Of a DNA stretch of 64,000 nt, positions 1 through 64,000 are shown in pieces. Location of the stretch: positions 3,456,436-3,520,435 of the forward strand of contig NZ_CP041352.1 of NCBI RefSeq assembly GCF_009746125.1, written 5' to 3'. How positions within the stretch are numbered: the first letter of the stretch is position 1; every line of letters begins with the position of its first letter. Position numbers and translations under genes: made by a program. The notes beneath the pieces were generated by a model, which did not search any database, was not told the origin of the DNA, and saw nothing but the letters and a program-made list of their open reading frames with translations. The DNA comes from Casimicrobium huifangae (lineage in GTDB: Bacteria; Pseudomonadota; Gammaproteobacteria; Burkholderiales; Casimicrobiaceae).

Positions 1-52
1 CTACAGCTATTGTCGGAGAACCTTTGCAGAGTGGCAACAATTTAGAGTAAGT

Positions 53-177
53 CGATCGTCTTTTGCGTGAAAAGACAGCCACGCAAGGCATGCGAGCACA
101 AAACGCCTGAAGTCGACTTCAAGCCAAATTCAGCCTAATGCCCTTTGCTGACGCCATTTCTGAAAAAAGCTGATCGC
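53..177. repeat. Dispersed ~125-bp palindromic repeat, copy A (diverged)
   Basis: The central palindrome AAGTCGACTT lies at 110-119 and the right end reads GAAAAAAGCTGATCGC at 162-177. The left end (CGATCGTCTTTTGCG, from about 53) is a weak inverted match to the right end. The copy sits just past the 3' end of the patatin gene. It belongs to the family also found at 4581, 18504, 34808, 46704 and 57944. The left boundary is uncertain. Confidence 0.55.
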
Positions 178-1386
178 TTAGCCTCGCTCAACCAGCGCAA
201 GCTCCAGATCATCCAGCGCATGGGTCAGCTGCGACATGACGACACCGGTGTTGCCGCGCGACACATGCCGCGCCGTGGGCAGCAGCCGGCGGTGCGGATC
301 GCGCAGCGCGTGCAGGTTGAGCTTGACGCCATAGTGCGCGAACTCCTTCGCGAGCACGTCGGCACGGGCCAGCAATTGCTCACGCGTGTGCTGATAGGCG
401 TGCTCAGCGAGGCGGCGGCGGTTGCTGTAGCTGAACAGATTGGAGAAAAACAGGTCGGCGTCGCCCTTCGACGGCTCCAGCACAATCAGCCGCGCATCGC
501 GGTAGGTGTTCGCATAGCTGGAAAGGCTCTTCTCCAGCCGTGAATGAATCAACGCCCGGAAAGTTTGCGACAGCACCGTCGGCAGGCCCTTCTCGACCAG
601 ATGCGACTGCGCGTGTCTAGCCACCGTGCTGTTGAAGGGCACCAGCGGATTGACGCAGATGACCAGTTTGGCGCCGGCGTCGAGCGCGCTGGATGCATGC
701 AGCGTCTTGTTCAACGCGCCATCGACGTAATGCCTGGCACCGATCTTCACCGGCGTGTACATGCCGGGCAGCGCTGCGCTCGCCTGCACCGCCTGTGAAA
801 TCGGCACGTGGTCCATGCCTTTGGCACCAAACTCAACCGTCTCGCCGGAATCGAGATCGGTCGCGATCAGGAACAGGCGCGCCGGCAGTTCACGAAAATC
901 GTTGCTGCGACCGGGTTTGCTGAGCAGCTCGCGCATGGCGCGCTCGATGGCGCGATTGTCGAATAGCCCGGTCGGGATCGCAGCAGCCAGGCGCTGCAGC
1001 TCGGACAGTGCGCGGCTCGGTCGCAGTGACTTCGCACTGGCCCACAATGCCGCCATCACCGCGCCGGGCAGGTTCGCCACGCGCGAGGCGTACTCGCGCA
1101 GCGCAGGGCGCATGAACACACCGGGTGACAGCGCGTCGCCGTCTTCACCCTCGTTCTCGATGAAAAGCTGCACCATCTCGCGCGGCGTGATGCCGTTGGC
1201 GAGCCCGGCGGTGACGAAGGCACCGGCGCTGACGCCCACATAGGAATGCAGCCGCGTGAAGTCGAGCGTCGGCAGCGCATCATGCAGCGCCGCCAGCGCG
1301 CCCACCTCATACACAGCCCCCAGCGGCCCGCCACCGGCGAGCGCCAGTGCAATGGGGGGGCGATCAGAAGAGGTTTGCTGCGTCAT
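178..1386 (-). CDS. Patatin-like phospholipase family protein
   Basis: Serine lipid acyl hydrolase of the patatin/RssA family, 402 aa from the chosen ATG at 1386. That start places the glycine-rich oxyanion loop (LALAGGGPLGA) at residues 14-24; longer in-frame extensions upstream add only low-complexity sequence with no motif. The nucleophile elbow GVSAG is at residues 51-55 (Ser53) and the second half of the Ser-Asp dyad is in the YVDGAL motif. No signal peptide or membrane segment is evident, so it is probably cytosolic or peripheral on membranes or lipid granules. Its neighbour is a phasin about 220 bp upstream on the same strand, which would suit a role in storage-lipid or PHA granule turnover; that link is inference. 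The substrate (phospholipid, triacylglycerol or PHA) cannot be read from sequence. Confidence 0.85.
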   Translation of the reverse strand: MTQQTSSDRPPIALALAGGGPLGAVYEVGALAALHDALPTLDFTRLHSYVGVSAGAFVTAGLANGITPREMVQLFIENEGEDGDALSPGVFMRPALREYASRVANLPGAVMAALWASAKSLRPSRALSELQRLAAAIPTGLFDNRAIERAMRELLSKPGRSNDFRELPARLFLIATDLDSGETVEFGAKGMDHVPISQAVQASAALPGMYTPVKIGARHYVDGALNKTLHASSALDAGAKLVICVNPLVPFNSTVARHAQSHLVEKGLPTVLSQTFRALIHSRLEKSLSSYANTYRDARLIVLEPSKGDADLFFSNLFSYSNRRRLAEHAYQHTREQLLARADVLAKEFAHYGVKLNLHALRDPHRRLLPTARHVSRGNTGVVMSQLTHALDDLELALVERG

Positions 1387-1473
1387 AAGGTTTCCGTGTC
1401 TGACGTTTTGTATCTCTGGCGGACAGGCACCGGTTTGCGGCGCGTCAACCAGCCGCCAATCATAGGCGGCAAT

Positions 1474-1497
1474 GAAAACGGCCACCGAAGTGGCCGT
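1474..1497 (-). terminator. Rho-independent terminator after the phasin gene
   Basis: On the minus strand an 8-bp stem ACGGCCAC/GTGGCCGT with a TTCG tetraloop is followed by TTTTCATT. It lies about 110 bp past the phasin stop and before the patatin gene. The T tract is short, so read-through is possible. Confidence 0.55.
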
Positions 1498-1606
1498 CTC
1501 GTTTTTGCGTGTCCACGCGATTGGTGCAGTGCGCAAACCAACGGACGATGATGCTCGAGGAGGAGGATTCGTTCGTCAACTGCTTGTGCCCGCACCCGGG
1601 CCCGCC

Positions 1607-2098
1607 TTAGGCCGCCTTCTTCGCGGCCGGCTTGCGCGCTGCAGGCTTCTTGGCCGCAGCGGCAACTGCCGGTGCAGCCTTGCCGCCGTTGAGCTTTTGT
1701 ACCTGCTTGGTCAGCTCTTCCACGCGCTCGGTGAGCTTCTGGATGTCGGCCTTGGTGGGCACGCCCAGGCGGCCCACGGCGCGGCCAACGCGCTCTTCAA
1801 ACACGGTCTCCAGGCGATCCCACGCGCCAGCCGCCTTGCTGGTGGCTTCGGTGATCTTGCCCGACACTTCGTTGGTCACGTCGCTGACCTGTGCATCGGC
1901 GAATTGACGGAATTTCTTCTGCAGGCCTGCGCCTTCTTTGACGAGTGCTTCAAACACTTTGCTACCTTCTTCCTGAGCTTTGGCAAACGCACCGAGACCG
2001 GCCAGCCAGATCTGGCTGGAAGATTCCTTCACGGTACCGAGCAGATTGCTGTCGGCCGTGCCCGCTGCGGCGGAGGCTTTGCTGAATTTCTTGACCAT
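1607..2098 (-). CDS. Phasin family protein (polyhydroxyalkanoate granule-associated)
   Basis: 163-aa protein with the architecture of PhaF/PhaI-type phasins. An amphipathic helical N-terminal two-thirds includes SSQIWLAGLGAFAKAQEEGS (about residues 27-46), a region characteristic of this family. A coiled-coil leucine-rich stretch (KLTERVEELTKQVQKLNGG) follows at about 120-138, then an Ala/Lys/Pro tail of AAKKPA-type repeats that resembles histone H1. Phasins coat PHA granules, and the basic tail of PhaF-type members binds DNA and helps partition granules at division. A GGGAG-type ribosome site precedes the ATG. PHA storage is therefore likely in this organism, although no PHA synthase lies in the window. 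The tail resembles that of the SWIB protein at 4917. Confidence 0.88.
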   Translation of the reverse strand: MVKKFSKASAAAGTADSNLLGTVKESSSQIWLAGLGAFAKAQEEGSKVFEALVKEGAGLQKKFRQFADAQVSDVTNEVSGKITEATSKAAGAWDRLETVFEERVGRAVGRLGVPTKADIQKLTERVEELTKQVQKLNGGKAAPAVAAAAKKPAARKPAAKKAA

Positions 2099-2248
2099 TG
2101 TGTAACTCCCTGTGGTTGCCGGATTGTTGGCGGGTTGCGATGGTGTGAACTGTATGCACGGCGCATAGAGCGCGCATCCTAGAAACCCTCGATTTCGCTA
2201 GGAGCTTGGCTCTAGAATGGTTTTGCACGTTCGCGCTTTCGCGCGAAG

Positions 2249-2389
2249 GACGAAGGACGGAGGACGACGGCCTAGCGGCCTAGGACGCAAAGGTCTGCAA
2301 CGAAGGCCGCCAGGAATGGGGCAATTCGATCGCACAGCTTTGCGTCCTAGCGACCAACGGGAGCGTCGTCATTCGTCCTTCGTCCTGCC
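2249..2389. repeat. Long imperfect palindrome upstream of the acyl-CoA reductase gene
   Basis: Two nested arm pairs are visible. TAGGACGCAAAG (2280-2291) faces its exact complement CTTTGCGTCCTA (2339-2350). Outside it a 22-base arm beginning GGACGAAGGACGG (from about 2249) faces CGTCGTCATTCGTCCTTCGTCC (2368-2389) with about two mismatches. GCGAAGCGG-type short repeats follow at 2390-2420. This fills most of the gap 2099-2442, in which no gene is seen. It may be a MITE-like element or a strong transcript hairpin. Confidence 0.6.
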
Positions 2390-2442
2390 GCGCAGCGGCT
2401 AACGTCCTGCCGCGAAGCGGCAACTAAACAAATGGAGGCAAC

Positions 2443-4446
2443 ATGACTTACTTCGTTACCGGCGCATCCGGGTTCATTGGCAAACGACTGGTGCGCAAGC
2501 TGCTGGCGCGCAAGAACAGCACGGTCTACTTTCTGATCCGCGCCGAGAGCAAGAAGAAAGTCGACAAGCTGCTCGCCTTCTGGGGTGAAGACGCGGCCAA
2601 ACGCTGCATCCCGGTGGTCGGTGATCTGGCCAAGCCCTTTCTCGGTGTGCACCCCAATGACCGCGCCAAACTGAAAGGCAAGATCAAGCACTTCTTCCAT
2701 CTTGCGGCGGTGTACGACATGACCGCGAGCGCAGAGGACAATCACACCGCCAATGTGCTCGGCACCGAGCACGCTGTCGCGCTGGCCAATGAGATCAAGG
2801 CCGGGCTGTTCCACCACATGAGTTCCATCGCGGTGGCTGGCAACTATGAGGGCGTGTTCCGCGAGGACATGTTCGACGAGGCGAAGGACTACCTCGATCA
2901 CCCCTACATGCAGACCAAGCACGAGAGCGAGGCTTACGTGCGCGAGCACTGCACGATGCCGTGGCGTGCCTATCGTCCGGCCATCGTGCTCGGCGATTCG
3001 AAGACTGGCGAGATCGACAAGATTGACGGGCCGTACTACTTCTTCAAGCTGCTGCAACGCATGCGCTCGATGCTGCCGCCGTGGATGCCCACCATCGGCA
3101 TTGAGGGTGGCCGCGTCAACATGGTGCCGGTGGATTTCGTCGTCGACGCCACCGACCACATCGCGCACAGCGCCGACAAGACACTCAACAAACGCGCCTT
3201 CCACCTGACCGATCCGGCGCCACTGCGCATCGGCGATTCGCTCAACATCTTCGCCCGCGCTGCGCACGCGCCGCAGATGACCATGCGCATCAACGCTGCG
3301 CTGTTCGGCTTCATTCCGCAGAGCGTGATGAAAGGCATGATGGCGCTGCCACCCGTGCGGCGCATCAAGAACGCGGTGATGAAGGATCTCGGCATCCCCG
3401 ATGACGTGCTCGGCTTCATCAACTACCCGGTCCGCTTTGATTGCCGCGACACGCTGAAGGCGCTGGAGGGCACCAAGATCGCCGTGCCGGAACTCGACAC
3501 TTATGCGGCCAGGCTGTGGGATTACTGGGAGCGCAACCTCGATCCCGATCTCTTTATCGATCGCACGCTGAAGGGACAGGTCGAAGGCAAGGTCATCCTG
3601 ATCACCGGCGGCACCTCGGGCATCGGCCAGGCAACAGCGCTGAAGATCGCGGAAGCGGGCAGTGCGAAGGCAGTGATCGTCTGCGGTCGCGACCAGGAGA
3701 AGATTGACGAAACCCTGAAGCTGGCGAAGAAGCGCGGCGTCAAGATCGTTGCTTACTCTGCCGACGTGTCCGATGAAGTGGGTTGTGCCGAATTCGCGAA
3801 GAAGCTGCACGAGAACCACGGCGGCGTCGATATCCTGGTCAACAACGCGGGCCGCTCCATTCGTCGCGCGCTGGAGCACAGTTATGACCGCTTCCATGAC
3901 TTCGAGCGCACGATGCAGGTCAACTACTTCGGCGCGTTGCGTATCACCATGGCGCTGCTACCGCACATGAGCGCGCAGAAGCGTGGCCACGTCATCAACA
4001 TCAGCTCGATCGGTGTGCTGACCAATGCGCCCCGCTTCTCGGCTTACGTCGCCTCGAAGGCAGCGCTGGATGCGTGGACGCGCTGCGCCTCGTCGGAATA
4101 CTCCGATCGCGGCATCAGCTTCACCACCATCAACATGCCGCTGGTGAAGACCCCGATGATCGCGCCGACCAAGATCTACAACAACGTGCCGACGCTGGAG
4201 CCCGACGAGGCCGCCGACATGATCATCCGCGCCATCGTCTACAAGCCGGTACGCATCGCCACCCGCCTTGGCGTGTTCGGGCAGGTGCTGCATGCGTTTG
4301 CGCCCCGTATTGCGCAAATCGTGATGAACACCAGCTTCCGCATGTTCGGCGACAGTGACGCGGCGAAGGGCAAAAAGAATGAAGTGGTGGGACCGTCCGC
4401 CGATCAGCTCGCATTGTCGAACCTGATGCGCGGCATTCACTTCTGA
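2443..4446 (+). CDS. Two-domain fatty acyl-CoA reductase (alcohol-forming), SDR family
   Basis: 667-aa fusion of an extended-SDR domain and a classical-SDR domain. The N-terminal half has TGASGFIG (residues 6-13) and YMQTK (155-159); the C-terminal half has TGGTSGIG (388-395), NNAG (467-470), SSIG (521-524) and YVASK (535-539). From memory the whole chain aligns with the ~660-aa Marinobacter fatty acyl-CoA reductase (Maqu_2507 type), including HLAAVYDM, DGPYYFFK, GIEGGR.N.VPVDFVVDA, INYP.RFD and TLKG.VEGKV. Those enzymes reduce long-chain acyl-CoA or aldehydes to fatty alcohols with NADPH, the first step of wax-ester synthesis. A GGAGG ribosome site sits 6 nt before the ATG. The gene appears monocistronic. 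No wax synthase (WS/DGAT) is in the window. Family assignment is strong; physiological product is inference. Confidence 0.88.
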   Translation: MTYFVTGASGFIGKRLVRKLLARKNSTVYFLIRAESKKKVDKLLAFWGEDAAKRCIPVVGDLAKPFLGVHPNDRAKLKGKIKHFFHLAAVYDMTASAEDNHTANVLGTEHAVALANEIKAGLFHHMSSIAVAGNYEGVFREDMFDEAKDYLDHPYMQTKHESEAYVREHCTMPWRAYRPAIVLGDSKTGEIDKIDGPYYFFKLLQRMRSMLPPWMPTIGIEGGRVNMVPVDFVVDATDHIAHSADKTLNKRAFHLTDPAPLRIGDSLNIFARAAHAPQMTMRINAALFGFIPQSVMKGMMALPPVRRIKNAVMKDLGIPDDVLGFINYPVRFDCRDTLKALEGTKIAVPELDTYAARLWDYWERNLDPDLFIDRTLKGQVEGKVILITGGTSGIGQATALKIAEAGSAKAVIVCGRDQEKIDETLKLAKKRGVKIVAYSADVSDEVGCAEFAKKLHENHGGVDILVNNAGRSIRRALEHSYDRFHDFERTMQVNYFGALRITMALLPHMSAQKRGHVINISSIGVLTNAPRFSAYVASKAALDAWTRCASSEYSDRGISFTTINMPLVKTPMIAPTKIYNNVPTLEPDEAADMIIRAIVYKPVRIATRLGVFGQVLHAFAPRIAQIVMNTSFRMFGDSDAAKGKKNEVVGPSADQLALSNLMRGIHF

Positions 4447-4580
4447 TCGCTCGCCAGCAGCAAGCCCGGCGACTGGCATAGGCGGCATGACCGTGGGTTC
4501 GACCCGGTCGGCCGTCTATGGTCAGTGCGGTTACAGCACAACTTCCGGTGGCGCGTCACCCGCTGCCATGCCATCGGAAT

Positions 4581-4710
4581 GCGGCAACAGCTCTCCCACC
4601 AATGCCTTGTTCGCAAAGGGCCCCAGGCTGATTTGCCCCTGAAGTCGACTTCCTGCCGTTCTGGCACCTGGCCCGCATCTCCCATCCACAGCGCGGAAAA
4701 AGCTGATGCG
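4581..4710. repeat. Dispersed ~125-bp palindromic repeat, copy B
   Basis: The AAGTCGACTT core is at 4642-4651, flanked symmetrically by GGGCC (4618-4622) and GGCCC (4669-4673). The right end is GGAAAAAGCTGATGCG and the left end is GGCAACAGC. It occupies the middle of the 470-bp gene-free gap 4447-4916, where nothing else is evident except the promoter region of the downstream gene. Confidence 0.75.
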
Positions 4711-4916
4711 TGCAGCATGAGTGTTGCGCGAAGGGTACGCTCCCGCGCTGCACTATGAAAACTCTGCGCGATTCGCTATGCACTACGCGTGAAATGGTCT
4801 TTAATCCGCGATGAACTTGGCACCGCAGGTCAGAGCGAAATCAGGACATGCAGCGGCAAGATTCACCACACATGTGTGCACTGTTATCAATCGATTGAAA
4901 TTGGGAGAATCCATCC

Positions 4917-5369
4917 ATGGCAGCCGCCAAGAAACCCGCAGCCAAGAAGCCCGCCGCGAAAAAGCCGGCAGCTAAAAAGCCCGCCGCCAAAGCAGCAGCA
5001 AAGAAACCCGCCGCGAAGAAGCCAGCAGCCAAACCGGCAGCCAAGAAGCCGGCCGCGAAAAAACCTGCTGCCAAAAAGCCCGCAGCGAAAAAGCCTGCCG
5101 CCAAGAAGCCCGCAGCCAAGCGCAAGCCGAATGCTGCCTTCATGAAGGCGATGACGCCGTCGGCAACGCTGGCCGCCATTATCGGCGCCACGCCGATGCC
5201 GCGCACCGAAGTCACCAAGAAAATCTGGGACTACATCAAGAAGAACAAGCTGCAGGACGCCCTCAACAAGCGCATGATCAATGCCGACGCCAAGCTGAAA
5301 GAGCTGTTCCAGAAGGCGCAAGTCTCGATGTTCGAAATGACCAAACTGGTCTCGAACCACCTCAAATAA
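4917..5369 (+). CDS. Histone H1-like Ala/Lys-rich protein with C-terminal SWIB/MDM2 domain
   Basis: 150 aa. Residues 1-70 are a near-perfect run of AAKKPA-type pentamer repeats, giving a very basic disordered tail like eukaryotic and bacterial H1 homologues. Residues about 78-150 form a SWIB domain, beginning LAAIIG.TPMPRTEV and containing KKIWDYIKKNKLQD, which is diagnostic for the family. Bacterial SWIB proteins (chlamydiae, many betaproteobacteria) are presumed DNA-topology or chromatin factors; the DNA-binding tail supports a nucleoid role. The start is fixed by a GGGAG site upstream. A strong terminator follows directly, so the gene is a single transcription unit. The repeat tract is tandem at DNA level (about 15-bp units), so its length may vary between strains. 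Confidence 0.9.
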   Translation: MAAAKKPAAKKPAAKKPAAKKPAAKAAAKKPAAKKPAAKPAAKKPAAKKPAAKKPAAKKPAAKKPAAKRKPNAAFMKAMTPSATLAAIIGATPMPRTEVTKKIWDYIKKNKLQDALNKRMINADAKLKELFQKAQVSMFEMTKLVSNHLK

Positions 5370-5390
5370 CAACGTCACCGCACAGGGGTG

Positions 5391-5417
5391 AGCCGGCGTT
5401 CGCGCCGGCTTTTTTTT
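5391..5417 (+). terminator. Rho-independent terminator of the SWIB gene
   Basis: Perfect 8-bp stem AGCCGGCG/CGCCGGCT closed by a TTCG tetraloop and followed by a run of T, 22 bp after the stop codon at 5369. Confidence 0.92.
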
Positions 5418-5443
5418 GCCCTGTTAGGCGACTGCTGATCAGC

Positions 5444-6814
5444 TCAGTCGAGCGCGACTTCGTCGCGGTACTCCGGCACCGAGCAGCTCCAGCCAAAGCG
5501 CTCGCCGATCTTCCGGCGCAAGGCATCGGCGGCGGACGGTTCGCCGTGCGTCACAAACACGTGGCGTGGCGCCCGCCTGAAGCCGGCGAGCCACTGCAGC
5601 AGCTCCTCATAATCGGCATGCGCTGACATCGTTTCGATGTTCACCACCTCAGCGCACACGGGTACGTACTCGCCAAAAATCTTCACCACATCAGCGCCAC
5701 TGACCAGCGTTGCGCCGCGTGTTCCGCCGGACTGGAAGCCGGTAAACAAAATGGTGTTGCGCTCATCCGGCGCCATCTGCACCAGATGATGCAAGACGCG
5801 ACCACCGGTTGCCATGCCGCTGGCAGAAATGACGATCATCGGCGTCTTCTGCTGGCAGAGCAGTTTCGACTCCTCGGGCGTGCGGACAAACTTCGCCATC
5901 CGGCACATCGCTGAGTAATCACGTTCGGAGAGCTTGTGTTCTCCGGCAAACTCACGATAGATCTCGGTTGCATCAATTGCCATCGGGCTGTTGATAAAGA
6001 TTGGCACCGGTGGCAGTTCACCGCGCTGCCGCAACTGGTAGAGATGAAACAGGATCACCTGCGCCCGCCCCACCGCAAATGCCGGAATCAGCACACTGCC
6101 GCCCCGCGCGACGGTGCGCGTCACGACGTCGCGCAAGGTCGCTTCAGTGTCGCTTGCCGGGTGCCGACGGTCGCCGTAGGTCGACTCGACCACCACATAG
6201 TCAGCCTCAGTGATTGGATTCGGCGGTCGCATCAGCGGATCATTCATGCGGCCAAGGTCGCCGGAGAAGGCGATCTTGACCCCGGCATGCGCGATCTCGA
6301 TACTCGCCGAGCCGATGATGTGCCCGTTTGGCCGCCAGCATGCCGTCACGCCTTTGGCCACTTCAATCGTGTGTCCATAATCCACCGGCGCAAGATGCCG
6401 GCAAACCGCGCGCGCGTCGTCGGCAGTAAACAGTGGCAACGCGGGCTGATGACGCGAGAAGCGATGCTTGTTGGCGAAGTTCGCTTCTTCTTCCTGCAAG
6501 TGGGCCGCATCAACCAGCAGAATCTCCGCCAGCGCCTGCGTGCCACGCGTGCAGTACACGCGACGCCGGAAGCCGCGCTTGCCGAGCACCGGCAGATAGC
6601 CGCTGTGATCAATGTGGGCGTGGGTCAATAGCACTGCATCCAGCGAGTGTGCTGGAAACGGCAGCTCCGCCCAATTCTTCAGCCGCAATTGCTTCCAGCC
6701 CTGAAACAGTCCGCAGTCGACCAGCACCCGGTGGTCACCGGCCTGCAAAAGATACTTCGACCCAGTGACGGTGCCGGTGGCACCAAGAAATTGCAGACGA
6801 AAACGGCTACTCAT
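5444..6814 (-). CDS. MBL-fold / beta-CASP metallo-hydrolase with RNA-specificity domain
   Basis: 456-aa metallo-beta-lactamase-fold protein. The zinc motif HAHIDH is at residues 65-70; the beta-CASP region follows, and a C-terminal RMMBL segment contains FVTHGEPSAADALRRKI. GFQ.GGTRGA and SASGMATGGR are also typical of the bacterial members of the CPSF73/Ysh1-like group, generally annotated as exonucleases. The family cleaves RNA; the target in this organism is unknown. Its ATG overlaps the stop of the upstream lipase gene by 4 bp (ATGA), so translation is probably coupled. It is the last gene of the four-gene minus-strand cluster 5444-9980. Confidence 0.88.
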   Translation of the reverse strand: MSSRFRLQFLGATGTVTGSKYLLQAGDHRVLVDCGLFQGWKQLRLKNWAELPFPAHSLDAVLLTHAHIDHSGYLPVLGKRGFRRRVYCTRGTQALAEILLVDAAHLQEEEANFANKHRFSRHQPALPLFTADDARAVCRHLAPVDYGHTIEVAKGVTACWRPNGHIIGSASIEIAHAGVKIAFSGDLGRMNDPLMRPPNPITEADYVVVESTYGDRRHPASDTEATLRDVVTRTVARGGSVLIPAFAVGRAQVILFHLYQLRQRGELPPVPIFINSPMAIDATEIYREFAGEHKLSERDYSAMCRMAKFVRTPEESKLLCQQKTPMIVISASGMATGGRVLHHLVQMAPDERNTILFTGFQSGGTRGATLVSGADVVKIFGEYVPVCAEVVNIETMSAHADYEELLQWLAGFRRAPRHVFVTHGEPSAADALRRKIGERFGWSCSVPEYRDEVALD

Positions 6815-7782
6815 GATGCCTCTCGCGCGTGCAGCCGCCCCAGCTCCCGCACCAGGACATCACGAGCCCGCGCGCCGCCGGGCATGCTCACGTGACCGAT
6901 CGCCGAAATGCGTACATTGTTTGCTCCCGGCATCACCGATGAATCCTGCGGCGAGATCACCGTATCGTGCACGCTGTAGATGCTGGTGAACGGCACCGGC
7001 ACGACAGCTTCGCTGAGTTCGCGCAACCACGCGTTGCCCGGCCGCATCTGATGGCCGTTTTCGCCGTTGGCCACGAAGGCGTGAAAGGTCCCGTGATGAG
7101 GAGAACCCATGGTCACCAGTGCCTCGACCTTGTCGCCGCCAAAACTCCGCAAGTAGGCCCGACAGACCAAGCCGCCCATGCTGTGCGCCACCAGTGTCAG
7201 GCGCCCGGCACCAGTGGCTGCCAGCACCTCGTCAATACGCGCCGCCAGTTTCGCCCCCATGGCGTCGATCGACGCGAACGCCGGCTGGTCGCTCGTGAAC
7301 ACGCGGTAGCCCATCGCCGACAGTGCTTTCGTTGTCGGAAACCACACGCCGCCATTATTCAAATAGCCGTGCTGCAAAAGCAGAACACGCCCGCCGCCCT
7401 GCGTGTCTCCGCGTTCGGCGGCAGTGCGAAACAGCGTACGGAATGGAATCAGCAGCAAGTTCTGCACGCAGAGTTGCAGATACTCAGCCATGAAGAAGCG
7501 GCACCAACTGATTGGGCCCAGTCGCAACTCAGCGGGGATCTCAATGCCCTTCACTCGCGATACGACATAGCTGGCAAAGGCGATCAGCAAACGCAGCAGC
7601 AGCGGCCCGAGCACCAGGCAAAGTATTCCTGCGGCAACACCGCGATGCTGCACCACTGGCAACACCAGTAACCAGAGCCAGAGCGTGAACTCAATGGTCA
7701 GCGCGACCACGCCCAGCGCCCACATGGGGATACCCCGCGCCGGGGAGATCGCCTTGCCGGGTACACCTATCACTTCATTCAT
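6811..7782 (-). CDS. Alpha/beta-hydrolase, lipase-like, membrane-anchored
   Basis: 323 aa. Two hydrophobic segments lie in the N-terminal 75 residues (about 20-45 and 48-70), so the catalytic domain is probably membrane-tethered. The hydrolase part has LLQHGYLNNGGVW, the oxyanion-hole region typical of triacylglycerol lipases, and the nucleophile elbow AHSMGG. MGSPHHGT matches the post-elbow strand of bacterial lipases, and a late His occurs in IGHVSMPGG. Predicted role: carboxylester or triacylglycerol hydrolysis at the envelope. The four-base overlap with the downstream metallo-hydrolase and the 47-bp gap from the GMC gene upstream indicate an operon. Confidence 0.82.
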   Translation of the reverse strand: MNEVIGVPGKAISPARGIPMWALGVVALTIEFTLWLWLLVLPVVQHRGVAAGILCLVLGPLLLRLLIAFASYVVSRVKGIEIPAELRLGPISWCRFFMAEYLQLCVQNLLLIPFRTLFRTAAERGDTQGGGRVLLLQHGYLNNGGVWFPTTKALSAMGYRVFTSDQPAFASIDAMGAKLAARIDEVLAATGAGRLTLVAHSMGGLVCRAYLRSFGGDKVEALVTMGSPHHGTFHAFVANGENGHQMRPGNAWLRELSEAVVPVPFTSIYSVHDTVISPQDSSVMPGANNVRISAIGHVSMPGGARARDVLVRELGRLHAREAS

Positions 7783-7829
7783 GCGATCAGCCGATGGGCA
7801 TCAGCCAGGGAGCTTCGATAACGACAGTA

Positions 7830-9422
7830 TCAACCCCGACGCATGTCTCCGGCAAGTCGTGCGGCGTTGCGCCAGGTCAAACCGTAGATGGAAAGCTGCG
7901 GATTGGCACCAATCGAGGTCGGAAATACCGAGCCGTCCATCACGCTCAGGTTCTCAATCTGGTGGTGGCGGCCATAGCCGTTGACCACACCCTCCTTCTC
8001 GCTGGCCGCCATGGCGCAGCCGCCCATCACGTGAGCGCTGGCGACACGGGTCGACAACGGGCGCAGGTCAAGCGCTTCGAGACCGGTTTTGGCCTCGGCC
8101 CACGAGCGATAACCGTTGATGCGTTCATCGACGGGAAACACCTCCCTCGCACCGGCAGCAAACTGAATTTCGGCCATCGCCAGAAAGGCGCGCTTCGCCG
8201 CATCAAAGAAATAGCGATTGAGGCCGTAGTCCAGTTGCGGAAAGCCATCACCAAGCAGTTTGACCGTGCCGCCTTCACTGTCTGGATGAAAGCCGTCGCG
8301 GCATAGCGCAATCATCACCTGCGTATTGGTCATGTTGGTGATGCGGGCGCGATGATGCTCCGCCATGCCATTGACCGAAATCGCGTAGAGCACCGGATGC
8401 ACCGGGGCCGCTTCCAGCTTGAAGCCCATCGCGCCATCGACCGGCTGAGTGCCGAGATAGTGGTCGCTGTACATCGTCTGCGGCGCACCCGACCAGCCCT
8501 CGACCTTGCTGCCCATATCGGCCCCGGAAATCAGCGAGGGATGCAGGAAGGTACGGCGACCGATCCGGCCGTGCGGGTCCGGCATCTTCGAGCGCAACAA
8601 CAGCGCCGGCGAATTGATGGCGCCGCCAGCGACCACAAAGTGCTTTGCGGTCACCCGCACCCGTGCTGACCCCTCGTCGTAGCCGCTACCGCGCATGGCG
8701 GTGCATTCCAGCGCGCTCACGCGGCTACCCTGCCAGACCAGTCGGTCAGCGCGGGCGCGGCTGACCAGCACGGCACCACGCGACAAGGCCGCCGGGATGG
8801 TGGTCGTCAGCATCGACTGCTTGGCATTGGTGGGGCAACCCATGCCGCAATAGCCCAGGTTGTAGCAACCCTTGACATTGCGACGGATACGCTCGACCTT
8901 GACGCCAATCTTCTGACCGCCGCGCTCGAGCACGCTGTTGTTCTCGTTGGCCGGTGCCGTCCAGTCGGAGATACTGAGCAACTGCTCCGCCAGCTTGAAC
9001 CAGCCGGCCATGTGTTCATCAGTCAGCTCGGTCAGACCGAAACGCTCGCGCCAGTGCTTGAGCGTCGGCGTTGGCGTGCGAAAGCTGCTGGTCCAGTTCA
9101 CTGTGGTGGAACCACCGACCGTGCGCCCCTGCAGGATGTTGATCGCCTTGTCGGCGGTCTTGCGCGATGCGGACTCCTGATAGAGCGTCGGGTACGCCTC
9201 AGCCTCCAGCATGCGGAAGTCGGTCGAGCTTTTCAGCATGCCCTCTTCAATCATCACCACCTTGAGGCCGGTGCTGGACAGCACGTCGGCGGCAATGCCG
9301 CCGCCGGCACCGGTACCGATGATGCAGACGTCGGCTTCGAGCACGGCATCCTTGCCAAGCTGCGACGCGTCAATGTGCAACCAGCCTTTGGCCAGGCCTT
9401 CCTTGATGGGATCAACGAACAT
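7830..9422 (-). CDS. GMC-family FAD-dependent oxidoreductase
   Basis: 530-aa flavoprotein. The FAD-binding Rossmann motif GTGAGGGIAADVLS is at about residues 36-49. GGSTTVNW and a C-terminal block with SAHVMGGCAMA and SVMDGSVFPTSIGANPQLSI follow the GMC pattern, in the subgroup with long-chain alcohol oxidases and cholesterol-oxidase-like enzymes. A Cys-rich insert (GYCGMGCPTNAKQS) is typical of that subgroup. The immediately upstream gene encodes a small Tat-signal protein, as in membrane-bound GMC dehydrogenases with a small subunit. A substrate among fatty alcohols would fit the acyl-CoA reductase nearby, but that is inference. Confidence 0.87.
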   Translation of the reverse strand: MFVDPIKEGLAKGWLHIDASQLGKDAVLEADVCIIGTGAGGGIAADVLSSTGLKVVMIEEGMLKSSTDFRMLEAEAYPTLYQESASRKTADKAINILQGRTVGGSTTVNWTSSFRTPTPTLKHWRERFGLTELTDEHMAGWFKLAEQLLSISDWTAPANENNSVLERGGQKIGVKVERIRRNVKGCYNLGYCGMGCPTNAKQSMLTTTIPAALSRGAVLVSRARADRLVWQGSRVSALECTAMRGSGYDEGSARVRVTAKHFVVAGGAINSPALLLRSKMPDPHGRIGRRTFLHPSLISGADMGSKVEGWSGAPQTMYSDHYLGTQPVDGAMGFKLEAAPVHPVLYAISVNGMAEHHRARITNMTNTQVMIALCRDGFHPDSEGGTVKLLGDGFPQLDYGLNRYFFDAAKRAFLAMAEIQFAAGAREVFPVDERINGYRSWAEAKTGLEALDLRPLSTRVASAHVMGGCAMAASEKEGVVNGYGRHHQIENLSVMDGSVFPTSIGANPQLSIYGLTWRNAARLAGDMRRG

Positions 9423-9464
9423 CTGCGTTTGCCTTATAGGGGTGGGATTGCTGCCCGGTGGGGG

Positions 9465-9980
9465 TCACGCCAGCTTGGGAGGGCCGGGATAGCCAGTCGC
9501 GGCCCAGGTGGTCGGCTCGGCGTAGAAACTGCCAAGCACCATGTCGTGCAGCGCGAAATACGCCTGTTGCTTGAGACTAATGCTGCTGTCACGCAGCCCG
9601 GCCAGAAAGGCGTTGACAACATTACTGTCGGCGTCCGGCCAATCACCGCCGTAGCCGAGCAGCGCCCGCGCCGGCTTGAGGGCGAGCAGGCCAAACAGAT
9701 CGCCGATTTCACGACGCGTGCTGGCAGGCAGATTGTCGATCAGCGCGCCGCACGCCTTCAGTACGGCGCTAACTTGCGCATCGCGTTCGCTCCCTGCTGT
9801 GGGCAATGCGGGCCCCAACAGTGCGAGAGCAACGGCGCGCAGCATGTCGGTATGACTTGCCACCAGCTCTGCGCCGGCGGGCGCCGGACCAGCTGATTTG
9901 AGGCGCGGCAGAACCACGGCAGCGCCAGCGGCCAGCACCCCGGCAACGCCCACAAAAATGACTCTACGGCGTGTCCACAT
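9465..9980 (-). CDS. Tat-signal small protein paired with the GMC oxidoreductase
   Basis: 171 aa from the ATG at 9980, chosen because AGGAGG lies 8 nt upstream; a GTG 18 bp further out overlaps that site. The N-terminus MWTRRRVIFVGVAGVLAAG is a twin-arginine signal followed by a hydrophobic stretch. The mature part is short and helical, with the tail YFALHDMVLGSFYAEPTTWAA. Position and size match the accessory small subunits (gluconate 2-dehydrogenase subunit 3-like) that accompany membrane GMC dehydrogenases and carry them through the Tat system. The sequence match to that family is only suggestive. It is the first gene of the minus-strand operon. Confidence 0.65.
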   Translation of the reverse strand: MWTRRRVIFVGVAGVLAAGAAVVLPRLKSAGPAPAGAELVASHTDMLRAVALALLGPALPTAGSERDAQVSAVLKACGALIDNLPASTRREIGDLFGLLALKPARALLGYGGDWPDADSNVVNAFLAGLRDSSISLKQQAYFALHDMVLGSFYAEPTTWAATGYPGPPKLA

Positions 9981-10166
9981 TGCAGCGTCCTCCTGCACCA
10001 GTTGCGGGGGATTGTAGGGAGAGGCGCTAGAGTCTGTGGCCTACCGTCCGCAGCGCGAATTTCACGCAGTGCATCACGCCGGCGACGTTCACTGCCCGCC
10101 ACAATGGCGATCGCGGGCTTGATCCAGGTCCAGCAAGAACAACTCGGTTTGCCCTACGCTTGCGGC

Positions 10167-10886
10167 ATGGCCAAATCGGGAACATCCTACGAGTCCACGC
10201 TGCGGGCCCACTTTGCAGCTGCCCGTGCAGAACGCGCGGCGGCACGCGATGCTGCAGTCAGTGCTGATGATCGCCTCGCCGTCCGCCGCTGGCAGCAAGC
10301 CCGCCTGGCGGCAACTCACGCCGATCTGCTTGCATCCAGCGAGTTTGGCCCCGCCGCAAGGTTCTTTCTGTCCGAACTCTATTCCACCGAAGACTTGACG
10401 CAGCGTGATGCCGACATCGAGCGCGTGATCCGCATTCTGGTGAAATTCCTCCCGGACAAAGCGCTGGCCACGCTCGCGGCGGCCCTCGAAATGGATGCGC
10501 TCTCCGAGCTGCTCGACGCCCGACTTGGCAAAGCGCTGCGGGAGCAATCCCCCGTGACAACTCAGCCGCTGACGATCACCCCAGCGAATTACGAAGTCGC
10601 CTATCGGGCCATGGGTGACTACCATCTGCGCCTGCGCCAGATCGCGCTAACCGAGGAGATTGGCCTGGCACTGGACAAACTGGCGCGGATGCCGCTGCTT
10701 GCGGGCCTGCTGCGCATGATGCGAGGTCCGGCGCATGCTGGCGGCGTTGGCGGTTTGCACGAATTCCTCGAACGCGGTTATGCCGCTTTTGCGCACATGA
10801 AAGACGGCCGTGCCTTCATCCTGACGATAGTGGAACGCGAACGAACTGAACACGAACGCCTGGCTGGCGGGACGCGCCGGGACTAA
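10167..10886 (+). CDS. Conserved hypothetical protein (FFLSELY motif)
   Basis: 239 aa from the ATG at 10167; in-frame starts further upstream would add a low-complexity Arg/Ala segment. It is a soluble, helix-rich protein with no signal or membrane segment. The stretch FFLSELYSTEDLTQRDADIER at about residues 55-75 is a block I associate with conserved hypothetical proteins of beta- and gammaproteobacteria, and AHMKDGRAFI lies near the C-terminus. No catalytic motif is visible. It is divergent from the Tat/GMC operon and stands alone. Function unknown. Confidence 0.7.
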   Translation: MAKSGTSYESTLRAHFAAARAERAAARDAAVSADDRLAVRRWQQARLAATHADLLASSEFGPAARFFLSELYSTEDLTQRDADIERVIRILVKFLPDKALATLAAALEMDALSELLDARLGKALREQSPVTTQPLTITPANYEVAYRAMGDYHLRLRQIALTEEIGLALDKLARMPLLAGLLRMMRGPAHAGGVGGLHEFLERGYAAFAHMKDGRAFILTIVERERTEHERLAGGTRRD

Positions 10887-11040
10887 CTTGCGTGCTCACA
10901 ACCATCCGGTGGCGGCGATGACTTGAAGTCCAACCGACCTTTGCCCACTGCTACAGTCTTCGCTTGTCAAATTATGGCCGCTGCCAAACTGCGGCTGTCG
11001 CGTCCGGCGACGCTGTCCGAGTAGTCTTCACCCGCAACCG

Positions 11041-11970
11041 TCAAACTAGGCCCGAGCTTGCGACGCCCGACGTCGATTCCCGATGACGAGCGAGGGCCTC
11101 CCGAATTCTTGCGGTAGTATCGATTGATCGGGCCGCCTGAATAGCGCGCGCTTCGAGGGCGCTACGTTTTTCCGCGTCGCGCACCAGCGCCTCGCAACGC
11201 TGAGCAAGTCCGCCGTAGCCTTCTATCGCAAGCCCCTGCTCGTATACGAGTCCAAGTTGTTCGCCTGCTGCCATCTCAGTAACCACAGGCACACCGTTCG
11301 TCAACGCATAGAAGACGCGATACTGCTCAAAAACGCTGTTCTCTACCAGGCCAATGTTGAGCAGTAACTTGCTACGTCCGAGCAGCGCGTCGCGTCCCTC
11401 GCCAAAACAGGATTGCCCTGCAGCGTGGACACGAAGTCCGCGCTCGTCGCATTGCTGCAGCACGTGCATGCGGCGATGGTTGAGGGAACCATAGAACAGC
11501 ACGTCAATATCGCGATCTACCGTGCGCGCGACTCGTCGCAAACGCTCTGCGTACCCGAGTGGCACCCAACTTTGCGTACGCGGACGAACGCCAAACCGGT
11601 CCATTGCCGACAAATTGCGAATACTGTAATCCCAGACGTGGCGCCCGTTGATAGCTTGGGCCAGCGTATTCCACGCGATGTCCACCTGATGGCTTTGGGC
11701 AAATGGCTCCGAGTTGACGATCACCGACGACATTGGCAGCGCAGCGATCACTGCAGGCGCCGTGATGGTATGAGCCCCGAAAATGTAGTTGGTGCCTTCC
11801 CGCAGAAACTCGTTGGCAGCCATCGTTGGGCGTAGACCGATCGCTTCGAGTGCGTCCGCGACTGCGTGCGCGGCGTCCTCGAAGATCGGGACGATGGTTG
11901 CGCCACCAAAGATGCAAATATGATGCGAGTGTCGCTCGCCGTGACGAATGCCGACTCTAATTGATGCCAT
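11041..11970 (-). CDS. Glycosyltransferase-like protein
   Basis: 309 aa. A central segment DIDVLFYGSLNHRR (about residues 153-166) and a C-terminal block NSVFEQYRVFYALTNGVPVVTEM (about 228-250) resemble the nucleotide-sugar-binding half of GT-B family 1 transferases. It has no signal peptide. The N-terminal half is divergent, and donor and acceptor are unknown. The gene lies just downstream of tRNA-Arg on the same strand and is isolated from other polysaccharide genes, so it may be a transferred singleton; base composition looks somewhat lower in GC than its neighbours. Confidence 0.55.
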   Translation of the reverse strand: MASIRVGIRHGERHSHHICIFGGATIVPIFEDAAHAVADALEAIGLRPTMAANEFLREGTNYIFGAHTITAPAVIAALPMSSVIVNSEPFAQSHQVDIAWNTLAQAINGRHVWDYSIRNLSAMDRFGVRPRTQSWVPLGYAERLRRVARTVDRDIDVLFYGSLNHRRMHVLQQCDERGLRVHAAGQSCFGEGRDALLGRSKLLLNIGLVENSVFEQYRVFYALTNGVPVVTEMAAGEQLGLVYEQGLAIEGYGGLAQRCEALVRDAEKRSALEARAIQAARSIDTTARIREALARHRESTSGVASSGLV

Positions 11971-12044
11971 GTACGGTCAAAAAAACGACAGCGGCGCCAT
12001 TCGACGCATCGCGACATTGGTCGACTGATCAACGCAGGACTGCG

Positions 12045-12121
12045 TGGCGCGCCCGACAGGAGTCGAACCTGTGACCCTTGGCTTCGGAAACCAATACTCT
12101 ATCCAGCTGAGCTACGGGCGC
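12045..12121 (-). tRNA. tRNA-Arg (anticodon CCG)
   Basis: Read on the minus strand, the acceptor arms GCGCCCG/CGGGCGC pair fully. The D arm contains AGCTCAGCTGGATAGAG, the anticodon arm is TTGGT-TTCCGAA-GCCAA with anticodon CCG, and the T arm contains GGTTCGACTCC. CCA is genome-encoded at 12047-12045. The anticodon reads CGG codons. Confidence 0.96.
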
Positions 12122-12262
12122 ATAGGTCAGGATTATAGGCGGTGCCGGGACCAGCCTGGCGGCTGGCTATAATTAAAAGTTGCCAGTCGCAGCCCGGACG
12201 GCTTGGCCAGAGCAAAAAGCAAATCCGGATCCACCCGTCACAGTCACCACCTGCACACGGCC

Positions 12263-12757
12263 ATGAGCGAAGAACACGGCACACTGATCAAGACCCCCAA
12301 GCAACTTATCGTCGTATGCGTGTTGGCGCTTGTCACGCCGGTCGCGATCGCACTGTTGGGCGCGCAACTGGTTACCGGCAGCAAACGCATCGACACGACC
12401 GAAGACAAGAAGTCCGTCGAGCAACGCGTCAAGCCGGTTGGCGAACTGGTCAAGCTTGAAGGCGCAGCTCCGGCGCCGGCCCCCGCTGCAGGCGTGGTTG
12501 CCGTTGCTGCCAAGGCCAAAAGCGGCGACGAGGTTTACAACGAGGCCTGCGTGGCCTGCCACGGGACAGGTGCGGCTGGCGCGCCAAAAACGGGTGACAA
12601 GGTCGCCTGGGCACCGCGCGTGGCACAAGGCGTGGCAACACTTTATGACCACGCCATCAAGGGCTTCAAGGCAATGCCCCCGAAGGGTGGCGCCTCCGCG
12701 CTGTCGGACGCCGAGGTAAAAGCCGGTGTCGATCTGCTGGTAGCCAAGGCCAAGTGA
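12263..12757 (+). CDS. Cytochrome c5-family monoheme cytochrome
   Basis: 164 aa. A cytoplasmic N-terminus is followed by an uncleaved or cleavable hydrophobic segment (residues about 13-38), an Ala/Pro linker (70-82) and one c-type heme domain with CVACH at residues 96-100. The FKAMPPKGG motif near residue 140 provides the axial Met. This layout matches membrane-anchored periplasmic c5 cytochromes that carry electrons to terminal oxidases. The start at 12263 was preferred over in-frame upstream starts because it begins the membrane anchor closely; no perfect ribosome site is visible. A strong terminator follows. Confidence 0.9.
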   Translation: MSEEHGTLIKTPKQLIVVCVLALVTPVAIALLGAQLVTGSKRIDTTEDKKSVEQRVKPVGELVKLEGAAPAPAPAAGVVAVAAKAKSGDEVYNEACVACHGTGAAGAPKTGDKVAWAPRVAQGVATLYDHAIKGFKAMPPKGGASALSDAEVKAGVDLLVAKAK

Positions 12758-12778
12758 GGCTTTACGCAATCCGCAATG

Positions 12779-12806
12779 AACGCGCCCATCGGCGCGTTTT
12801 TTGTTT
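12779..12806 (+). terminator. Rho-independent terminator of the cytochrome c5 gene
   Basis: 8-bp stem AACGCGCC/GGCGCGTT with a CATC loop, followed by TTTTTGTTT, about 20 bp after the stop. Confidence 0.92.
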
Positions 12807-12863
12807 CTGCTGCGGTCATGCCAAGCTCGCCAGTTTGCATGCTGATACCCGGCGGGTAACTGC

Positions 12864-13697
12864 ATGAGCACGTGGGTGATCGGCGATGTGCAGGGCTGCG
12901 CGGCCGAGCTTGATGCGCTGCTGGCACTGATCCGCTTCGACCCGGCGCATGACCGGGTGTATTTCGTCGGCGATCTGGTCAATCGTGGGCCTGATTCAGC
13001 GGCCGTGTTGCGGCGCGTCAGGGCGTTGCAGCAGCAAGGTGTTGCTGACAGCGTACTCGGCAACCATGATTTCTTTCTGATCATGGCGCACGAGGGGTTC
13101 TCGTCGCTGCACGAGGGCGACACACTCGATCAGGTACTTGCCCAGCCAGATGCCGACGAGCTGGTCGCCTGGCTGCGCCATCGCCCGCTGCTGCTTGACG
13201 TCGGTCCGCACACGATTGTCCACGCCGGCTTGCTGCCAGCATGGAGCCTCGCCGACGCACGCACGCTCGCCCGCGAAATCGAACGTGAGCTGCGTGGTCC
13301 CGACTACCAGGACTTCCTGCGCTCACTGTTCGGCAACGAACCGCGCACCTGGCACGAAGCCTTGAGCGGCCTGCCTCGACATCGCGTCATCGTGAATGCA
13401 CTAGCGAGACTCCGTTTCTGCACCGCGTTCTCCGAGATCGATTTCCGTGAAAAGCGGGACGCCAGTTTCGCTCCGGCCGGCTTTGCACCCTGGTTCGCGC
13501 TGCCTGGCCGGCGATCGGCAGGCGGCCACGTGCTGGCGGGCCACTGGTCCAGCGAAGGCTTGCGGCTGTGGCCGAATGTGAGTCTGCTCGACTCAGGCTG
13601 CCTGTGGGGCGGTGCGCTCACCGCGCTGCGACTTGAAGACCGCGCCGTGTTCCAGGTGCCCAGCCGACAACCGCTGGCGCTGACGACTGGCGACTAG
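12864..13697 (+). CDS. apaH: Symmetrical diadenosine tetraphosphatase
   Basis: 277 aa, close to the usual length. It has the calcineurin-like phosphoesterase metal motifs GDVQGC (residues 7-12), GDLVNRGPDS (about 36-45), GNHDFFLI (about 66-73) and HAGLLPAW (about 119-126), followed by the ApaH-specific C-terminal region ending near GALTALRLEDR. It hydrolyses Ap4A symmetrically to two ADP, controlling alarmone and RNA-cap levels. The TAG stop codon is part of the CTAG target duplication of the inserted MITE, so the native C-terminus may have been altered by the insertion. Confidence 0.95.
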   Translation: MSTWVIGDVQGCAAELDALLALIRFDPAHDRVYFVGDLVNRGPDSAAVLRRVRALQQQGVADSVLGNHDFFLIMAHEGFSSLHEGDTLDQVLAQPDADELVAWLRHRPLLLDVGPHTIVHAGLLPAWSLADARTLAREIERELRGPDYQDFLRSLFGNEPRTWHEALSGLPRHRVIVNALARLRFCTAFSEIDFREKRDASFAPAGFAPWFALPGRRSAGGHVLAGHWSSEGLRLWPNVSLLDSGCLWGGALTALRLEDRAVFQVPSRQPLALTTGD

Positions 13698-13863
13698 GGA
13701 AACGCTGAATAAGTCCGCGTGATGCAGCGCGCGGCGGATTAGGATGAGCTGTAAGCCCAAAATTCTGAGGCACAGCGGGGCTATGTTGAAGAATTTTGGG
13801 TTTGCAGATCGCCCAAGTCCGACGATGCGATGCGCACGGGGGACTTATTCAGCGTTTCCCTAG
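13694..13863. mobile_element. IS5-type MITE with CTAG target-site duplication
   Basis: The 162-bp element at 13698-13859 is bounded by terminal inverted repeats that match perfectly over GGAAACGCTGAATAAGTCC. CTAG occurs directly at both junctions (13694-13697 and 13860-13863), the duplication made by IS5-group transposases. An inner inverted repeat (AGCCCAAAATTCT/AGAATTTTGGGTT) adds a second hairpin. There is no open reading frame for a transposase, so it is non-autonomous. It sits exactly between two convergent genes, and CTAG supplies a TAG stop on each strand. Confidence 0.9.
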
Positions 13864-14627
13864 GCCCGAACCGCCTCGCCGATCAGCGCCTGCGCCCGTT
13901 GCGCAACCTCACGTCGTGACATTCCGGCGCAATTGATCGCCTCGATGAAGCGTACTTCGGCAATCACCGGCTCGGCATCGTGGATCGCGCGCAGCGACTC
14001 GATCAGGCTCATCGCACCGATGTAGGCAGCGGCGTCAGTACGCTGTTCAGCCACCACGCCATGCGCGGCCGGCCGCCGGAAGTAGCGGATCGCCACCACC
14101 CACACCTCCCCCTCGCTGGCGACGATCGGCTCCAGCAGTGACGCGTGGAACTTGAGCACATCGCGACCAGCACTGGTCGTGCCCTCCGGGAACACCGCTA
14201 CCGTCTCACCGGCATCAAGCAGACGATGTACGACCTCCTTCAGCCGGTGCGTCTCCTTGCGTTCGCTGCGATTGATGAACACGGTGCCGACGTTCGCCAG
14301 CAGGCGACCGGCAAGCGGCCAGCGACGCAACTCCGCCTTGGCAATGAAATGGCAGGCGCGCTGCGTATTGAGCGCGAAAATGTCAGCCCAGGACACATGA
14401 TTGGCAACCAGTGTCACGGGTCGCTCGGCATCGTCCGGAAAGTTGACTGCGCGCACTTCGATGCCCGCCAGGTGCAGCAGATCACGTGACCACGAGCGGA
14501 TGATGGCGTGCCGCTGCGGCGAATCGGCCCGGGCAAACGATGTCGCAGAAATCCACAGCCCGACGAGCAGTTTGGCGAACAGCCGCGCCACGCGCCACGC
14601 GAAGGTCAGATTCCTCACCCGCCACAC
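13860..14627 (-). CDS. 1-acyl-sn-glycerol-3-phosphate acyltransferase (PlsC-like)
   Basis: 255 aa. It has PlsC motifs: VANHVSWADIF (NHx4D-type, residues about 74-84), FINRSERKE, and FPEGTTSAG (about 146-154). A hydrophobic N-terminus (LFAKLLVGLW) anchors it in the inner membrane. The enzyme acylates lysophosphatidic acid to phosphatidic acid in glycerolipid synthesis. The first start available is GTG at 14627, with a second GTG 9 bp downstream; the choice is uncertain. As with apaH, its TAG stop lies in the CTAG duplication of the MITE. It faces apaH convergently and is divergent from the CsgG-like gene. Confidence 0.88.
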   Translation of the reverse strand: MWRVRNLTFAWRVARLFAKLLVGLWISATSFARADSPQRHAIIRSWSRDLLHLAGIEVRAVNFPDDAERPVTLVANHVSWADIFALNTQRACHFIAKAELRRWPLAGRLLANVGTVFINRSERKETHRLKEVVHRLLDAGETVAVFPEGTTSAGRDVLKFHASLLEPIVASEGEVWVVAIRYFRRPAAHGVVAEQRTDAAAYIGAMSLIESLRAIHDAEPVIAEVRFIEAINCAGMSRREVAQRAQALIGEAVRA

Positions 14628-14806
14628 CCGATTGTGGACAACCCCGGTAGCCGCGCTGCGGGGATTTCTCTATCATTACTCACAGCAACGCCGGAAGGGT
14701 GCATGCGCCCTGCGTGCCAAACGCACCAAATGACGCGCGACATGACGCTTCGCGCGCTCCGAATGCGTCCTATCCGGAACACGAACATACTTTCAGGAGA
14801 GACCAT

Positions 14807-15874
14807 ATGTCACGCATTTTCGCATTCAGCCTGGTCGCCGTCGCCGTGGTCCTTGCTGGCTGTGAAGCCTCGCAGCCCAAAGTCGGCTCCGATCAGGCGC
14901 GCACCGCCGCCACCGGATCCGCCGGCGGCGCCGCGGCACAAAACGTCAACGCCAAGCTTGGCCGTTGTGATCGCCCGGCCGGCACCATCGCGCTGGTGGA
15001 AGACACCAGCCTCGACTGGTACCGCGCCTACATGGACAAATATCGCCTTGGTTCCACATCGCCGGTGCTGCGCCTGTTGATCCAGCAGTCGAACTGCTTC
15101 ATCGTGGTTGAGCGCGGCCGCGCGATGGCCAACATGCAGCAGGAGCGCGCGCTGCAGCAATCCGGCGAAATGCGTCAGAACTCCAACTTTGGCAAAGGCC
15201 AGATGGTTGCAGCGGATTACTCGCTGACACCGGAGGTGCTGATGAGCGCCCGTGGCACCAGCGGTCTTGGCGCTGCGCTCGGTGGCTTCGGTGGTCGTCT
15301 CGGCGTGCTCGGCGCCGTGGCCGGTGGCATTCAGACCAACGAAGCGGCCGTCATGCTGACACTGGTCGACAACCGTTCAGGCGTGCAGGTCGCTGCCGCA
15401 GAAGGCTCGTCGTCGAATACGGACTTCAACCTCGGCGCTGTACTGGTCGGTTCGTCCGGCTTTGGCGGCGCGGGTGGCTATACCAACACACCGCAGGGCA
15501 AGGTCGTCACCGCTGCCTTCACCGATGCTTACAACAACATCATCACCGCCGTGCGCAACTACGCGCCGCAATCGATGGGTGATCGTGGCATGGGCACTGG
15601 TGGTCGCCTGACTGTCGAAGGCTCGTCGCAGCAACAGGGCGCATCGGTGCAGTCCAGCCAGGCCGCCGGCCCGTCGTCGAACCCGGCGCAGAACGCCAAC
15701 CTCTCGGTGCGTGACGTGCAGGTCAAGCTGAACCAGCTCGGCTACAACGTCGGTGCAGCGGATGGCCAGCTTGGCCGCGCCACGGTCGCCGGCATCCGCG
15801 CCTTCCAGCGCGACCGTCGCCTGACCATCTCTGGGCAGCTCGACCAGGCCACGATGAACGAGCTGGCGAAGTAA
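14807..15874 (+). CDS. CsgG-like lipoprotein with C-terminal peptidoglycan-binding domain
   Basis: 355 aa from the ATG at 14807, which follows AGGAGA at the right distance. The signal peptide ends in the lipobox LAGC (Cys19), so the mature protein is a lipoprotein, probably outer-membrane. The middle part, with VVERGRAM and AVMLTLVDNRSGVQVAAAEGSS, resembles the CsgG/curli-assembly family. A Gln/Ser-rich linker leads to a peptidoglycan-binding type 1 domain (VRDVQVKLNQLGYNVGAADG... and FQRDRRLTISGQLD, about residues 300-352). No curli subunit genes are nearby, so the role is probably general envelope transport or anchoring rather than curli. A terminator follows. Confidence 0.85.
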   Translation: MSRIFAFSLVAVAVVLAGCEASQPKVGSDQARTAATGSAGGAAAQNVNAKLGRCDRPAGTIALVEDTSLDWYRAYMDKYRLGSTSPVLRLLIQQSNCFIVVERGRAMANMQQERALQQSGEMRQNSNFGKGQMVAADYSLTPEVLMSARGTSGLGAALGGFGGRLGVLGAVAGGIQTNEAAVMLTLVDNRSGVQVAAAEGSSSNTDFNLGAVLVGSSGFGGAGGYTNTPQGKVVTAAFTDAYNNIITAVRNYAPQSMGDRGMGTGGRLTVEGSSQQQGASVQSSQAAGPSSNPAQNANLSVRDVQVKLNQLGYNVGAADGQLGRATVAGIRAFQRDRRLTISGQLDQATMNELAK

Positions 15875-15891
15875 TTCTCGTCACGCTCCAA

Positions 15892-15917
15892 AAGGCCCGC
15901 TATATGCGGGCCTTTTT
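15892..15917 (+). terminator. Rho-independent terminator of the CsgG-like gene
   Basis: Stem AGGCCCGC/GCGGGCCT with a TATAT loop, then TTTT, 17 bp after the stop codon. Confidence 0.9.
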
Positions 15918-15985
15918 GCTTTCTGACAGCGGTGATGCGCGACAATCCAATTGGCCAAGCAGTGTGGCTTGACCTTTCAGGCACC

Positions 15986-17227
15986 ATGACCGAAACGATC
16001 CTAATCTCCCCATTCGCCGGCTGCGGCCCGCAACAGATTCCCAATCGCGTCTACAGTGACAACGGTCTCTACCAGCGCGAGATGGAGGCGTTCTTCTACA
16101 AGGGTCACTGGTGCTACGTCGCGCTCGAATGCGAGATACCGAACGCAGGGGACTACAAGGCGACGATGATCGGCGAACGCCCGGTGATCGTGGTGCGTGA
16201 TCGCGATGGTTCAGTCAATGTGCTGGAGAACCGCTGCGCGCACAAGGGCGCGAAGTTTTGCCAGAAGGAATTCGGCAACGCGAAAGTCTTCGTCTGCCCG
16301 TATCACCAGTGGGGCTACCGGCTGAATGGCGAACTGGCCGGGGTGCCGATGAAGAACGGCGTCGGTGGTCAGGGTGGCATGGACGCCGATTTCAAACTGG
16401 AAGAACACGGCCTCAACCGCCTCAAGGTGCAGGTGCACAACGGCATCGTGTTCGCAAGTTTCGACCCGGACGTCGAACCGTTCGAGCAGTTCATTGGCAG
16501 CGGGCTGATGCCCTTCTTCAACCGCACGTTCGACGGCCGCAAGCTCACCCTGCTTGGGTACAACCGGCAGCGCATTCGCGGCAACTGGAAGCTGATGCAG
16601 GAGAATATCAAAGACCCGTACCACCCCGGCCTCCTGCATGTGTTCTTCGTGACCTTCGGCCTCTGGCGCGCCGACCAGAAGAGCGAGCTGCGCATTGACC
16701 CGCGTGGCCGTCACGCGCAGATGATCTCAACCCGCAATGCCGGCGGCGAAAACGCCGAAGTGACCAAAGGCGTGACCAGTTTCAAACGGGCACTCAAGCT
16801 CGAAGACCCGCGCCTGATGGACGTGGTGCAGGAAGGCTGGTGGCAGGGGCCGACCGCCGTGATGCAGACCATCTTCCCGAGCGTGATCATCCAGCAGCAG
16901 GTGAACTCGCTCTCCACGCGGCAGATCATCCCGCAGGGGCCGGACGCGTTTGATTTCGTGTGGACGCATTTCGGCTTTGCCGACGACACGCCCGAGATGA
17001 CCGAACGCCGCCTCAAGCAGGCCAATCTGTTCGGCCCGGCAGGGCTTGTGTCGCTCGACGACGGCGAAGTGATCGAATATTGCCAGCAGGCAACCAGCGC
17101 TTATCCCGACGGCGAATGCGTCGTCGCGCTGGGCGGCAACGACAGTGGCACTGCCAGCCCGCACATGGTCACCGAAACACTGATTCGCGGCATGTACCGC
17201 TACTACCGCGAGACGCTTGGTCTATGA
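15986..17227 (+). CDS. Aromatic ring-hydroxylating dioxygenase, alpha subunit (Rieske)
   Basis: 413 aa from the ATG at 15986, where homology to the family begins. The Rieske [2Fe-2S] ligands are C84-x-H86 and C104-x2-H107 (within CAHKGAKFC and CPYHQWGY). The mononuclear iron site DPYHPGLLH gives Asp210, His213 and His218. The sequence around GNWKLMQENIKDPYHPGLLH resembles the benzoate/anthranilate/salicylate-type oxygenases. It would catalyse NADH-driven hydroxylation of an aromatic acid. It is followed by a beta subunit (4-bp overlap) and an SDR, a classic catabolic order. No ferredoxin or reductase gene is adjacent, so electrons must come from a partner elsewhere. Substrate unknown. Confidence 0.9.
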   Translation: MTETILISPFAGCGPQQIPNRVYSDNGLYQREMEAFFYKGHWCYVALECEIPNAGDYKATMIGERPVIVVRDRDGSVNVLENRCAHKGAKFCQKEFGNAKVFVCPYHQWGYRLNGELAGVPMKNGVGGQGGMDADFKLEEHGLNRLKVQVHNGIVFASFDPDVEPFEQFIGSGLMPFFNRTFDGRKLTLLGYNRQRIRGNWKLMQENIKDPYHPGLLHVFFVTFGLWRADQKSELRIDPRGRHAQMISTRNAGGENAEVTKGVTSFKRALKLEDPRLMDVVQEGWWQGPTAVMQTIFPSVIIQQQVNSLSTRQIIPQGPDAFDFVWTHFGFADDTPEMTERRLKQANLFGPAGLVSLDDGEVIEYCQQATSAYPDGECVVALGGNDSGTASPHMVTETLIRGMYRYYRETLGL

Positions 17228-17679
17228 GCGATATCGCCTTGCTCGACGTCCTCGCGCTCAATGCGCGCTACGGCGACGCGCTCGACCGCTTTGATCTAGC
17301 GACATGGGAGGCGCTCTTCACGCCCGCTGCCGTGTACCGCGCGCAGGCGCGCGAGAACTTCGACCGTGGCCTGCCGCTCGCCGCGATCTATCTCGATGGC
17401 CACGGCATGATGGCCGACCGCATCACCGGGATCGAGAAGACGCTGGTGTTCGCGCCACGCAGCACGCGACACATCATCGGCCTGCCGGTGCTCGACGGCG
17501 TGCATGCCCGTACGCCATTCATCGTCGCGCAGACCGTCGGCCCCCAGCCGCCCGAGATGCTGGCAACCGGTTGCTATCACGATACGCTGGTCGCCACAAC
17601 CGAAGGTCTGCGCCTCGCCGCGCGCAATGCCGTCTACGACAACGCGCTGATCCCCAATTCACTCGTTTATCCGCTTTAG
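17224..17679 (+). CDS. Aromatic ring-hydroxylating dioxygenase, beta subunit
   Basis: 151 aa, the normal size for the small subunit with an NTF2/cystatin-like fold. DLATWEALFTPAAVYRAQARENFDRGLPLAAIYLDGHGMM and STRHIIGLP follow the family pattern (acidic ring-binding region, then the RHIISN-like motif, here RHIIGL). The ATG overlaps the stop of the alpha-subunit gene (ATGA), indicating coupled translation and a stoichiometric complex. The beta subunit is structural in most of these enzymes. Confidence 0.87.
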   Translation: MSDIALLDVLALNARYGDALDRFDLATWEALFTPAAVYRAQARENFDRGLPLAAIYLDGHGMMADRITGIEKTLVFAPRSTRHIIGLPVLDGVHARTPFIVAQTVGPQPPEMLATGCYHDTLVATTEGLRLAARNAVYDNALIPNSLVYPL

Positions 17680-17691
17680 AAAACACCCACT

Positions 17692-18450
17692 ATGGACCTC
17701 GGACTCAAAGGCAAAAACGTCATCGTCACTGGCGGCAGCCGCGGTATTGGGCGCTCGATTGCGCTGGCGTTCGCCGACGAAGGTGCCAACGTGGCGATCT
17801 GTGCGCGCGGCATGGACGCGCTGGCGAGCGTCCGCGACGAACTGACTGCGCGGGGCGTAACGGCGTTCGCCCAGTCCTGCGATGTGGGCGACGCGGCGGC
17901 GCTGGCGGCCTTTCTGGATGCGGCCAACGCGGCGCTTGGTGGCGTCGACGTGCTGGTCAACAATCCGTCCGGCTTCGGTCTGGGTGACAGCGAAGAAGCC
18001 TGGTCGCTCGGTTTCAACGTGGACATGATGGCCGCCGTGCGCGCCAGCCGTCAGGTGGTGCCGTGGATGGAAGCGCGCGGCGGTGGCGCCATCGTGCACA
18101 TCTCGTCGATCTCGGGCATGGAAGGCACCACGCGGCAGGCCGCCTATGCGGCGATGAAGGCGGCGATGATTTCTCACTCCAAATCGCTGGCGCTGACGCT
18201 GGCGCCGAAGAACATCCGCGTCAATTGCGTGTCGCCGGGATCGGTGGAATTCCCCGGCGGGCTGTGGGACCAGCGCAAGCGCGATGGCTCGCCGCTCTAT
18301 GAAGCCATCCGCACCGGCATCCCGTTCCAGCGCCTCGGGCGACCCGAGGAAATCGCCGCCGCTGTGGTGTTCTGCGCCTCGGCCCCTGCCAGCTGGGTCA
18401 GCGGCGTCAATTTGCCGGTGGACGGCGGACAGCATCGGGCCAATCTGTAG
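17692..18450 (+). CDS. SDR-family dehydrogenase, probable dihydrodiol or hydroxyacid dehydrogenase
   Basis: 252-aa classical SDR with TGGSRGIG (residues 13-20), NNPSG (a variant of NNAG, about 93-97), HISSISG and the catalytic YAAMK. The C-terminus has LPVDGGQ, usual for FabG-like enzymes. It starts 12 bp after the oxygenase beta gene, so it probably oxidises the dioxygenase product (a cis-dihydrodiol) back to an aromatic diol; a hydroxylase-type oxygenase would not need this step. The assignment to this pathway rests on operon context, not on sequence. Confidence 0.85.
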   Translation: MDLGLKGKNVIVTGGSRGIGRSIALAFADEGANVAICARGMDALASVRDELTARGVTAFAQSCDVGDAAALAAFLDAANAALGGVDVLVNNPSGFGLGDSEEAWSLGFNVDMMAAVRASRQVVPWMEARGGGAIVHISSISGMEGTTRQAAYAAMKAAMISHSKSLALTLAPKNIRVNCVSPGSVEFPGGLWDQRKRDGSPLYEAIRTGIPFQRLGRPEEIAAAVVFCASAPASWVSGVNLPVDGGQHRANL

Positions 18451-18503
18451 CGGGGCTTCGGGCACTCGGCGGATGCACTGACAGCGTTGACACGTTAGCA
18501 GTG

Positions 18504-18629
18504 TGCAGCAACTTTTTACTCAAATGACGTTTCTATTGGGCTCGGCAGGCGAAAAGACTAAAAGTCGAGTATTCGAACTTTTATGCATTGGGCCCAGTTT
18601 GAATAAGACTTTCACTGAAAAGCTGATCC
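18504..18629. repeat. Dispersed ~125-bp palindromic repeat, copy D
   Basis: Left end TGCAGCAACTTTTT at 18504-18516 faces right end AAAAGCTGAT at 18618-18627. ATTGGGC (18535-18541) mirrors GGGCCCAG (from 18589). The core reads AAAGTCGAGT at 18561-18570. It fills the first half of the 376-bp gap between the SDR and bactofilin genes; the rest (18630-18826) is AT-richer promoter-like DNA without a clear motif. A 65-codon frame through it is not a gene. Confidence 0.8.
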
Positions 18630-18826
18630 AATTTAGATTGGTCAATTCTGTCGTCATAAACGCCACGACACGCTACGTCAACGTCACTTTTGTGACGTAA
18701 ATTGACATGCGTCGCCTGCGACACCCAATTCGTAAGCTTTTGTTTTAGAAGCCATTTTTTCCGCGTTCACGGCAGGCACGGAGATCGCCATTGATCAATC
18801 GAATCAAACTCCGTGGGGGTGGTCAC

Positions 18827-19528
18827 ATGGGCTTCTTCGAGAACTGGATCAGCGACAAAGTCAGCGCGGCCTTCGGGCGCGGCACTGGCATGCTGCAGCC
18901 GGTGCCGGCAGGCGGCCCACCGTTACAAGCACGCGAAAAGGCGCCGCAGAGCGCCCCCGTGCCCTCGTCCGACGCGAAATTGCGCAAGGCTGCAGCAGAG
19001 TTGATGGGCGGTCATGACTTCACTGCAAAGCCGACCATTGATCCGTCGGTGCTGCAAACCATCATGCCACGCGACGGCAATGCCTCGCTGACCGTCTCCG
19101 GTCTTGACGGCGTACTGACGGTCGGCAAAGACATGGTGATGACCACCGACCAGCCAATCCGCTGCGAGACCATCCGTGTGCTCGGCACGCTGGAAGCCAC
19201 TGTGTACGCGAGGAAGATCATCATTGCCGAAGGCGGCGCGGTGATCGGCTCGGTGCGCACCAATGAGGCCGAGGTTCGCGGCGAGTTCGATGGCTCGATG
19301 CAGGTCAAAGGCAAGGTGAGTTTCTATCCGCGCTCAAAGATCAGCGGCAAGATTCGCGCGCTCGATCTCGCGATCTCCGCTGAGTCGAACACCAACGACG
19401 CCGACATCAAGCGCGTCGTGCCACGGATTTTTGAAGACGACGAAGGCGGCGCGCCGGCTGCTGGCTTCGAGGAAGGTTATTCCTCCATGCACATCACCGT
19501 CTCGCAAAAATCCGCGCTGCGCCGCTAA
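18827..19528 (+). CDS. Bactofilin (polymer-forming cytoskeletal protein)
   Basis: 233 aa. A 75-residue Pro/Ala-rich N-terminal extension precedes the bactofilin beta-helix domain, about residues 85-200. It is recognisable by repeating short strands with Gly turns such as VLGTLEATVYARKIIIAEGGAVIGSV and FDGSMQVKGKVSFYPRSKISGKI. Bactofilins assemble into filaments that position cell-wall enzymes or other machinery. The start at 18827 was chosen because GGGGGTGG lies 5-12 nt upstream; an upstream TTG is less likely. No M23 peptidase partner, a common neighbour, is adjacent. Confidence 0.87.
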   Translation: MGFFENWISDKVSAAFGRGTGMLQPVPAGGPPLQAREKAPQSAPVPSSDAKLRKAAAELMGGHDFTAKPTIDPSVLQTIMPRDGNASLTVSGLDGVLTVGKDMVMTTDQPIRCETIRVLGTLEATVYARKIIIAEGGAVIGSVRTNEAEVRGEFDGSMQVKGKVSFYPRSKISGKIRALDLAISAESNTNDADIKRVVPRIFEDDEGGAPAAGFEEGYSSMHITVSQKSALRR

Positions 19529-19576
19529 CTTTCGGCCGTCGGACGCGAACCGCTCCGGCCCGCAATCCTCTCACTG

Positions 19577-19649
19577 CCCGTGGCCCGGTTGCTCGCAACC
19601 GGGTTTGCCATTTGCGTCCGCGAAACCCGCTGTGAGCAATCGGGCTACC
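19577..19649. repeat. GTAGCCCGG-type intergenic palindrome, also a likely terminator
   Basis: CCCGGTTGC/GCAACCGGG with a TC loop (19584-19603) is followed by TTT. A second, weaker match to the same arm is present in inverted order (AAACCCGCTGTGAGCAATCGGGCTAC, to 19648). It separates the convergent bactofilin and kinase genes. The same type of unit recurs at 55210-55285. Confidence 0.6.
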
Positions 19650-20589
19650 AGCGCTCGCCCCACACTTCGGCAAAGCGCGCGCGAATCGCCGGCTCGGTGA
19701 AATTGTGGTTCTGCCCGCCGCGTTCGGCAATCTTGATCGAACCCACCAGGCTGCCCAGCTTGCAGGCCTTCTCCACGTTCCAGCCGTGCGCGATGCCGTA
19801 GAGCAATCCGGCGCGGAATGCGTCGCCGCAACCGGTCGGGTCGACCAGCGCGCTCGCAGGCACCACCGGCACGTCGACCACGCGCCCGTCGGTGTACACG
19901 CGTGAACCAGTGGCGCCTAGCGTAACGACCAGAGCTTTCAGGTTTGGCGCGAAGGATTCGATCGCACGCCCGGTCTTCTGCGCAATCATCTCGGCTTCGT
20001 AGTCGTTCACGCTCAGGTAATCGGCCATCCCGATCAGCTCGGCAATCTCGTCGCCCGAGAACGCCGGCATCGCCTGACCGGGGTCGAAGATAAAAGGGAT
20101 CTTCTTCGACGCAAAGCCACGCGCATGCTTGAACATGCCGTCGCGCCCATCCGGTGCCACGATGCCCAGCGCAATGTTGTCCACCGCAGTCACATCGTTC
20201 ACCTGCGACTGGAACATCGCGCCTGCATGAAAGCTGGTGATCTGGTTATCGTCAAGATCGGTAGTGATGTGGCAGTTGGCCGTGAACGAGCCGGGCACCG
20301 CGCGCAACGCGTCGAGCCCGATGCCAAAGCCCGCCATGCGGTCGCGATACTCGGCGCCATCGTCACCAATCGCCGCGCAGATCACCGGTGCGCCACCGAG
20401 CAGCTTCAGCGTGTAGGCAATGTTGCCCGCGCAACCACCGAATTCGCGCCGCATGTTCTCCACCAAGAACGACACGCTGATCTTGTGCGTCGCCCCCGGC
20501 ACAATGTGCTCGGCAAACCGCCCCGGAAACACGCAAATCGTGTCAAAGGCCATCGAGCCACAAATCAGGACGCGGGGTTCGGCGGACAT
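19645..20589 (-). CDS. PfkB-family kinase, probable adenosine kinase
   Basis: 314 aa from the ATG at 20589 (MSAEPRVLICGSMAFD). PfkB signatures are FGGCAGNIAYTLKLLGG (about residues 52-68) and DPTGCGDAFRAGLLYG (about 254-269) with the catalytic Asp. GSMAFDTI, DDNQITSFHAGAM and the C-terminal GGQNHNF are features I associate with the bacterial adenosine-kinase-like group rather than ribokinases. Expected reaction: ATP-dependent phosphorylation of adenosine to AMP in purine salvage. An adenine deaminase-type gene lies at 42684. Substrate preference within PfkB is uncertain from sequence alone. Confidence 0.85.
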   Translation of the reverse strand: MSAEPRVLICGSMAFDTICVFPGRFAEHIVPGATHKISVSFLVENMRREFGGCAGNIAYTLKLLGGAPVICAAIGDDGAEYRDRMAGFGIGLDALRAVPGSFTANCHITTDLDDNQITSFHAGAMFQSQVNDVTAVDNIALGIVAPDGRDGMFKHARGFASKKIPFIFDPGQAMPAFSGDEIAELIGMADYLSVNDYEAEMIAQKTGRAIESFAPNLKALVVTLGATGSRVYTDGRVVDVPVVPASALVDPTGCGDAFRAGLLYGIAHGWNVEKACKLGSLVGSIKIAERGGQNHNFTEPAIRARFAEVWGERW

Positions 20590-20653
20590 GCGGTGCTTTC
20601 GAACAGGGAAAGATTGCATTTTATGCGGGCAACCTCATGCAACCGATCACGCC

Positions 20654-20733
20654 GTAGCCTTGATGCAGTTAAACGAAATCGAGGACTGTTGACGTCACGA
20701 AACCTCGATACCGCTGCGCTGCATCGAGGCTAC
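20654..20733. repeat. GTAGCCTCGATGCAG palindrome, copy 1
   Basis: Left arm GTAGCCTTGATGCAG... and right arm CTGCATCGAGGCTAC form an interrupted palindrome of 80 bp, containing AAATCGAGG and CCTCGATACCG inner arms. Same family as 53239, 56296 and 58110. Confidence 0.75.
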
Positions 20734-21085
20734 ACTCGCTACCACGGTGTGAATCTCGCCACTTAAGTTAGCCCTTCAATGAACAACCCTCTGTTTACTT
20801 CCGGGCAAGACTGGCGGAGCAACGCGTGCATTAGTCGCAGCCACGTGCCAATGCGCCTATACATCCTAGGGTATAAGAAAGCAGCAGACCTTCTCGCCCA
20901 GCAAGTGGTGGAGACAGCTCACAGAAGTGGCCCCATTCGTCAAGACAACAAACCCCGAAAGATAAGTGGAACTCGGAGGGTGGGTTGAGAGCGTAGCGTT
21001 ATCCACGGCGCGCGCGAAAACTCGTCGTATAGAGCACGTTTCGCGCGCGCCGTGGGTAACGCGGAGCACGCCGGTTCGCTTCATT

Positions 21086-21970
21086 CTACGCAGCCGCCTT
21101 CAAGCTCCGTGCCGCCAGTTTCTCCCGTGAATTGTCGTAGGCTTGTTTCGGCGTCTGCTCCATTTCGTTGGAAGTGTGCGGTCGCTGCTCGTTGTACCAG
21201 TCGATGTACTCAGCCACGTCGGCGCGTGCCTGGCTCACCGTATCGTAGGCACGCTTGTAGATGCGCTCGTATTTGATTGTTCGCCAGAAGCGTTCGACGA
21301 AGACGTTGTCGCGCCACGCCCCCCTACCGTCCATCGATAGCTTGATGTTGCGCGTCGTGATCGCCTCAACGAATTTGAGCGCGGTGAACTGGCTGCCCTG
21401 ATCGGTGTTGACGATCTCGGGCGTACCGAAGCGATGGATCGCCTGCTCGACGATCTCGACGGCGTGATACGCCTCCAGCGTGGTGCAGAGCTTGTGCGCG
21501 AGCACTCGGCGGCTGGCCACGTCGATCACGGCGGTGAGGTAGGCGAAGCCGTGACGCATCGGGATGTAGGTGGTGTCGAGCGCCCAGACCGTGTTGGCGT
21601 CCATCTGTTCGAAGTTGATGCTGCCGAGCAGGTAGGGGAACACCTTGTGCCGGGGGCCACGCCCTCGCTTGCTGGTGCCGGGCTTTGGACACTGCGCCTC
21701 AATCCCCATGCGCCGCATGAGGGTGGCGACGTGCTTGCGCCCCAAGGGTTGTTGCTCGATCCAGGGCTTGATCGATGCGTCGCGCCTGAGCATGCGCAAG
21801 AGGCCCCGCGAGCCCCAGAACGGCTGCTCCAGATGCAGCTCATCGATGCGCCGCATCAGCGCCAGATCGCGCTCGGAGACCGCCACGGCCTGGTAGTACA
21901 CCGCCGAGCGGCTGATGCCAACCAGCGTGGCCTGCCGCGTCAGCGATAGTTTGTGCGTCCGGTCGATCAT
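21086..21970 (-). CDS. IS3-family transposase OrfB (DDE integrase domain)
   Basis: 294 aa. An N-terminal HTH_21 segment is followed by an rve integrase core with the DDE triad in [16 protein letters not shown] and [12 protein letters not shown], then the conserved YNEQRPH close to the C-terminus. Its ATG overlaps the orfA stop (ATGA). In IS3 elements the active transposase is usually an OrfAB fusion made by programmed -1 frameshifting near this junction. Confidence 0.95.
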
Positions 21971-22296
21971 TTCCCGGCGCTCAGCAATCCGACCTTGGTG
22001 AGCGCGCGTTCTAAAAAATCAATCTCCAAGGCTTGTTGCCCAATCTTGGTCTGGGCCTTGACGAGCGCTTCGTCGTCGCCAGCGGCCAGCGTCGTGCTCC
22101 CGCCAAAGGCGAGTGTGGCGCGCTCCAGCAATAGCTTCTTCCATTCGCTGATCTGGTTGGCGTGAACGTCAAAACGTGCCACCAACTCGGCTGTCGTTGC
22201 GTCCTCCCGCAGCGCTGCCAGGGCAACCCTGGCTTTGAATTCCGGTGTGAGCTTGCGCCGCTGGCGCCGAATTGCGCTGCTCTTCTTCGTTGACAT
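21967..22296 (-). CDS. IS3-family transposase OrfA (helix-turn-helix)
   Basis: 109 aa. HTH_Tnp_1 domain with [19 protein letters not shown] and the recognition helix region [17 protein letters not shown], then a leucine-zipper-like C-terminus ([21 protein letters not shown]). It binds the IS ends and regulates transposition. Confidence 0.93.
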
Positions 22297-22852
22297 CGAA
22301 TAGTCTTTCTCGCGGCTTCCGCCGCGTCATTTGCTATCCGAGTTTCCACTTATCCTGCTGTCTTGAAATGTGGGGCCACTTCTCACGATCAAGACATTCT
22401 TGTCTACCCGATTGCGTTTCTGTACAGACAGTACATCGAACTCCAACTCAAAGAAGTCATTAAAGAAAGTCGAATTCTCCTGTCGGAAGGTAGTGGTTTT
22501 CCGGAACACCATAAGATCCATCACTTATGGGATCTTGCGAGTGGACTCATGCGGAAGATTGCCGAAAAAATTGATCCGTCAGTTGATGATTACATCAAGT
22601 CTGATGACGTCGACCTCATTGGGACTGTGATTGCCTGTTTCACAGATGTCGACCCAGAGTCAATGGCGTTTCGCTACCCAACAAGCAAATTTGGTAAGAG
22701 CAGTTTAGGTGAAATTACGCTCATCAATATCCGCAATCTAGCGGAGCGAATTAGCAGCCTTAGTGATGGGCTAGATAAATTTGATCTCGTCGTTAGCGTT
22801 CTTCGCCAACAGCAAGATGAAATGCGTCAGATGTTTCAACCGTAGCCAGCCA

Positions 22853-22962
22853 GGTAGGGTGGGCAACTCGTTGCCCACGCATTCACAAAGGTCACCAGAC
22901 CAAGCGGGATAGGCGCTACCAAGGCGTCGCGTGGGCAACAAGTTGCCCACCCTACGGCAATG
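22853..22962. repeat. GTAGGGTGGGCAAC intergenic palindrome
   Basis: GGTAGGGTGGGCAACTCGTTG-CCCACGC (left) and GCGTGGGCAAC-AAGTTGCCCACCCTACG (right) are inverted around about 50 bp. Each arm is itself palindromic (CAACTCGTTG). A solitary half recurs at 56248-56278. It lies just downstream of the IS-disrupted gene. Confidence 0.75.
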
Positions 22963-22992
22963 CGCTATCAATCGTCATCGCCGTAAACTGAG

Positions 22993-23499
22993 ATGACGAT
23001 GCCAACTCACCCCGCAACGCTCTACTTCATGTGCGGCAAGATGGCCGCTGGCAAATCCACGCATGCCAAGGCGCTAGCAGAGGCGAAGAACGCCGTGCTC
23101 ATCGTGCAGGACGATCTGCTGGCGGGCCTGTATCCTGGCGAGATACTGGTGATCCCGGATTTCGTGAAGTATTCAGCGCGGCTGCGTGATGCGCTGACGC
23201 CGCACATTGTGGCGCTGCTGTCACATGGCGTTTCTGTGGTGCTCGACTTCCCCGGCAACACGCGCACCCAGCGCGAATGGTTCCGCACGCTGTTCGAGGG
23301 TGCGGGTGTGGCGCATGAGTTGCACTACATCGACGCACCCGACGACCTTTGCAAGCAGCAACTGAAGCAGCGCAGCGCCGGGTTGCCAGCGGGTGCGCCG
23401 TGGACGACGGATGCCGAGTTCGATGCAATCACGGAGTACTTTCAATCACCGGCAGAAGATGAGGGATTCACCGTCGTGCATCACACGCGCAGCGTGTGA
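22993..23499 (+). CDS. P-loop kinase-like ATP-binding protein (zeta-toxin/AAA-type)
   Basis: 168 aa. Walker A GKMAAGKSTHAKAL at about residues 15-28, then VLIVQDDLL and the acidic strand VVLDFPGNTRTQREWF. The layout is that of small nucleoside/polynucleotide kinase-like proteins (DUF/AAA_33) and zeta toxins, which phosphorylate small molecules or nucleic acid ends. No antitoxin-like gene is adjacent. Either of two ATGs (22993 or 22999) may start it. Substrate unknown. Confidence 0.78.
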   Translation: MTMPTHPATLYFMCGKMAAGKSTHAKALAEAKNAVLIVQDDLLAGLYPGEILVIPDFVKYSARLRDALTPHIVALLSHGVSVVLDFPGNTRTQREWFRTLFEGAGVAHELHYIDAPDDLCKQQLKQRSAGLPAGAPWTTDAEFDAITEYFQSPAEDEGFTVVHHTRSV

Positions 23500-23582
23500 T
23501 GTTGGCGGCAGCAGCATAACTGCCTGCAGCGAAGCTAAGACAGAATTGCCTCGTCGTGGCACGTACTCTCGCCGTCTGGCGA

Positions 23583-24101
23583 TCACGATCGCTTGACAGT
23601 CAGCTCGTTGTTGACGCTTGCAACCCCTTTCACCGCTCTGGCGATGGTGGTGGCGCGATCCTTTGCCGCCGCAGTCGGGGCCGGGCCGTACATGCTGACC
23701 ACGCCGTTGCGAGTGTCGACATCGATTTTCAGGGCACTGAGATCCGGGTCCTTCAACAGTCCGGCACTGACGGAAGCGGTGATCGCCATGTCGTCGCTAT
23801 CGCGCGCCAAGGTGTCGTTCACACGTTCGGCCGACTGCTTTGCGCCGTCGACGCTATCGAGCACCGCCGTGCGCGCCTGATCCACCGCCTCTTTCGCTGA
23901 TTCCGTCGCCTGTGTTGCGGTCTGCTCGGTCCTGGCAACCGCCGCATCGAGGCGCTGACCGACCGTCTGCGTGCTGTCCTGTTCACCGCACGCCACCAGA
24001 AAGGGCAGCGTGAAGGCGGCAACTACTGCGGTCACGATGGCAGCCGCAACAGGCTTGCGGGTAGCGGAAGGACTCAGTGTTTCTTGTGATGGCAAAGGCA
24101 T
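23583..24101 (-). CDS. BON-domain lipoprotein
   Basis: 172 aa from the ATG at 24101, preceded by AGGAGG. The signal peptide ends in LVAC (Cys38), so it is a likely lipoprotein. Residues about 50-100 are an Ala/Gln-rich coiled helix, and about 105-172 form a BON domain (DMAITASVSAGLLKDPDLSALKIDVDT... to VASVNNELTV). BON proteins such as OsmY maintain envelope integrity under osmotic stress. It follows a csbD-type gene on the same strand. Confidence 0.87.
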   Translation of the reverse strand: MPLPSQETLSPSATRKPVAAAIVTAVVAAFTLPFLVACGEQDSTQTVGQRLDAAVARTEQTATQATESAKEAVDQARTAVLDSVDGAKQSAERVNDTLARDSDDMAITASVSAGLLKDPDLSALKIDVDTRNGVVSMYGPAPTAAAKDRATTIARAVKGVASVNNELTVKRS

Positions 24102-24115
24102 GTGAACCTCCTGCG

Positions 24116-24292
24116 TCAAACATCAATTCGTTGTACGACCGGCGGTGGTGCTTCCAGTGGAAATGGATTGGGTAGCGCCGGTTCGCGGATGGGGGCCGGT
24201 GTACTGGGTTGACCCGGTGGCACCACCGGCGCCGGCCCAGGCGCCGGTGGTAGCGGCGAGGGCGTGAGGGCCTCGCCTGGCTGGGCGTTCAT
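24116..24292 (-). CDS. Small proline-rich protein between csbD-like and BON genes
   Basis: An ATG-started frame of 58 codons fills the gap between its neighbours exactly: it starts 8 nt after the CsbD stop and ends 14 nt before the BON start codon. The product is about one third Pro (PLPPAPGPAPVVPP and PFPLEAPPPVV) with no signal peptide or known domain. The tight spacing supports a translated gene in the same operon. Low-complexity GC-rich DNA could also leave such a frame open by chance. Confidence 0.45.
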   Translation of the reverse strand: MNAQPGEALTPSPLPPAPGPAPVVPPGQPSTPAPIREPALPNPFPLEAPPPVVQRIDV

Positions 24293-24300
24293 CACCCGGC

Positions 24301-24498
24301 CTAGAGCTTGTCGACGATGTCTTTCGCCTTGTCCCTGATCGCCTCTTTGGCATCGCCGTAGTTGGCCTGCACCTTGCCAGAGATTTGATTGGCGCGACCT
24401 TCGGCCTTGAGCTGTTCATCCGACATGACTTTGCCGGCGACCTCCTGCAGCTTGCCCTTGACCTGATCGACACGACCTTCGACTTGATCCTTGTTCAT
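24301..24498 (-). CDS. CsbD-family stress-response protein
   Basis: 65 aa, the usual size. MNKDQVEGRVDQVKGKLQEV and the repeated DQ.KG/AGK pattern are diagnostic. CsbD proteins are small, hydrophilic and induced by general stress; their molecular role is unknown. First gene of the minus-strand cluster with the proline-rich frame and the BON lipoprotein. Confidence 0.93.
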   Translation of the reverse strand: MNKDQVEGRVDQVKGKLQEVAGKVMSDEQLKAEGRANQISGKVQANYGDAKEAIRDKAKDIVDKL

Positions 24499-25140
24499 GG
24501 CTTGATTCCTTTACGGTTTTGCTGGCATCCGCACAGCGCGGTGCCATGGATGAATTGTTCTGCGGCACCGCGAAAGCAACCATCAGAAATCGCTCATATC
24601 GGTTGTAGTCTCCCACCTACATTGCGACGCAATAGTGCCGCCGATGCGCATCGACCATGTCGGAGAACCTTTCGGACACGGTGCCGAAAACCTCTCCTCA
24701 TCTCTGGGTGCAAACCACTCATCGCATGACGTGGCCGTCCTGATCGAAAGCGCGCCTCAGAATCAATGTTGCGGCCGTCAGCTGAATTCTCCTGGCCGAA
24801 CTCCCGCCTTCAGCGCTCTCCTCCAACGCTGCACTTCACCGTCCACCTCAACGATCGTCGAACGTCTTACGTCTCCGCCAACGCCCGAATGCGCAATGCT
24901 GAGTTTGGTTGTCTCGTCCGCAGCGCACTCATGGAACGCTATGCGGTCGTGGGCATTTACTTCCGCCGTCGCAGCGTTGACTCTGCGCTTTTCTACCCTT
25001 CCTGCGAAAAGCGACATATTGTCGACTGCCAGTCAACTTAGACTGTCTTTTCCTACGACACACCCGTTTTCCGTTGCCGCATCGCTTCGGAGGATGTCCG
25101 TTTTCGCCTCGTGCCCCACAATCGCTTCCGGCAAACCAAT
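24499..25140. other. 640-bp gap without a supported gene
   Basis: It should contain the promoter of the csbD-like operon (minus) and of the secreted repeat protein (plus). Open frames of 80-177 codons run through it on both strands, but they have no recognisable domain, no ribosome site and unnatural composition, so I do not call them. Its composition is less GC-rich than flanking genes, which may mark decayed or foreign DNA. Confidence 0.5.
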
Positions 25141-25965
25141 ATGTTTCATCGTGCTTTTGTTTTTTTAGGCAGCAACACCACCTCATTCACAGTACGGCTC
25201 TGCAAGGTCGCGATCTGGATAGGCTGCGCGGTGACAAGTATCGGTTCGATGTCAGCGACGATCGGCGGGAACGTAACCGGATTGACCCAAGCCGGGTTGC
25301 AGTTGCAGGTCACCACACCAACTCAGGACGGTGTCTCATGGTCGGAAGTGTTGGCCGTACCCAGCGGGGCCACGCAATACACGTTCACCTCCAACTTCAA
25401 CACCCAATACGGGCATTCGTTTTCGGTCACGGCCCAACCACCGGGTTCGTTCTGCGTGCTCACGCGCGAATATGCGCTTGCGAACGATGGCGGCAACATT
25501 ACCAACGTAGATGTAGTGTGTGCGCCTGGCAAACCAATTGGAGGTAAAGGATTCGTACCGGGGTTGGTGCTGCAAACGGGTGGTCAACAAGTAACCGCGT
25601 CGCTCTCGCCATCTGGCGTGTATCGCTTTTCGCAGTATCTACCGTCGGGGGATCGCTACGACGTGTGGGTGGCTGCACAACCTGCAAGTTGGCATTGTGT
25701 GGTGCAAAACGGCACCGGCACCATGGCCTCATCGGTAGTTAGCAACATTGATGTCACCTGTATCCACGAATCAAACTGTTCACCGGATGTCGATGACGAC
25801 GGTCGCGTGCTGGCAAACACGGACGGCCAAATTGTCAATCGCCTCATGCGGGGCCTGCGGGGTCAAGCGGTACTTTCTGGCTTGAATCATCCAAACGCCA
25901 GGCGCAACAACTGGGGGGCATTGCGCGACTACCTCAATCTAAGGTGTGGCATGGCGCTGCCATAG
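25141..25965 (+). CDS. Secreted repeat protein with dockerin-like C-terminal module
   Basis: 274 aa from the ATG at 25141; a GTG 30 bp upstream is an alternative. A signal peptide (to about residue 38) is followed by two copies of a beta-rich domain of about 85 aa, each starting near IGG..GL/VPGL and ending QP....C...(N).GT...V.N.DVTC with two conserved Cys. The C-terminal 60 residues (DVDDDGRVLANTDGQ, GLRGQAV, NNWGALRDYL, ending CGM) match the module in the proteins at 26042 and 56375. Probably a surface or secreted adhesin-like protein; function unknown. It is 76 bp upstream of the next gene on the same strand. Confidence 0.75.
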   Translation: MFHRAFVFLGSNTTSFTVRLCKVAIWIGCAVTSIGSMSATIGGNVTGLTQAGLQLQVTTPTQDGVSWSEVLAVPSGATQYTFTSNFNTQYGHSFSVTAQPPGSFCVLTREYALANDGGNITNVDVVCAPGKPIGGKGFVPGLVLQTGGQQVTASLSPSGVYRFSQYLPSGDRYDVWVAAQPASWHCVVQNGTGTMASSVVSNIDVTCIHESNCSPDVDDDGRVLANTDGQIVNRLMRGLRGQAVLSGLNHPNARRNNWGALRDYLNLRCGMALP

Positions 25966-26041
25966 CTCGGGCCGCATGAAATTGCCGTGGTGATCGATGC
26001 GTCGAACCATGACGATGTCGCACTGGACGAGATGAGTTTGA

Positions 26042-28018
26042 ATGAGAAGCCGAATGAAAATGGACCAACACCACGATTACTCGATTGATGAGCACAACGC
26101 TTGCCGCATCGAAACACCCCCAGCCCGGATCAGCTCCCCACGCCCGTACAGCGCGTTAGCCCGTACAGTGGTGCCGTTGCGCTCCGCGGGTGCAGGCACC
26201 GGATCGCGAGTCATCGCCATGTTGGCACTCGTTGCCGGAATGAGTGTCATGGTCGGCGCACATGCGGCAGAGTGTCCTCATGGCACGATCATCACGGCCG
26301 AAGACACCGTGTGCACCGTGCCGAGTGGCACGGGTTTCGTGACGGTTGAATTGTGGGGCGCCGGCGGGGGATCCGCAGCGGGAAGCAGAGACTTCGGTGG
26401 TGCTGGCGGTGGCGGCGGTGGCGCTTACTGCTCCGGCATGGTCGCGGTTGACCCCGGCAATTCAATTACTCTCAAAGTCGGGCGAGCGGGCACAGGCAGC
26501 GTCTTTCAAAACGTTGACGGCTGGAAGTACGGCGACAACGGGGGGGCAAGCACGGTGACCGGCCCTCCGGGGCTTGCGGGATTCCGCGCCGCAGGCGGCA
26601 AAGGTGGGCGGGGCGGCAAGTTGCCTGCGATACCGTTGCCCCTCACCGTGACATTGGCATGGGGCGGCGAAGGCGGGGACGCGGAGCAGTGCGCCATCAC
26701 TGACGTGGCGATCAATCGCCTGCGCTACTCCGGCGGCCGGGGTGGCGGCACCCAGGGTCATGCCGGTGGCGGCGGCGGATCAGCCTATCGCAATGGCAAC
26801 GGCTACCCCGGTCAGGACTCGACCACCAACGACAGTGGCCTTGGCGGCGCCGGCTTTGGCCGTGGCGGTGACGGGCATACCGGTGAGCGAGGCAGCGCTG
26901 GCACATACCCCGGCGGCGGTGCGGGCGCTAGTGCAGTAACCCCAGTGACGCCCGTATACATCGGCAATGACGGTGCCAACGGACAGGCGATTTTCTGGTT
27001 TGCACCTGGGTATCGTGTCGGTGGTGCCATTGATCCCGGATTTTGGGCCGATGGCTTGGTGCTAGGGCTCAACGGCAGCGAGGAAATAGCAGTAAGGCCA
27101 ACCGGCTACGAATACCTGTCCACGTTCTATCACTTCTGGACCCCCTTGCCGGCGGGTAACGCTTACAACGTAACGATCAAAAGGCAACCTGCGGGACAAA
27201 CCTGTTACGTCAACAATGCCAGCGGCACCGTCAGCGGCAATGTTGGCAACGTCGCAGTGGGTTGCGTCGACGATCCATACTACGTTAGTGGCTCGTTGTA
27301 CGGGTTGTCACAGCCGGGATTGGTTCTGGGACTGTTTGCCGGCGACTCGACTGCGGGCCAGCGTCTGGGAACTGTGACCCCCGCTATGGCTGAAGAGTCA
27401 TTCGCCTTCGCTGGTAGCCCCGTGCGCCTGACGCGGCAATATACAGTGGGCGTTGTCACCCAGCCGACAGGCCTGACCTGCAAGGTGGCAAACGCGACCT
27501 TCTTCGTGCAAGGACCGATCACAGATGTGCGCGTCACTTGCTCGCCGGGCAAAGTCGTGGGGGGTAGCGTGTCCGGCCTCTACGCAGGGCGGTCCGTCGC
27601 GCTGGAGCTCGCAGATCAACTTCTGGTGGCAACGAACTCGGATGCCGGCGGCGCAACCGTTAACGTCGACTTCTTCTTCCCAGGGCCGCTTCTCAGTGGC
27701 ACCGCATACAACGTGCGCATACGAGATCAGCCTCTGGGCCAGATGTGTAATGTCGTCAACGGGAGCGGGACGATGGGTAGCAGCGATGTCAATTCCGTGT
27801 CAGTCCAATGCGCGGGAACTATCTGCACCAACCTGGACGTAGACGGCGATCAACAGCTCAATCCCGCCATTGATGGACTCATTTTGCTGCGCGTGGCTCT
27901 CGGCCTTACGGGGGCAGCCGTTCTTGACGGGATCTCGTTTGCCCCCGGGACCCGAAACACATGGTCAAATATTCGCTATTACCTGAAGGATAGTTGCGGC
28001 ATGCCAACGAACGACTAA
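26042..28018 (+). CDS. Secreted glycine-rich repeat protein with dockerin-like C-terminal module
   Basis: 658 aa. The likely secretion signal is unusually late (hydrophobic stretch MLALVAGMSVMVGAHAA at about residues 60-76), so either the signal is extended or translation starts at an internal GTG. Residues about 80-310 form a glycine-rich domain (ELWGAGGGSAAGS, GGAGGGGGG, GGKGGRGGK, GGAGFGRGGDG). Then come three ~85-aa beta domains like those of the preceding protein, each with QP.G..C and ...V.C. The final 65 residues repeat the D-x-D-x-D/DG...R..LGL.G.AV...W..IR..L...CGM module. The stop overlaps the start of the TPR-AraC regulator (TAATG). Extracellular role inferred from signal and repeats only. 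Confidence 0.78.
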   Translation: MRSRMKMDQHHDYSIDEHNACRIETPPARISSPRPYSALARTVVPLRSAGAGTGSRVIAMLALVAGMSVMVGAHAAECPHGTIITAEDTVCTVPSGTGFVTVELWGAGGGSAAGSRDFGGAGGGGGGAYCSGMVAVDPGNSITLKVGRAGTGSVFQNVDGWKYGDNGGASTVTGPPGLAGFRAAGGKGGRGGKLPAIPLPLTVTLAWGGEGGDAEQCAITDVAINRLRYSGGRGGGTQGHAGGGGGSAYRNGNGYPGQDSTTNDSGLGGAGFGRGGDGHTGERGSAGTYPGGGAGASAVTPVTPVYIGNDGANGQAIFWFAPGYRVGGAIDPGFWADGLVLGLNGSEEIAVRPTGYEYLSTFYHFWTPLPAGNAYNVTIKRQPAGQTCYVNNASGTVSGNVGNVAVGCVDDPYYVSGSLYGLSQPGLVLGLFAGDSTAGQRLGTVTPAMAEESFAFAGSPVRLTRQYTVGVVTQPTGLTCKVANATFFVQGPITDVRVTCSPGKVVGGSVSGLYAGRSVALELADQLLVATNSDAGGATVNVDFFFPGPLLSGTAYNVRIRDQPLGQMCNVVNGSGTMGSSDVNSVSVQCAGTICTNLDVDGDQQLNPAIDGLILLRVALGLTGAAVLDGISFAPGTRNTWSNIRYYLKDSCGMPTND

Positions 28019-29454
28019 TGCGCGCGGACTCCAGAAGCAAGCTGTTGCGTCTGGCGCTGGGAGCTGCCGACGCTGCCTTCCGCGGGCAATGCGAGGACGC
28101 AGAAGCTGCATTGCAGCGGTGTGAGAGTTTCGGTCAGCACGATGCGGAACTCACTGCCGCGATCCGGCTTGCGAGGGCGCAACTGGCAATGTCACGGTCC
28201 CGATTTGATGCGGCGCGCATTGATGCACGCGCGGCCGCCGTGTCGCTAGCTCGCCTTGGCCGCCGTCAAGAAGCGGTGCGTGCACAAGAGATCGAGGCAC
28301 GAATCTTTTGGAAGCTGGGCGAAAACGCGCGTGCGCAAACCCTCTTCCAGAAACTGCTAGTGCACTGGGAGCGTTGGGGGGAGGGTAAGGCGCGAATCGA
28401 TGGTGAAGTCCGGTGTTTGACACATTTGACCTCTTTGCATTCGCGAGCGCAGCGCTACGAGCAGGCGATCGTGACTGGCACCCGAGCAGTGCTTCTGGCC
28501 AAAAAAAGCAGCGACTTGCCGTTTTACTTTCCAAAGGCAGCGAATGCACTTGCTGGCGTGCACTTTCGTCGTGCCTGCCAGTCACACCCTGACAACGCGT
28601 TGGCCACCCACATCACTGCGCTCGGCCCGACGGCGTCGACACAGGTGCTGTCGCATTGTCGTAGCGCGCGCGCTTTGATGGACGAGGTGCGTCAAATCGC
28701 CATCGCAAGCAACAACCGGCACCAGGCAGCGCTCTACGGATCGAACATCGGGCAGTTGATGGTGCTCATGAATGAGATCAACGCCGCGCTGCCGCTGATG
28801 CTTGAGTTCCTGATGTCAGCCCGCGAGCGCAACGACAAGTTTCAAGAGGCAGATGCGCTGCAGGCAATCGGATGGGCGCACCTGTGCGCCTCACGCCACC
28901 AGACCGCGCTTCGCCACATCAAGGAAGCCATAGCAATTGCGGAGTCTCTTGATGCCAAACCCCTTCTGGTGACGCTACATTACGACTACGCCGTTGCGGC
29001 AGAAAAGACAGGGGATTACAAGATCGCGCTTCTGCATCACCGAGCCTATACCCGACTCTGGCAGCAACTCTCGGCTGAAAAACAGGCGCAGCAGGAAACC
29101 GTCGCCAATGACGCAGAACCCTTCTACCTAAAACGTGCTGAGCGATACATCGAGTTGTGCATCACGCAACCACCATCCACAGCGGATGTTGCGCGGCACG
29201 TCGGAGTCTCTGTGCGCAGCTTGCAGGTGGCCTTTCAGCGCTATCGCAGCACCACTCCGAAGTCATTTATCCTGAATCTGCGCTATCAGGCCGTCCATGC
29301 CGCGCTAGAGAATGATCGCGGGTCTGGTGCGGTGGCGAGAGCCTGCGTGGAATTCGGCTTTGAATACTCTTCGCACTTTGTGCGCGAATTCAAAAGGCGT
29401 TTCGGGAAAACTCCTTCAATGGCAAGCCGCCCCGACGCGAGTAAAGCCGACTGA
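28018..29454 (+). CDS. TPR-containing AraC-family transcriptional regulator
   Basis: 478 aa from the ATG overlapping the upstream stop. Residues about 1-350 are helical repeats of TPR type; the last 100 residues are an AraC/XylS HTH ([23 protein letters not shown], then [26 protein letters not shown]). There is no membrane segment or classical sensor domain, so the TPR part probably senses a protein or small molecule. The TAATG junction with the secreted protein gene implies co-transcription and translational coupling, so it may control its own operon; that is inference. Confidence 0.85.
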
Positions 29455-29621
29455 TTGATGCTGCTGGCGATGCCGCCAACATGCGGGCCGCAAAGGCATG
29501 CTGCAGTGAACTGGTCCAGGTGCTGCATTTTTCGTGCACCCTACAATATTGTTTCTGCCGCACACCGTCGGCTCATCGAGGCCAACCGACGATCGCAGGT
29601 TGGCCAAGCGGAAATCCCAGC

Positions 29622-30047
29622 ATGAAAATCAATCCGTTCCATCTCGCCATCCCTGTTTACGACCTTGTCGCTGCGCGGCACTTTTACGGGCAGGTGTTTG
29701 GCTGCGCGGAGGGGCGGTCTGCGCCTGAGTGGGTCGACTTTGATTTCTTCGGTCATCAACTGGTGATCCACCAGCACCCGAAAACTGCGTCGCAGGACCA
29801 CGCCCATACCAACGCGGTGGATGGTCACGACGTGCCGGTGCCGCACTTTGGTGTGGTGCTGGACTGGGACCGGTGGGAAGCGCTCGCGGAACGTCTGCGC
29901 GCAGCAGGAACGAAGTTCGTGATCGAACCCTACATCCGTTTCAAGGGGCAGGTTGGCGAACAGGCCACGATGTTCCTGCTTGATCCCTGCGGCAACGCAC
30001 TGGAGTTCAAGGCGTTCAAGGACATCGGCCAGCTCTTCGCCAAGTAG
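29622..30047 (+). CDS. VOC-family (glyoxalase-like) protein
   Basis: 141 aa from the ATG at 29622. Two beta-alpha-beta-beta-beta modules begin [22 protein letters not shown] and [30 protein letters not shown] and the C-terminal [15 protein letters not shown] supply the His/Glu metal ligands. Members include extradiol dioxygenases, fosfomycin-resistance proteins and glyoxalases; this one is a typical uncharacterised dioxygenase-like member. It is convergent with algR. Confidence 0.85.
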
Positions 30048-30062
30048 GCGCGGTGACGCGAG

Positions 30063-30863
30063 CTACTCGCGCACCCGCTTCGCCAGCGCTCGCACCTCGG
30101 CATGTTGGCGGCGGCTCACCGGCAGCCGGTCGGGCCGCCCGCGCAGGGTCACCACCCACTGCGCTTCGCCATCGGCATCGGCGTCACGCTCGAAGGATTC
30201 GATGAGATCGGTGCGCGCCAGGCAATTGCGGTGGATGCGCAGGAAGCGGCCACCGAATTCCTCGTCGATGCGAGTGAGCGAATCCTCGATCAAATATTCG
30301 CGTGCCGCAGTGACCACGGTGATGTACTTCTGCTCGGCTCGGAAGAAAATGACGTCATCGGCCGGCACCAGGATCAGTCGGCCACGCTCGCTGACGCTGA
30401 AGAAGCGGCGGGCGCCACGCGGCAATGACTCCACTTTCACCGCGTCCAGTGGCTTGGCACGCTGCAGCGCCGCCAGCAGGCGCTCGCGGCGAACCGGCTT
30501 CAGCAGATAGTCGACCGCCTGCACTTCAAAGGCCTCCAGCGCGTGCTGGTCGTAGGCCGTGACAAAGATGACGCCAGGAGCGTTTTCCATCCGCAGCAGA
30601 TGGCGCGCGGCTTCGAGGCCGTCCATTCCCGGCATGTTGATATCGAGCAGCAGGATATCGGCGCCATGGCTGACGGCAGTGAGTGCCTGCTCGCCGTTCT
30701 CGGCCTCGGCAACGACGACATGCGGAAACGCCGGCTGCAATTCCTCCAGCAGGTCGCAGAGCCGGCGGCGGGCCGGGGCTTCGTCGTCAGCGATGATGAT
30801 CCGAAGCGGGCGTACCGGCGCAGCGGCGCCAGCGACAACAGCGGTTAGGGTGGAATGAGTCAT
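30063..30863 (-). CDS. algR: LytTR-family response regulator, AlgR-like
   Basis: 266 aa. The receiver domain has the acidic pair DD at 26-27, phosphoacceptor Asp74 in LLLDINMPGMDG and Lys in YLLKPVRR. The LytTR DNA-binding domain spans about residues 160-262 (ADDVIFFRAEQKYITVV, LRIHRNCLA). Partner of the histidine kinase encoded 6 bp upstream. In Pseudomonas AlgR controls alginate, type IV pili and virulence, and the algZ-algR-argH neighbourhood is conserved there. Regulon here unknown. Confidence 0.9.
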   Translation of the reverse strand: MTHSTLTAVVAGAAAPVRPLRIIIADDEAPARRRLCDLLEELQPAFPHVVVAEAENGEQALTAVSHGADILLLDINMPGMDGLEAARHLLRMENAPGVIFVTAYDQHALEAFEVQAVDYLLKPVRRERLLAALQRAKPLDAVKVESLPRGARRFFSVSERGRLILVPADDVIFFRAEQKYITVVTAAREYLIEDSLTRIDEEFGGRFLRIHRNCLARTDLIESFERDADADGEAQWVVTLRGRPDRLPVSRRQHAEVRALAKRVRE

Positions 30864-30869
30864 GCTGAG

Positions 30870-32090
30870 TCAAACAATGGTCTTGGTGTCGGACGACCGG
30901 CGATAGGGCAGGATCAATTGCACCTGATAACGGCCGTCGCGCGGCCCGGCGGTCATGCTCGCTTCGGCATCGAAGTGCAGGGCCAGCCGCTCTCGAATAT
31001 TGCTCATCGCCATCTTGTTCCCGCCGTGGTGGCGCCCCGCCTGTTCGAGAAACGGGTTGCGCACCGTAATGAAAAGCTGGCCACGCAGGCGCGTCACTTC
31101 AATCTCGATCTCGCCGGCAGCCTGTGTGGGCTCGATGCCGTGGTAGACGGCATTCTCGGCGATAGGCTGCAGCACCAGCGGTGGCACCATCGCGTCGGCG
31201 GGCATCTTGTCGAGTTTCCAGCTCACATTCAGGCGATCACCAAGGCGCAGTTTTTCCAGATCGAGATACTGCCGGGTCAGGGTAATCTCGTCCGCCAGCG
31301 GCTGCAAGTCACGGTTCTCGCGCATCAGCACGCGGAACAGGTCCGCCATGTCCATCAGCGCGGACTCGGCGCGGCCGGGCTCGCTGCGCAGTACCCCAAG
31401 CACGCCATTGATCGAGTTGAACAGGAAATGCGGCCGTATTCGCGCCTGCAACGCCTGCAGCCGGGCCTCGGTCACCGCCGGCGACAGCGCCCGCCCGAGG
31501 GTATGGAAGTAAACCAGCATCGCCGCCAGCGCACTCAGGGCCAGCGGTACCGCCCGCCAGACGGCGGCATCGAACCAGCGCGCCGACAGGATGGTGATGA
31601 GCACCATCGCGGCGCCAATCGCGAATGCCGCTTGCCAGTAGGCAAGACGACGCAGCACCGGGCTCACCAGCGCCCAGATCAATGCCGTGCTGGCGGCAAT
31701 CGGCAAGCTGGCGCCCATTGCCAGCGCGATATTGAGCGGCACATCGGCCGGGCTCGCCGAAACAGCCAGCGAGTGGGTGGCCACCATCGCGACAAAAATG
31801 ATCAGCGCGCGCGCCAGCACGCCGAGATTGCGCAAATCCGGGAATACCGCGCGCCGGACCTCGCGCTCCCTGCGGGCTAAAATTTGCTGTGCGCCCGACC
31901 GGGATGCCGCCTTGCCTTCCAGACGGCCGTCACGACGACCGGACGCCGGCGCTGGCGACGTCTTCGAAGGGTGTTTCGGCGGCTGCTCGGCCTCCGTGCG
32001 AACGTGGCGATCCGATCCGGTCATCTGCCATTGCGCGCGAGACGCATCCCGCGGCGCCGGACCGCTGTCATCAACCATCTTTTCTGTCAC
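30870..32090 (-). CDS. algZ: Sensor histidine kinase of the LytS/AlgZ (His_kinase) type
   Basis: 406 aa. Four hydrophobic helices (about residues 90-195) are followed by the His_kinase domain with His221 in [14 protein letters not shown] and the HATPase region NAVYHGIE (N box) and [13 protein letters not shown] (G box). The 85-residue Arg/Pro-rich N-terminal extension before the first helix is unusual; a later start is possible. Partner of AlgR, 6 bp downstream. Divergent from argH with only 79 bp between the two starts, so their promoters overlap. Confidence 0.88.
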
Positions 32091-32169
32091 ACGGATTCAA
32101 GGTCGTTCACTTCCCGCCCGGGCATCGCCGTCCGCCCGTGCGTTCGATTCTGAACAACCGCAGAGCAAC

Positions 32170-33579
32170 ATGCAAGCCAACTCATCGCCCGCCGCCAACC
32201 CTTCTTCCGGTTGGTCCGGCCGTTTTGACGAACCGGTTGCCGAAATCGTCAAGCGTTACACCGCATCGATTCCGTTCGACTACCGCCTTGCCGAGTTCGA
32301 CATCGCAGGCTCGCTGGCACATGCGCGCATGCTCGCCGCCTGCAACGTGATCTCGGCGCAGGACCTCGCCGACATCGAACGCGGCATGACGACGATCCAG
32401 GCCGAGATCGCAGCGGGCAAGTTTGAGTGGTCGCTTGATCTCGAAGACGTGCACTTCAACATTGAAAAACGTCTGACCGCGCTGGTCGGCGATGCCGGCA
32501 AGCGCCTGCACACGGGCCGCTCGCGCAACGATCAGGTAGCGACCGACGTTCGCCTCTACACCCGCGCTGCCTGCGACAACGTGGCGATGCTGCTGGTGAA
32601 GTTGCAGCAATCGCTCGTCGCGCTGGCCGAACAGCATGCCGAAACCATCCTGCCCGGCTTCACGCATCTGCAAGTCGCGATGCCGGTGACGCTGGGTCAT
32701 CATTTGATGGCTTATGTCGAGATGTTTGCGCGCGATCATGAGCGCATGCTTGATTGCCGCAAGCGTGTGAATCGGTCGCCGCTGGGCGCGGCGGCGCTCG
32801 CTGGTACCACCTTCCCGATTGATCGCGAGATGACCGCGAAGGCGCTCGGCTTCGATGCCGTCTGCCGCAACTCGCTTGACGCCGTGAGCGACCGCGACTT
32901 CGCGATCGAATTCCTTAACGCCTGCACGATCACGATGATGCATCTGTCGCGCATGAGCGAGGAGCTGATCCTGTGGATGAGCCCGCGCTTCGGCTTCATC
33001 GACATCGCCGACCGCTTCTGCACCGGCAGCTCGATCATGCCGCAGAAGAAGAACCCCGACGTCGCCGAACTGGTGCGCGGCAAGATGGCGCGCGTGCAGG
33101 GCCACCTGGTGGCGCTGACCACACTGATGAAGGGCCAGCCGCTGACCTACAACAAGGACAATCAGGAAGACAAGGAACCGCTGTTCGACACGGTGGACAC
33201 CATCACGCAGACGCTGATCATCTACGCCGACATGGTGGGCGGCATCCGCGTCAAGGCCGATCGCATGCGCGCAGCCGCGCGCGAGGGCTTTGCGACGGCA
33301 ACCGATCTCGCCGACTACCTGGTGCGCAAGGGCGTGCCGTTCCGCGACTCGCACGAATGCGTCGCTCGCGCCGTCAAGGCTGCCGAGGTCAAGGGCGTTG
33401 ACCTTTCAGATTTGTCGCTCGCCGAGCTGCAGGCGTTCTCGCCGGTCATCGCCGACGACGTGTTCGCGGCGCTCACGCTGGAAGGCTCGGTCGCCGCACG
33501 CAAACACATTGGCGGCACTGCGCCGGAGCGCGTGCTGGCAGAGATTGCGCTGGCGAAAGCGCGCCTGGCCTCCCTGTAG
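32170..33579 (+). CDS. argH: Argininosuccinate lyase
   Basis: 469 aa from the ATG at 32170, which begins [19 protein letters not shown] and matches the family start (WGGRF-like). It has [17 protein letters not shown] and the fumarase/aspartase signature [12 protein letters not shown]. It catalyses the last step of arginine synthesis, releasing fumarate. An open frame upstream runs antisense through algZ and is not part of the protein. Confidence 0.97.
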
Positions 33580-33659
33580 CAGCGGCCATGCCGCGACCAA
33601 TATTGACTGACCGTAGCCATCACAAGGTCGCGGCGACTCGGCCCCTGCACTGAATATCG

Positions 33660-33935
33660 ATGAATCAGGAAACTATCGGCCTTATCGCCGGCACCCTCAC
33701 CACCGCGTCGTTCGTGCCGCAGGTGCTGAAGATCTGGAAGACCCGTTCGGCGCGCGACTTGTCGTGGGGCATGGCGGCCGTGTTTTGCGTCGGCGTTTCG
33801 TTATGGCTGGTCTACGGGGTGCTGATCGGCGCGCCGTCGATCATCATTGCCAATGCCATCACTTTCGTGCTGTCGCTCGCAATCTGCGTGATGAAGTACC
33901 GTTTTGACAAACAGGATATCGGAGATCCAAGATGA
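33660..33935 (+). CDS. SemiSWEET sugar transporter
   Basis: 91 aa with three transmembrane helices, the usual bacterial half-SWEET. The PQ-loop motif SFVPQVLKIWKTRSARDLSW and the Asn/Trp-containing third helix (IIIANAITFVLSL) are present. It dimerises to form a sugar-conducting pore. It lies 80 bp downstream of argH and overlaps the next gene by 4 bp. Confidence 0.9.
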   Translation: MNQETIGLIAGTLTTASFVPQVLKIWKTRSARDLSWGMAAVFCVGVSLWLVYGVLIGAPSIIIANAITFVLSLAICVMKYRFDKQDIGDPR

Positions 33936-34792
33936 AACTCGCGTTCCTCGGCCTTGGTGTGATGGGCTTCCCGATGGCAGGCCACCTGCAGAAGGCAGGC
34001 CACAGCGTGACTGTCTACAACCGCAACGCAGAGAAGTCGGCGAAGTGGGTGGCAACCCATGGCGGTGCCTCGGCGGCAACACCGCGCGAGGCGGCAGCCG
34101 GTGCCGACATCGTGCTGATGTGCGTCGGCAACGACAACGATGTGCGTTCGGTGGTTTACGGTAACGACGGCGCGCTCGCCGGCATGAAGGCCGGTGCGGT
34201 GCTGGTGGATCACACCACGGCGTCGGCGGCGCTGGCGCGCGAACTGGACGCGGCAGCCAAGGCGCAAGGCAAGGGCTTCATCGACGCGCCAGTGTCCGGC
34301 GGGCAGGCCGGCGCCGAGAACGGCAAGCTGGGCATCATGTGCGGCGGTGATCTGGCCACTTTCGATCGGGTGAAGGATGTGCTCAACGTCTACGCCAAGG
34401 CGCTGGTGCGCATTGGTGACGCCGGTGCCGGCCAGCTCACCAAGATGGTCAACCAGATCTGCATCGCCGGGCTCGTGCAGGCGCTGTCGGAAGGGCTCGC
34501 CTTTGCGCAAAAGGCTGGTGTCGATCCGAAGCTGGTACTTGACGTCATCAGCAAGGGCGCTGCGCAAAGCTGGCAGATGGAAAATCGTGGCAATACGATG
34601 GTCGACGGCAAGTTCGACTTCGGTTTTGCGGTGGACTGGATGCGCAAGGATCTCGGCATCTGCCTCGAAGAAGCCAAGCGCAACGGCGCGCGGCTGCCGG
34701 TCACCGCGCTGGTGGACCAGTTCTACGCCGACGTGCAGCAAGCCGGCGGCGGGCGGCTCGACACGTCGAGCCTGATCAAACGCTTGGGCTGA
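33932..34792 (+). CDS. Beta-hydroxyacid dehydrogenase (3-hydroxyisobutyrate dehydrogenase family)
   Basis: 286 aa. N-terminal NAD(P) motif GLGVMGFPMAGHL (residues 6-18), the substrate motif FIDAPVSGGQAGAENGKL (about 113-130) and the catalytic Lys in GQLTKMVNQ (about 170). The family includes tartronate semialdehyde reductase, MmsB and GlxR. The ATGA overlap with the SemiSWEET gene suggests a joint role in uptake and reduction of a small sugar-derived acid; substrate unknown. Confidence 0.9.
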   Translation: MKLAFLGLGVMGFPMAGHLQKAGHSVTVYNRNAEKSAKWVATHGGASAATPREAAAGADIVLMCVGNDNDVRSVVYGNDGALAGMKAGAVLVDHTTASAALARELDAAAKAQGKGFIDAPVSGGQAGAENGKLGIMCGGDLATFDRVKDVLNVYAKALVRIGDAGAGQLTKMVNQICIAGLVQALSEGLAFAQKAGVDPKLVLDVISKGAAQSWQMENRGNTMVDGKFDFGFAVDWMRKDLGICLEEAKRNGARLPVTALVDQFYADVQQAGGGRLDTSSLIKRLG

Positions 34793-34807
34793 TCGGCCGC
34801 GAGCTCA

Positions 34808-34930
34808 CTTCAGCTTTTGTACGAAACCCGCGTCTGAATTGGGCAAACGCGGCAAATAGTCACAAAGTCGGTATTTGGTATTTTGTGGCACTTGGCCCTT
34901 ATTGAATGGGGCTTTCTGCGAAAAGCTGAT
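34808..34930. repeat. Dispersed ~125-bp palindromic repeat, copy E
   Basis: Ends TCAGCTTTT (34810-34818) and AAAAGCTGA (34921-34929) are exact inverted repeats. ATTGGGC (34838-34844) mirrors GGCCC (34894-34898), and AAAGTCGG marks the degenerate core at 34864-34871. It lies between the dehydrogenase gene and the bidirectional terminator. Confidence 0.85.
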
Positions 34931-34946
34931 AGTCCTTGAAACCATA

Positions 34947-34975
34947 AAAAAACGGCAGCCTTGGCTGCCGTTTTT
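34947..34975. terminator. Bidirectional Rho-independent terminator
   Basis: AACGGCAGCC/GGCTGCCGTT stem (34951-34970 region) with A-tract before and T-tract after. It can end both the argH-side operon (plus) and clpA (minus). Confidence 0.9.
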
Positions 34976-34996
34976 CGTTGGGTCACAATGTGACGA

Positions 34997-37279
34997 TCAA
35001 GCCGTCGCCTCCTCCGCAGGCTCTTGCGGCGCGTCGCTCTCGGGGAACGCCAGCTTGACCTTGCCGTCCGCGTCGACATCGATCCTGACCTTGCCGCCAC
35101 CCACCAGCTTGCCGAACAGGAGTTCGTCGGCCAGTGCCTTGCGGATGGTGTCCTGGATCAGGCGAGCCATCGGGCGAGCGCCCATCTGCGGGTCAAAGCC
35201 ATGTTTCGCGAGGTAGTCGCGCAGGCCCTGTGAGAACTCCGGATCAACCTTCTTCTCGTGCAGTTGCGCCTCGAGCTCGAGCAGGAACTTGTCGACCACG
35301 CGCAGGATCACCTCGTGCGTCAGCGCACCGAAGCTGATGGTGGCGTCGAGCCGGTTGCGGAACTCCGGCGTGAACATGCGCTTGATCGATTCCATCTCGT
35401 CGCCGGCCTCCTTCGTGTTGGTGAAACCAATCACGTTCTTGGTCAGCGTCTCGGCGCCCGCATTGGTCGTCATGATGATGATGACGTTGCGGAAGTCGGC
35501 CTTGCGTCCGTTGTTGTCGGTCAGCGTGCCGTGGTCCATGACCTGCAGCAGCACGTTGTAGATGTCCGGATGCGCCTTCTCGATTTCGTCGAGCAGCAGC
35601 ACGCAGTACGGATGCTTGGTGACGCCCTCGGTCAGCTGGCCGCCCTGGTCGTAACCGACGTAGCCCGGAGGCGCGCCGATCAGGCGGCTCACCGCGTGAC
35701 GCTCCATGTATTCGCTCATGTCGAAACGCAGCAGCTCGACGCCCAGGCAGTACGCCAGCTGGCGCGCCACCTCGGTCTTGCCGACGCCAGTCGGGCCGGA
35801 GAACAGGAAGGAGCCGATCGGCTTGCGCGGATTACCCAGGCCGCTGCGCGCCATCTTGATGGCAGCAGCCAGCGCGTCAATCGCCTTGTCCTGGCCAAAG
35901 ACCACGTTCTTCAGATCACGGTCGAGCGTCTTCAGCGAATTGCGATCGTCGCTGGACACATTCTTGGCCGGGATGCGCGCGATCTTGGCGACGATTTCCT
36001 CGATCTCGGTCTTGCCGATGGTCTTCTTCTGCTTGGACTTCGGCAGGATCTTCTGCGCCGCGCCGGCCTCGTCGATCACGTCGATCGCCTTGTCGGGCAG
36101 GTGACGGTCGTTGATGTGGCGTGCCGCGAGCTCGGCCGCTGCGGTGATGGCCGCCGGCGAATACTTCACGTGGTGATGCGCTTCGAACTTCGGCTTCAGT
36201 CCACGCAAAATCTCCACCGTCTCGCCGACGGTGGGCTCGACCACATCGATCTTCTGGAAGCGGCGCGCGAGCGCGTTGTCCTTTTCGAACACCTGGCGGA
36301 ACTCGGCATAGGTGGTGGCACCGATGCACTTGAGGCCACCGTTGGCGAGCGCGGGCTTGAGCAGGTTGGACGCGTCGAGCGTGCCACCGCTGGCGGCGCC
36401 GGCGCCGATGATGGTGTGGATCTCGTCGATGAACAGGATGCCGTTGGCCTTCTCGCCCAACTGCTTGAGCACGGCCTTGAGGCGCGCCTCGAAGTCGCCG
36501 CGGTACTTGGTGCCCGCGAGCAGCGCGCCCATGTCGAGCGAGTAGACGACGCAGTCGGCGAGCACGTCGGGCACTTCGCCGTCGACGATGCGCTTGGCCA
36601 GGCCTTCGGCGATGGCGGTCTTGCCGACGCCGGCCTCACCGACCAGCAGCGGGTTGTTCTTGCGGCGGCGGCACAGAACCTGCACCAGTCGCTCGAGTTC
36701 GGCGGCGCGGCCGATCATCGGATCGATCTTGCCAGCCTTGGCCTGCGCGTTGAGATTGACGGTGAAGTTTTCGAGCGCGCCCTGCGGTGCCTCTTCCTTC
36801 TCCTGCTCGCCGCTACCTGCCTCGGCCTTCTCGGTCTTGTCCTTCGGCACTTTGCTGATGCCGTGACTGATGTAGTTGACGACGTCGAGGCGCGTGACGC
36901 CGCGCTGATTCAGGAAGTAGACGGCGTGCGAGTCCTTCTCGCCAAAGATGGCCACCAGCACATTGGCGCCGGTCACTTCTTTTTTGCCAGACGATTGCAC
37001 GTGCAGGATGGCGCGCTGGATCACGCGCTGGAATCCCTGGGTGGGCGTGGTGTCGCTCTCGCTGTTCTGCGGCAGCCGGGGCGTGTGTTCGTTGATGAAG
37101 TTGGCGAGCGCCGTACGCAGTTCATCAAGATCAACCGCGCAGGCGCGCAGCACCTCGGCGGCGCTCGGGTTGTCCAGCATGGCCAGCAGCAAGTGCTCGA
37201 CCGTGATGAACTCATGGCGCTTTTGCCGGGCATCGACAAACGCCATGTGCAGACTGACTTCCAACTCTTGCGCGATCAT
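34997..37279 (-). CDS. clpA: ATP-dependent Clp protease ATP-binding subunit ClpA
   Basis: 760 aa. N-terminal Clp-N double repeat (about 1-140), first AAA+ module with GEAGVGKT (about 214-221) and second with GPTGVGKT, each followed by Walker B acidic motifs ([19 protein letters not shown]). There is no ClpB-type middle coiled coil, and the length matches ClpA. It unfolds substrates for ClpP. ClpS is encoded immediately upstream. The C-terminus carries an acidic tail. Confidence 0.96.
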
Positions 37280-37405
37280 TGACTACTGCCTTCACTGCCG
37301 GCGGTTGGCCGGCTCGTACCCGCGGCTGCACCATAGCAACTTGTGCGGGATCGCCTTGCAGATTGCAGGCTTGGTATCACCCTTGCGGGCGAGCTGCCCT
37401 GCAAA

Positions 37406-37723
37406 CTATTCAGGCTCCATCGTACACTGAAGCGGATGTTGGTGTTGCGACGCGAGATCGACCACCTGGGCCACTTTGGTGTCCGCCACTTCCTTCGTAA
37501 AGACACCACAGGTGCCCATGCCCGAACGATGCACCTGCAACATGACGTGTGTCGCCTGTTCGCGAGTCATCGCGAACACTTGCTGCAACACACCCACCAC
37601 GAAATCCATTGGCGTGTAGTCGTCGTTGAGCAGCAGCACACGGTACATCGGTGGCGGCTTGACATCGACGCGCTCGGCTTCAAGCACCGAATCGTCGTGG
37701 GGGCGGTTGTGATGAACGGCCAT
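37406..37723 (-). CDS. clpS: ClpS adaptor protein
   Basis: 105 aa from the ATG at 37723. The core [24 protein letters not shown] and the C-terminal [22 protein letters not shown] are family hallmarks, including the N-degron pocket region. It delivers N-end-rule substrates to ClpAP. A GTG 33 bp upstream is an alternative start. It is 126 bp upstream of clpA on the same strand; that gap has no gene. Confidence 0.95.
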
Positions 37724-37774
37724 ACGAAACTGGGAATACCGGCAAATGTCGGTCACAAAATCACGATTTCAAGA

Positions 37775-37787
37775 GCATACGGTATGC
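37775..37787. promoter_or_regulatory. Palindrome GCATACGGTATGC upstream of clpS
   Basis: A perfect 6-bp dyad with one spacer base, 52-64 bp upstream of the clpS ATG in the divergent clpS/csp interval. It may be an operator; identity unknown. Confidence 0.35.
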
Positions 37788-37858
37788 CAGTGCGTCGCTG
37801 CGAAGTGCGGCGCGGACCGCGAAGGAACGATTCAGCCGGCCTGACAGCACGCGGAAGC

Positions 37859-37957
37859 TTGACCCAACCTGACCAATTGCTGACCAAAAAACAAAAATTT
37901 GGCTCGGGAGACATCATTGCCACAACCTTGATTTATCCCCTTGACGATCAAGGTTGT
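37859..37957 (+). promoter_or_regulatory. Regulatory region of the cold-shock gene: TGACC repeats and an 11-bp dyad
   Basis: Three TGACC units at 37861, 37871 and 37882 are spaced by about one helical turn. An exact 11-bp inverted repeat follows: ACAACCTTGAT at 37922-37932 and ATCAAGGTTGT at 37947-37957. A candidate -35 TTGACG (37941-37946) sits in its loop, with a weak -10 TACAAC 18 bp on. Transcription from here would give a 5' leader of about 100 nt, as in cspA-type genes. Confidence 0.45.
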
Positions 37958-38078
37958 ATGACTGTACAACACCCGCCGAAGCGCCAGTTCGGAGCTCCAG
38001 ACGAGCGTCGCACGACGCACGGCGCGGCAGTCAGTCCGCAGAGAAAACTTACAAATCCAGGTAGTTCAGGGAGTATTT

Positions 38079-38285
38079 ATGACGACAGGTACGGTGAAGT
38101 GGTTTAACGATGCCAAGGGATTTGGCTTCATTAAGCCCGACGACGGCTCGGATGACGTGTTCGCGCACTTCTCCGCGATTCAGATGGACGGCTTCCGCTC
38201 GCTGAAAGAAGGGCAGAAGGTTTCGTTCGAAGTCGTTGCCGGCCCCAAGGGCAAGCAGGCATCCAACATCCAGAACCCGCAATAA
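38079..38285 (+). CDS. Cold-shock protein (CspA family)
   Basis: 68 aa. RNP1 [11 protein letters not shown] and RNP2-like DVFAHFSAI in a single cold-shock domain. It binds single-stranded RNA and DNA and melts structure. Monocistronic with a long leader upstream and a terminator downstream. Confidence 0.96.
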
Positions 38286-38322
38286 GCGGTACCTCGCCTG
38301 GCGGGGTGGGTCGGTAGCGACC

Positions 38323-38354
38323 AGTAAAAAAAGGGCCGTGATGGCCCTTTTTTG
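38323..38354. terminator. Terminator between csp and icd genes
   Basis: AAAAAAGGGCC-GTGAT-GGCCCTTTTTT. The hairpin is symmetrical with A and T tracts, so it can end the plus-strand csp and the minus-strand icd transcripts. Confidence 0.92.
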
Positions 38355-38401
38355 TTGTCCGCGCCAGCCACACTGGCGCGGCGGTCCGCGTGGCGGCAGC
38401 T

Positions 38402-40639
38402 TTACGCGTTGGCCGACGCCAGCACTGAATTCAGCGTCTTGCTCGGACGCATGATGGCCTCGACCTTGGCAACGTCTGCCCAGTAGTAGCCGCCGATGTC
38501 TGCCGGCTTGCCCTGGACTGCGGCGAACTCGCTGACAATCGCCTTTTCGTTGTCGGCGAGTGCCTTGGCCAGCGGCGCAAAGTGCGCTGCCAGTTCCTTG
38601 TCTTCAGTCTGCGCCGCAAGTTCTTGCGCCCAGTACATGGCCAGATAGAACTGGCTGCCACGATTGTCGAGCTGGCCCGTCTTCGGGCTCGGGCTCTTGT
38701 TGTTGTCGAGCAGCTTGCCGGTGGCAGCATCCAGCGTCTTCGCCAGCAGTTGCGCGCGCGCGTTCTTGTTCTTGAGCCCAAGGTCTTCCAGGCTGACCGC
38801 CAACGCCAGGAACTCACCCAGTGAATCCCAACGCAGGTGGTTTTCTTCCACCAGTTGCTGCACGTGCTTGGGCGCCGAGCCACCGGCACCGGTCTCGTAC
38901 ATGCCACCACCGGCCATCAGAGGCACGATCGAGAGCATCTTGGCCGAAGTACCCAGCTCCATGATCGGGAACAGATCGGTCAGGTAATCACGCAGGATGT
39001 TGCCAGTGGCACTGATGGTGTCCATGCCACGGATCACCCGCTCCAGCGTGTAGCGCATTGCGCGCACCTGGCTCATGATCTGGATATCTAGGCCAGTGGT
39101 GTCGTGCTCATGCAGGTACATCTTCACCTTGCGGATCAGCTGCGCTTCGTGCGGACGGTAGCTGTCGAGCCAGAAGACCACCGGCATGCCGGAGTTGCGG
39201 GCACGGTTGACAGCGAGTTTCACCCAGTCGCGGATGGCGGCGTCCTTCACCTGGCACATGCGCCAGATGTCCCCTTCTTCGACGTTTTGCGACAGCAGCA
39301 CTTCGCCCGTCTCGAGATCAGTGATGTTGGCCACGCCGTCTTCGGTGATTTCGAAGGTCTTGTCGTGCGAGCCGTATTCCTCGGCCTGCTGCGCCATCAG
39401 GCCAACGTTGGGCACCGTGCCCATGGTCTTCGGGTCGAACGCGCCGTGCCATTTGCAGAAGTTGATGATCTCCTGATAGATGCGGGCGAAGGTCGATTCC
39501 GGCATCACCGCCTTGACGTCCTTCAGGCGACCATCGGCCCCCCACATCTTGCCACCATTGCGGATCATTGCCGGCATCGAGGCGTCAACAATGACGTCGT
39601 TCGGCGAGTGGAAGTTGGTGATGCCCTTGGCCGAGTCGACCATCGCCAATTCCGGACGATGCTCATGGCAAGCATGCAGATCACGCTTGATTTCGTCCTG
39701 CTTGCTCTGCGGCAGCGATGCGATCTTGGTGTAGAGGTCGATCATGCCGTTGTTGACGTTGATGCCGAGCTCCTTGAACAGCGCGCCGTGTTTCTCGAAC
39801 GCCTCGCGGTAGAAGATCTTTACGCAATGGCCAAACACGATCGGGTGCGACACCTTCATCATGGTCGCCTTGACGTGCAGCGAGAACATCACGCCCGTCT
39901 TGCGCGCGTCCTCGATTTCCTTCTCATAGAACGCAAGCAGCGCCTTCTTGCTCATGAACATGCTGTCGATCACTTCGCGGTCCAGCAGCGAAATCTTCGG
40001 CTTCAGCACGATGGTCTTGCCGCTCTTGGTGATCAGCTCCATCTTGACGTCACGCGCGCGGTCGAGCGTCATCGACTTTTCGCCGTGGTAGAAGTCACCG
40101 TGATGCATGTGCGACACGTGCGAGCGCGACGCCTGGCTCCATTCGGCCATGCTGTGCGGGTTCTTGCGGGCGTATTCCTTCACCGCCCTGGGCGCGCGAC
40201 GGTCTGAATTGCCTTCGCGCAGCACCGGGTTGACCGCGCTGCCCGTGCAACGGTTGTAGCGGGCGCGGATTTCCTTCTCTTCGTCGGTCTTCGGCGCCTC
40301 CGGAAAATCGGGGATCTTGTAGCCCTTGCCCTGCAGCTCCTTGATGGCAGCCTTGAGCTGGGCCACCGACGCGCTGATGTTGGGCAGCTTGATGATGTTG
40401 GCTTCCGGCCGCAGGGTCAGCTTGCCAAGATCGGCCAGCGTGTTCGGCAACCGCTGCTCGGGCGTCAGGTAGTCCGGGAACTCGCCCAGAATGCGCGCGG
40501 CGACCGAGATGTCCGCCGTATCGACGTTGATTCCCGCCGGCGCGGTGAACGTGCGGATGATGGGAAGGAAGGCACGGGTCGCCAGAAGCGGGGCCTCGTC
40601 GGTCAGGGTGTAAATGATTGTCGGCTGCTGGGTGCTCAT
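38402..40639 (-). CDS. icd: Monomeric NADP-dependent isocitrate dehydrogenase
   Basis: 745 aa, the size of the monomeric IDH-II family and unrelated to the dimeric Icd. The start at 40639 follows [26 protein letters not shown] at the N-terminus, [22 protein letters not shown] and [14 protein letters not shown] are family blocks. It converts isocitrate to 2-oxoglutarate in the TCA cycle, making NADPH. The 456-bp gap upstream (40640-41095) holds its promoter region and no gene. Confidence 0.95.
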
Positions 40640-41095
40640 CGCGATCCTCCTGGGTTCGTCCGTTCTTGCGTCAGTCTGGTACACGTCAGGCGTCTGATGA
40701 CGGCCGACGAAAACGCACATTTTCTACTATGCGGAATATGTTCCCAGTTTGCCCGAAATCGCTTGCGTGTCTCTGACGCGGGTCAAGACGGCGAGCCCCG
40801 GTTACCTGTCGAAGGCAGCAACCGGGCTTGCCAGCAAGCTTAGGAAAAATCTAGAAATTCACCCCACATCATACCCGTGTGACGCTTGGCCATTGGTGAA
40901 ATTATTTCGATAAATCAATTACTTGAGCCCACCTGACAAGCTGCAACCGCGGGCCTGACAGGACAATGGCATCGGCCGTTGGCTTGCACCGGCCGGTGCA
41001 CTCTTCTACGCTTCGCGCCGCGCTGATACCGCAAAGAAAAACAGACCGGCAGTCCACTGCCCGGCCCTTACCGCCCTTACTGCACGGAGCTCCCA
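40640..41095. other. Divergent promoter region between icd and the OmpA-lipoprotein gene
   Basis: 456 bp without a supported gene. The stretch 40850-40920 is AT-rich; TTGGCC (40887-40892) and ATAAAT (40911-40916) spaced 18 bp are a weak plus-strand promoter candidate for the OmpA-patatin-deaminase operon. Confidence 0.35.
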
Positions 41096-41716
41096 ATGAC
41101 CCGATTTCACGCCGCGACGGCGCCCGCCGTTGCGCGTACCGCCCTTGTCTTCACCGTCCTCGCGCTGACTGGCGCCCTGCTCGCCGGCTGCTCGTCGGCC
41201 CCGCCCGCTGCCCCAGCCCCGGTGGCGGCGCGTCCGAAAGTGGTGTTGCCAATCGCCCAGCTCGATCGCGGCGTACAGATCGTGCTGCCCGATACTGTGC
41301 TGTTTGAAACTGGCAAGGCCAACCTGAACGAAACGGAAAGTGGCGCCTACCTCGATCGCATCGCCGGTCTGCTGGTTAGCAAGACGCAAAAGCGCGTCGC
41401 CGTCGAGGGCCATACCGATAACGTCGGCGCGGCCGCGCTCAATCAAAAGCTCTCCGAGCAGCGTGCCGATGCTGTCGCCGCCGCGCTTATCGCTCGCGGC
41501 GTGCCCGAGGCACGGCTGTCGCGCCGGGGGCTTTCGTTCACCCAGCCAGCGGCACCGAATGACGTCGAAGCGGGCCGCCGCCTCAATCGCCGCACCGAGC
41601 TGATCGTCATTGACGAAAAAGTCGAAACCCTAACCGCCGGCGAGCCCGCCAACTCGTTCGAGGACGCCGCCGCCCGCGTCAAGGCCGCCCTTGAAGCCGG
41701 GAAGGGGAAAGGCTGA
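41096..41716 (+). CDS. OmpA-family lipoprotein
   Basis: 206 aa. The lipobox LAGC gives Cys32 and an Ala/Pro linker follows. The OmpA_C peptidoglycan-binding domain spans about residues 75-175 (VLFETGKANLNETES, VEGHTDNVGAAALNQKLSEQRADAV, NRRTELIV). It tethers the outer membrane to peptidoglycan. The stop overlaps the start of the patatin gene by one base. Confidence 0.92.
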   Translation: MTRFHAATAPAVARTALVFTVLALTGALLAGCSSAPPAAPAPVAARPKVVLPIAQLDRGVQIVLPDTVLFETGKANLNETESGAYLDRIAGLLVSKTQKRVAVEGHTDNVGAAALNQKLSEQRADAVAAALIARGVPEARLSRRGLSFTQPAAPNDVEAGRRLNRRTELIVIDEKVETLTAGEPANSFEDAAARVKAALEAGKGKG

Positions 41717-42630
41717 TGTCCGAGTCCAGCAATCACGACCGCAACCGTCGCAACAGCCTGCGCATGCTCGCCACGGCCCCGCTGCTGCTGGCTGGCGCCG
41801 CCTCGGCGCAGCCAGGCAAGGCGCCAGCCCGCGCAGACGGCCCGCGCGTGGCTCTGGTGCTCGGCAGTGGCTCAGCCCGCGGCTTCTCGCATATCGGCGT
41901 GATCAAGGCGCTGGAGGCCGCCCGCATCAAGCCCGATCTGATCGTTGGCACCAGCGCTGGCGCCCTGGTCGGCGCCTTTTACGCTGCCGGATTCACCGGC
42001 GCGCAGATGGAGGAGCTGGCCATCCGGGTGAAGGACATCGACATCGTCGACATGGGCACAGGCGCCAAACGCGGCATGGTGATGGGCGACACGCTACAGA
42101 TGTTCGTCAACAAGGCCACCCGCGAGCGTCCGATCGAATCGCTGGGCATTCCGTTCATCGCGGTGGCGACGCAACTGCGTACCGGTGAGGTGAAGACATT
42201 CCGCAGTGGCGATCTCGGTCTCGCCGTGCGTGCGTCCTGCAGCGTGCCGGGCGTGTTCATTCCACCGAAGATCAACGATCAGGAATATGTCGATGGCGGC
42301 CTCGTAGCGCCCGTACCAGTGCGCATTGCGCGCGACGCTGGTGCCGACTTCGTGATCGCGGTGGACGTCAGCAGCGGCCCGCTCAACGCCACGCCGGTGG
42401 GCATTTATGAGCAGGTGATGCACAGCTTCGACATCATGGGCCGCTCACTGGCCAAGCTGGAAGCCGAGCAGGCTGATGTGGTGATACGCCCCGACACCGC
42501 ACGCATCGCCAGCACCGATTTCAATGCTCGCGCCGCGTTCATCCAGATTGGGCAGAGCACCGGCACCCGCTTCGCCCCAGTGGTGCAGGAAAAGCTCGCC
42601 GCCTGGCGCGCCCCGAAAAAGCGCGCGTAG
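41716..42630 (+). CDS. Patatin-like phospholipase, RssA-type, exported
   Basis: 304 aa. N-terminus RNRRNSLRMLATAPLLLAGAASA looks like a Tat-type signal. The glycine loop LGSGSARGFSHIGV is at 49-62, nucleophile elbow GTSAG (Ser80) and YVDGG for the Asp. It is probably periplasmic or membrane-associated. Coupled by overlap to the OmpA lipoprotein gene and 53 bp before the deaminase gene. Confidence 0.9.
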   Translation: MSESSNHDRNRRNSLRMLATAPLLLAGAASAQPGKAPARADGPRVALVLGSGSARGFSHIGVIKALEAARIKPDLIVGTSAGALVGAFYAAGFTGAQMEELAIRVKDIDIVDMGTGAKRGMVMGDTLQMFVNKATRERPIESLGIPFIAVATQLRTGEVKTFRSGDLGLAVRASCSVPGVFIPPKINDQEYVDGGLVAPVPVRIARDAGADFVIAVDVSSGPLNATPVGIYEQVMHSFDIMGRSLAKLEAEQADVVIRPDTARIASTDFNARAAFIQIGQSTGTRFAPVVQEKLAAWRAPKKRA

Positions 42631-42644
42631 TGGTGACGACCTGA

Positions 42645-43718
<1,074 letters not shown>

Positions 43719-43735
43719 CGGGCCATTTCGGGATT

Positions 43736-45322
43736 TCACCAACCCTGTTTGTGCAGCATCTCCAGTCGTTGACTGAACTTCTGCATGGATGCGGACATTT
43801 GCGCGATGTTTGCCCGCCGCCAGGCTGGCTGCAATGCAACAAAAACCGTACCAGCACATAGCGGCAGCAGCAAGGCGTTGACCAGCAGATACGTGCGCAG
43901 GTCGTCACCATCCTGTGGGCGGAAAAAGCTGGCCTCGCCAGGGCCCGACAACACTCGCATCAAGACGATTGCCAGGGCGCCAGCCGCGAGAGCCGAAACA
44001 AATACCGCGCCACGCATCGCTCCTGGTTTGGCCAGCAAGCGCGGCCAAGCCGCCATGAGCAGACAAGTGGCAAGCGTGAACCCGGCCAGAGCGGCTGTGT
44101 GGGTGAGCGGTAGCCAAACGAGCACTTCGAGGCTGGTTGGCGGTCTCGGCAAAAGCGCAGCGAAGTTGAGCGGGCGCCAGCCGACGACCCAGAAGAGTGT
44201 ATTCAGCACCAGCCAGCACGCGACTCCCGCAGCCAAACGACGCCAGGCATCTGCCAGCCACACGCGCAATACCAGGCGTCCAAGCATTGGGCGCGCGCAA
44301 CCGCCCGGGATCAGCCACATCCGCGTAAGCGGTTGTGGCAATGGCATGGCGAGCGTCATTGCAACCATGGGAAGGTATAGCAACGCAAATCGTCCCATAA
44401 AACTCGCGCCGCCTGTCTGTATGAAGAACAGTAGTGTCAGCACAATCGCAAGCCCGTATTGGAGGGGCTGATCGCGAGTCCCAAGCAATGCGACAAGCCT
44501 TGCAGCACCTGACTTCCGCGCCGATCGCGCTGCACGAGCGATGCGCCACTGGTATAGCCGTTCTGGCCAGCCTACTTCGCGAGCGATCAACTGTTCGATA
44601 TCGCTCTTTGTAAGCAGTCTCTCCACCTTCGGCCCGCGCCCAAATCGACGATGCTGGACAGGCGTGAACCACAGCCGGTCCATGACTACCGCGACAGCCA
44701 GGATCAGGGTGACGCCGACAGCGAATGTCGTCGTACCCCAGGGGGCAACACCGTAGTAGGCAATCAGGTAACCAAGCCAAGGTCGAACCGTTTGCTGCGC
44801 CAGATAGGCCGCGAGCATGACCGCTGCAAACAGCAGCACTGCCACCTGACCGGCAACGTCCTGCATTCGGACGTCTGCGAATGACATCATTGCCCCCGGC
44901 AGATACACGTGCGGCGCCTGCATGTAGGTACGTAGCGCTACTGCAATTGGAAGCATAACGATTGAGTAGGCCAAAGCCAGGACCTGCAAACTGCGGACGC
45001 TCGCACCAACCTTCGGAGTGAGTCGTGCGATCGCGTGCTGGCGAACGAATCGCCGGCAAGTCATGAATGCCGCGACGCCGCCAATAAACGCATACGACGA
45101 AATGGCAACCGCGGCAGCTATCGCACTTCCATGCCCGCTCAATACGGCTACCGGATGTATAGCGAGGTAAGCAGCATAGGCGCAAGCCAACGGCGGCAAA
45201 GCCGAGGCCATGATCAGCATCAGGCGACCGCCCAGCAAGCCAGCTGCGAATTGCCACCATTGCTGAAGTGTCAGACCATGGTGTCGCGTTCCAGCACAGA
45301 CAACGGCGGATGAACTGATCAC
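43736..45322 (-). CDS. ABC transporter membrane protein (polytopic)
   Basis: 528 aa with roughly ten or more hydrophobic segments in two clusters, split by a soluble Arg-rich loop (about residues 225-275). No sequence motif names the family. Its position 7 bp downstream of an ABC ATPase makes it the permease of that exporter. The first start is GTG at 45322. Substrate unknown. Confidence 0.7.
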   Translation of the reverse strand: MISSSAVVCAGTRHHGLTLQQWWQFAAGLLGGRLMLIMASALPPLACAYAAYLAIHPVAVLSGHGSAIAAAVAISSYAFIGGVAAFMTCRRFVRQHAIARLTPKVGASVRSLQVLALAYSIVMLPIAVALRTYMQAPHVYLPGAMMSFADVRMQDVAGQVAVLLFAAVMLAAYLAQQTVRPWLGYLIAYYGVAPWGTTTFAVGVTLILAVAVVMDRLWFTPVQHRRFGRGPKVERLLTKSDIEQLIAREVGWPERLYQWRIARAARSARKSGAARLVALLGTRDQPLQYGLAIVLTLLFFIQTGGASFMGRFALLYLPMVAMTLAMPLPQPLTRMWLIPGGCARPMLGRLVLRVWLADAWRRLAAGVACWLVLNTLFWVVGWRPLNFAALLPRPPTSLEVLVWLPLTHTAALAGFTLATCLLMAAWPRLLAKPGAMRGAVFVSALAAGALAIVLMRVLSGPGEASFFRPQDGDDLRTYLLVNALLLPLCAGTVFVALQPAWRRANIAQMSASMQKFSQRLEMLHKQGW

Positions 45323-45329
45323 TGTACGC

Positions 45330-46217
45330 TCACGTGTTCAATGCGAGGAACAAGTCGGTGAGCGCGAGTGGTTCGCCATCGTTCGCGGCAGCGCCCGCAA
45401 GCCGCCGATCCAGAAGGCTTCGCCAGCCACCGCTCTCCAGCCGATGGCTATTGATCACCCCCGGCGACGCTGACGGCGGCGACTCGCTGTACACCGCGAC
45501 AATGTTTTCGGACAGCTCTTCGCGATCCCCAATCAGCTGCACCCGTCCGTCCCGAAGGAAAAGCAGGTGTGTCGCCACGCGCTCAAGGTCTTCGAGGAGG
45601 TGACTTGAAATCACCACCGTCGGCGCCTGCGCATCGTCAGCGTCGAGCTCAATCAACGCGCGCAGAAAGTCGCGCCGCGCCATCGGGTCGAGACTTGCCA
45701 CCGGCTCGTCGAAGATCAGCAACTTTGGACGGTGCATCAGCGCGAGCACGATGGCGAGGCGCTGCCTTTCCCCCGGTGAGAGTTTGCCGGCGCGAAGATC
45801 AGGCACCTCAAAGCGTCGCAACAAATCTTGCGCCCGGCTCGCAGAGAAGTTTGGGTACATCGGCCCCAGCAGCGAAACATGCTCACGTACGCGCAGCCAC
45901 TCGAACAGCTCCGGAGTCTGGCCGACGAAGCCAAGATTGCCTTTCGTCTCATTGTCGAGATCAAGACTCGGACAGCCCAGCACGCGGGACTGTCCTGAAG
46001 TCGGTGCGGTCAAGCCCAGCAGACAATGCAGCAGTGATGTCTTGCCTGCTCCGTTGCGCCCTACCAGTCCCAGCACTGATCCGCCTGCTAGCTCGAAAGT
46101 CACGTTATCAAGCACCGTGCGCGTGCCATACCGCAAGGTCAGACCGCTTGCCACTATCGCTGGCAAGCTACCCGCAGGTATCGGTTTTTCGACGAACACC
46201 GTCGTAGCTTCATTCAT
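45330..46217 (-). CDS. ABC transporter ATP-binding protein
   Basis: 295 aa from the ATG at 46217. Walker A GRNGAGKTS, signature LSPGERQRL, Walker B LLIFDEPVASLDP and the switch His in VISSHLLEDLERV. This arrangement is typical of the GntR(YtrA)-linked ABC-2 exporters. The start overlaps the gntR stop by 8 bp, so the three genes form one minus-strand operon. Confidence 0.92.
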   Translation of the reverse strand: MNEATTVFVEKPIPAGSLPAIVASGLTLRYGTRTVLDNVTFELAGGSVLGLVGRNGAGKTSLLHCLLGLTAPTSGQSRVLGCPSLDLDNETKGNLGFVGQTPELFEWLRVREHVSLLGPMYPNFSASRAQDLLRRFEVPDLRAGKLSPGERQRLAIVLALMHRPKLLIFDEPVASLDPMARRDFLRALIELDADDAQAPTVVISSHLLEDLERVATHLLFLRDGRVQLIGDREELSENIVAVYSESPPSASPGVINSHRLESGGWRSLLDRRLAGAAANDGEPLALTDLFLALNT

Positions 46218-46626
46218 CCGAAGTCTCCTGCCCGCCGATGGCGGACGCCGGTTGCAAGTGAGCGAGTGTTTGCTGGAATGCGGCGATAGCTTCGTCGGCA
46301 CTGATACCAAGCTGGCGACTGACGCGGGCTGCGTGCTCCAGTGCCGGTTGCAGCAGGGCCAGACGATCGCTTTCCGCGGTCGCCTCGCGAGTGCGCACAA
46401 ACATCCCCATCCCCCGCCGCCGCTCGACGATGCTTTGCGCTTCGAGCAGCGAGTACGCCTTTGACACCGTCATCGGGTTGATCACGTACTCCTGCGCCAC
46501 GGCGCGCACCGAGGGCAGCTCTTCGCCGTCGCGCAGTACGCCAGCCGCGACCGCGCGTGTCACCTGCTCGACGATTTGTCGATACAGCGGCGTGGCGGAC
46601 GAAGGTTGCAGCTCGAAGCGGAACAC
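46210..46626 (-). CDS. GntR-family regulator, YtrA subfamily
   Basis: 138 aa. N-terminal winged HTH (PLYRQIVEQVTRAVAAGVL, LPSVRAVAQEYVINPMTVSKAYSLLEAQ) and a short C-terminal dimerisation tail, with no effector domain, as in YtrA. It probably represses the operon it heads until an envelope-active compound appears. The start is GTG at 46626; no strong ribosome site is seen. Confidence 0.9.
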   Translation of the reverse strand: MFRFELQPSSATPLYRQIVEQVTRAVAAGVLRDGEELPSVRAVAQEYVINPMTVSKAYSLLEAQSIVERRRGMGMFVRTREATAESDRLALLQPALEHAARVSRQLGISADEAIAAFQQTLAHLQPASAIGGQETSDE

Positions 46627-46703
46627 GTTGGAGGTATCTGAAGACGGTCATAAATTACTGTATTACTACAATAATACACAAGTCATCGCAGAACCCGAAA
46701 AGT

Positions 46704-46832
46704 GCATCAACTTTTTCTTCAAATCACCATTTCATTGGGCCTCAAGCGCTGAACGCCATGAAGTCGACTTTCGGCTTAATTAGCCGATTAGCTCGATTCA
46801 AACGGCACTTTTCTGAAAAAGCTACTGCTGCG
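46704..46832. repeat. Dispersed ~125-bp palindromic repeat, copy G
   Basis: Left end GCATCAACTTTTT at 46704-46716, ATTGGGC at 46734-46740, perfect core AAGTCGACTT at 46761-46770, right end TGAAAAAGCT at 46815-46823. It occupies the gap 46627-46977 upstream of gntR, together with AT-rich DNA at 46650-46690 that probably holds the gntR promoter. Confidence 0.85.
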
Positions 46833-46977
46833 TTTTTGCTGCGTGACCGCCGAACGCACCCGATCCGTGTGCATGCGTCGTGTGCCGGTGCGCGAGAACA
46901 GGCGCGAGTTTCGGGCAGTTGATGCCGGGTGCTGGCCAGCTTTCAGCGCGACGTAGCCACCGCCGCAGGCGCCGCAG

Positions 46978-47733
46978 CTAGTCCTGCTTGAACAGCGGGT
47001 AATACTGCCGCGAAACGACGATCTTTTCGTGGTGGCCACGGAAGTGCAGCACCAGTCGTTCGCTTTCCTCGCGCACCGCGCGGTCGATGGCGTGGGCGTT
47101 GACGATTGCGCCGCGATGCACCTGCCAGAACCGCTCCGGGTCGAGCCCCTCGCGCAGCTCGCTGATCGGCGTGCGAACAAAGGCGTCGGCGCCCTTGCAG
47201 ACAATCCGCGTGTATTTGTTGTCGGACTGGATGAACAGGATGTCGTCGGTATGAATCAGCCGCGTGACGTTGCCCACCGACGCGCGGATCCACTTGAGAT
47301 GCGCTGCCGGCTTCGCCTGTTCCAGCAGCGATTTCACCAGCGCCGTCAGGTCAGCCGGCGCGCTGGCCGGCTGCTGCTCGATGCGTTTGCGCAGGCGCGC
47401 CACCGTCTCGCGCAGTCGGGCAATCTCCACCGGCTTCAGCAGATAGTCCGCCGCGCCATTCTGAAAGGCAGCGATCGCGTGCTCGTCGTACGCGGTGACG
47501 AACACCACATGCGCGCTGTCGCCAATCTCGGCCGCCACTTCCAGCCCGGTCTTGCCCGGCATGCGGATATCGAGGAATGCGACGTCGGGCTTGTGCGCAT
47601 GAAACGCCTCCAGCGCCGCCACGCCGTTGCGACATTCGGCAACCACGTCCAGCTCGGGCCACGCCTCCGCGAGAGCATTGCGAATGCGCGCCAGCATCAC
47701 CGGTTCGTCGTCGGCAATCAGTGCGGTGGTCAT
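46978..47733 (-). CDS. LytTR-family response regulator (second pair)
   Basis: 251 aa. Receiver with DDE at 8-10, Asp55 in FLDIRMPGKTG and LLKPVEIARL. The LytTR domain is at about 150-245 (TDDILFIQSDNKYTRIVCKGADAFVRTPI, FWQVHRGAIVNAHAID). It is a paralogue of the AlgR-like protein at 30063. Its start overlaps the stop of the kinase gene upstream. Confidence 0.9.
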   Translation of the reverse strand: MTTALIADDEPVMLARIRNALAEAWPELDVVAECRNGVAALEAFHAHKPDVAFLDIRMPGKTGLEVAAEIGDSAHVVFVTAYDEHAIAAFQNGAADYLLKPVEIARLRETVARLRKRIEQQPASAPADLTALVKSLLEQAKPAAHLKWIRASVGNVTRLIHTDDILFIQSDNKYTRIVCKGADAFVRTPISELREGLDPERFWQVHRGAIVNAHAIDRAVREESERLVLHFRGHHEKIVVSRQYYPLFKQD

Positions 47734-48905
47734 GGGGTGCTCCCGGTGGCTTTCGTTCTTGGCAAAGTAAGGGTGGACACCACACCATGCGGGGGATTGT
47801 CGCGAACGCTGAGCGTTGCGGCCTCACCGTAAATCGCGGCCAGCCGTTCGCGGATGTTGGACAGGCCGACGCCGTCCGATGCGTTGCCGGTGGCTGCCGC
47901 GAGGCCAACACCGCTATCCGCGACCGCGATGCGAAGCGTGTCACCGTCCAGCTGCGCGCTCAGACGCAGGTCACCGCCGTCCAGCGCCGGTTCCAGGCCA
48001 TGCTTGATGGCGTTCTCCACCAGCGAGATCAGCATGGCGGGCGGCACCGGCTCGCCGGCGAGCGCTTGCGGCAATTCAAGCGAAAACGCCAGGCGATCAC
48101 CCATCCGCGTCTTCATGATGGCGAGGAATGCCGCCGCCATTTCAAATTCACGCCCGAGCGTGGTGGTCTCGGTGCGCAGCCCGGCCAAGCCCGCCCGCAG
48201 GAAGGTGATCAGCTCCCGTGTCAGCGCTGCCGCCTCCGGCGCCTTGCCCTCGGCAAGGTCCTGCACCGTGCCCAGCGTATTGAACAGAAAGTGTGGCTCC
48301 ACCTGCGCCTGCATCAGCTTCAGTCGTGCGTCGGCCAGCTGCCGCGCCGTGCGGTCGGCTTCGGCCTGCCGTTGCAGCGCCGCGTGTCGGGCCTGCAGCA
48401 AACGCCGCCGCATCTGCACCACCACGAGAATCAGCAATCCATAGATCGCGCCGACGATCAGGCCGGCGATGAACACGCGGCTGCCGACACTGCCCAGACC
48501 ATCAAACATACCGTCCAGCGTGCCGCGACGGGACAGGCGGCCGATCATCCCGCCCACCAGCGCCCCGGCAACGCTGAGCCCTACTACCTTCAGCACCATC
48601 CGCGTGTTGAGGCGAAACTTGTAGTGGCCGAACCACACCGACAGCAGCGAGAACCCGGTCGCTGCAAGCAGCAAAAACGACAGCACCAGCGCCTCGACCC
48701 AGCCGGTGTCATTCACACCGAAGCGGAACGCTGCCGCCGCCGCCATCCAGATCGCGAACGACGCAGCCAGCATGCGCCACTTGTGGCGTCGCATGCTGGC
48801 GTCAAACGCCAGCACCTCTTCGCGCAATTCGGGCGTGAGCGCTGCCAGTTTGCGCGCTTCGAGCGCGGCGTACCATTGCCTGACGGGGGTGAGCGGTGAA
48901 GTCAT
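47730..48905 (-). CDS. Sensor histidine kinase of the LytS (His_kinase) type (second pair)
   Basis: 391 aa. Four hydrophobic helices between about residues 45 and 165, then His205 in LMQAQVEPHFLFNTL, N box NAIKHGLEPAL and G box DGVGLSNIRERL. It has no periplasmic sensor domain. Partner of the overlapping response regulator. Confidence 0.9.
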   Translation of the reverse strand: MTSPLTPVRQWYAALEARKLAALTPELREEVLAFDASMRRHKWRMLAASFAIWMAAAAAFRFGVNDTGWVEALVLSFLLLAATGFSLLSVWFGHYKFRLNTRMVLKVVGLSVAGALVGGMIGRLSRRGTLDGMFDGLGSVGSRVFIAGLIVGAIYGLLILVVVQMRRRLLQARHAALQRQAEADRTARQLADARLKLMQAQVEPHFLFNTLGTVQDLAEGKAPEAAALTRELITFLRAGLAGLRTETTTLGREFEMAAAFLAIMKTRMGDRLAFSLELPQALAGEPVPPAMLISLVENAIKHGLEPALDGGDLRLSAQLDGDTLRIAVADSGVGLAAATGNASDGVGLSNIRERLAAIYGEAATLSVRDNPPHGVVSTLTLPRTKATGSTP

Positions 48906-49033
48906 GGGCGGGAGCTTAGCCAGCCATGGCCGTGCCGTCAGCGGGCGTGGCGCCGATGGCGACCTGACGCGACGGATGACGACTTGGCTGGATGCGTGAC
49001 GCCCTGCGCCGCAGCGGGCGCCGATGGGAACTG

Positions 49034-49903
49034 CTACGGCAGGTGAATTTCCCCCGCGCCCAGCGCCAGCACGCGGCCGCCCACGCGCACCCGGCGCTCG
49101 TCGGTGAGCGAGAGTTGCAACACGTTGAGACGGTTGATGAACTCGCCCTGCGTCACCGTGAACTGCGACGGCGCCGGTTCACCGGCGTCGAGCAGATAGC
49201 CGCCAAGATTGGCGCAGGCGGAGCCAGTGCCGGGATCCTCCGTCATGCCGCTCGCGGTCGGGAAGAAAAAGCGCGTCTGGAAGCGGCCAGGCGCTACCCG
49301 CGCGACGAGATAGGCCATGTAACGGCCGGCGTCGTTCGCAAAATCCGCCTGTAGCTTGTCAGCAACCGGCTTCGCCCGCGCCAGCACAGCAACCGACTGC
49401 ACTGGAATGATCAACTGCTCGGCGCCGGTGGACACGAAGCGTGGCTCTCCCGCAAGGTCGGCCGGCGTCAAGCCAACCGCCTCCGCCAAGCGCTCGCGCG
49501 AGGCGTTGATCGGCCGCGAGGTGTGCCCGTTCGCAGTGAAAGTCCAGGCGCCAACGTCGCAAGTCACAGGGATGTCGCCCGCGTTGAGGCCGAGCGTCAA
49601 ACGGTCGGGCGCGGTGCCGGTTTCGGTGGCGGCAAGGCTGGCCAAAACGTGCGATGTGCCCACCGTTGGGTGGCCGGCAAATGGCAACTCGTAACGCGGG
49701 GTGAAGATGCGCACGCGCGGATGGGTGCCGGCGCGGGGCAACACAAAAGTCGTCTCCGACAGGTTGAACTGCGCCGCCAGCGCCTGCATCTCCGCATCCG
49801 TCATGCCGTGCGCGTTTTCGAACACGCAAAGCGGGTTGCCGCCGAAGGTGGCCGTATCGGATTCGACGAAGACGTTGACGAGCTGGTAGCGGAAGCTGCG
49901 CAT
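49034..49903 (-). CDS. PhzF-family isomerase-like protein
   Basis: 289 aa from the ATG at 49903 (MRSFRYQLVNVFVES). FGGNPLCVFENAHGM, the catalytic Glu in NLSETTF, PFAGHPTVGTSHVL and MTEDPGTGSACANLGGYLL are diagnostic. PhzF isomerises an intermediate of phenazine synthesis, but most homologues are isolated and of unknown substrate, as here. Confidence 0.9.
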   Translation of the reverse strand: MRSFRYQLVNVFVESDTATFGGNPLCVFENAHGMTDAEMQALAAQFNLSETTFVLPRAGTHPRVRIFTPRYELPFAGHPTVGTSHVLASLAATETGTAPDRLTLGLNAGDIPVTCDVGAWTFTANGHTSRPINASRERLAEAVGLTPADLAGEPRFVSTGAEQLIIPVQSVAVLARAKPVADKLQADFANDAGRYMAYLVARVAPGRFQTRFFFPTASGMTEDPGTGSACANLGGYLLDAGEPAPSQFTVTQGEFINRLNVLQLSLTDERRVRVGGRVLALGAGEIHLP

Positions 49904-49957
49904 GGCGTACAGGCACCGGAATGATGGGCCTGAGATAATACGGGCAAAGCTCATGTG

Positions 49958-50075
49958 GCCTGTCGTCCCCGCGGAGGCGGGAACCCAGACCGTGCGCGAG
50001 CCTGGCGCATTCGTGGTCGTCTCTACTTCGATCAACGTGCCGGGTCTAGATTCCCGCCTTCGCGGGAATGACACA
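49958..50075. repeat. Inverted pair of dRS3-like repeats
   Basis: GTCGTCCCCGCGGAGGCGGGAAC (from about 49963) and ATTCCCGCCTTCGCGGGAATGAC (50050-50072) are inverted units of the CCCGC..GCGGG type common in Neisseria and related betaproteobacteria. They lie between phzF and ettA and are often translated by mistake as PSRRRESR-like peptides. Confidence 0.75.
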
Positions 50076-50096
50076 TTCGAACCGCTGATCGGATCT

Positions 50097-51758
50097 ATGC
50101 AATACATCTACACCATGAATGGCGTGAGCAAACTTGTTCCGCCGAAACGCCAGATCATCAAGGACATTTCGCTGTCGTTCTTCCCCGGCGCCAAGATTGG
50201 CCTGCTCGGCCTCAACGGCGCCGGCAAATCCACCGTGCTGCGCATCATGGCGGGCGTTGACAAGGATTTCACTGGCGAAGCGCGCCCGCAGCCCGGCATC
50301 AAGGTCGGCTATCTGCCGCAGGAGCCCGAGGTGGACCCGAACAAGACGGTGCGCGAGATCGTCGAGGAAGGCCTCGGCAGCGTGACCAGCGCGCAGAAGC
50401 GGCTGGACGAGGTGTACGCCGCCTACGCCGAGCCGGACGCTGACTTTGACGCGCTGGCCAAAGAGCAAGCCGAGCTGGAGGCGATCATCGCTGCCGGTGA
50501 CGGCCACAACACCGAGCAGCAGCTCGAAGTCGCCGCCGACGCACTGCGCCTGCCGCCGTGGGACGCCAAGGTGGGCCTGCTCTCCGGCGGTGAAAAGCGC
50601 CGTGTCGCACTCTGCCGCCTGCTGCTCTCAAAACCCGACATGCTGCTGCTCGACGAACCAACCAACCACCTGGACGCCGAGAGCGTGGACTGGCTGGAGC
50701 AGTTCCTCGCGCGCTACCCCGGCACCGTGGTGGCCGTCACCCATGACCGCTACTTCCTCGACAACGCCGCCGAATGGATTCTCGAACTCGACCGTGGCCA
50801 CGGCATCCCGTGGAAGGGCAACTACAGCGAATGGCTCGACCAGAAATCGGCCCGCCTGAAGCAGGAAGAATCACAGGAATCCGCCCGCCAGAAAGCGCTC
50901 AAGAAAGAGCTGGAATGGGTGCGGCAGAACCCGAAAGGCCGCCAGGCCAAGAGCAAGGCGCGTCTCACCCGCTTTGACGAGCTGTCCAGCCACGAATACC
51001 AGGCCCGCAACGAGACCAACGAAATCTTCATCCCGGTCGCCGAGCGGCTGGGTAACGAGGTCATCGAGTTCAAGAACGTCACCAAGAGCTACGGCGACCG
51101 CGTGCTGATCGACGACCTCTCGTTCCGCATCCCGCCGGGCGCCATCGTCGGTGTGATCGGCCCCAACGGCGCCGGTAAATCCACGCTGTTCAAGCTGATC
51201 ACCGGTGTTGAGAAGCCGGACAGCGGCGAAGTGGTCATCGGCCACACGGTGCAGATGGCCTTCGTCGACCAGTCCCGCCAGAACCTGCAGAACGACAAGA
51301 CGGTGTGGGAAGACGTCTCCGGCGGCGCCGACATCCTGCAGGTCGGCCGCTTCGAAATGCAGAGCCGCGCCTACATCGGCCGCTTCAACTTCAAGGGCCC
51401 GGACCAGCAGAAGATTGTCGGCAACCTCTCCGGCGGTGAGCGCGGCCGTCTGCATCTGGCCAAGACGCTGCTCAAGGGCGGCAACGTGCTCTTGCTCGAC
51501 GAACCGTCCAACGACCTCGACGTGGAAACGCTGCGCGCCCTCGAAGACGCGCTTGGCGAATTCGCCGGCACCGCAGTCATCATCAGCCATGACCGCTGGT
51601 TCCTCGACCGCATCTGCACCCACATCCTGGCCGCCGAGAACGACAGCAAGTGGTTCTTCTACGAAGGCAACTATCGCGAGTACGAGAACAACAAGATTCA
51701 GCGTCTGGGTGAAGAAGCCGCCAAGCCGCATCGGGTGCGGTTCAAGGCGTTGAAGTAG
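50097..51758 (+). CDS. ettA: Energy-dependent translational throttle protein EttA (ABC-F)
   Basis: 553 aa from the ATG at 50097, the usual length. Two ABC domains with Walker A GLNGAGKST (38-46) and GPNGAGKST, signatures LSGGEKRR and LSGGERGR, and the linker with a PtIM-type helix (RQNPKGRQAKSKARL). It has no membrane domain. EttA binds the ribosomal E site and gates translation by ADP/ATP ratio. The start was chosen over in-frame upstream codons that run through the repeats. Confidence 0.96.
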   Translation: MQYIYTMNGVSKLVPPKRQIIKDISLSFFPGAKIGLLGLNGAGKSTVLRIMAGVDKDFTGEARPQPGIKVGYLPQEPEVDPNKTVREIVEEGLGSVTSAQKRLDEVYAAYAEPDADFDALAKEQAELEAIIAAGDGHNTEQQLEVAADALRLPPWDAKVGLLSGGEKRRVALCRLLLSKPDMLLLDEPTNHLDAESVDWLEQFLARYPGTVVAVTHDRYFLDNAAEWILELDRGHGIPWKGNYSEWLDQKSARLKQEESQESARQKALKKELEWVRQNPKGRQAKSKARLTRFDELSSHEYQARNETNEIFIPVAERLGNEVIEFKNVTKSYGDRVLIDDLSFRIPPGAIVGVIGPNGAGKSTLFKLITGVEKPDSGEVVIGHTVQMAFVDQSRQNLQNDKTVWEDVSGGADILQVGRFEMQSRAYIGRFNFKGPDQQKIVGNLSGGERGRLHLAKTLLKGGNVLLLDEPSNDLDVETLRALEDALGEFAGTAVIISHDRWFLDRICTHILAAENDSKWFFYEGNYREYENNKIQRLGEEAAKPHRVRFKALK

Positions 51759-51866
51759 TCGACGGTCAAGGGTTTGGCTGGCCCGACAGAGACGGATGTC
51801 AACTTGATCGCAGTGTTAACGTCCGTTTTTGGAACAGCCCAAATGAGTGACGAGAGGAACCGCAAG

Positions 51867-52709
51867 ATGCATAGCTCCACGCGCTTCGCCCACCTCAAAG
51901 CGATTGTCTCCGCGCTCTCGCTGTGCGGACTCCCTCTGGCACATGCCTCTGCTCCGGATCCTGCTACAGGACTACCCACATGTACGGTACTGCCTGCTCA
52001 AGCTCCGGGTGTGGCACCTGTCTACATTCAGGTTGACGCGCAAGGGAACTTTTATTCGACGCAATTCACGACCACCGGAGCCAATTTAAGCTCGCGCGTC
52101 TACAGCAGCAGCAACGATCTGCAAACTGCGCTGTGTGACAGAGGTGCAAAGATTGCGTTCTGGGGCGCCGATGCCGTTGCGACGCTCCCCGGCAGCACTA
52201 TCGAAGTGTTCGAGTATGTCTTGCGCGGTAGTGCGACCGGTTCAAACTATTTCATCAGCTCAAAGGATGAAGACTTTGTTTTCATTCAGCGCGGCGGTGC
52301 GGGCGATGGCTGGCAACTCACGCCGCTGCGGCTGCGGCTGCCGCGGGTTGGTGATCTAGTACCAGTACATCGCTTTCTTGGTGCCGACGAAGCGGGCACG
52401 GTGACGCACTTTTTCACAGCCGATGCAGGGGAATTCGCGACCTGGATGGGCAAGGTCAACACCGCGCCGACCAGCGCACGGTGGTGGACATACGAGGGAG
52501 TTGCCTTCTCGGCGCCCGCCGTCACGACTTCAAACGGTGTGGCGACGTGCGCCAACAGCACGCTCACACCGGTCTTTCGGGTCAGCGGAATCGCTCAGGG
52601 CGCGAGCCAGCCGAAGTATCGGTACGTTGCCAATGCCGCAACACTTACGAGTTTGCAGGCGATGGGCTATCGCCTTGATGGCACCGCATTCTGCGCGATT
52701 CGCGAATAG
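51867..52709 (+). CDS. Secreted protein with DUF5648-like repeats
   Basis: 280 aa from the ATG at 51867, preceded by AGAGGA. A signal peptide ends near AHASA (about residue 27). The mature part has HRFLGADEAGTVTHFFTADAGEF with WTYEGVAF, then PVFRVSG...KYRYVANAATLTSLQAMGYRLDGTAFC, two copies of the DUF5648 pattern (R.F......HFYTA...E...L....Y.YEG.AF). Function unknown; an exported or surface protein. The protein at 61370 carries the same type of repeat. Confidence 0.72.
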   Translation: MHSSTRFAHLKAIVSALSLCGLPLAHASAPDPATGLPTCTVLPAQAPGVAPVYIQVDAQGNFYSTQFTTTGANLSSRVYSSSNDLQTALCDRGAKIAFWGADAVATLPGSTIEVFEYVLRGSATGSNYFISSKDEDFVFIQRGGAGDGWQLTPLRLRLPRVGDLVPVHRFLGADEAGTVTHFFTADAGEFATWMGKVNTAPTSARWWTYEGVAFSAPAVTTSNGVATCANSTLTPVFRVSGIAQGASQPKYRYVANAATLTSLQAMGYRLDGTAFCAIRE

Positions 52710-52892
52710 CACGTAAAAATCGTAGCGCGTAGGTCGGAACGCTTGCGGTTCCGACGCATGAAGACTGCGTGCCGGACCGCGTTTGAAAGCCACGCTCAGC
52801 GTTCCGTCGCGCAACTCGCCGCCTCAAGCCGGCCAAGTTCCAACCGTCGCACTGGCCTGCCACAACGCACCACCACGCGCTAACCTGCGCGA

Positions 52893-53225
52893 ATGATCAG
52901 AGCCCCCGACTACGACTGGCGCTGCGCTCGATGCAATACGGTCAACGCGGCGAACACGGCGATCTGCACATCCTGCCATCACGATGTGACGTTTCGCTCG
53001 CCTTCGTTCTGGCAGCAGATGAAGGATCGCGGCGTTCCCGCGTGGCGGCGGGTGCTGGTAATTTTTTGCTACGTGACCGGCATTCCGCTGCTGATCGCCG
53101 GCGCTGGGCTGTTCATCCGCGTTTACTTCCCATTCAACGTCACCGGTATGCAGTGGAGCGCTGCGGCGGCATTGCTAGGCGGCACGCTGACGGGACTAGG
53201 CCACGCGGCCGACCCCGATCGTTAG
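52893..53225 (+). CDS. Small membrane protein with RanBP2-type zinc ribbon
   Basis: 110 aa. Four Cys in C-x2-C-x10-C-x2-C (CARCNTVNAANTAICTSC, about residues 11-28) form a zinc ribbon. Two hydrophobic segments follow (VLVIFCYVTGIPLLIAGAGLF and AAALLGGTLTGLG). No known function. It stands alone. Confidence 0.65.
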   Translation: MIRAPDYDWRCARCNTVNAANTAICTSCHHDVTFRSPSFWQQMKDRGVPAWRRVLVIFCYVTGIPLLIAGAGLFIRVYFPFNVTGMQWSAAAALLGGTLTGLGHAADPDR

Positions 53226-53238
53226 CCTGCGTACACCG

Positions 53239-53324
53239 GTAGCCGCGATGCAGCACAGCGGAATCGAGGCATTTGTTTATCGCGCAAGGTCTCCCAGGAT
53301 TCCACTTCGTTGCATCGAGGCTAC
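53239..53324. repeat. GTAGCCTCGATGCAG palindrome, copy 2
   Basis: Left arm GTAGCCGCGATGCAGCACAG with CGGAATCGAGG; right arm GATTCCACTTCGTTGCATCGAGGCTAC. It lies 3' to the zinc-ribbon gene. Confidence 0.8.
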
Positions 53325-53366
53325 GACACCACAAAGACCCGAACGCGCACGTCCACGGCCCGCCTG

Positions 53367-54263
53367 TTACCACTCCGACAAACACTTGTACCCGGTCTTC
53401 GCGTAGTAGATGCCGATCTCGGCGCCGACGCCGGCGAGCGGGATGTCGACCACGGTGATGGATTGCAGGTCAGTGTCGATCAGGCTGCCGGAGATGAGTG
53501 ATTTGGCAACGCCGTAGATCTCGGCTTCGACGCCCGGCTTCAGCGCTACGTCCTTCAGCGCCTTCAGTCGCGCTGCTCCTTCAAGTGATTCCAGCATGCC
53601 GTTGGCGCCGCGCAATACGGTGCCCAGCTTGCCGGCGCTCTTCACATAGTCGCCGAACTTGCCGCCAAAACTCAGCGCCCAGTCGAGGCCGTCCGCCGTG
53701 TAGCTGCTGAAGTCATCGGCGTGGGTGAAGCCGGTGGCGAAGGCGATGGCCAGGCCACCTGACCCGCCCACCGATGGCCCGAGGCGGCCACTCAACGCGC
53801 CAATCGTGCAGCCATGCGGCCGGTTCATCGAGCTGATCATCACCGCCGCCTGGCCCTCGGCGCCAAGACCGAGGCCGCCGCCCGCCTTGAACATCAGGCC
53901 AAACCAGGTGTGCGGAATCGGCTTGTCGGTCGGCCGCCATTGCCCGGTGCGTGGTAGTGCTGGCCCAGTACGCGGGCCATAGACGGTGCCGCCACCCATC
54001 CCGCCGGAAAGTCCGAGGTAGACGAAGCGCGAGCCATCGGGGTTGAACAGTTCAATCGAAATGCCGGGCGTCTCTTTGTAAGCCCCGTAACCCTTGAAGC
54101 CAGGGAATGCTGCCACGGTGGCGGCCGGCAATCCGCGCACGCCTTTGGCCCACCATTGTGGTGAACTCATCCAGGCCTCTGGCCGGTACATCGAGTACTG
54201 TTTGGTTTGCAGCTCGATTTGAATGGGAACAACGTCAAAGATCACATCCACGTAACGTGCCAT
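53367..54263 (-). CDS. Hypothetical protein, glycine-rich
   Basis: 298 aa, preceded by GGAGG. No signal peptide or membrane segment is evident at the N-terminus. Gly-rich stretches (LGLSGGMGGGTVYG, KAGGGLGLGAEGQA, GPSVGGSGGLAIAFATG) in the centre and an alpha-helical region at about 215-260 are visible. I do not recognise a family. It is isolated between repeats. Confidence 0.6.
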   Translation of the reverse strand: MARYVDVIFDVVPIQIELQTKQYSMYRPEAWMSSPQWWAKGVRGLPAATVAAFPGFKGYGAYKETPGISIELFNPDGSRFVYLGLSGGMGGGTVYGPRTGPALPRTGQWRPTDKPIPHTWFGLMFKAGGGLGLGAEGQAAVMISSMNRPHGCTIGALSGRLGPSVGGSGGLAIAFATGFTHADDFSSYTADGLDWALSFGGKFGDYVKSAGKLGTVLRGANGMLESLEGAARLKALKDVALKPGVEAEIYGVAKSLISGSLIDTDLQSITVVDIPLAGVGAEIGIYYAKTGYKCLSEW

Positions 54264-54465
54264 GCTGGCCTCCGATCAGTTTTTGTCTGCTGCCACGACG
54301 CGCTTTACGGTCACTGGCATTCTGCTATTAAAGACGTGGCCAAACCCTACAGAACCGCCGCCACCGCGTTACAGACCGTTACATCGAACCCGTAACGCCC
54401 GCGCTGGCAAACCTCGGCTACATTCGCGGACGTCCACACCGTAACCAACCGCAAGCAACACCGCC

Positions 54466-55203
54466 ATGAACACTACTTTCGATTTCGCTGGCAAAGTGGC
54501 CCTCGTCACCGGCGGCGTCTCCGGCATTGGCGCCGCCGCATCGCTCGCGTTCAAGCGCGCGGGCGCTAGCGTGATCGCCTGCGGTGTGACCGAGCAGGAG
54601 CTGATGGCAGCGAAGGTGAACCCGGCGTTCGCGGGCATCCGCATTGAGGCGCTCGACGTGCGTGACGACGACGCCGTGCGGCGCCTGATCGGCAGCGTGC
54701 CGCGGCTGGACTATGTGGTGAACTCGGCCGGCATCATCCGCCGTGGCGCCGAGCATGAGCCGGCAACCTTCGCGGAGGTGATTGATGTCAACCTCAACGG
54801 CGGCATGCGGGTGGCCACTGCGGCGCGGCCACTGCTGGCGCAGTCGAAGGGCGCCATCGTGTTCATCGGGTCAGTGATGAGCTACTTCGGCGGGCCGGTG
54901 CAGCCGGCGTATTCGGCATCAAAAGGCGCGGTGAAGAATCTGGTGATGTCACTCGGCGCGGCCTACGCGGCGGACGGCATTCGCGTCAACGGCGTGGCAC
55001 CCGGCTGGGTGATCACCGAGCTCTCGCGCGGCGCCCGCGAGAACCCGGAACGCAACGCGCAGATCATGGGCCGCATCCCGATGGGTCGCTGGGCCGAGAC
55101 GGCCGAAATCGCCGACCCAATCCTCTTCCTCTGCTCCGACGCCGCCCGCTACATGACCGGCACGCTGGTGCCGGTGGATGGCGGCTATCTCAGCGTGGGG
55201 TAG
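54466..55203 (+). CDS. SDR-family oxidoreductase
   Basis: 245 aa. TGGVSGIG (about residues 13-20), NSAG (about 84-87, a variant of NNAG), FIGSVMS, YSASK (catalytic Tyr/Lys) and LVPVDGGYLS. FabG/2-keto-3-deoxygluconate-type SDR; the substrate is not determined. No obvious operon. Confidence 0.86.
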   Translation: MNTTFDFAGKVALVTGGVSGIGAAASLAFKRAGASVIACGVTEQELMAAKVNPAFAGIRIEALDVRDDDAVRRLIGSVPRLDYVVNSAGIIRRGAEHEPATFAEVIDVNLNGGMRVATAARPLLAQSKGAIVFIGSVMSYFGGPVQPAYSASKGAVKNLVMSLGAAYAADGIRVNGVAPGWVITELSRGARENPERNAQIMGRIPMGRWAETAEIADPILFLCSDAARYMTGTLVPVDGGYLSVG

Positions 55204-55209
55204 GTGGAG

Positions 55210-55285
55210 GTAGCCCGGATGCTCACATCCGGGAGGTGGCTGTAACCGTCGTGCAAGCGAACCCGGCTGCGAGCAGCCGGGCTAC
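55210..55285. repeat. GTAGCCCGG-type intergenic palindrome pair
   Basis: GTAGCCCGGATGCTCACATCCGGG (two halves, 55210-55233) and CCCGGCTGCGAGCAGCCGGGCTAC (55262-55285) are inverted. Between convergent genes, so it may act as a terminator for both. Related to 19577-19649. Confidence 0.7.
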
Positions 55286-55300
55286 GGTGATTCGCCTGGC

Positions 55301-56104
55301 TTAGCGCCGACGCCCCAGATTGCGCGCCCCCGGTCGCGACGTTTGCGGCGCCTTGTAGGCGTAGTTGCCGCTACCGTAACGCGGCGCGTTGGCGGCCGGC
55401 GCCTGCGGGCTGTACGCGCTACCTGGCTGCGAGACCGGTGGCGGCGCGACACTGCTTTTGGCGCCGCCGGGTGTGCCGAACTGCGCAGTCTTTGCATCCA
55501 CGCCCGCCACTTTCGGCGCATTGGTGTTGTAGCTGCCCGGCGCCTGCGCATAAGCGCTGGTGCTCCTGGCACCACCGACTGCCGCGCCCGCCACCGGGTT
55601 CTGCGGTGCGCTGATGCTCGGGCGATTTTTCAGCCAGTCGGTGGGCGGCACATAGGCGCCTTTCGGGGCCAGGTTTTTCGACAGCAGATAACCGCCCAGC
55701 GCACCCAGTGCCGCGCCCGCCACCAGCGGCAGGAACACGCTGCCGGTGCCGCTTGCGGTGGGCACCGGGTTGCTGCCGCATTGGCCCACGCCATACTTCG
55801 CCTCGCATTCGGCAAAGGTGGCGGCGCCCTGCGGCGGGCGGCCCGCCATCATGTCGTGATACACCTGAGCACAGGTAGCCTCGGAGAGGCCATTGGCGAT
55901 GCAGGCCTTGATCGCCTCGGTGCCGTTTTGCATTGTCGGCGCTTGTGCAGCGGCGCTGACGCCGGTGGCCGACGCCTGCGCGACGGCAGCGGGCGGCGTA
56001 TTGGGCATCGCGCGCGGTGGCGTGGCCTGGTCGCAGCCGGCAAGCGCCAGCGTCGCGGCGCCCACAGCCAGCACAACCGCTTTGGTGTTGAACAGGGAAA
56101 TCAT
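55301..56104 (-). CDS. DUF1190 (YgiB)-like lipoprotein
   Basis: 267 aa from the ATG at 56104. Lipobox LAGC (Cys24). Cys pairs in KACIANGLSEATCAQVY and AECEAKYGVGQCGS resemble the YgiB/DUF1190 pattern (C..aGnSe..C...Y and CE..fG.gqC). A Gly/Ala hydrophobic stretch (FLPLVAGAALGALGGYLLS) and a long Pro/Ala/Tyr-rich tail follow. Probable outer-membrane lipoprotein; function unknown. Confidence 0.7.
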   Translation of the reverse strand: MISLFNTKAVVLAVGAATLALAGCDQATPPRAMPNTPPAAVAQASATGVSAAAQAPTMQNGTEAIKACIANGLSEATCAQVYHDMMAGRPPQGAATFAECEAKYGVGQCGSNPVPTASGTGSVFLPLVAGAALGALGGYLLSKNLAPKGAYVPPTDWLKNRPSISAPQNPVAGAAVGGARSTSAYAQAPGSYNTNAPKVAGVDAKTAQFGTPGGAKSSVAPPPVSQPGSAYSPQAPAANAPRYGSGNYAYKAPQTSRPGARNLGRRR

Positions 56105-56295
56105 CAATGGCCTCCGCCCGTCATGCGAGCAACAGTGCGCGCAGGCGAATGTGCAGGCCGGTGGGCGGGAACTCAATGCCGCGACCGACGAACGGCGGGG
56201 ACGTGAGTCAGGTAGCGGGTGGGCGGTTCCGTTTGCGGGAAGTTAGGCGACGCGTGGGCAACGAGTTGCCTACCCTACTTGCCGTTAAACGGGGT

Positions 56296-56380
56296 GTAGC
56301 CTCGATGCAGCAGCGCGGAATCGAGGGTGACCTTGGCGCGGTGAACCAATGCCTCGATTCCGTTGTGCTGTGCGCTATGG
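56296..56380. repeat. GTAGCCTCGATGCAG palindrome, copy 3
   Basis: Left arm GTAGCCTCGATGCAGCAG with CGGAATCGAGG; the right arm CCTCGATTCCGTTGTGCTGTGCGC is degenerate and overlaps the stop codon (56375-56377) of the RCC1-repeat gene. Confidence 0.75.
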
Positions 56381-57822
56381 TGCAATCCCCGGAATGCCGC
56401 AGTTGCGCGTCATCACCGTGCGAATTTCTGGCCAGCTCCAGCGCGCCCCGGCACCGAGAGCGCCGTTGGTTACCGCGCTGCCGGAGAGGCCGAGCAGCGC
56501 GCGCAGCCCCATCAAGCCGTCGGTAGTGGCGGACACACTGCCGTTGCCGTCGAAATCCATGTTGCAGTCGCCTGGCACCGCGATCGCCGGGAAGTCGGTG
56601 GCTGCGGGCCAGCAGCGGATGCTGCCATTGGTGAGTGTCGCGCAGGCGCCGGTTTGGCTGATCGTGAGCGTATTCGCGCCAGTAACGCCGGTCACCTGCT
56701 GCGGCGTGCTGCTGAATGCGCCGGTAAAGCTGGTGTTGCCGAGCAGGCCGCCGGCGTTGTTCCCCCAGCAGAAGACGTTGCCGCTGGTGCCGATGGCGCA
56801 GGAATGGGTGTAACCGGCGACGACCGATGTCACCCCGGAAAGCCCGGCCACCACAGTCGGTACGTTCACCACCGCCCCGTTGTTGTTGCCAAGCCGACCA
56901 TCCGGGTTGGCCCCCCAACAGCTCGCAGTGTTGTCCGCGAGCACCGCGCAGGTGTGTCGCGAGCCAGTGGAGACGGCGGTGGCCGTGCTGATGCCGGTGG
57001 CGACGACGGGGGACGATGCGCCATACGTCGTCGGCGGCACTGCCGTTTGACCGTTACCGAGCTGGCCCGCCAAGATGTAGCCCCAGCACTTGACTTTGCC
57101 CTGATCGGCACCGGGCCCTTCCACCGCACAGGTAAATCCGCCGCCATCGTCGTTTAAGGTGAAGCTAGCATCGGTCGACACGGAGATATCAACGATATTG
57201 ATCAACCCGGCAATGACGCCGCTACCAAACACGGTGCTGCCAACGGAGGGTATGCCAAGCGATACGCCAGCCCAGTTTTCGCCTGAGCAGGCGACTTGGC
57301 CAGCCGAGCCCGGGGTCGCGCTGGCGCCGTAAATCGCGCAGGTATTGATAGGACCAATCGCAATCTTGCGCCCGCGAGCACCGGCGACGCCCACGCTGCC
57401 GACGAACTTCTTAGCACAGTTGTTTGTCCGAAATCGGCCCAAGTCGCGGCGCTAGCCGTCGCTGAGTACACCACCGCTGAACAACCAGTTCGCGAGGTGC
57501 CATCAGCGACGTTGTCCATTACTGAGCAGACGCCACTCGGACCCATCCAGAAACTGCGAAAGGTGTACGCACCGGATTGCGTCTCCAGCTGGTCGAGGAC
57601 CTGCGGATACTCGTACGATCCACTCCCCCAGCAACGCAACAGGTTGGTGTCGGTAAGGCCGCACACGGTGGTATTGCCGGGCCCGGTGCCGATGCCCACG
57701 CGAATGAACTTTTCCATGGGCCGCATCTGTGCGACGGCTGTCGCCGCAACGAGCACGGACGCCGCCACCATCAAACCCTTCGACGCGCGCGCAACGCTGC
57801 GGCGCAATGTGCCTGTTTGCAT
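56375..57822 (-). pseudogene. RCC1-repeat secreted protein with dockerin-like C-terminus, frameshifted
   Basis: The 5' frame (from the ATG at 57822, preceded by GAGGGGG) encodes a signal peptide and an RCC1-like start (VCGLTDTNLLRCWGSGSY) and stays open to 57202. The homologous sequence, however, moves to a second frame near 57405-57440 (GRFRTNNCAKKFVGSVGVAG...), which runs to 56375. That frame carries several RCC1-type repeats with the C(A/S)...G...CWG pattern (KVKCWGYILAGQLGNG, TASCWGANPDGRLGN, NVFCWGNNAGGLLGN). The C-terminal 60 residues match the dockerin-like module of the 25141 and 26042 proteins (DFDGNGSVSATTDGLMGLR, ending NCGI). Either a genuine frameshift mutation, programmed shift or sequencing error; about 480 aa if joined. 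Confidence 0.72.
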
Positions 57823-57943
57823 CTGAACCCCCTCTGCCGGACGAAACGGTATGTTGTGCCCCGGCGCGGGTTGCCGCCCGGGTGATGCAACGATGTTATC
57901 GGGGAATGGCGGGATTTATGCCTGCCGACGACAGCGGAAATTT

Positions 57944-58068
57944 GATCAGCTTTTTGCTGAAACACTTATTCGATATGGGCTTCAATGCCATTTGAGTCAC
58001 AAGTTGACTTTTGGCTAAATGAGGTACTGAGCCCAATTCTGTTGGGCGTTTTGCCAAAAAGTTGATGC
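57944..58068. repeat. Dispersed ~125-bp palindromic repeat, copy F (most symmetrical)
   Basis: ATCAGCTTTTT (57945-57955) and AAAAAGTTGAT (58056-58066) are the ends; ATGGGC (57975-57980) and GCCCAAT (58031-58037) lie equidistant from the core AAGTTGACTT (58001-58010). It belongs to the 416-bp gene-free gap 57823-58238, which also contains palindrome copy 4. Confidence 0.88.
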
Positions 58069-58109
58069 GTCGCCAGTGAGCGCGTCACGGGTGTAGCGGC
58101 ATTCGCGCC

Positions 58110-58194
58110 GTAGCCTCGATGCAGCACAGCGGAATCGAGGCATTATTGGCAAGCCAAGGTCACCCTCGATTCCGCGTTGCTCCATCGCGGCTAC
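58110..58194. repeat. GTAGCCTCGATGCAG palindrome, copy 4
   Basis: GTAGCCTCGATGCAGCACAG with CGGAATCGAGG on the left; CCTCGATTCCGCGTTGCTCC with ATCGCGGCTAC on the right. Downstream of the minus-strand OYE gene. Confidence 0.82.
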
Positions 58195-58238
58195 GTCCGG
58201 CGCAGCACGATCCGGACGGCGGCCGATCGCGCCCTCGT

Positions 58239-59348
58239 CTACAGCGCCGGATAGTCGGTGTAGCCCTCGGCCCCGGACGAGTAGAACAGCGCCGGTCGCG
58301 GCGGGTTGAGCGGCGCGTCGCGGCGCAGGCGCTCAGGCAGGTCCGGGTTCGCCAGGAACGGTACGCCGAAGGCAATGGCGTCGGCCGCGCCGTGGGCGAT
58401 GGTGTGCATGGCGAGGATGCGGTCGTACTTGTTGTTGGCGATGTAGGTGACGCCGGCGGCGCCGAGCGTCTTTTTCGCCCACGCGAAGTCAAAGCCGGTG
58501 AGGTCGCGGGCGCCGCCGGTGTTGCCCTCGATGAAGTGCACGAATGCGACCTTGCGCGCGGCGAGCGCCTCGACCAGCGCGCCGTAGGTGGCCTGGGTGT
58601 TGCTGTCGGGCTTGGCATTGTTGGCCAGCGTGACCGGGGAGAGGCGGATGCCCGTGCGATCAGCGCCGAACACGCTGATCACGGCGTCGACGACTTCCAC
58701 GGCGAAGCGGATACGGTTTTCGATGCTGCCGCCGTATTCATCCGTGCGGTGGTTGGAGCTGTCGCGGGTGAACTGCTCGATCAGGTAGCCGTTGGCGCCG
58801 TGAATCTCGGCGCCGTCAAAGCCGGCGCGTTTCGCTACCTCTGCGGCGTGCTTGAACGCCGCGACCATCTCTTTGACCTCGGCCGTGGTGAGGCCACGGG
58901 CGGCCACGCGCTCGACCTTGCCGTTTTGCGTGTAGGTCGTGCCGCCGGGCTTGAAGCCGTCGCTGGCCGTCACCGGCAGCACGCCGCCGGGTTGCATGTC
59001 AGGGTGCGAGATGGCGCCGACATGCCAGAGCTGGGCGACGATCTTGCCGCCTTTGGCGTGCACGGCATCGGTGGTGAGCCGCCAGCCGGCCTCCTGCTCG
59101 GGGCTGTAGATGCCCGGTGTGCCCATGTAGCCCTTGCCCGACGGCAGGATCTGCGTGCCTTCCGTGACCAGCAGCCCGGCGCTGGCGCGCTGTGCGTAGT
59201 ACTCGGCGATCAGCGCGTTGGCGGCGTCCGTCCCCGGCGTGGCGCGGCAGCGGGTGAGCGGCGCCATGAAGATGCGGTTGGCAGCTTCGATGGCCCCCAC
59301 ACGAACGGGGGTAAACAGCGTTGTCGGGTCAGCGGACATGGAATTCAT
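58239..59348 (-). CDS. Old Yellow Enzyme family alkene reductase (NemA-like)
   Basis: 369 aa from the ATG at 59348 (MNSMSADPTTLF); a second ATG 9 bp on is equally possible. FMN TIM-barrel with FMAPLTRCRA, EIHGANGYLIEQF (substrate His/Asn region), DEYGGSIENR and a C-terminal FGVPFLANPDLPERL. NADPH-dependent reduction of enones, nitro compounds or maleimides. It is followed upstream by an NmrA-like gene on the same strand (99 bp gap), so the two may be co-regulated by the divergent LysR protein. Confidence 0.9.
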   Translation of the reverse strand: MNSMSADPTTLFTPVRVGAIEAANRIFMAPLTRCRATPGTDAANALIAEYYAQRASAGLLVTEGTQILPSGKGYMGTPGIYSPEQEAGWRLTTDAVHAKGGKIVAQLWHVGAISHPDMQPGGVLPVTASDGFKPGGTTYTQNGKVERVAARGLTTAEVKEMVAAFKHAAEVAKRAGFDGAEIHGANGYLIEQFTRDSSNHRTDEYGGSIENRIRFAVEVVDAVISVFGADRTGIRLSPVTLANNAKPDSNTQATYGALVEALAARKVAFVHFIEGNTGGARDLTGFDFAWAKKTLGAAGVTYIANNKYDRILAMHTIAHGAADAIAFGVPFLANPDLPERLRRDAPLNPPRPALFYSSGAEGYTDYPAL

Positions 59349-59447
59349 CGGGAACAGTTCAGGAAAACGTGGATTTTCCAAGCTTGGGGCTGTTCCCGTT
59401 TATTCCAGATCAAAATCAGCGCCACATTGTGCCGTGGCGTCGTGCGA

Positions 59448-60302
59448 CTACTTCCAGGTTCCCGCACTCTCCGCCACGAACGCGGCAAACGTGCGCGGTT
59501 TGCGGCCGAGCAGCGATTCCACGTCTGGTGAAACTCCGGCGGCGTAACCCGCGCTGATGATGTGGTTCAGCGAATCCATCACGTTGACGATGAACGGCGG
59601 CATGCCCCACTGGTTCATCGTCGCCACCGCTGCTTCGGTCGGCACGCTCACATGCTGCACCGGGCGCCCGACAGCGGCGCTGATCAGTCGCGCGGCTTCA
59701 ATGCCGGTAACTGCCTCGGCGCCAGTCAGCGTGTAGGCTTTGCCCGCATGCGTGGCGGGCGCGGTGAGCACGCGGGCGGCCACAGCGGCGATGTCGCGGG
59801 TATCGACAAAGCTCTGCGCCTGTCCGCCGTCGGCGGCGTAGATGGTGCCGTCCTTGATCGCCTGCGTCTGGTAGTTGGCGTAGTTCTGCATGAACACATT
59901 GGGTCGCAGGAAAGTGGTGGCGATGCCGGTGCCGGCGAGGATGTCGTCGATCTCGCCCTGCAGCTTCGGCAGCGCAAACGGGCTGGCGGCGTCAGCACCG
60001 GCACCGCTGGAGCGAACGATGTGCCTGACGCCCGCCGCTTTGGCCGCGGCCGCAGCGTTGCGTGCCAGCTCGACCTTGTTCGGCACCAGCGGGAACAGCA
60101 GGAACAAGGTGTCGATTCCGGCGAATGCTTTGGTGAGTGAACCGATGTCGGCAAAGTCGCCGTGCCGGGTTTCGACGCCAGCGATTGCCGTGCCGGGTTT
60201 GCTGGTCATCACCGCAAAGTCGGCGCCGGCCGCCTTGAGTTCGTTGACGAGTGCGCTGCCGATATTGCCGCTGGCGCCGGTGACGAGAATTTTGTTGCCC
60301 AT
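59448..60302 (-). CDS. NmrA/SDR-a5-like NAD(P)-binding protein
   Basis: 284 aa from the ATG at 60302, with AGGAG upstream. Rossmann motif VTGASGNIGSALVNEL (about residues 7-22), atypical SDR with VRSSGAGADAASPF and LRPNVFMQNYANY. Family members include quinone oxidoreductase QorB-like and NmrA regulators. Divergent from the LysR gene with 115 bp between, a classic regulator-target arrangement. Confidence 0.87.
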   Translation of the reverse strand: MGNKILVTGASGNIGSALVNELKAAGADFAVMTSKPGTAIAGVETRHGDFADIGSLTKAFAGIDTLFLLFPLVPNKVELARNAAAAAKAAGVRHIVRSSGAGADAASPFALPKLQGEIDDILAGTGIATTFLRPNVFMQNYANYQTQAIKDGTIYAADGGQAQSFVDTRDIAAVAARVLTAPATHAGKAYTLTGAEAVTGIEAARLISAAVGRPVQHVSVPTEAAVATMNQWGMPPFIVNVMDSLNHIISAGYAAGVSPDVESLLGRKPRTFAAFVAESAGTWK

Positions 60303-60417
60303 GATTTGCTCCTGTTGCATCAGGTGAATAAATTGCGATGGAGCGAATTGTTGGGCAGATTGCGATCAACAAAAATGGGTAGACTGTTTCAACATTATCC
60401 ATATTGTGTTGTAAATA

Positions 60418-61359
60418 ATGGACCACATCCGGGGCGCTATCGCCTTCGTTGCTGCCGCACGCGTTGGCAGCTTCACCCGTGCGGCACGCTCGCTGGATCT
60501 TTCGCCACAGGCGGTGGCAGCGAGCATCGCGCGACTGGAGGAGAGCCTCGGCGTGCGGCTGTTCAACCGCACCACACGCTCGATCGCGCTCACCGAGGAG
60601 GGCAGCGTGTTCCTGCAGCACGCGCAGATGGGCCTTGCCACGCTTGACGATGCCGTGCAGGCGTTGCGTGACCGTACTGGCGCGCCGTCCGGACTGGTGC
60701 GGGTGACCACCGGCGCAGCCTTCGCACGGCGCTATCTGCTGCGGCTATTGCCCGAATTCAGCAAGCGCTACCCCGACGTGCGGCTTGACCTGAGCTTTGA
60801 TGACCGCAAGGTGGACATCGTGCGTGAGGGCTACGACGTGGCCATTCGCGGCGGCGCGATTGCCGATTCGTCGCTGATCACACGGCGCGTCTGTGCGCTG
60901 CATACGATCTGCGTGGCGAGCCCGGCGTATCTGCGCAAGCACGGCGTGCCGAAGCAACCCGACGATCTGGCGAAGCATCGCATCATTGCGCTGCGCTTCG
61001 CATCGGGCGCGACGTCCACCTGGGACTTCCAGGTCAAGGGCAAGGCGGTGCAGTTCGAACCGGCGCAACCGGTGCTGACGCTCTCCGACACCGAGGCGGT
61101 CGGCGATGCCGCTGCTGCGGGCATCGGCGTTGCGCGCGTTGCGGCGCACTTTGCCTGGCACTATCTCGCCAGCGGCAAGCTCAAATCAGTGCTTGGTCAC
61201 TGCAACGATCTCGGGCGGCGGGAGATGGTGATCCACTACCCGCACCGCGAGTTTGTGGCGCCGCGCATTCGCGCCTTTGTCGATTTCGCACTGGACACGC
61301 TGCAGCATGAAGTCTCGCTGCACGTGACGCCGAAGGATCTGCAGCAGTACGAGGCCTGA
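60418..61359 (+). CDS. LysR-family transcriptional regulator
   Basis: 313 aa. N-terminal wHTH (FVAAARVGSFTRAARSLDLSPQAVAASIARLEESLGVRLFNRTTRSIALTEEG shortened here to its recognisable parts: SFTRAARSL and RLEESLGVRLF) and a LysR substrate-binding domain from about 90. The AAARVGSF/TRSIALTEEG form belongs to the group that controls adjacent oxidoreductases. Probably activates the divergent NmrA-like gene and the following OYE gene in response to an electrophile; inference from gene order. Confidence 0.9.
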   Translation: MDHIRGAIAFVAAARVGSFTRAARSLDLSPQAVAASIARLEESLGVRLFNRTTRSIALTEEGSVFLQHAQMGLATLDDAVQALRDRTGAPSGLVRVTTGAAFARRYLLRLLPEFSKRYPDVRLDLSFDDRKVDIVREGYDVAIRGGAIADSSLITRRVCALHTICVASPAYLRKHGVPKQPDDLAKHRIIALRFASGATSTWDFQVKGKAVQFEPAQPVLTLSDTEAVGDAAAAGIGVARVAAHFAWHYLASGKLKSVLGHCNDLGRREMVIHYPHREFVAPRIRAFVDFALDTLQHEVSLHVTPKDLQQYEA

Positions 61360-61369
61360 CCGCCCGCAA

Positions 61370-63493
61370 CTATGGCGACGGCGGCAGTACGTCGTCGCGA
61401 CGGACGCGGGCACGAGCTGTGCGATCCGCCGCCTGCAGTGCCGCTTCACGCAGCCAGCTTGATGCCGCTGCCTCGGTCATGCCGGCAGTCGCAAGGTAGC
61501 GCGGTGCAGCAGACTTCAGCGTGCCCTCGGCGAGATTGGCGAAGACGATGTCGGTGCGGTTGTTCGCATCGCCAGTGACACGCGCGTAGAGCGCGCCGAA
61601 ACTGGTGCCGCGACCAATCAGTCCGTGATAGTCGCCGATGAACCAGCCATTGGCGAACGGCGCCTGGGTGATATCAAATGCGGATTCGATGCCACTCTCG
61701 CGCCAGTACTTGCCGTCGCTTGACGTGGTCAGGCGATACGTCGTCGTCAGCGCACCGGCGCTGCTGGCAGCACGCAAGTCAAAGTAGCTGACACCGACGG
61801 TGCCGTCGGCGCGGATGGCGATGCTGGGGCCGAACGCGGCGACATCGGCACGGGCGTTGATGCGCAGGGGTTCGCTCCAGGAGAGCCCGCCATCCTTTGA
61901 CGACGACAGCGCAATGCCGTCGTAGGCGCCCTGCGAAAAGCGCGCGTCCTGCCAGACAACGAAGATCTCGCCGGTCGGACCGACCGCGGCAGAGGGCAGC
62001 CCGCGACTGTCACGAACGCGCCCGGCGGCCGGGTCGCTGACGCCGATACCGAGATCGAGCGCCACAGTCACCGGCGTGCTCCAGCTCTGCCCGCGATCAG
62101 TCGAGCGAATGACGCGCAGATACGATCCCCGTGCGCTGGCCGACGTGGCTGCACGAATGATGTCGGTGAAGAAATTGAGCACGCTGCCGTCACGCAGCAC
62201 AATCATCTGGTTGCCGAAGGTCTGATTGGTGTTGCCGGGGTCATAGATGCTGCGTGCGGCGTCCCAGGTCGTGCCGGCATTGGTGGTGCGGGCAAAGTAC
62301 GCCGGGCCACCGCCATTCGAGAGCAGTCGGCCCCACACGGCGTACACGTAGCGCGCATCCTGCGGGTCGGCGACCATCATGTTCTTGTCGTTGAAGAAGG
62401 TGGCGCCGACATCACGGATCAGCGTCGTTGGTGCGCCCCAGGTGATGCCGCCATCGGCGCTGCGTGCCACCATCATGGCGCTGATCGAGCTTGGCGTCGA
62501 TTCCTGCCCGCTGAAGCCAAGCGCCATCTGGTACGCCGCACCGCCGGGGGCGACAGTGACCCACGGGTCGGTGGCGCGCTCGTAGTCGCCGCCGCCACAT
62601 TGCGAGAAGGCGGCGCGGCTGGAAGTCCAGCTATTGCCACCGTCGAACGACACCGCCGAGGCCGTGCCCCGCGCGCCGCCGTTGGCCCAGCGGTCCTGCT
62701 GCCACGCCGCAAGCAGATGCTGCGCGTTGGATGGGTTCATTGCCAGATAGGGCTCGACTTCGGCGCCGATGTAGGCAGTGCCGCTCTGGGCGATGCTGCA
62801 GGTTGGCGAAAACGGTGACACATTGGGGGCAGCACCGGTCAGCACGCGCTGAAAGCTCTTTTCCGGAGACCGCGCCACGTCAGTCGCTGTGGAAACGCAA
62901 AAGGCAACGCCCTCGCCGGCCCAGCCAGCGGCGATCATCGCCTCATAGCTGGCGCTGCTGACGGTGTAGCGATGATTGCCGGTGCGCCCATTGGCACCGG
63001 GCCGGAACGCACGATAGACGCGGGTCGGCGCGTTGCCCGGGCATACGGCAGGCAAGCCGGCGGCCCCCGGTGTCGCTGGCGACGTGACTGCGAAATCGAA
63101 GCCTTCGTAGCTGAACCCGGCCGGCAGCTGCGCGAGTATTGCCTCGCAGTCGATGCCTTCCCGTCCATAGAAGTGGGAATTGGTGAACGCGCTCGCCGGA
63201 CTGGCGACGCTGATGTAGAAGCGGCAGATGCGTACATCGCCCGCTGGTGCGGCTGCGCCAGCTGCGGCTGCCGCGAACTGCATGCCGGTGCGGCGAAAAT
63301 CGGCGGGCAACGCGTCCAGCGTCGTCTGCTCAGCAGTACGACCGGTAATGAAGTAAGCGTCGAGCGTCGCGTTGTAATACTCAACGACTGTGACCGGAGC
63401 GGAAGTTTGGGCCACGGCCACCGGCCCCAGCACAAGCGGGGACAGCATCGCGGCGATGTGGGTAGCGGTCGACAGCAGACGCGAACGGATCAT
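61370..63493 (-). CDS. Secreted BNR-repeat (sialidase-like) protein with DUF5648 repeats
   Basis: 707 aa, preceded by GGAGAG. The signal peptide ends near VAVAQ (residue 29). Residues about 33-210 hold two DUF5648-type units (VVEYYNATLDAYFITG, YRAFRPGANGRTGNHRYTVS...GEGVAFC). The rest is a six-bladed propeller-type region with Asp-box/BNR motifs (S.DGG.TW-like: SFDGGNSWTSS, SADGGITWGAP, STDRGQSWSTP, SKDGGLSWSEP). Exo-alpha-sialidase-like glycan-binding or hydrolase activity is possible, but catalytic residues cannot be confirmed. The protein ends 11 bp from the LysR gene (convergent). Confidence 0.8.
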   Translation of the reverse strand: MIRSRLLSTATHIAAMLSPLVLGPVAVAQTSAPVTVVEYYNATLDAYFITGRTAEQTTLDALPADFRRTGMQFAAAAAGAAAPAGDVRICRFYISVASPASAFTNSHFYGREGIDCEAILAQLPAGFSYEGFDFAVTSPATPGAAGLPAVCPGNAPTRVYRAFRPGANGRTGNHRYTVSSASYEAMIAAGWAGEGVAFCVSTATDVARSPEKSFQRVLTGAAPNVSPFSPTCSIAQSGTAYIGAEVEPYLAMNPSNAQHLLAAWQQDRWANGGARGTASAVSFDGGNSWTSSRAAFSQCGGGDYERATDPWVTVAPGGAAYQMALGFSGQESTPSSISAMMVARSADGGITWGAPTTLIRDVGATFFNDKNMMVADPQDARYVYAVWGRLLSNGGGPAYFARTTNAGTTWDAARSIYDPGNTNQTFGNQMIVLRDGSVLNFFTDIIRAATSASARGSYLRVIRSTDRGQSWSTPVTVALDLGIGVSDPAAGRVRDSRGLPSAAVGPTGEIFVVWQDARFSQGAYDGIALSSSKDGGLSWSEPLRINARADVAAFGPSIAIRADGTVGVSYFDLRAASSAGALTTTYRLTTSSDGKYWRESGIESAFDITQAPFANGWFIGDYHGLIGRGTSFGALYARVTGDANNRTDIVFANLAEGTLKSAAPRYLATAGMTEAAASSWLREAALQAADRTARARVRRDDVLPPSP

Positions 63494-63575
63494 GATCTCT
63501 CCGGAGGTGGGCAGTGCGCATCAGGACCGCGCGCTTACACTGCCCGCATTGTCGGATTTTGGAGGCGGGGACTCA

Positions 63576-64000
63576 ATGGATGCTGCAATGCTGGGCTGGG
63601 TCGCCGTGGTGCTGCTGATTGTGGTCGGCGTTGCTGGCAGCGTGCTGCCGGCGTTGCCCGGCACGGCGCTGGTGCTGGCCGGCATCGTGCTCGGCGCCTG
63701 GCTGGACGACTTCACGCGGGTGAAGTGGTGGGTAGTCACCATCATCGCCGTGCTGGCGGTCATCGCCTGGGTGACCGACTATTTCGCCACCGTCCTCGGT
63801 GCAAAAAAAGCCGGCGCCAGCAAATTGGCGATCATCGGCGCCGCACTCGGCACCATCGCCGGCATCTTCATGGGGCTGGTCGGCGTGCTGTTCATGCCGT
63901 TCGTGGGTGCGGTCATCGGCGAGTACATCGCGCAGAAGAACACCCGGCAAGCCGCCAAGGTTGGCCTTGCCACCTGGCTCGGCCTGATCGTGGGCACCAT
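63576..64000 (+). CDS. DUF456-family membrane protein (3' end outside window)
   Basis: Starts at ATG 63576 with GGAGG upstream and continues open to the window edge (141 codons). Hydrophobic helices near residues 6-45, 52-70, 84-112 and 126-onward; GVAGSVLPALPGTALVLAGIVLGAW and the Gly-rich GALVGAFIGEYIA-like segment (here GAVIGEYIAQK) are typical of DUF456 proteins. Function unknown. Divergent from the BNR-repeat gene. Confidence 0.85.
   Translation, partial: MDAAMLGWVAVVLLIVVGVAGSVLPALPGTALVLAGIVLGAWLDDFTRVKWWVVTIIAVLAVIAWVTDYFATVLGAKKAGASKLAIIGAALGTIAGIFMGLVGVLFMPFVGAVIGEYIAQKNTRQAAKVGLATWLGLIVGT

Follow-up and report, generated by a model that had tools for sequence, protein, structure and literature searches.

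A portable dockerin-like C-terminal module on unrelated secreted proteins of Casimicrobium huifangae and a possible two-tier system for their surface display

In the cellulosome, dockerins are found mainly on plant-wall glycoside hydrolases, while the scaffoldin bears a CBM and several cohesins; in Ruminococcus cellulosomes, attachment of the anchoring protein depends on a C-terminal signal and on the sorting enzyme dedicated to it (PMC11557425). Two further systems invite comparison: the Planctosome hypothesised for freshwater Planctomycetes (PMC6461901), which is not cellulose-related and combines dockerin-bearing peptidases with an anchoring protein and an adaptor having both cohesin and dockerin, and Saccharophagus degradans (PMC2386152), a Gram-negative member of the proteobacteria that has dockerin-like motifs as well as cohesin-like modules of only distant relationship. 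In addition, GlyGly-CTERM with rhombosortase and MYXO-CTERM with myxosortase (PMC3237569, PMC11980579) are many-to-one suffixes on unrelated secreted proteins. Apart from the glycoside hydrolases and the CBM-bearing, multi-cohesin scaffoldin of the cellulosome, each of these traits, the suffix on the same protein families included, has an observed or proposed counterpart in the system described here. The reading preferred is a two-tier, cellulosome-like surface display in which a C-terminal module docks on an adaptor and the adaptor on an anchored stalk, a proposal to be held tentatively, as its prospects stand just short of even.

The window, that is, the whole 64,000-nucleotide stretch of DNA analysed, had been described in an earlier note as encoding three proteins with one C-terminal module and differing N-terminal parts. 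Both observations held, since all copies lie at the noted places, 17 of their roughly 65 columns being invariant, and the three carriers have unrelated N-terminal parts (Table 1). Carrier 1 has no family match in Pfam or NCBIfam. The RCC1 gene ending at 56375 does carry the module, while its start had to be moved to what appears to be 57822, with an apparent frameshift at about 57,400-57,450: ORF 57822-57202 holds the signal peptide and first part, and ORF 57442-56375 the remainder.

Table 1. Positions of the three window carriers with their modules and loops, and of the related genes elsewhere in the same genome (G000)
Feature	Location	Strand	Remarks
Carrier 1	25111..25965	+	Secreted, 284-aa ORF; earlier start 25141 falls inside; in carrier set
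Carrier 1 single-unit module, SNCSPDVDDDG...RCGMALP	25771..25962	+	C-terminus; E 1e-33
Carrier 1 calcium-type loop, 13 residues, DVDDDGRVLANTD	25786..25824	+	Sequence; loop census
Carrier 2	26042..28018	+	Secreted, 658 aa; glycine-rich domain PF21722 and beta repeats
Carrier 2 single-unit module, TICTNLDVDGD...SCGMPTND	27818..28015	+	C-terminal; E 2e-35
Carrier 2 calcium-type loop, 13 residues, DVDGDQQLNPAID	27836..27874	+	Sequence; loop census
Carrier 3	56375..57822	-	RCC1-repeat protein in two ORFs
Carrier 3 single-unit module, GDCNMDFDGNG...NCGIPGIAP	56378..56572	-	C-terminus; E 1e-32
Carrier 3 calcium-type loop, 13 residues, DFDGNGSVSATTD	56519..56557	-	Sequence; loop census
Adaptor, cohesin-like domain and C-terminal dockerin	G000:C1:1647794-1649107		First gene of two-gene operon outside the window
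Anchored protein, Calx-beta stalk and IPTL-CTERM	G000:C1:1649126-1651227		18 bases downstream of adaptor
Exosortase XrtH (TIGR04177)	G000:C1:1206355-1206825		197.5 bits vs cut-off 86

A profile built from the three modules gave 107 matches in the window's own 4.47-Mb genome, so that the possibility, raised earlier, of there being no other carriers gave way to a set of 67 carrier proteins (a count based on profile matches), 31 with a single unit and 36 with a tandem pair. Because most matches have E-values from 1e-7 to 1e-35 and the core of the unit is conserved (Arg invariant; Asp and Gly at 98%), this module family is not due to chance. The carriers have signal peptides, and their commonest Pfam families are propellers, RCC1, subtilase and reprolysin; subtilases and RCC1 proteins are accompanied by M64, GSDH, ExeM nuclease, DUF1800, Spherulin4-Metallophos and lectin-like (Laminin_G) proteins. 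The DUF5122 propeller alone occurs in 22 of the 68 proteins scanned, and carriers are partly clustered (8 ORFs in locus L035, one truncated), as would be expected if they were paralogues of a few genes which had merely inherited the module, with no module-specific selection. Nevertheless, the remaining carriers come from many unrelated families, and the position of the module varies while its core does not, making this explanation the most improbable of those weighed. The propellers, lectin-like and RCC1 proteins would also suit a module that associates with itself or binds extracellular matrix or polysaccharide directly, so that carriers were held in the matrix with no protein receptor, and tandem copies could increase avidity. 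That reading is nonetheless quite unlikely, as the module has no likeness to carbohydrate-binding modules in Pfam and its helical surface, with conserved Arg, Gly and loop, is closer to dockerins.

In fact, among solved sequences the nearest to the module are those of four type I dockerins (1ohz, 2ccl, 4uyp and 4uyq), which align with a loop one residue shorter. As in type I dockerins (PF00404), a D-x-D/N-x-D-G F-hand loop precedes a helix that has a conserved Arg, and the domain is portable and usually C-terminal on secreted proteins. Each unit of about 55 residues comprises one D-x-D-x-D/N-G loop of 13 residues and two helices, its second half being devoid of a calcium loop; in tandem carriers the two loops lie about 55 residues apart. 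The loop census found 13 residues in 84 of 99 measurable units and the canonical 12 in only 3. The "DG" of the pattern first proposed does not mark a second loop, its Asp being residue 13 of the sole calcium-type loop, and the module may bind calcium. The paired cysteines, on the other hand, were borne out by a script-based count: N-side and C-side Cys are both present in 50 carriers, both missing in 14 and discordant in 3, with a Fisher P of 6e-7 for co-occurrence in the tandem class. One Cys pair would thus clasp either a single unit or a unit pair, presumably as a disulphide.

The AlphaFold model of the module at 27818..28015 has a mean pLDDT of 91.6, with helices at 16-27, 33-36 and 49-60. 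Dockerins show the order helix, short helix, helix, and the same order in the predicted module would count for the dockerin reading. Foldseek and VIA, run with the model of the window module, gave no trustworthy fold match, dockerin 5m2s_B appearing only at E 5.7. No established family covers the carrier modules at its cut-off: sub-threshold PF00404 matches occur, but the best of six module sequences scored 20.3 bits against a gathering score of 22.9, and the window proteins gave no match. The layout of PF00404 (two F-hand repeats with 12-residue loops in about 60 residues) is not that of a unit with one 13-residue loop, and the module differs further from type I dockerins in its Cys clasp. 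The reading favoured is that of a candidate dockerin-type docking domain, which would bind a cohesin.

The module forms the extreme C-terminus in 64 of the 67 copies, the last residue being Pro in 45 carriers, and homologues of the carriers elsewhere bear cleavable tags: they include LPXTG-, rhombosortase- and myxosortase-dependent families, in keeping with the choice-of-anchor pattern described in PMC3237569, which also speaks for the docking reading. These facts could point to a C-terminal sorting signal of the PEP-CTERM, GlyGly-CTERM or MYXO-CTERM kind, removed by a membrane protease of its own, one sense of the sorting tag suggested in the earlier note. Three carriers, however, hold the module internally or N-terminally, and for this reason it is not a cleaved C-terminal tag of that type; moreover, the module alignments lack a transmembrane helix and basic tail, a search of 17 genomes of the genus found no rhombosortase, and this genome's XrtH is already provided with clients that bear IPTL-CTERM. 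The sorting-signal explanation is thus very unlikely. Although the Pfam exosortase model found none, this does not prove that exosortases are absent, as the model misses XrtH, which TIGR04177 detects; XrtH is present in 28 of the 29 family genomes searched, the exception being G003.

The supposition that the module is a dockerin whose cohesin partner had gone unseen is favoured by the dockerin relatives and by the adaptor swap described below, and a candidate partner does exist, although outside the window. This adaptor gene heads an operon that adjoins type II secretion genes, lying 5-53 kb from gspD where both share a contig. Its C-terminal dockerin passes the PF00404 cut-off of 22.9 with 23.4 bits in G000 and 32.3 in G015, while the orthologous adaptors of G001, G002, G007, G011 and G012 end instead in a Cys-type tandem module, so that the module and a PF00404 dockerin are interchanged in orthologous proteins. 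Across the genus, the type of adaptor dockerin, canonical Pfam dockerin or 13-residue-loop module, co-varies with the N-terminal domain of the neighbouring anchored protein, the two classes agreeing in all 10 assignable genomes. The cohesin-like domain ignores this division: that of G001 is 80% identical to that of G015, of the other class, and 38% to that of G012, of the same class. Since the 3' end of the adaptor gene adjoins the 5' end of the anchored gene, the co-variation could reflect linkage alone. The anchored protein has an IPTL-CTERM (IPTL/IPTM motif, transmembrane helix and basic tail) that ranks first among the 10 of this genome and exceeds the TIGR04174 and PF18203 cut-offs (25.5 vs 20.5 and 28.1 vs 20.8 bits). 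Its N-terminal domains of class I (the kind found in G000) and class III were also considered as cohesins, and were dropped for want of any link with the cohesin-like family.

The adaptor domain may itself be a cohesin homologue, although by sequence the likeness is weak. PF00963 (cohesin), searched to E 10, matched nothing in G000, and the adaptor-domain profile matched no cohesin; as a control, PF00963 found a cohesin in just 1 of 398 genomes from the phylum, a sign of its rarity there, and this one, in L187, gave no significant hhalign score against any candidate domain. The link passes through L110, L111 and L127, in which an adaptor-related domain directly precedes a tandem module: the adaptor profile aligns with one such related cis domain, A8, at an hhalign P of about 7e-6, and the only PDB matches of cis domains A8 and A14 are cohesins 1g1k and 2vn5, weakly (E 0.4-0.6). 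The structure prediction of the cohesin-like domain with a tandem module reached a pLDDT of 45 and is not usable. Where present, in 11 of the 17 genomes of the genus, the adaptor gene is single-copy, and 30 other genomes searched gave no convincing match. It would be unusual for one cohesin to serve about 67 clients, which counts against the docking proposal.

Distribution bears on the same question. All 16 further genomes of the genus contain the module, and sister genera lack it almost entirely. A recognisable adaptor is missing from three near-complete, module-bearing genomes of the genus (G008, G010 and G016), two of which (G008 and G016) keep 10-13 units with no adaptor operon. Elsewhere, a lone module gene occurs in sporadic genomes, a sign that the module may at times be used without a partner. 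When a single unit served as query, the scan of genome contigs found only two named relatives (L127, Cellvibrionales; L128, a Betaproteobacteria MAG); annotated phages and plasmids gave no match, and 17 viral contigs have the module within large ORFs, which was also counted against docking. These lone copies, the retention of units in G008 and G016, the internal or N-terminal positions and the nearness to type II secretion genes would all be possible if the module were a calcium-triggered folding or stability cap with no docking partner, which either maintained exported proteins in an unfolded or export-competent state up to their contact with extracellular calcium or served the type II secretion system as a recognition feature. 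Nevertheless, the sister genera possess that secretion system and not the module, and a cap would leave unexplained both the exchange of module and true dockerin in the adaptor and the genus-specific operon of adaptor and anchor. We therefore consider the cap possible, though unlikely.

Under the two-tier docking proposal, the approximately 67 carriers would be exported by their signal peptides and released probably via the type II secretion system. Their modules, each built of one calcium-loaded, F-hand-like 13-residue loop and two main helices and closed at its ends by a disulphide, would bind at the surface to the cohesin-like domain of the adaptor. The adaptor would dock in turn, through its C-terminal dockerin, on the N-terminal domain of the protein encoded by the following gene, a Calx-beta stalk protein presumably sorted via its IPTL-CTERM tail and XrtH. 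Computation shows the carriers with their loop and Cys pair, as well as the operon, its anchor signal and XrtH, whereas we infer calcium binding, the disulphide, the route of export, the folds of the receptor domains and every binding step. If true, cellulosome-style docking would extend beyond anaerobic fibre degraders, providing Gram-negative cells with a general means to hold dozens of type II secreted proteins at the surface, assigning a function to an IPTL-CTERM/XrtH client and accounting for an entire class of secreted proteins labelled "hypothetical" in one genus. Furthermore, new disulphide-clasped, orthogonal plug-and-socket pairs would become available for protein engineering, and the natural swap in orthologous adaptors makes specificity directly testable with few domains.

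Compared with the systems already described, the carriers and the adaptor both depart from the cellulosome: propellers and peptidases make up most of the clients, whose 25 commonest families include no glycoside hydrolase family, and a single cohesin-like domain is present in the adaptor, for which no CBM match was obtained. Ruminococcus relies on cohesin arrays and on Gram-positive LPXTG/sortase attachment (PMC11557425), as opposed to a single cohesin-like domain and a Gram-negative IPTL-CTERM/XrtH anchor here, while in S. degradans only two dockerin-like ORFs and no anchor operon were reported (PMC2386152), against 67 carriers. Unlike GlyGly-CTERM and MYXO-CTERM, the module is a predicted folded calcium-loop domain with no transmembrane segment, and no cognate protease was found for it. 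The Planctosome belongs to another phylum and its anchor is a lamin-tail domain (PMC6461901), in contrast with the IPTL-CTERM/XrtH anchor and the Cys-clasped, 13-residue-loop, dockerin-like domain on 67 proteins. What would distinguish the present system, a picture that we regard as possible while inclining somewhat against it, is a proteobacterial, Gram-negative cohesin-dockerin display in which about 67 secreted propellers, peptidases and other enzymes, with disulphide-clasped, 13-residue-loop dockerins, converge on a single adaptor and an XrtH-anchored IPTL-CTERM stalk, the plug and socket of the second tier having been swapped together at least twice within the genus.

The three window proteins at 25141, 26042 and 56375, for which an earlier note had claimed a common C-terminal module, do share one: about 65 residues could be aligned, with 17 invariant columns. 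The profile search for further carriers that it proposed, made with a profile of these three modules, gave 107 matches in the C. huifangae genome (G000, a single contig of 4,465,898 bases, with the window at C1:3456436-3520435), and, after fetching the stretches around them and translating the reading frames, many carriers were found, 67 in all, 31 with a single unit and 36 with a tandem pair. In 64 of the 67 the protein ends 0-15 residues past the module; the other three have it away from the C-terminal end (see table). By a simple pattern, 51 of 68 frames have a signal peptide; in several others one is recognisable by eye. The DUF5122/delta-60 propeller is the commonest carrier domain (22/68), other families including RCC1, Kelch, subtilase, M64 and reprolysin-type peptidases, ExeM-type nuclease, GSDH and laminin-G proteins. 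Several carriers match family models defined by other anchoring tags (LPXTG-anchored, rhombosortase-dependent and myxosortase-dependent peptidases, GlyGly-CTERM forms) and, since their families elsewhere bear such tags, surface retention is pointed to as the task common to carriers. The situation resembles that of GlyGly-CTERM, where a single protein family has different tags in different species (PMC3237569). The apparent frameshift in the window's RCC1-repeat carrier may stem from gene decay or from a sequence error.

Features of the module system in C. huifangae (L, fetched stretches)
Feature	Coordinates	Observation
Carrier L044		module between Spherulin4 domain and metallophosphatase
Carrier L056		module N-terminal to DUF1800
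Carrier L079		module N-terminal to glucose/sorbosone dehydrogenase
Cluster L035	G000:C1:248998-264733	16-kb cluster of 8 ORFs with module or module remnant, most encoding DUF5122/delta-60 propeller proteins; ORF 253794, apparently truncated, has only the final third of the module
RCC1-repeat carrier	window 56375-57822 (-)	apparently split by frameshift near 57,400-57,450; one frame encodes signal peptide and initial repeats, the other the later repeats and module
Secretin	G000:C1:646191-648002	type II secretion, above curated cut-off
Secretin	G000:C1:1633941-1635842	type II secretion, distinct, above curated cut-off; of the two, the only one near the adaptor operon
Adaptor gene	L177:4795-6108 = G000:C1:1647794-1649107	signal peptide, cohesin-like domain, middle region, C-terminal Dockerin_1
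Anchored neighbour gene	L177:6127-8228	starts 18 bases past adaptor gene; signal peptide, N-terminal domain, Calx-beta repeats, IPTL-CTERM tail
Terminator-like hairpin	L177:8285	3' of anchored neighbour gene

Each unit comprises about 55 residues, D-x-D-G-D/N-G-x-x-x-A-x-T-D-G-L-L-x-x-R-x-L-L-G-L-x-G-x-A-L..., a variable turn and then R...I..yL, with the Arg invariant and Asp 14 and Gly 24 each conserved at 98%. Of 99 units measured, 84 have a loop of 13 residues from first to last Asp, 3 a loop of 12 and 12 a longer one. Single units nearly always have a Cys ahead of the loop and CG-x at the end, while in tandem carriers the Cys pair encloses both units together, being present on both sides in 20, on neither in 13 and discordant in 3 (n=36; Fisher P 6e-7), the pattern expected for a putative disulphide linking both ends. 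Pro is the C-terminal residue of 45/67 carriers, in the Cys and Cys-free classes alike. AlphaFold predicts the module of protein 26042 confidently (mean pLDDT 91.6) and places helices at 16-27, 33-36 and 49-60.

No Pfam or NCBIfam model reaches its cut-off on the module, Dockerin_1 being the sole recurrent sub-threshold match. The best four matches among all PDB sequences are type I dockerins (1ohz, 2ccl, 4uyp, 4uyq; E 0.013 to 0.2), aligned with a loop one residue shorter, and calmodulins rank after them. Fold searches of the predicted module with Foldseek and VIA gave no clear match, a dockerin (5m2s_B) appearing at E 5.7. Since dockerins are nearest in sequence yet no model reaches its cut-off, the module is best termed dockerin-like rather than filed under PF00404. 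An altered calcium loop is also found in a published R. flavefaciens dockerin, where it is disrupted (PMC5934362), so that loop variation alone does not rule out dockerin function.

Every one of the other 16 genus genomes has the module, with 10 to at least 84 units. Among 31 genomes of the family outside the genus, one has 2 units and another a single weak match; 32 further genomes of the order have none, and in the class sample two other genera have one match each. Because of this near-absence elsewhere, the expansion is a property of one genus. Tandem copies, mostly within long ORFs, were also found in IMG/VR viral contigs (L110-L126), a Cellvibrionales MAG (L127) and a betaproteobacterial MAG (L128). 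The viral contigs (GC 0.35-0.45) carry DALTDGL-type loops in ORFs often of >1000 codons and often with a PSIG[LI]xM start; these could represent virion proteins or bacterial genes filed as viral by mistake.

PF00963 cohesins are absent from G000 and rare in the phylum (1/398 Pseudomonadota genomes); the sole one (L187, G718:C1, same order) sits in a short protein ending in a PEP-CTERM-like sequence (VPEPGSW...RRR). Outside the genus, L110, L111 and L127 have, immediately N-terminal to the tandem module, a domain of ~145 residues (signature GL-x-hydrophobic-x-[HR]YDSSKL) whose sole PDB sequence matches are two cohesin entries, weak at E 0.4. A family-wide search with this domain turned up secreted proteins in genus members, and a second profile built from these, related to the first (hhalign P 6e-6 and 7e-6), finds one copy in 11/17 genus genomes and no convincing match in 30 others searched. 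Kinship of this domain to cohesins is suggestive only.

In G000 it belongs to an adaptor whose Dockerin_1 scores 23.4 bits (32.3 in G015; cut-off 22.9), followed by an anchored neighbour whose IPTL-CTERM tail, above its cut-off, is the genome's best such match. Two carriers lie immediately upstream, the type II secretion genes gspD-E-F ~10-14 kb away, and XrtH, the exosortase paired with IPTL-CTERM, occurs in G000 and in 28/29 family genomes searched. The gene pair was also read in G001, G002, G003, G007, G011, G012, G013 and G015, and in part in G005 and G006.

The adaptor ends in a canonical 12-residue-loop dockerin in G000, G003, G005, G006, G013 and G015, and in the Cys-type tandem module in G001, G002, G007, G011 and G012. 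Three unrelated classes of N-domain occur in the neighbour: I (G000, G003, G005, G013, G015), II (G001, G012) and III (G002, G007, G011). They agree with dockerin type in 10/10 assignable genomes (G006 unassigned), whereas the cohesin-like domain cuts across them: the G001 domain shares 80% identity with that of G015 and 38% with that of G012. Dockerin and N-domain thus change together, and the cohesin-like domain independently of them. Alternatively, this could reflect linkage instead of functional coupling, since the two adjoin on the DNA; with either, the module stands where a true dockerin stands in orthologous adaptors.

Computation established the module family with its loop and Cys pair, the operon and its anchor signal, the presence of XrtH and the exchange of dockerin type among adaptors. 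In the model proposed, carriers would exit via the type II secretion system and fold with calcium, their module would dock onto the adaptor's cohesin-like domain, and the adaptor's own dockerin would dock onto the XrtH-processed stalk protein; the part played by calcium, the disulphide, the route of export and the two docking steps are inferred from what is known of cellulosomes. One cohesin for 67 clients would demand a high adaptor copy number or additional receptors. This ratio, the weak cohesin kinship, the class I N-domain, for which no relative was recognised, and G008, G010 and G016, with modules and no recognisable adaptor, leave a minor but real share of probability to a partner-free role of the module in calcium folding. 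G008 and G016, smaller than all other genus genomes at 2.5-2.6 Mb, keep 10-13 units and have neither adaptor nor anchor gene near gspD; G010 lacks the strongest class of gspD match, so that the whole locus may be missing there.

In the literature searched, neither a betaproteobacterial docking system of this kind nor one using IPTL-CTERM was found. For S. degradans, a small number of ORFs resembling dockerins and cohesins has been described (PMC2386152). Among published proposals the hypothetical planctosome (PMC6461901) comes nearest, likewise combining peptidases with a protein that serves as anchor and an adaptor bearing both cohesin and dockerin.

Follow-up and report, generated by a model that had tools for sequence, protein, structure and literature searches.

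The window analysed here, a 64,000-nucleotide stretch of the Casimicrobium huifangae chromosome, contains six imperfect palindromes of ~118-122 bp, one at each of the six sites (53, 4581, 18504, 34808, 46704 and 57944) where an earlier note had placed a recurring palindromic element. Copy 1 occupies positions 55-174 (profile E 3e-13), with the core AAGTCGACTT at 110-119. Copy 2, the least well matched of the six, spans 4586-4707 according to a position matrix, the profile itself matching over 4586-4672 (E 7e-5). Copies 3 (18507-18627; E 4e-19), 4 (34810-34930, within a convergent gene gap; E 3e-21) and 5 (46706-46826; E 5e-16) each lie in a gap whose ortholog is likewise occupied in the relative termed here G011 and, for copy 5, also in the relative G013. 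Copy 6, the one from which the earlier note proceeded, lies in another convergent gene gap (57945-58066; E 2e-20); the matching region of G011 yielded no counterpart of it. When the window is scanned with a profile derived from four of its own copies and from others elsewhere in the genome, exactly these six are recovered, the next-best matches having E >= 4; real sites in the surrounding 464-kb stretch score from 1e-26 to 4e-7, a wide margin over that noise.

The internal layout may be followed along copy 6. A left end module of the CAGCTTTTTnCTGAAA type (57946-57963; high-information columns 2-17) is followed by a left arm of the CCnCATTnGAnnTGGGC type (57964-57981; columns 19-36), itself a dyad whose axis lies ~34 bp off the main centre; the main symmetry axis runs through the central palindrome ACAAGTTGACTTTT (57999-58012; columns 55-66), beyond which come the right arm GAGCCCAATTCTGTTGGGC (58029-58047; columns 85-102) and the right end module TTTTGCCAAAAAGTTGAT (58049-58066; columns 104-119). 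The consensus over 82 near-full copies, taken from this genome and its relatives (mainly G011 and G013), is CAGCTTTTTgcTGAAAgCCcCATTcgAaaTGGGCTcaanGCgngAATTggccaAAAGTCGACTTTtgGcaAAATtgcGCtcTaAGCCCAnTTcgAATGnGgnTTTCagCaAAAAGCTG. Measured from the centre, its modules are the central palindrome, an A/T tract at ~13 bp, an arm of the dyadic CCcCATT..AATGGG type with its axis at ~34 bp, and an end at ~53 bp.

These 82 copies confirm the anatomy first described: CAGCTTTTT/AAAAAGCTG ends, which constitute terminal inverted repeats of the sort found in MITEs, GGGC/GCCC arms ~27 bp off the centre, and a palindromic core. The core AAGTCGACTT stands in four of the six elements and is more degenerate in those at 18504 and 34808; allowing at most one mismatch, it occurs six times in the window (1.1 expected), four of these occurrences being inside elements. 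A TCGA-type centre is common to the genomes G000 (that of C. huifangae), G004, G006 and G012 and is weak in G002. The modules are not solitary: in G006 the arm dyad was found 16 times inside full elements and never outside them. In the 864 kb of G000 that were read, AGTCGACT, part of another relative's consensus, occurs 32 times inside elements and only twice elsewhere, where ~10 occurrences would be expected by composition (our own estimate).

Two neighbors of the element within the window deserve mention. Copy 2 lies upstream of a gene (~4917-5369) for a KPAA-repeat and SWIB-domain (histone-H1-like) protein, with the SWIB match at 5148-5363; an element also precedes a SWIB-type gene in three relatives (L223:4050-4280, L273 and L306), and this is the sole locus with conserved spacers, those of the right half being 75-83% conserved beside a very conserved upstream stretch. 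Hairpins of the GTAG-type REP class (GTAGCCTCGATGCAGC..GCGGAATCGAGG), an ordinary and separate family, occur at 58110-58194, 53239, 56296 and 20703, one inverted pair of them ~45 bp from copy 6.

Number and spacing along the chromosome

Copies extend far beyond the six in the window, and nearly every genome of the genus has the same design. There are 36 copies in the 464 kb around the window and 30 in a 400-kb region at the opposite side of the chromosome; hence the density is equal in two distant regions, and the 66 copies in 864 kb (76 per Mb) extrapolate, from ~19% of the sequence, to ~340 per 4.47-Mb genome. The claim that all copies lie between genes also holds up: by crude, home-made gene calls, just one of 98 copies has most of its length within a called gene. 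By the same calls, convergent gaps are enriched for copies (odds ratio 2.3, p 0.009), divergent gaps are not, and copies lie a median of 45 bp from the nearest stop codon.

Copies avoid one another, with a median gap of ~11 kb as measured on contiguous stretches. Placed at random between genes, the copies of the 464-kb stretch would be expected to leave 9.2 gaps under 4 kb and 8.8 gaps of 8-16 kb; there are none of the former and 22 of the latter (P < 1e-4). Over the 864 kb of this genome there are almost no gaps under 4 kb, versus ~16 expected. The minimum gap likewise indicates overdispersion (P 5e-5). The same trend appears in three other stretches, significantly in two of them and not in the third (G011b). 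This regularity is a statistical tendency (CV ~0.6-0.7) rather than a strict period. The series of copies is interrupted by a 44-kb gap (G000 3367100-3411500) that corresponds to an acquired-looking island without elements; judged from translations, the island encodes an HsdM-like protein (restriction-modification), metal-efflux RND systems, a P-type ATPase-like protein and two identical IS3-like genes.

Consensus shifts within the genus

Profile matches were obtained in 15 of 16 relatives within the genus, and the 23 genomes from other genera gave none; the genomes with matches are on record as MAGs of Burkholderiales, Betaproteobacteria or Proteobacteria. Copies are practically absent from G016 and few in its sister G008, whose genome is small; the element is therefore dispensable. 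Neither phages nor plasmids contain a match, and Rfam covariance models give none at the gathering score or at E <= 1, in agreement with the initial impression that this is not a named family; a search of open-licence PMC papers, moreover, turned up no description of a comparable long palindrome at even spacing.

In some relatives the element retains its form while its sequence has changed. Iterated profiles for G006 and G012, with hold-out halves and shuffled controls as checks, converge on a different consensus at the same density. A model-free search for symmetric motifs gives cAgCttTtt..GCCCaATTTAATTGGGC..aaTTTtTCGAaAAAtt for G006, cAgCtaTtt..tAgcCC.t.TTt.ATtGGGGCTA..tTatcgatAa for G002 (12 sites) and, with clustered repeats excluded, ACAGCTTTTt..tCGACcgccgggcGGTCGTT..AGTCGACT for G012 (7 sites). 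The elements of all three are 120 bp long with equal arm distance and occur at 74-83 sites per Mb. Copies of the G012 type fall in gaps that are occupied in G000, at 38.3, 128.8, 140.4 and 147.1 kb of the 464-kb stretch (two of them under strict mapping). In a tree based on one protein, sites of the G000 type occur in both main clades and G012, G002 and G006 form separate branches, so that the consensus shifts look derived.

De novo searches in G017 (another genus of the family), in G030 (another member of the order) and in the 72 kb of G016 found no such family, with the proviso that a weak one could be masked by background from coding frames in GC-rich DNA. G017 (L330-L337) does carry clustered GTCGGCCTGAAGGCCGAC hairpin repeats ~110-150 bp apart. 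A hairpin repeat of ~46 bp (ATAGCTGCTAGCGCTTAnnnnATAAGCGCTAGAG) lies near gene ends on the Comamonadaceae plasmids L327 and L328 and on an IncP plasmid (L329) from an uncultured bacterium, and a stretch similar to it overlaps DUF1010 genes on many enterobacterial plasmids; this Comamonadaceae repeat is real, but it is a single hairpin rather than the present element.

The GC content of the columns, read from the centre outward, is similar in four species despite their sequence differences. This property recalls strong DNA gyrase sites, which are, by analogy, the closest mechanistic counterpart of the element. The gyrase motif of E. coli is 130 bp long, symmetric about a 4-bp stagger and of alternating GC content (PMC6379681); the element likewise consists of 120 bp with alternating GC, symmetric about a central TCGA, and a further likeness is that gyrase sites are tied to transcription-generated supercoiling (PMC6379681). 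Each copy could, in principle, be such a site, with ~120 bp of DNA wrapped, the central TCGA cleaved, and the sites placed regularly downstream of genes so as to remove positive supercoils--an explanation that would accommodate both the GC blocks preserved in four species and the enrichment in convergent gaps, but that we nevertheless consider unlikely. In none of the four species does the 10.75-bp GC period characteristic of gyrase arms dominate (power 0.04-0.12); the modules are sharp sequence motifs, and those of the arms are lineage-specific, unlike the indirect readout expected of a conserved enzyme; and the element is confined to one genus, whereas gyrase is universal.

Orthologous positions, copy relatedness and folding

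Where G011 is syntenic with C. huifangae (mean protein identity 90%), most of its copies occupy gaps that hold one in C. huifangae too. In a strict set of 31 syntenic gaps, both species have a copy in three and lack one in 28, and no gap is discordant (a gap-permissive global alignment of intergenic regions is too lenient to carry weight alone). A comparison of occupied with empty orthologous sites, which the earlier note had put forward as a check, thus yields mostly concordant occupancy; the few gains and losses show no clean junctions. Between orthologous copies of this species pair (8 close pairs), high-information columns are 82% identical, versus 76% for unrelated copies, and low-information (spacer) columns are 33% identical, versus 30% for unrelated copies. 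Four-fold degenerate sites of the same two species are 64% identical (39% expected at random), so that the interior of the element seems to turn over faster than synonymous sites. Further ortholog pairs, about a dozen, from other members of the genus have spacer identities of 0.20-0.41 with flanks ~73-83% identical, a single locus being the exception, and deviations from the consensus are not significantly enriched for being shared between orthologs.

The fixed geometry and the conservation of motif columns over saturated spacers at orthologous positions point, at the level of sequence, to selection on the layout and to a protein-binding site, both of which had been raised in the earlier note. 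The same spacers might instead be taken as the mark of a DNA process of another kind--programmed cleavage, recombination or packaging--that makes them mutate unusually fast, given that orthologous spacers are no more alike than their unrelated counterparts while four-fold sites and ordinary gaps keep more. This is unlikely, however: the pairs are few, their alignment is uncertain, and no enzyme is known that would act in this way.

If the copies are protein sites, they could be operators of a global transcription regulator with a very large regulon, in keeping with dyadic modules of transcription-factor size at fixed spacing and with the one copy that stands, in conserved surroundings, upstream of the SWIB/H1-like gene. 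Operators would be expected elsewhere, however, than where the copies are: it is convergent and not divergent gaps that are enriched, no solitary modules occur at promoters, and regulon membership would not explain the even spacing. We therefore regard this explanation as distinctly unlikely.

The earlier suggestion of a REP-like element mobilised in trans fares no better. High copy number, inverted ends, intergenic positions near stop codons, restriction to one genus and the presence of Y1 transposase genes in the genome are what an old non-autonomous mobile element (a MITE, REP or REPIN) would exhibit, and its even spacing might come from target immunity or from purging of close copies. Among the 1,326 pairs formed by 52 copies, however, none shares spacers beyond column-shuffled expectation (maximum identity 0.58, versus a mean maximum of 0.55 under column shuffling; P 0.14), and therefore no copy visibly descends from another. 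In other words, each copy is one example of a long degenerate motif, and together they do not make up a repeat family as the term is ordinarily used. Nor are direct repeats of 3-9 bp overrepresented in the flanks of the 82 copies, just as the earlier note had seen no obvious target duplication. The orthologous positions held across species and the absence of copies from the 44-kb acquired metal-resistance and IS island likewise speak against mobility. As for the RAYT-like transposase that had been proposed as a partner, this genome has four weak Y1 matches, of which the two in the sequence read do not adjoin a copy, and Y1 genes are present outside the genus as well as inside it; no Y1 gene could be tied to the element.

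REPINs and GTAG-type REPs (PMC3116915, PMC3733652) resemble the element in being palindromic, intergenic, near stop codons and present in hundreds of copies. They differ from it in that the element's copies are mutually unrelated, lack hairpin covariation, are not tied to a RAYT, keep their orthologous positions and are evenly rather than randomly spaced, the random extragenic distribution typical of REPs being replaced here by overdispersion. A REPIN, moreover, features a conserved inverted REP pair with compensatory hairpin changes (PMC3116915), and such changes are absent here, there being no mirror-pair covariation. Taken together, these observations make a mobile origin improbable. In G013, two partial copies (13787 and 65144) have similar flanks and both map to 157.7 kb in G000; hence these element fragments were apparently duplicated within a larger repeat.

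The idea that the copies keep their pairing positions, which had suggested selection on a fold, does not survive a larger sample. Single copies do fold more stably than their shuffled versions (z from about -1 to -4.6), but they do so because the consensus is palindromic: over 82 copies, mirror columns pair at a frequency of 0.523, versus 0.509 expected from column composition (Z 2.0, versus 2.3 for an offset control), and there is no covariation within the arm dyads either. The absence of covariation between mirror positions implies that no hairpin is selected, and a terminator scan found none at the element. An RNA-level element (the mRNA processing hairpin of the earlier note, or a terminator) or a single-strand DNA cruciform is accordingly highly improbable despite the strong folding of single copies, since covariation is missing, the element is strand-symmetric and without an Rfam match, and its tracts (T 5' and A 3' on both strands) are in the wrong order for a terminator. 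The two halves of the element vary independently, as is expected of half-sites read by a symmetric protein and not of paired strands.

A possible architectural role

The element is best read, tentatively and at slightly less than even odds, as a lineage-specific site of symmetric nucleoprotein assembly, probably one concerned with chromosome architecture or topological domains. That it is a symmetric, selected DNA site is well supported: orthologous retention and motif conservation describe a selected, non-mobile and widely spread site, as one for chromosome architecture would be. A protein complex bound to it would be the natural counterpart of such a site. It is from spacing and placement only that we infer an architectural role, in that intervals of ~11 kb and a bias toward convergent gaps fit topological domains, which are of the order of 10 kb and whose barriers are debated (review PMC10642903).

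The mechanism that we propose is as follows. Each copy would be a ~120-bp double-stranded docking site for a predicted multi-subunit protein complex, its docking modules being the two ends (AGCTTTTT), the two arm dyads at ~34 bp, the A/T tracts at ~13 bp and, at the centre, the TCGA-type palindrome. The complex would read the half-sites directly and would require all modules at fixed distances. Some 340 such sites would be kept between genes at regular intervals of ~11 kb, preferably in convergent gaps, where their most likely role would be that of an anchor, a boundary or a topology-handling site that partitions the chromosome into units the size of topological domains. Presumably the protein or proteins that bind would co-evolve with the sites, such that in some species the consensus, mainly that of the arms, shifted in step while positions and geometry stayed.

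Among candidate binders, the gene counts of ParB, H-NS, HU/IHF and SWIB proteins do not track the element: SWIB genes occur also in genomes without it, and neither the presence nor the copy number of ParB, H-NS and HU/IHF follows it. Known chromosome-organizing sites of comparable logic are matS, parS and the Noc sites, which are motifs of ~13-20 bp restricted to a macrodomain or to origin-proximal regions. Like these, the element provides many non-mobile, selected, palindromic protein sites over the chromosome; it differs from them in being a 120-bp composite, in its presence in both sampled regions, in its regular spacing and in its rapidly changing consensus.

What parts bacterial chromosomes into topological domains of ~10 kb is still debated (review PMC10642903), and a genome with long, sequence-defined and evenly spaced sites would make this question directly testable. 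The element may mark chromosome domains in a previously undescribed way. It could even, though we put this forward with greater reserve than the architectural reading itself, represent a new chromosome-scale punctuation, in which ~340 regularly spaced composite sites of 120 bp and a fast-evolving predicted complex delimit domains of ~11 kb, the set of sites having been rewritten in place at least three times in one genus (in G012, G002 and G006). A complete change of this kind, affecting ~300 sites that stayed where they were, would amount to extreme co-evolution of a protein with its targets, for the study of which the genus offers a natural comparison: several variants of the site and, in G016, one natural loss.
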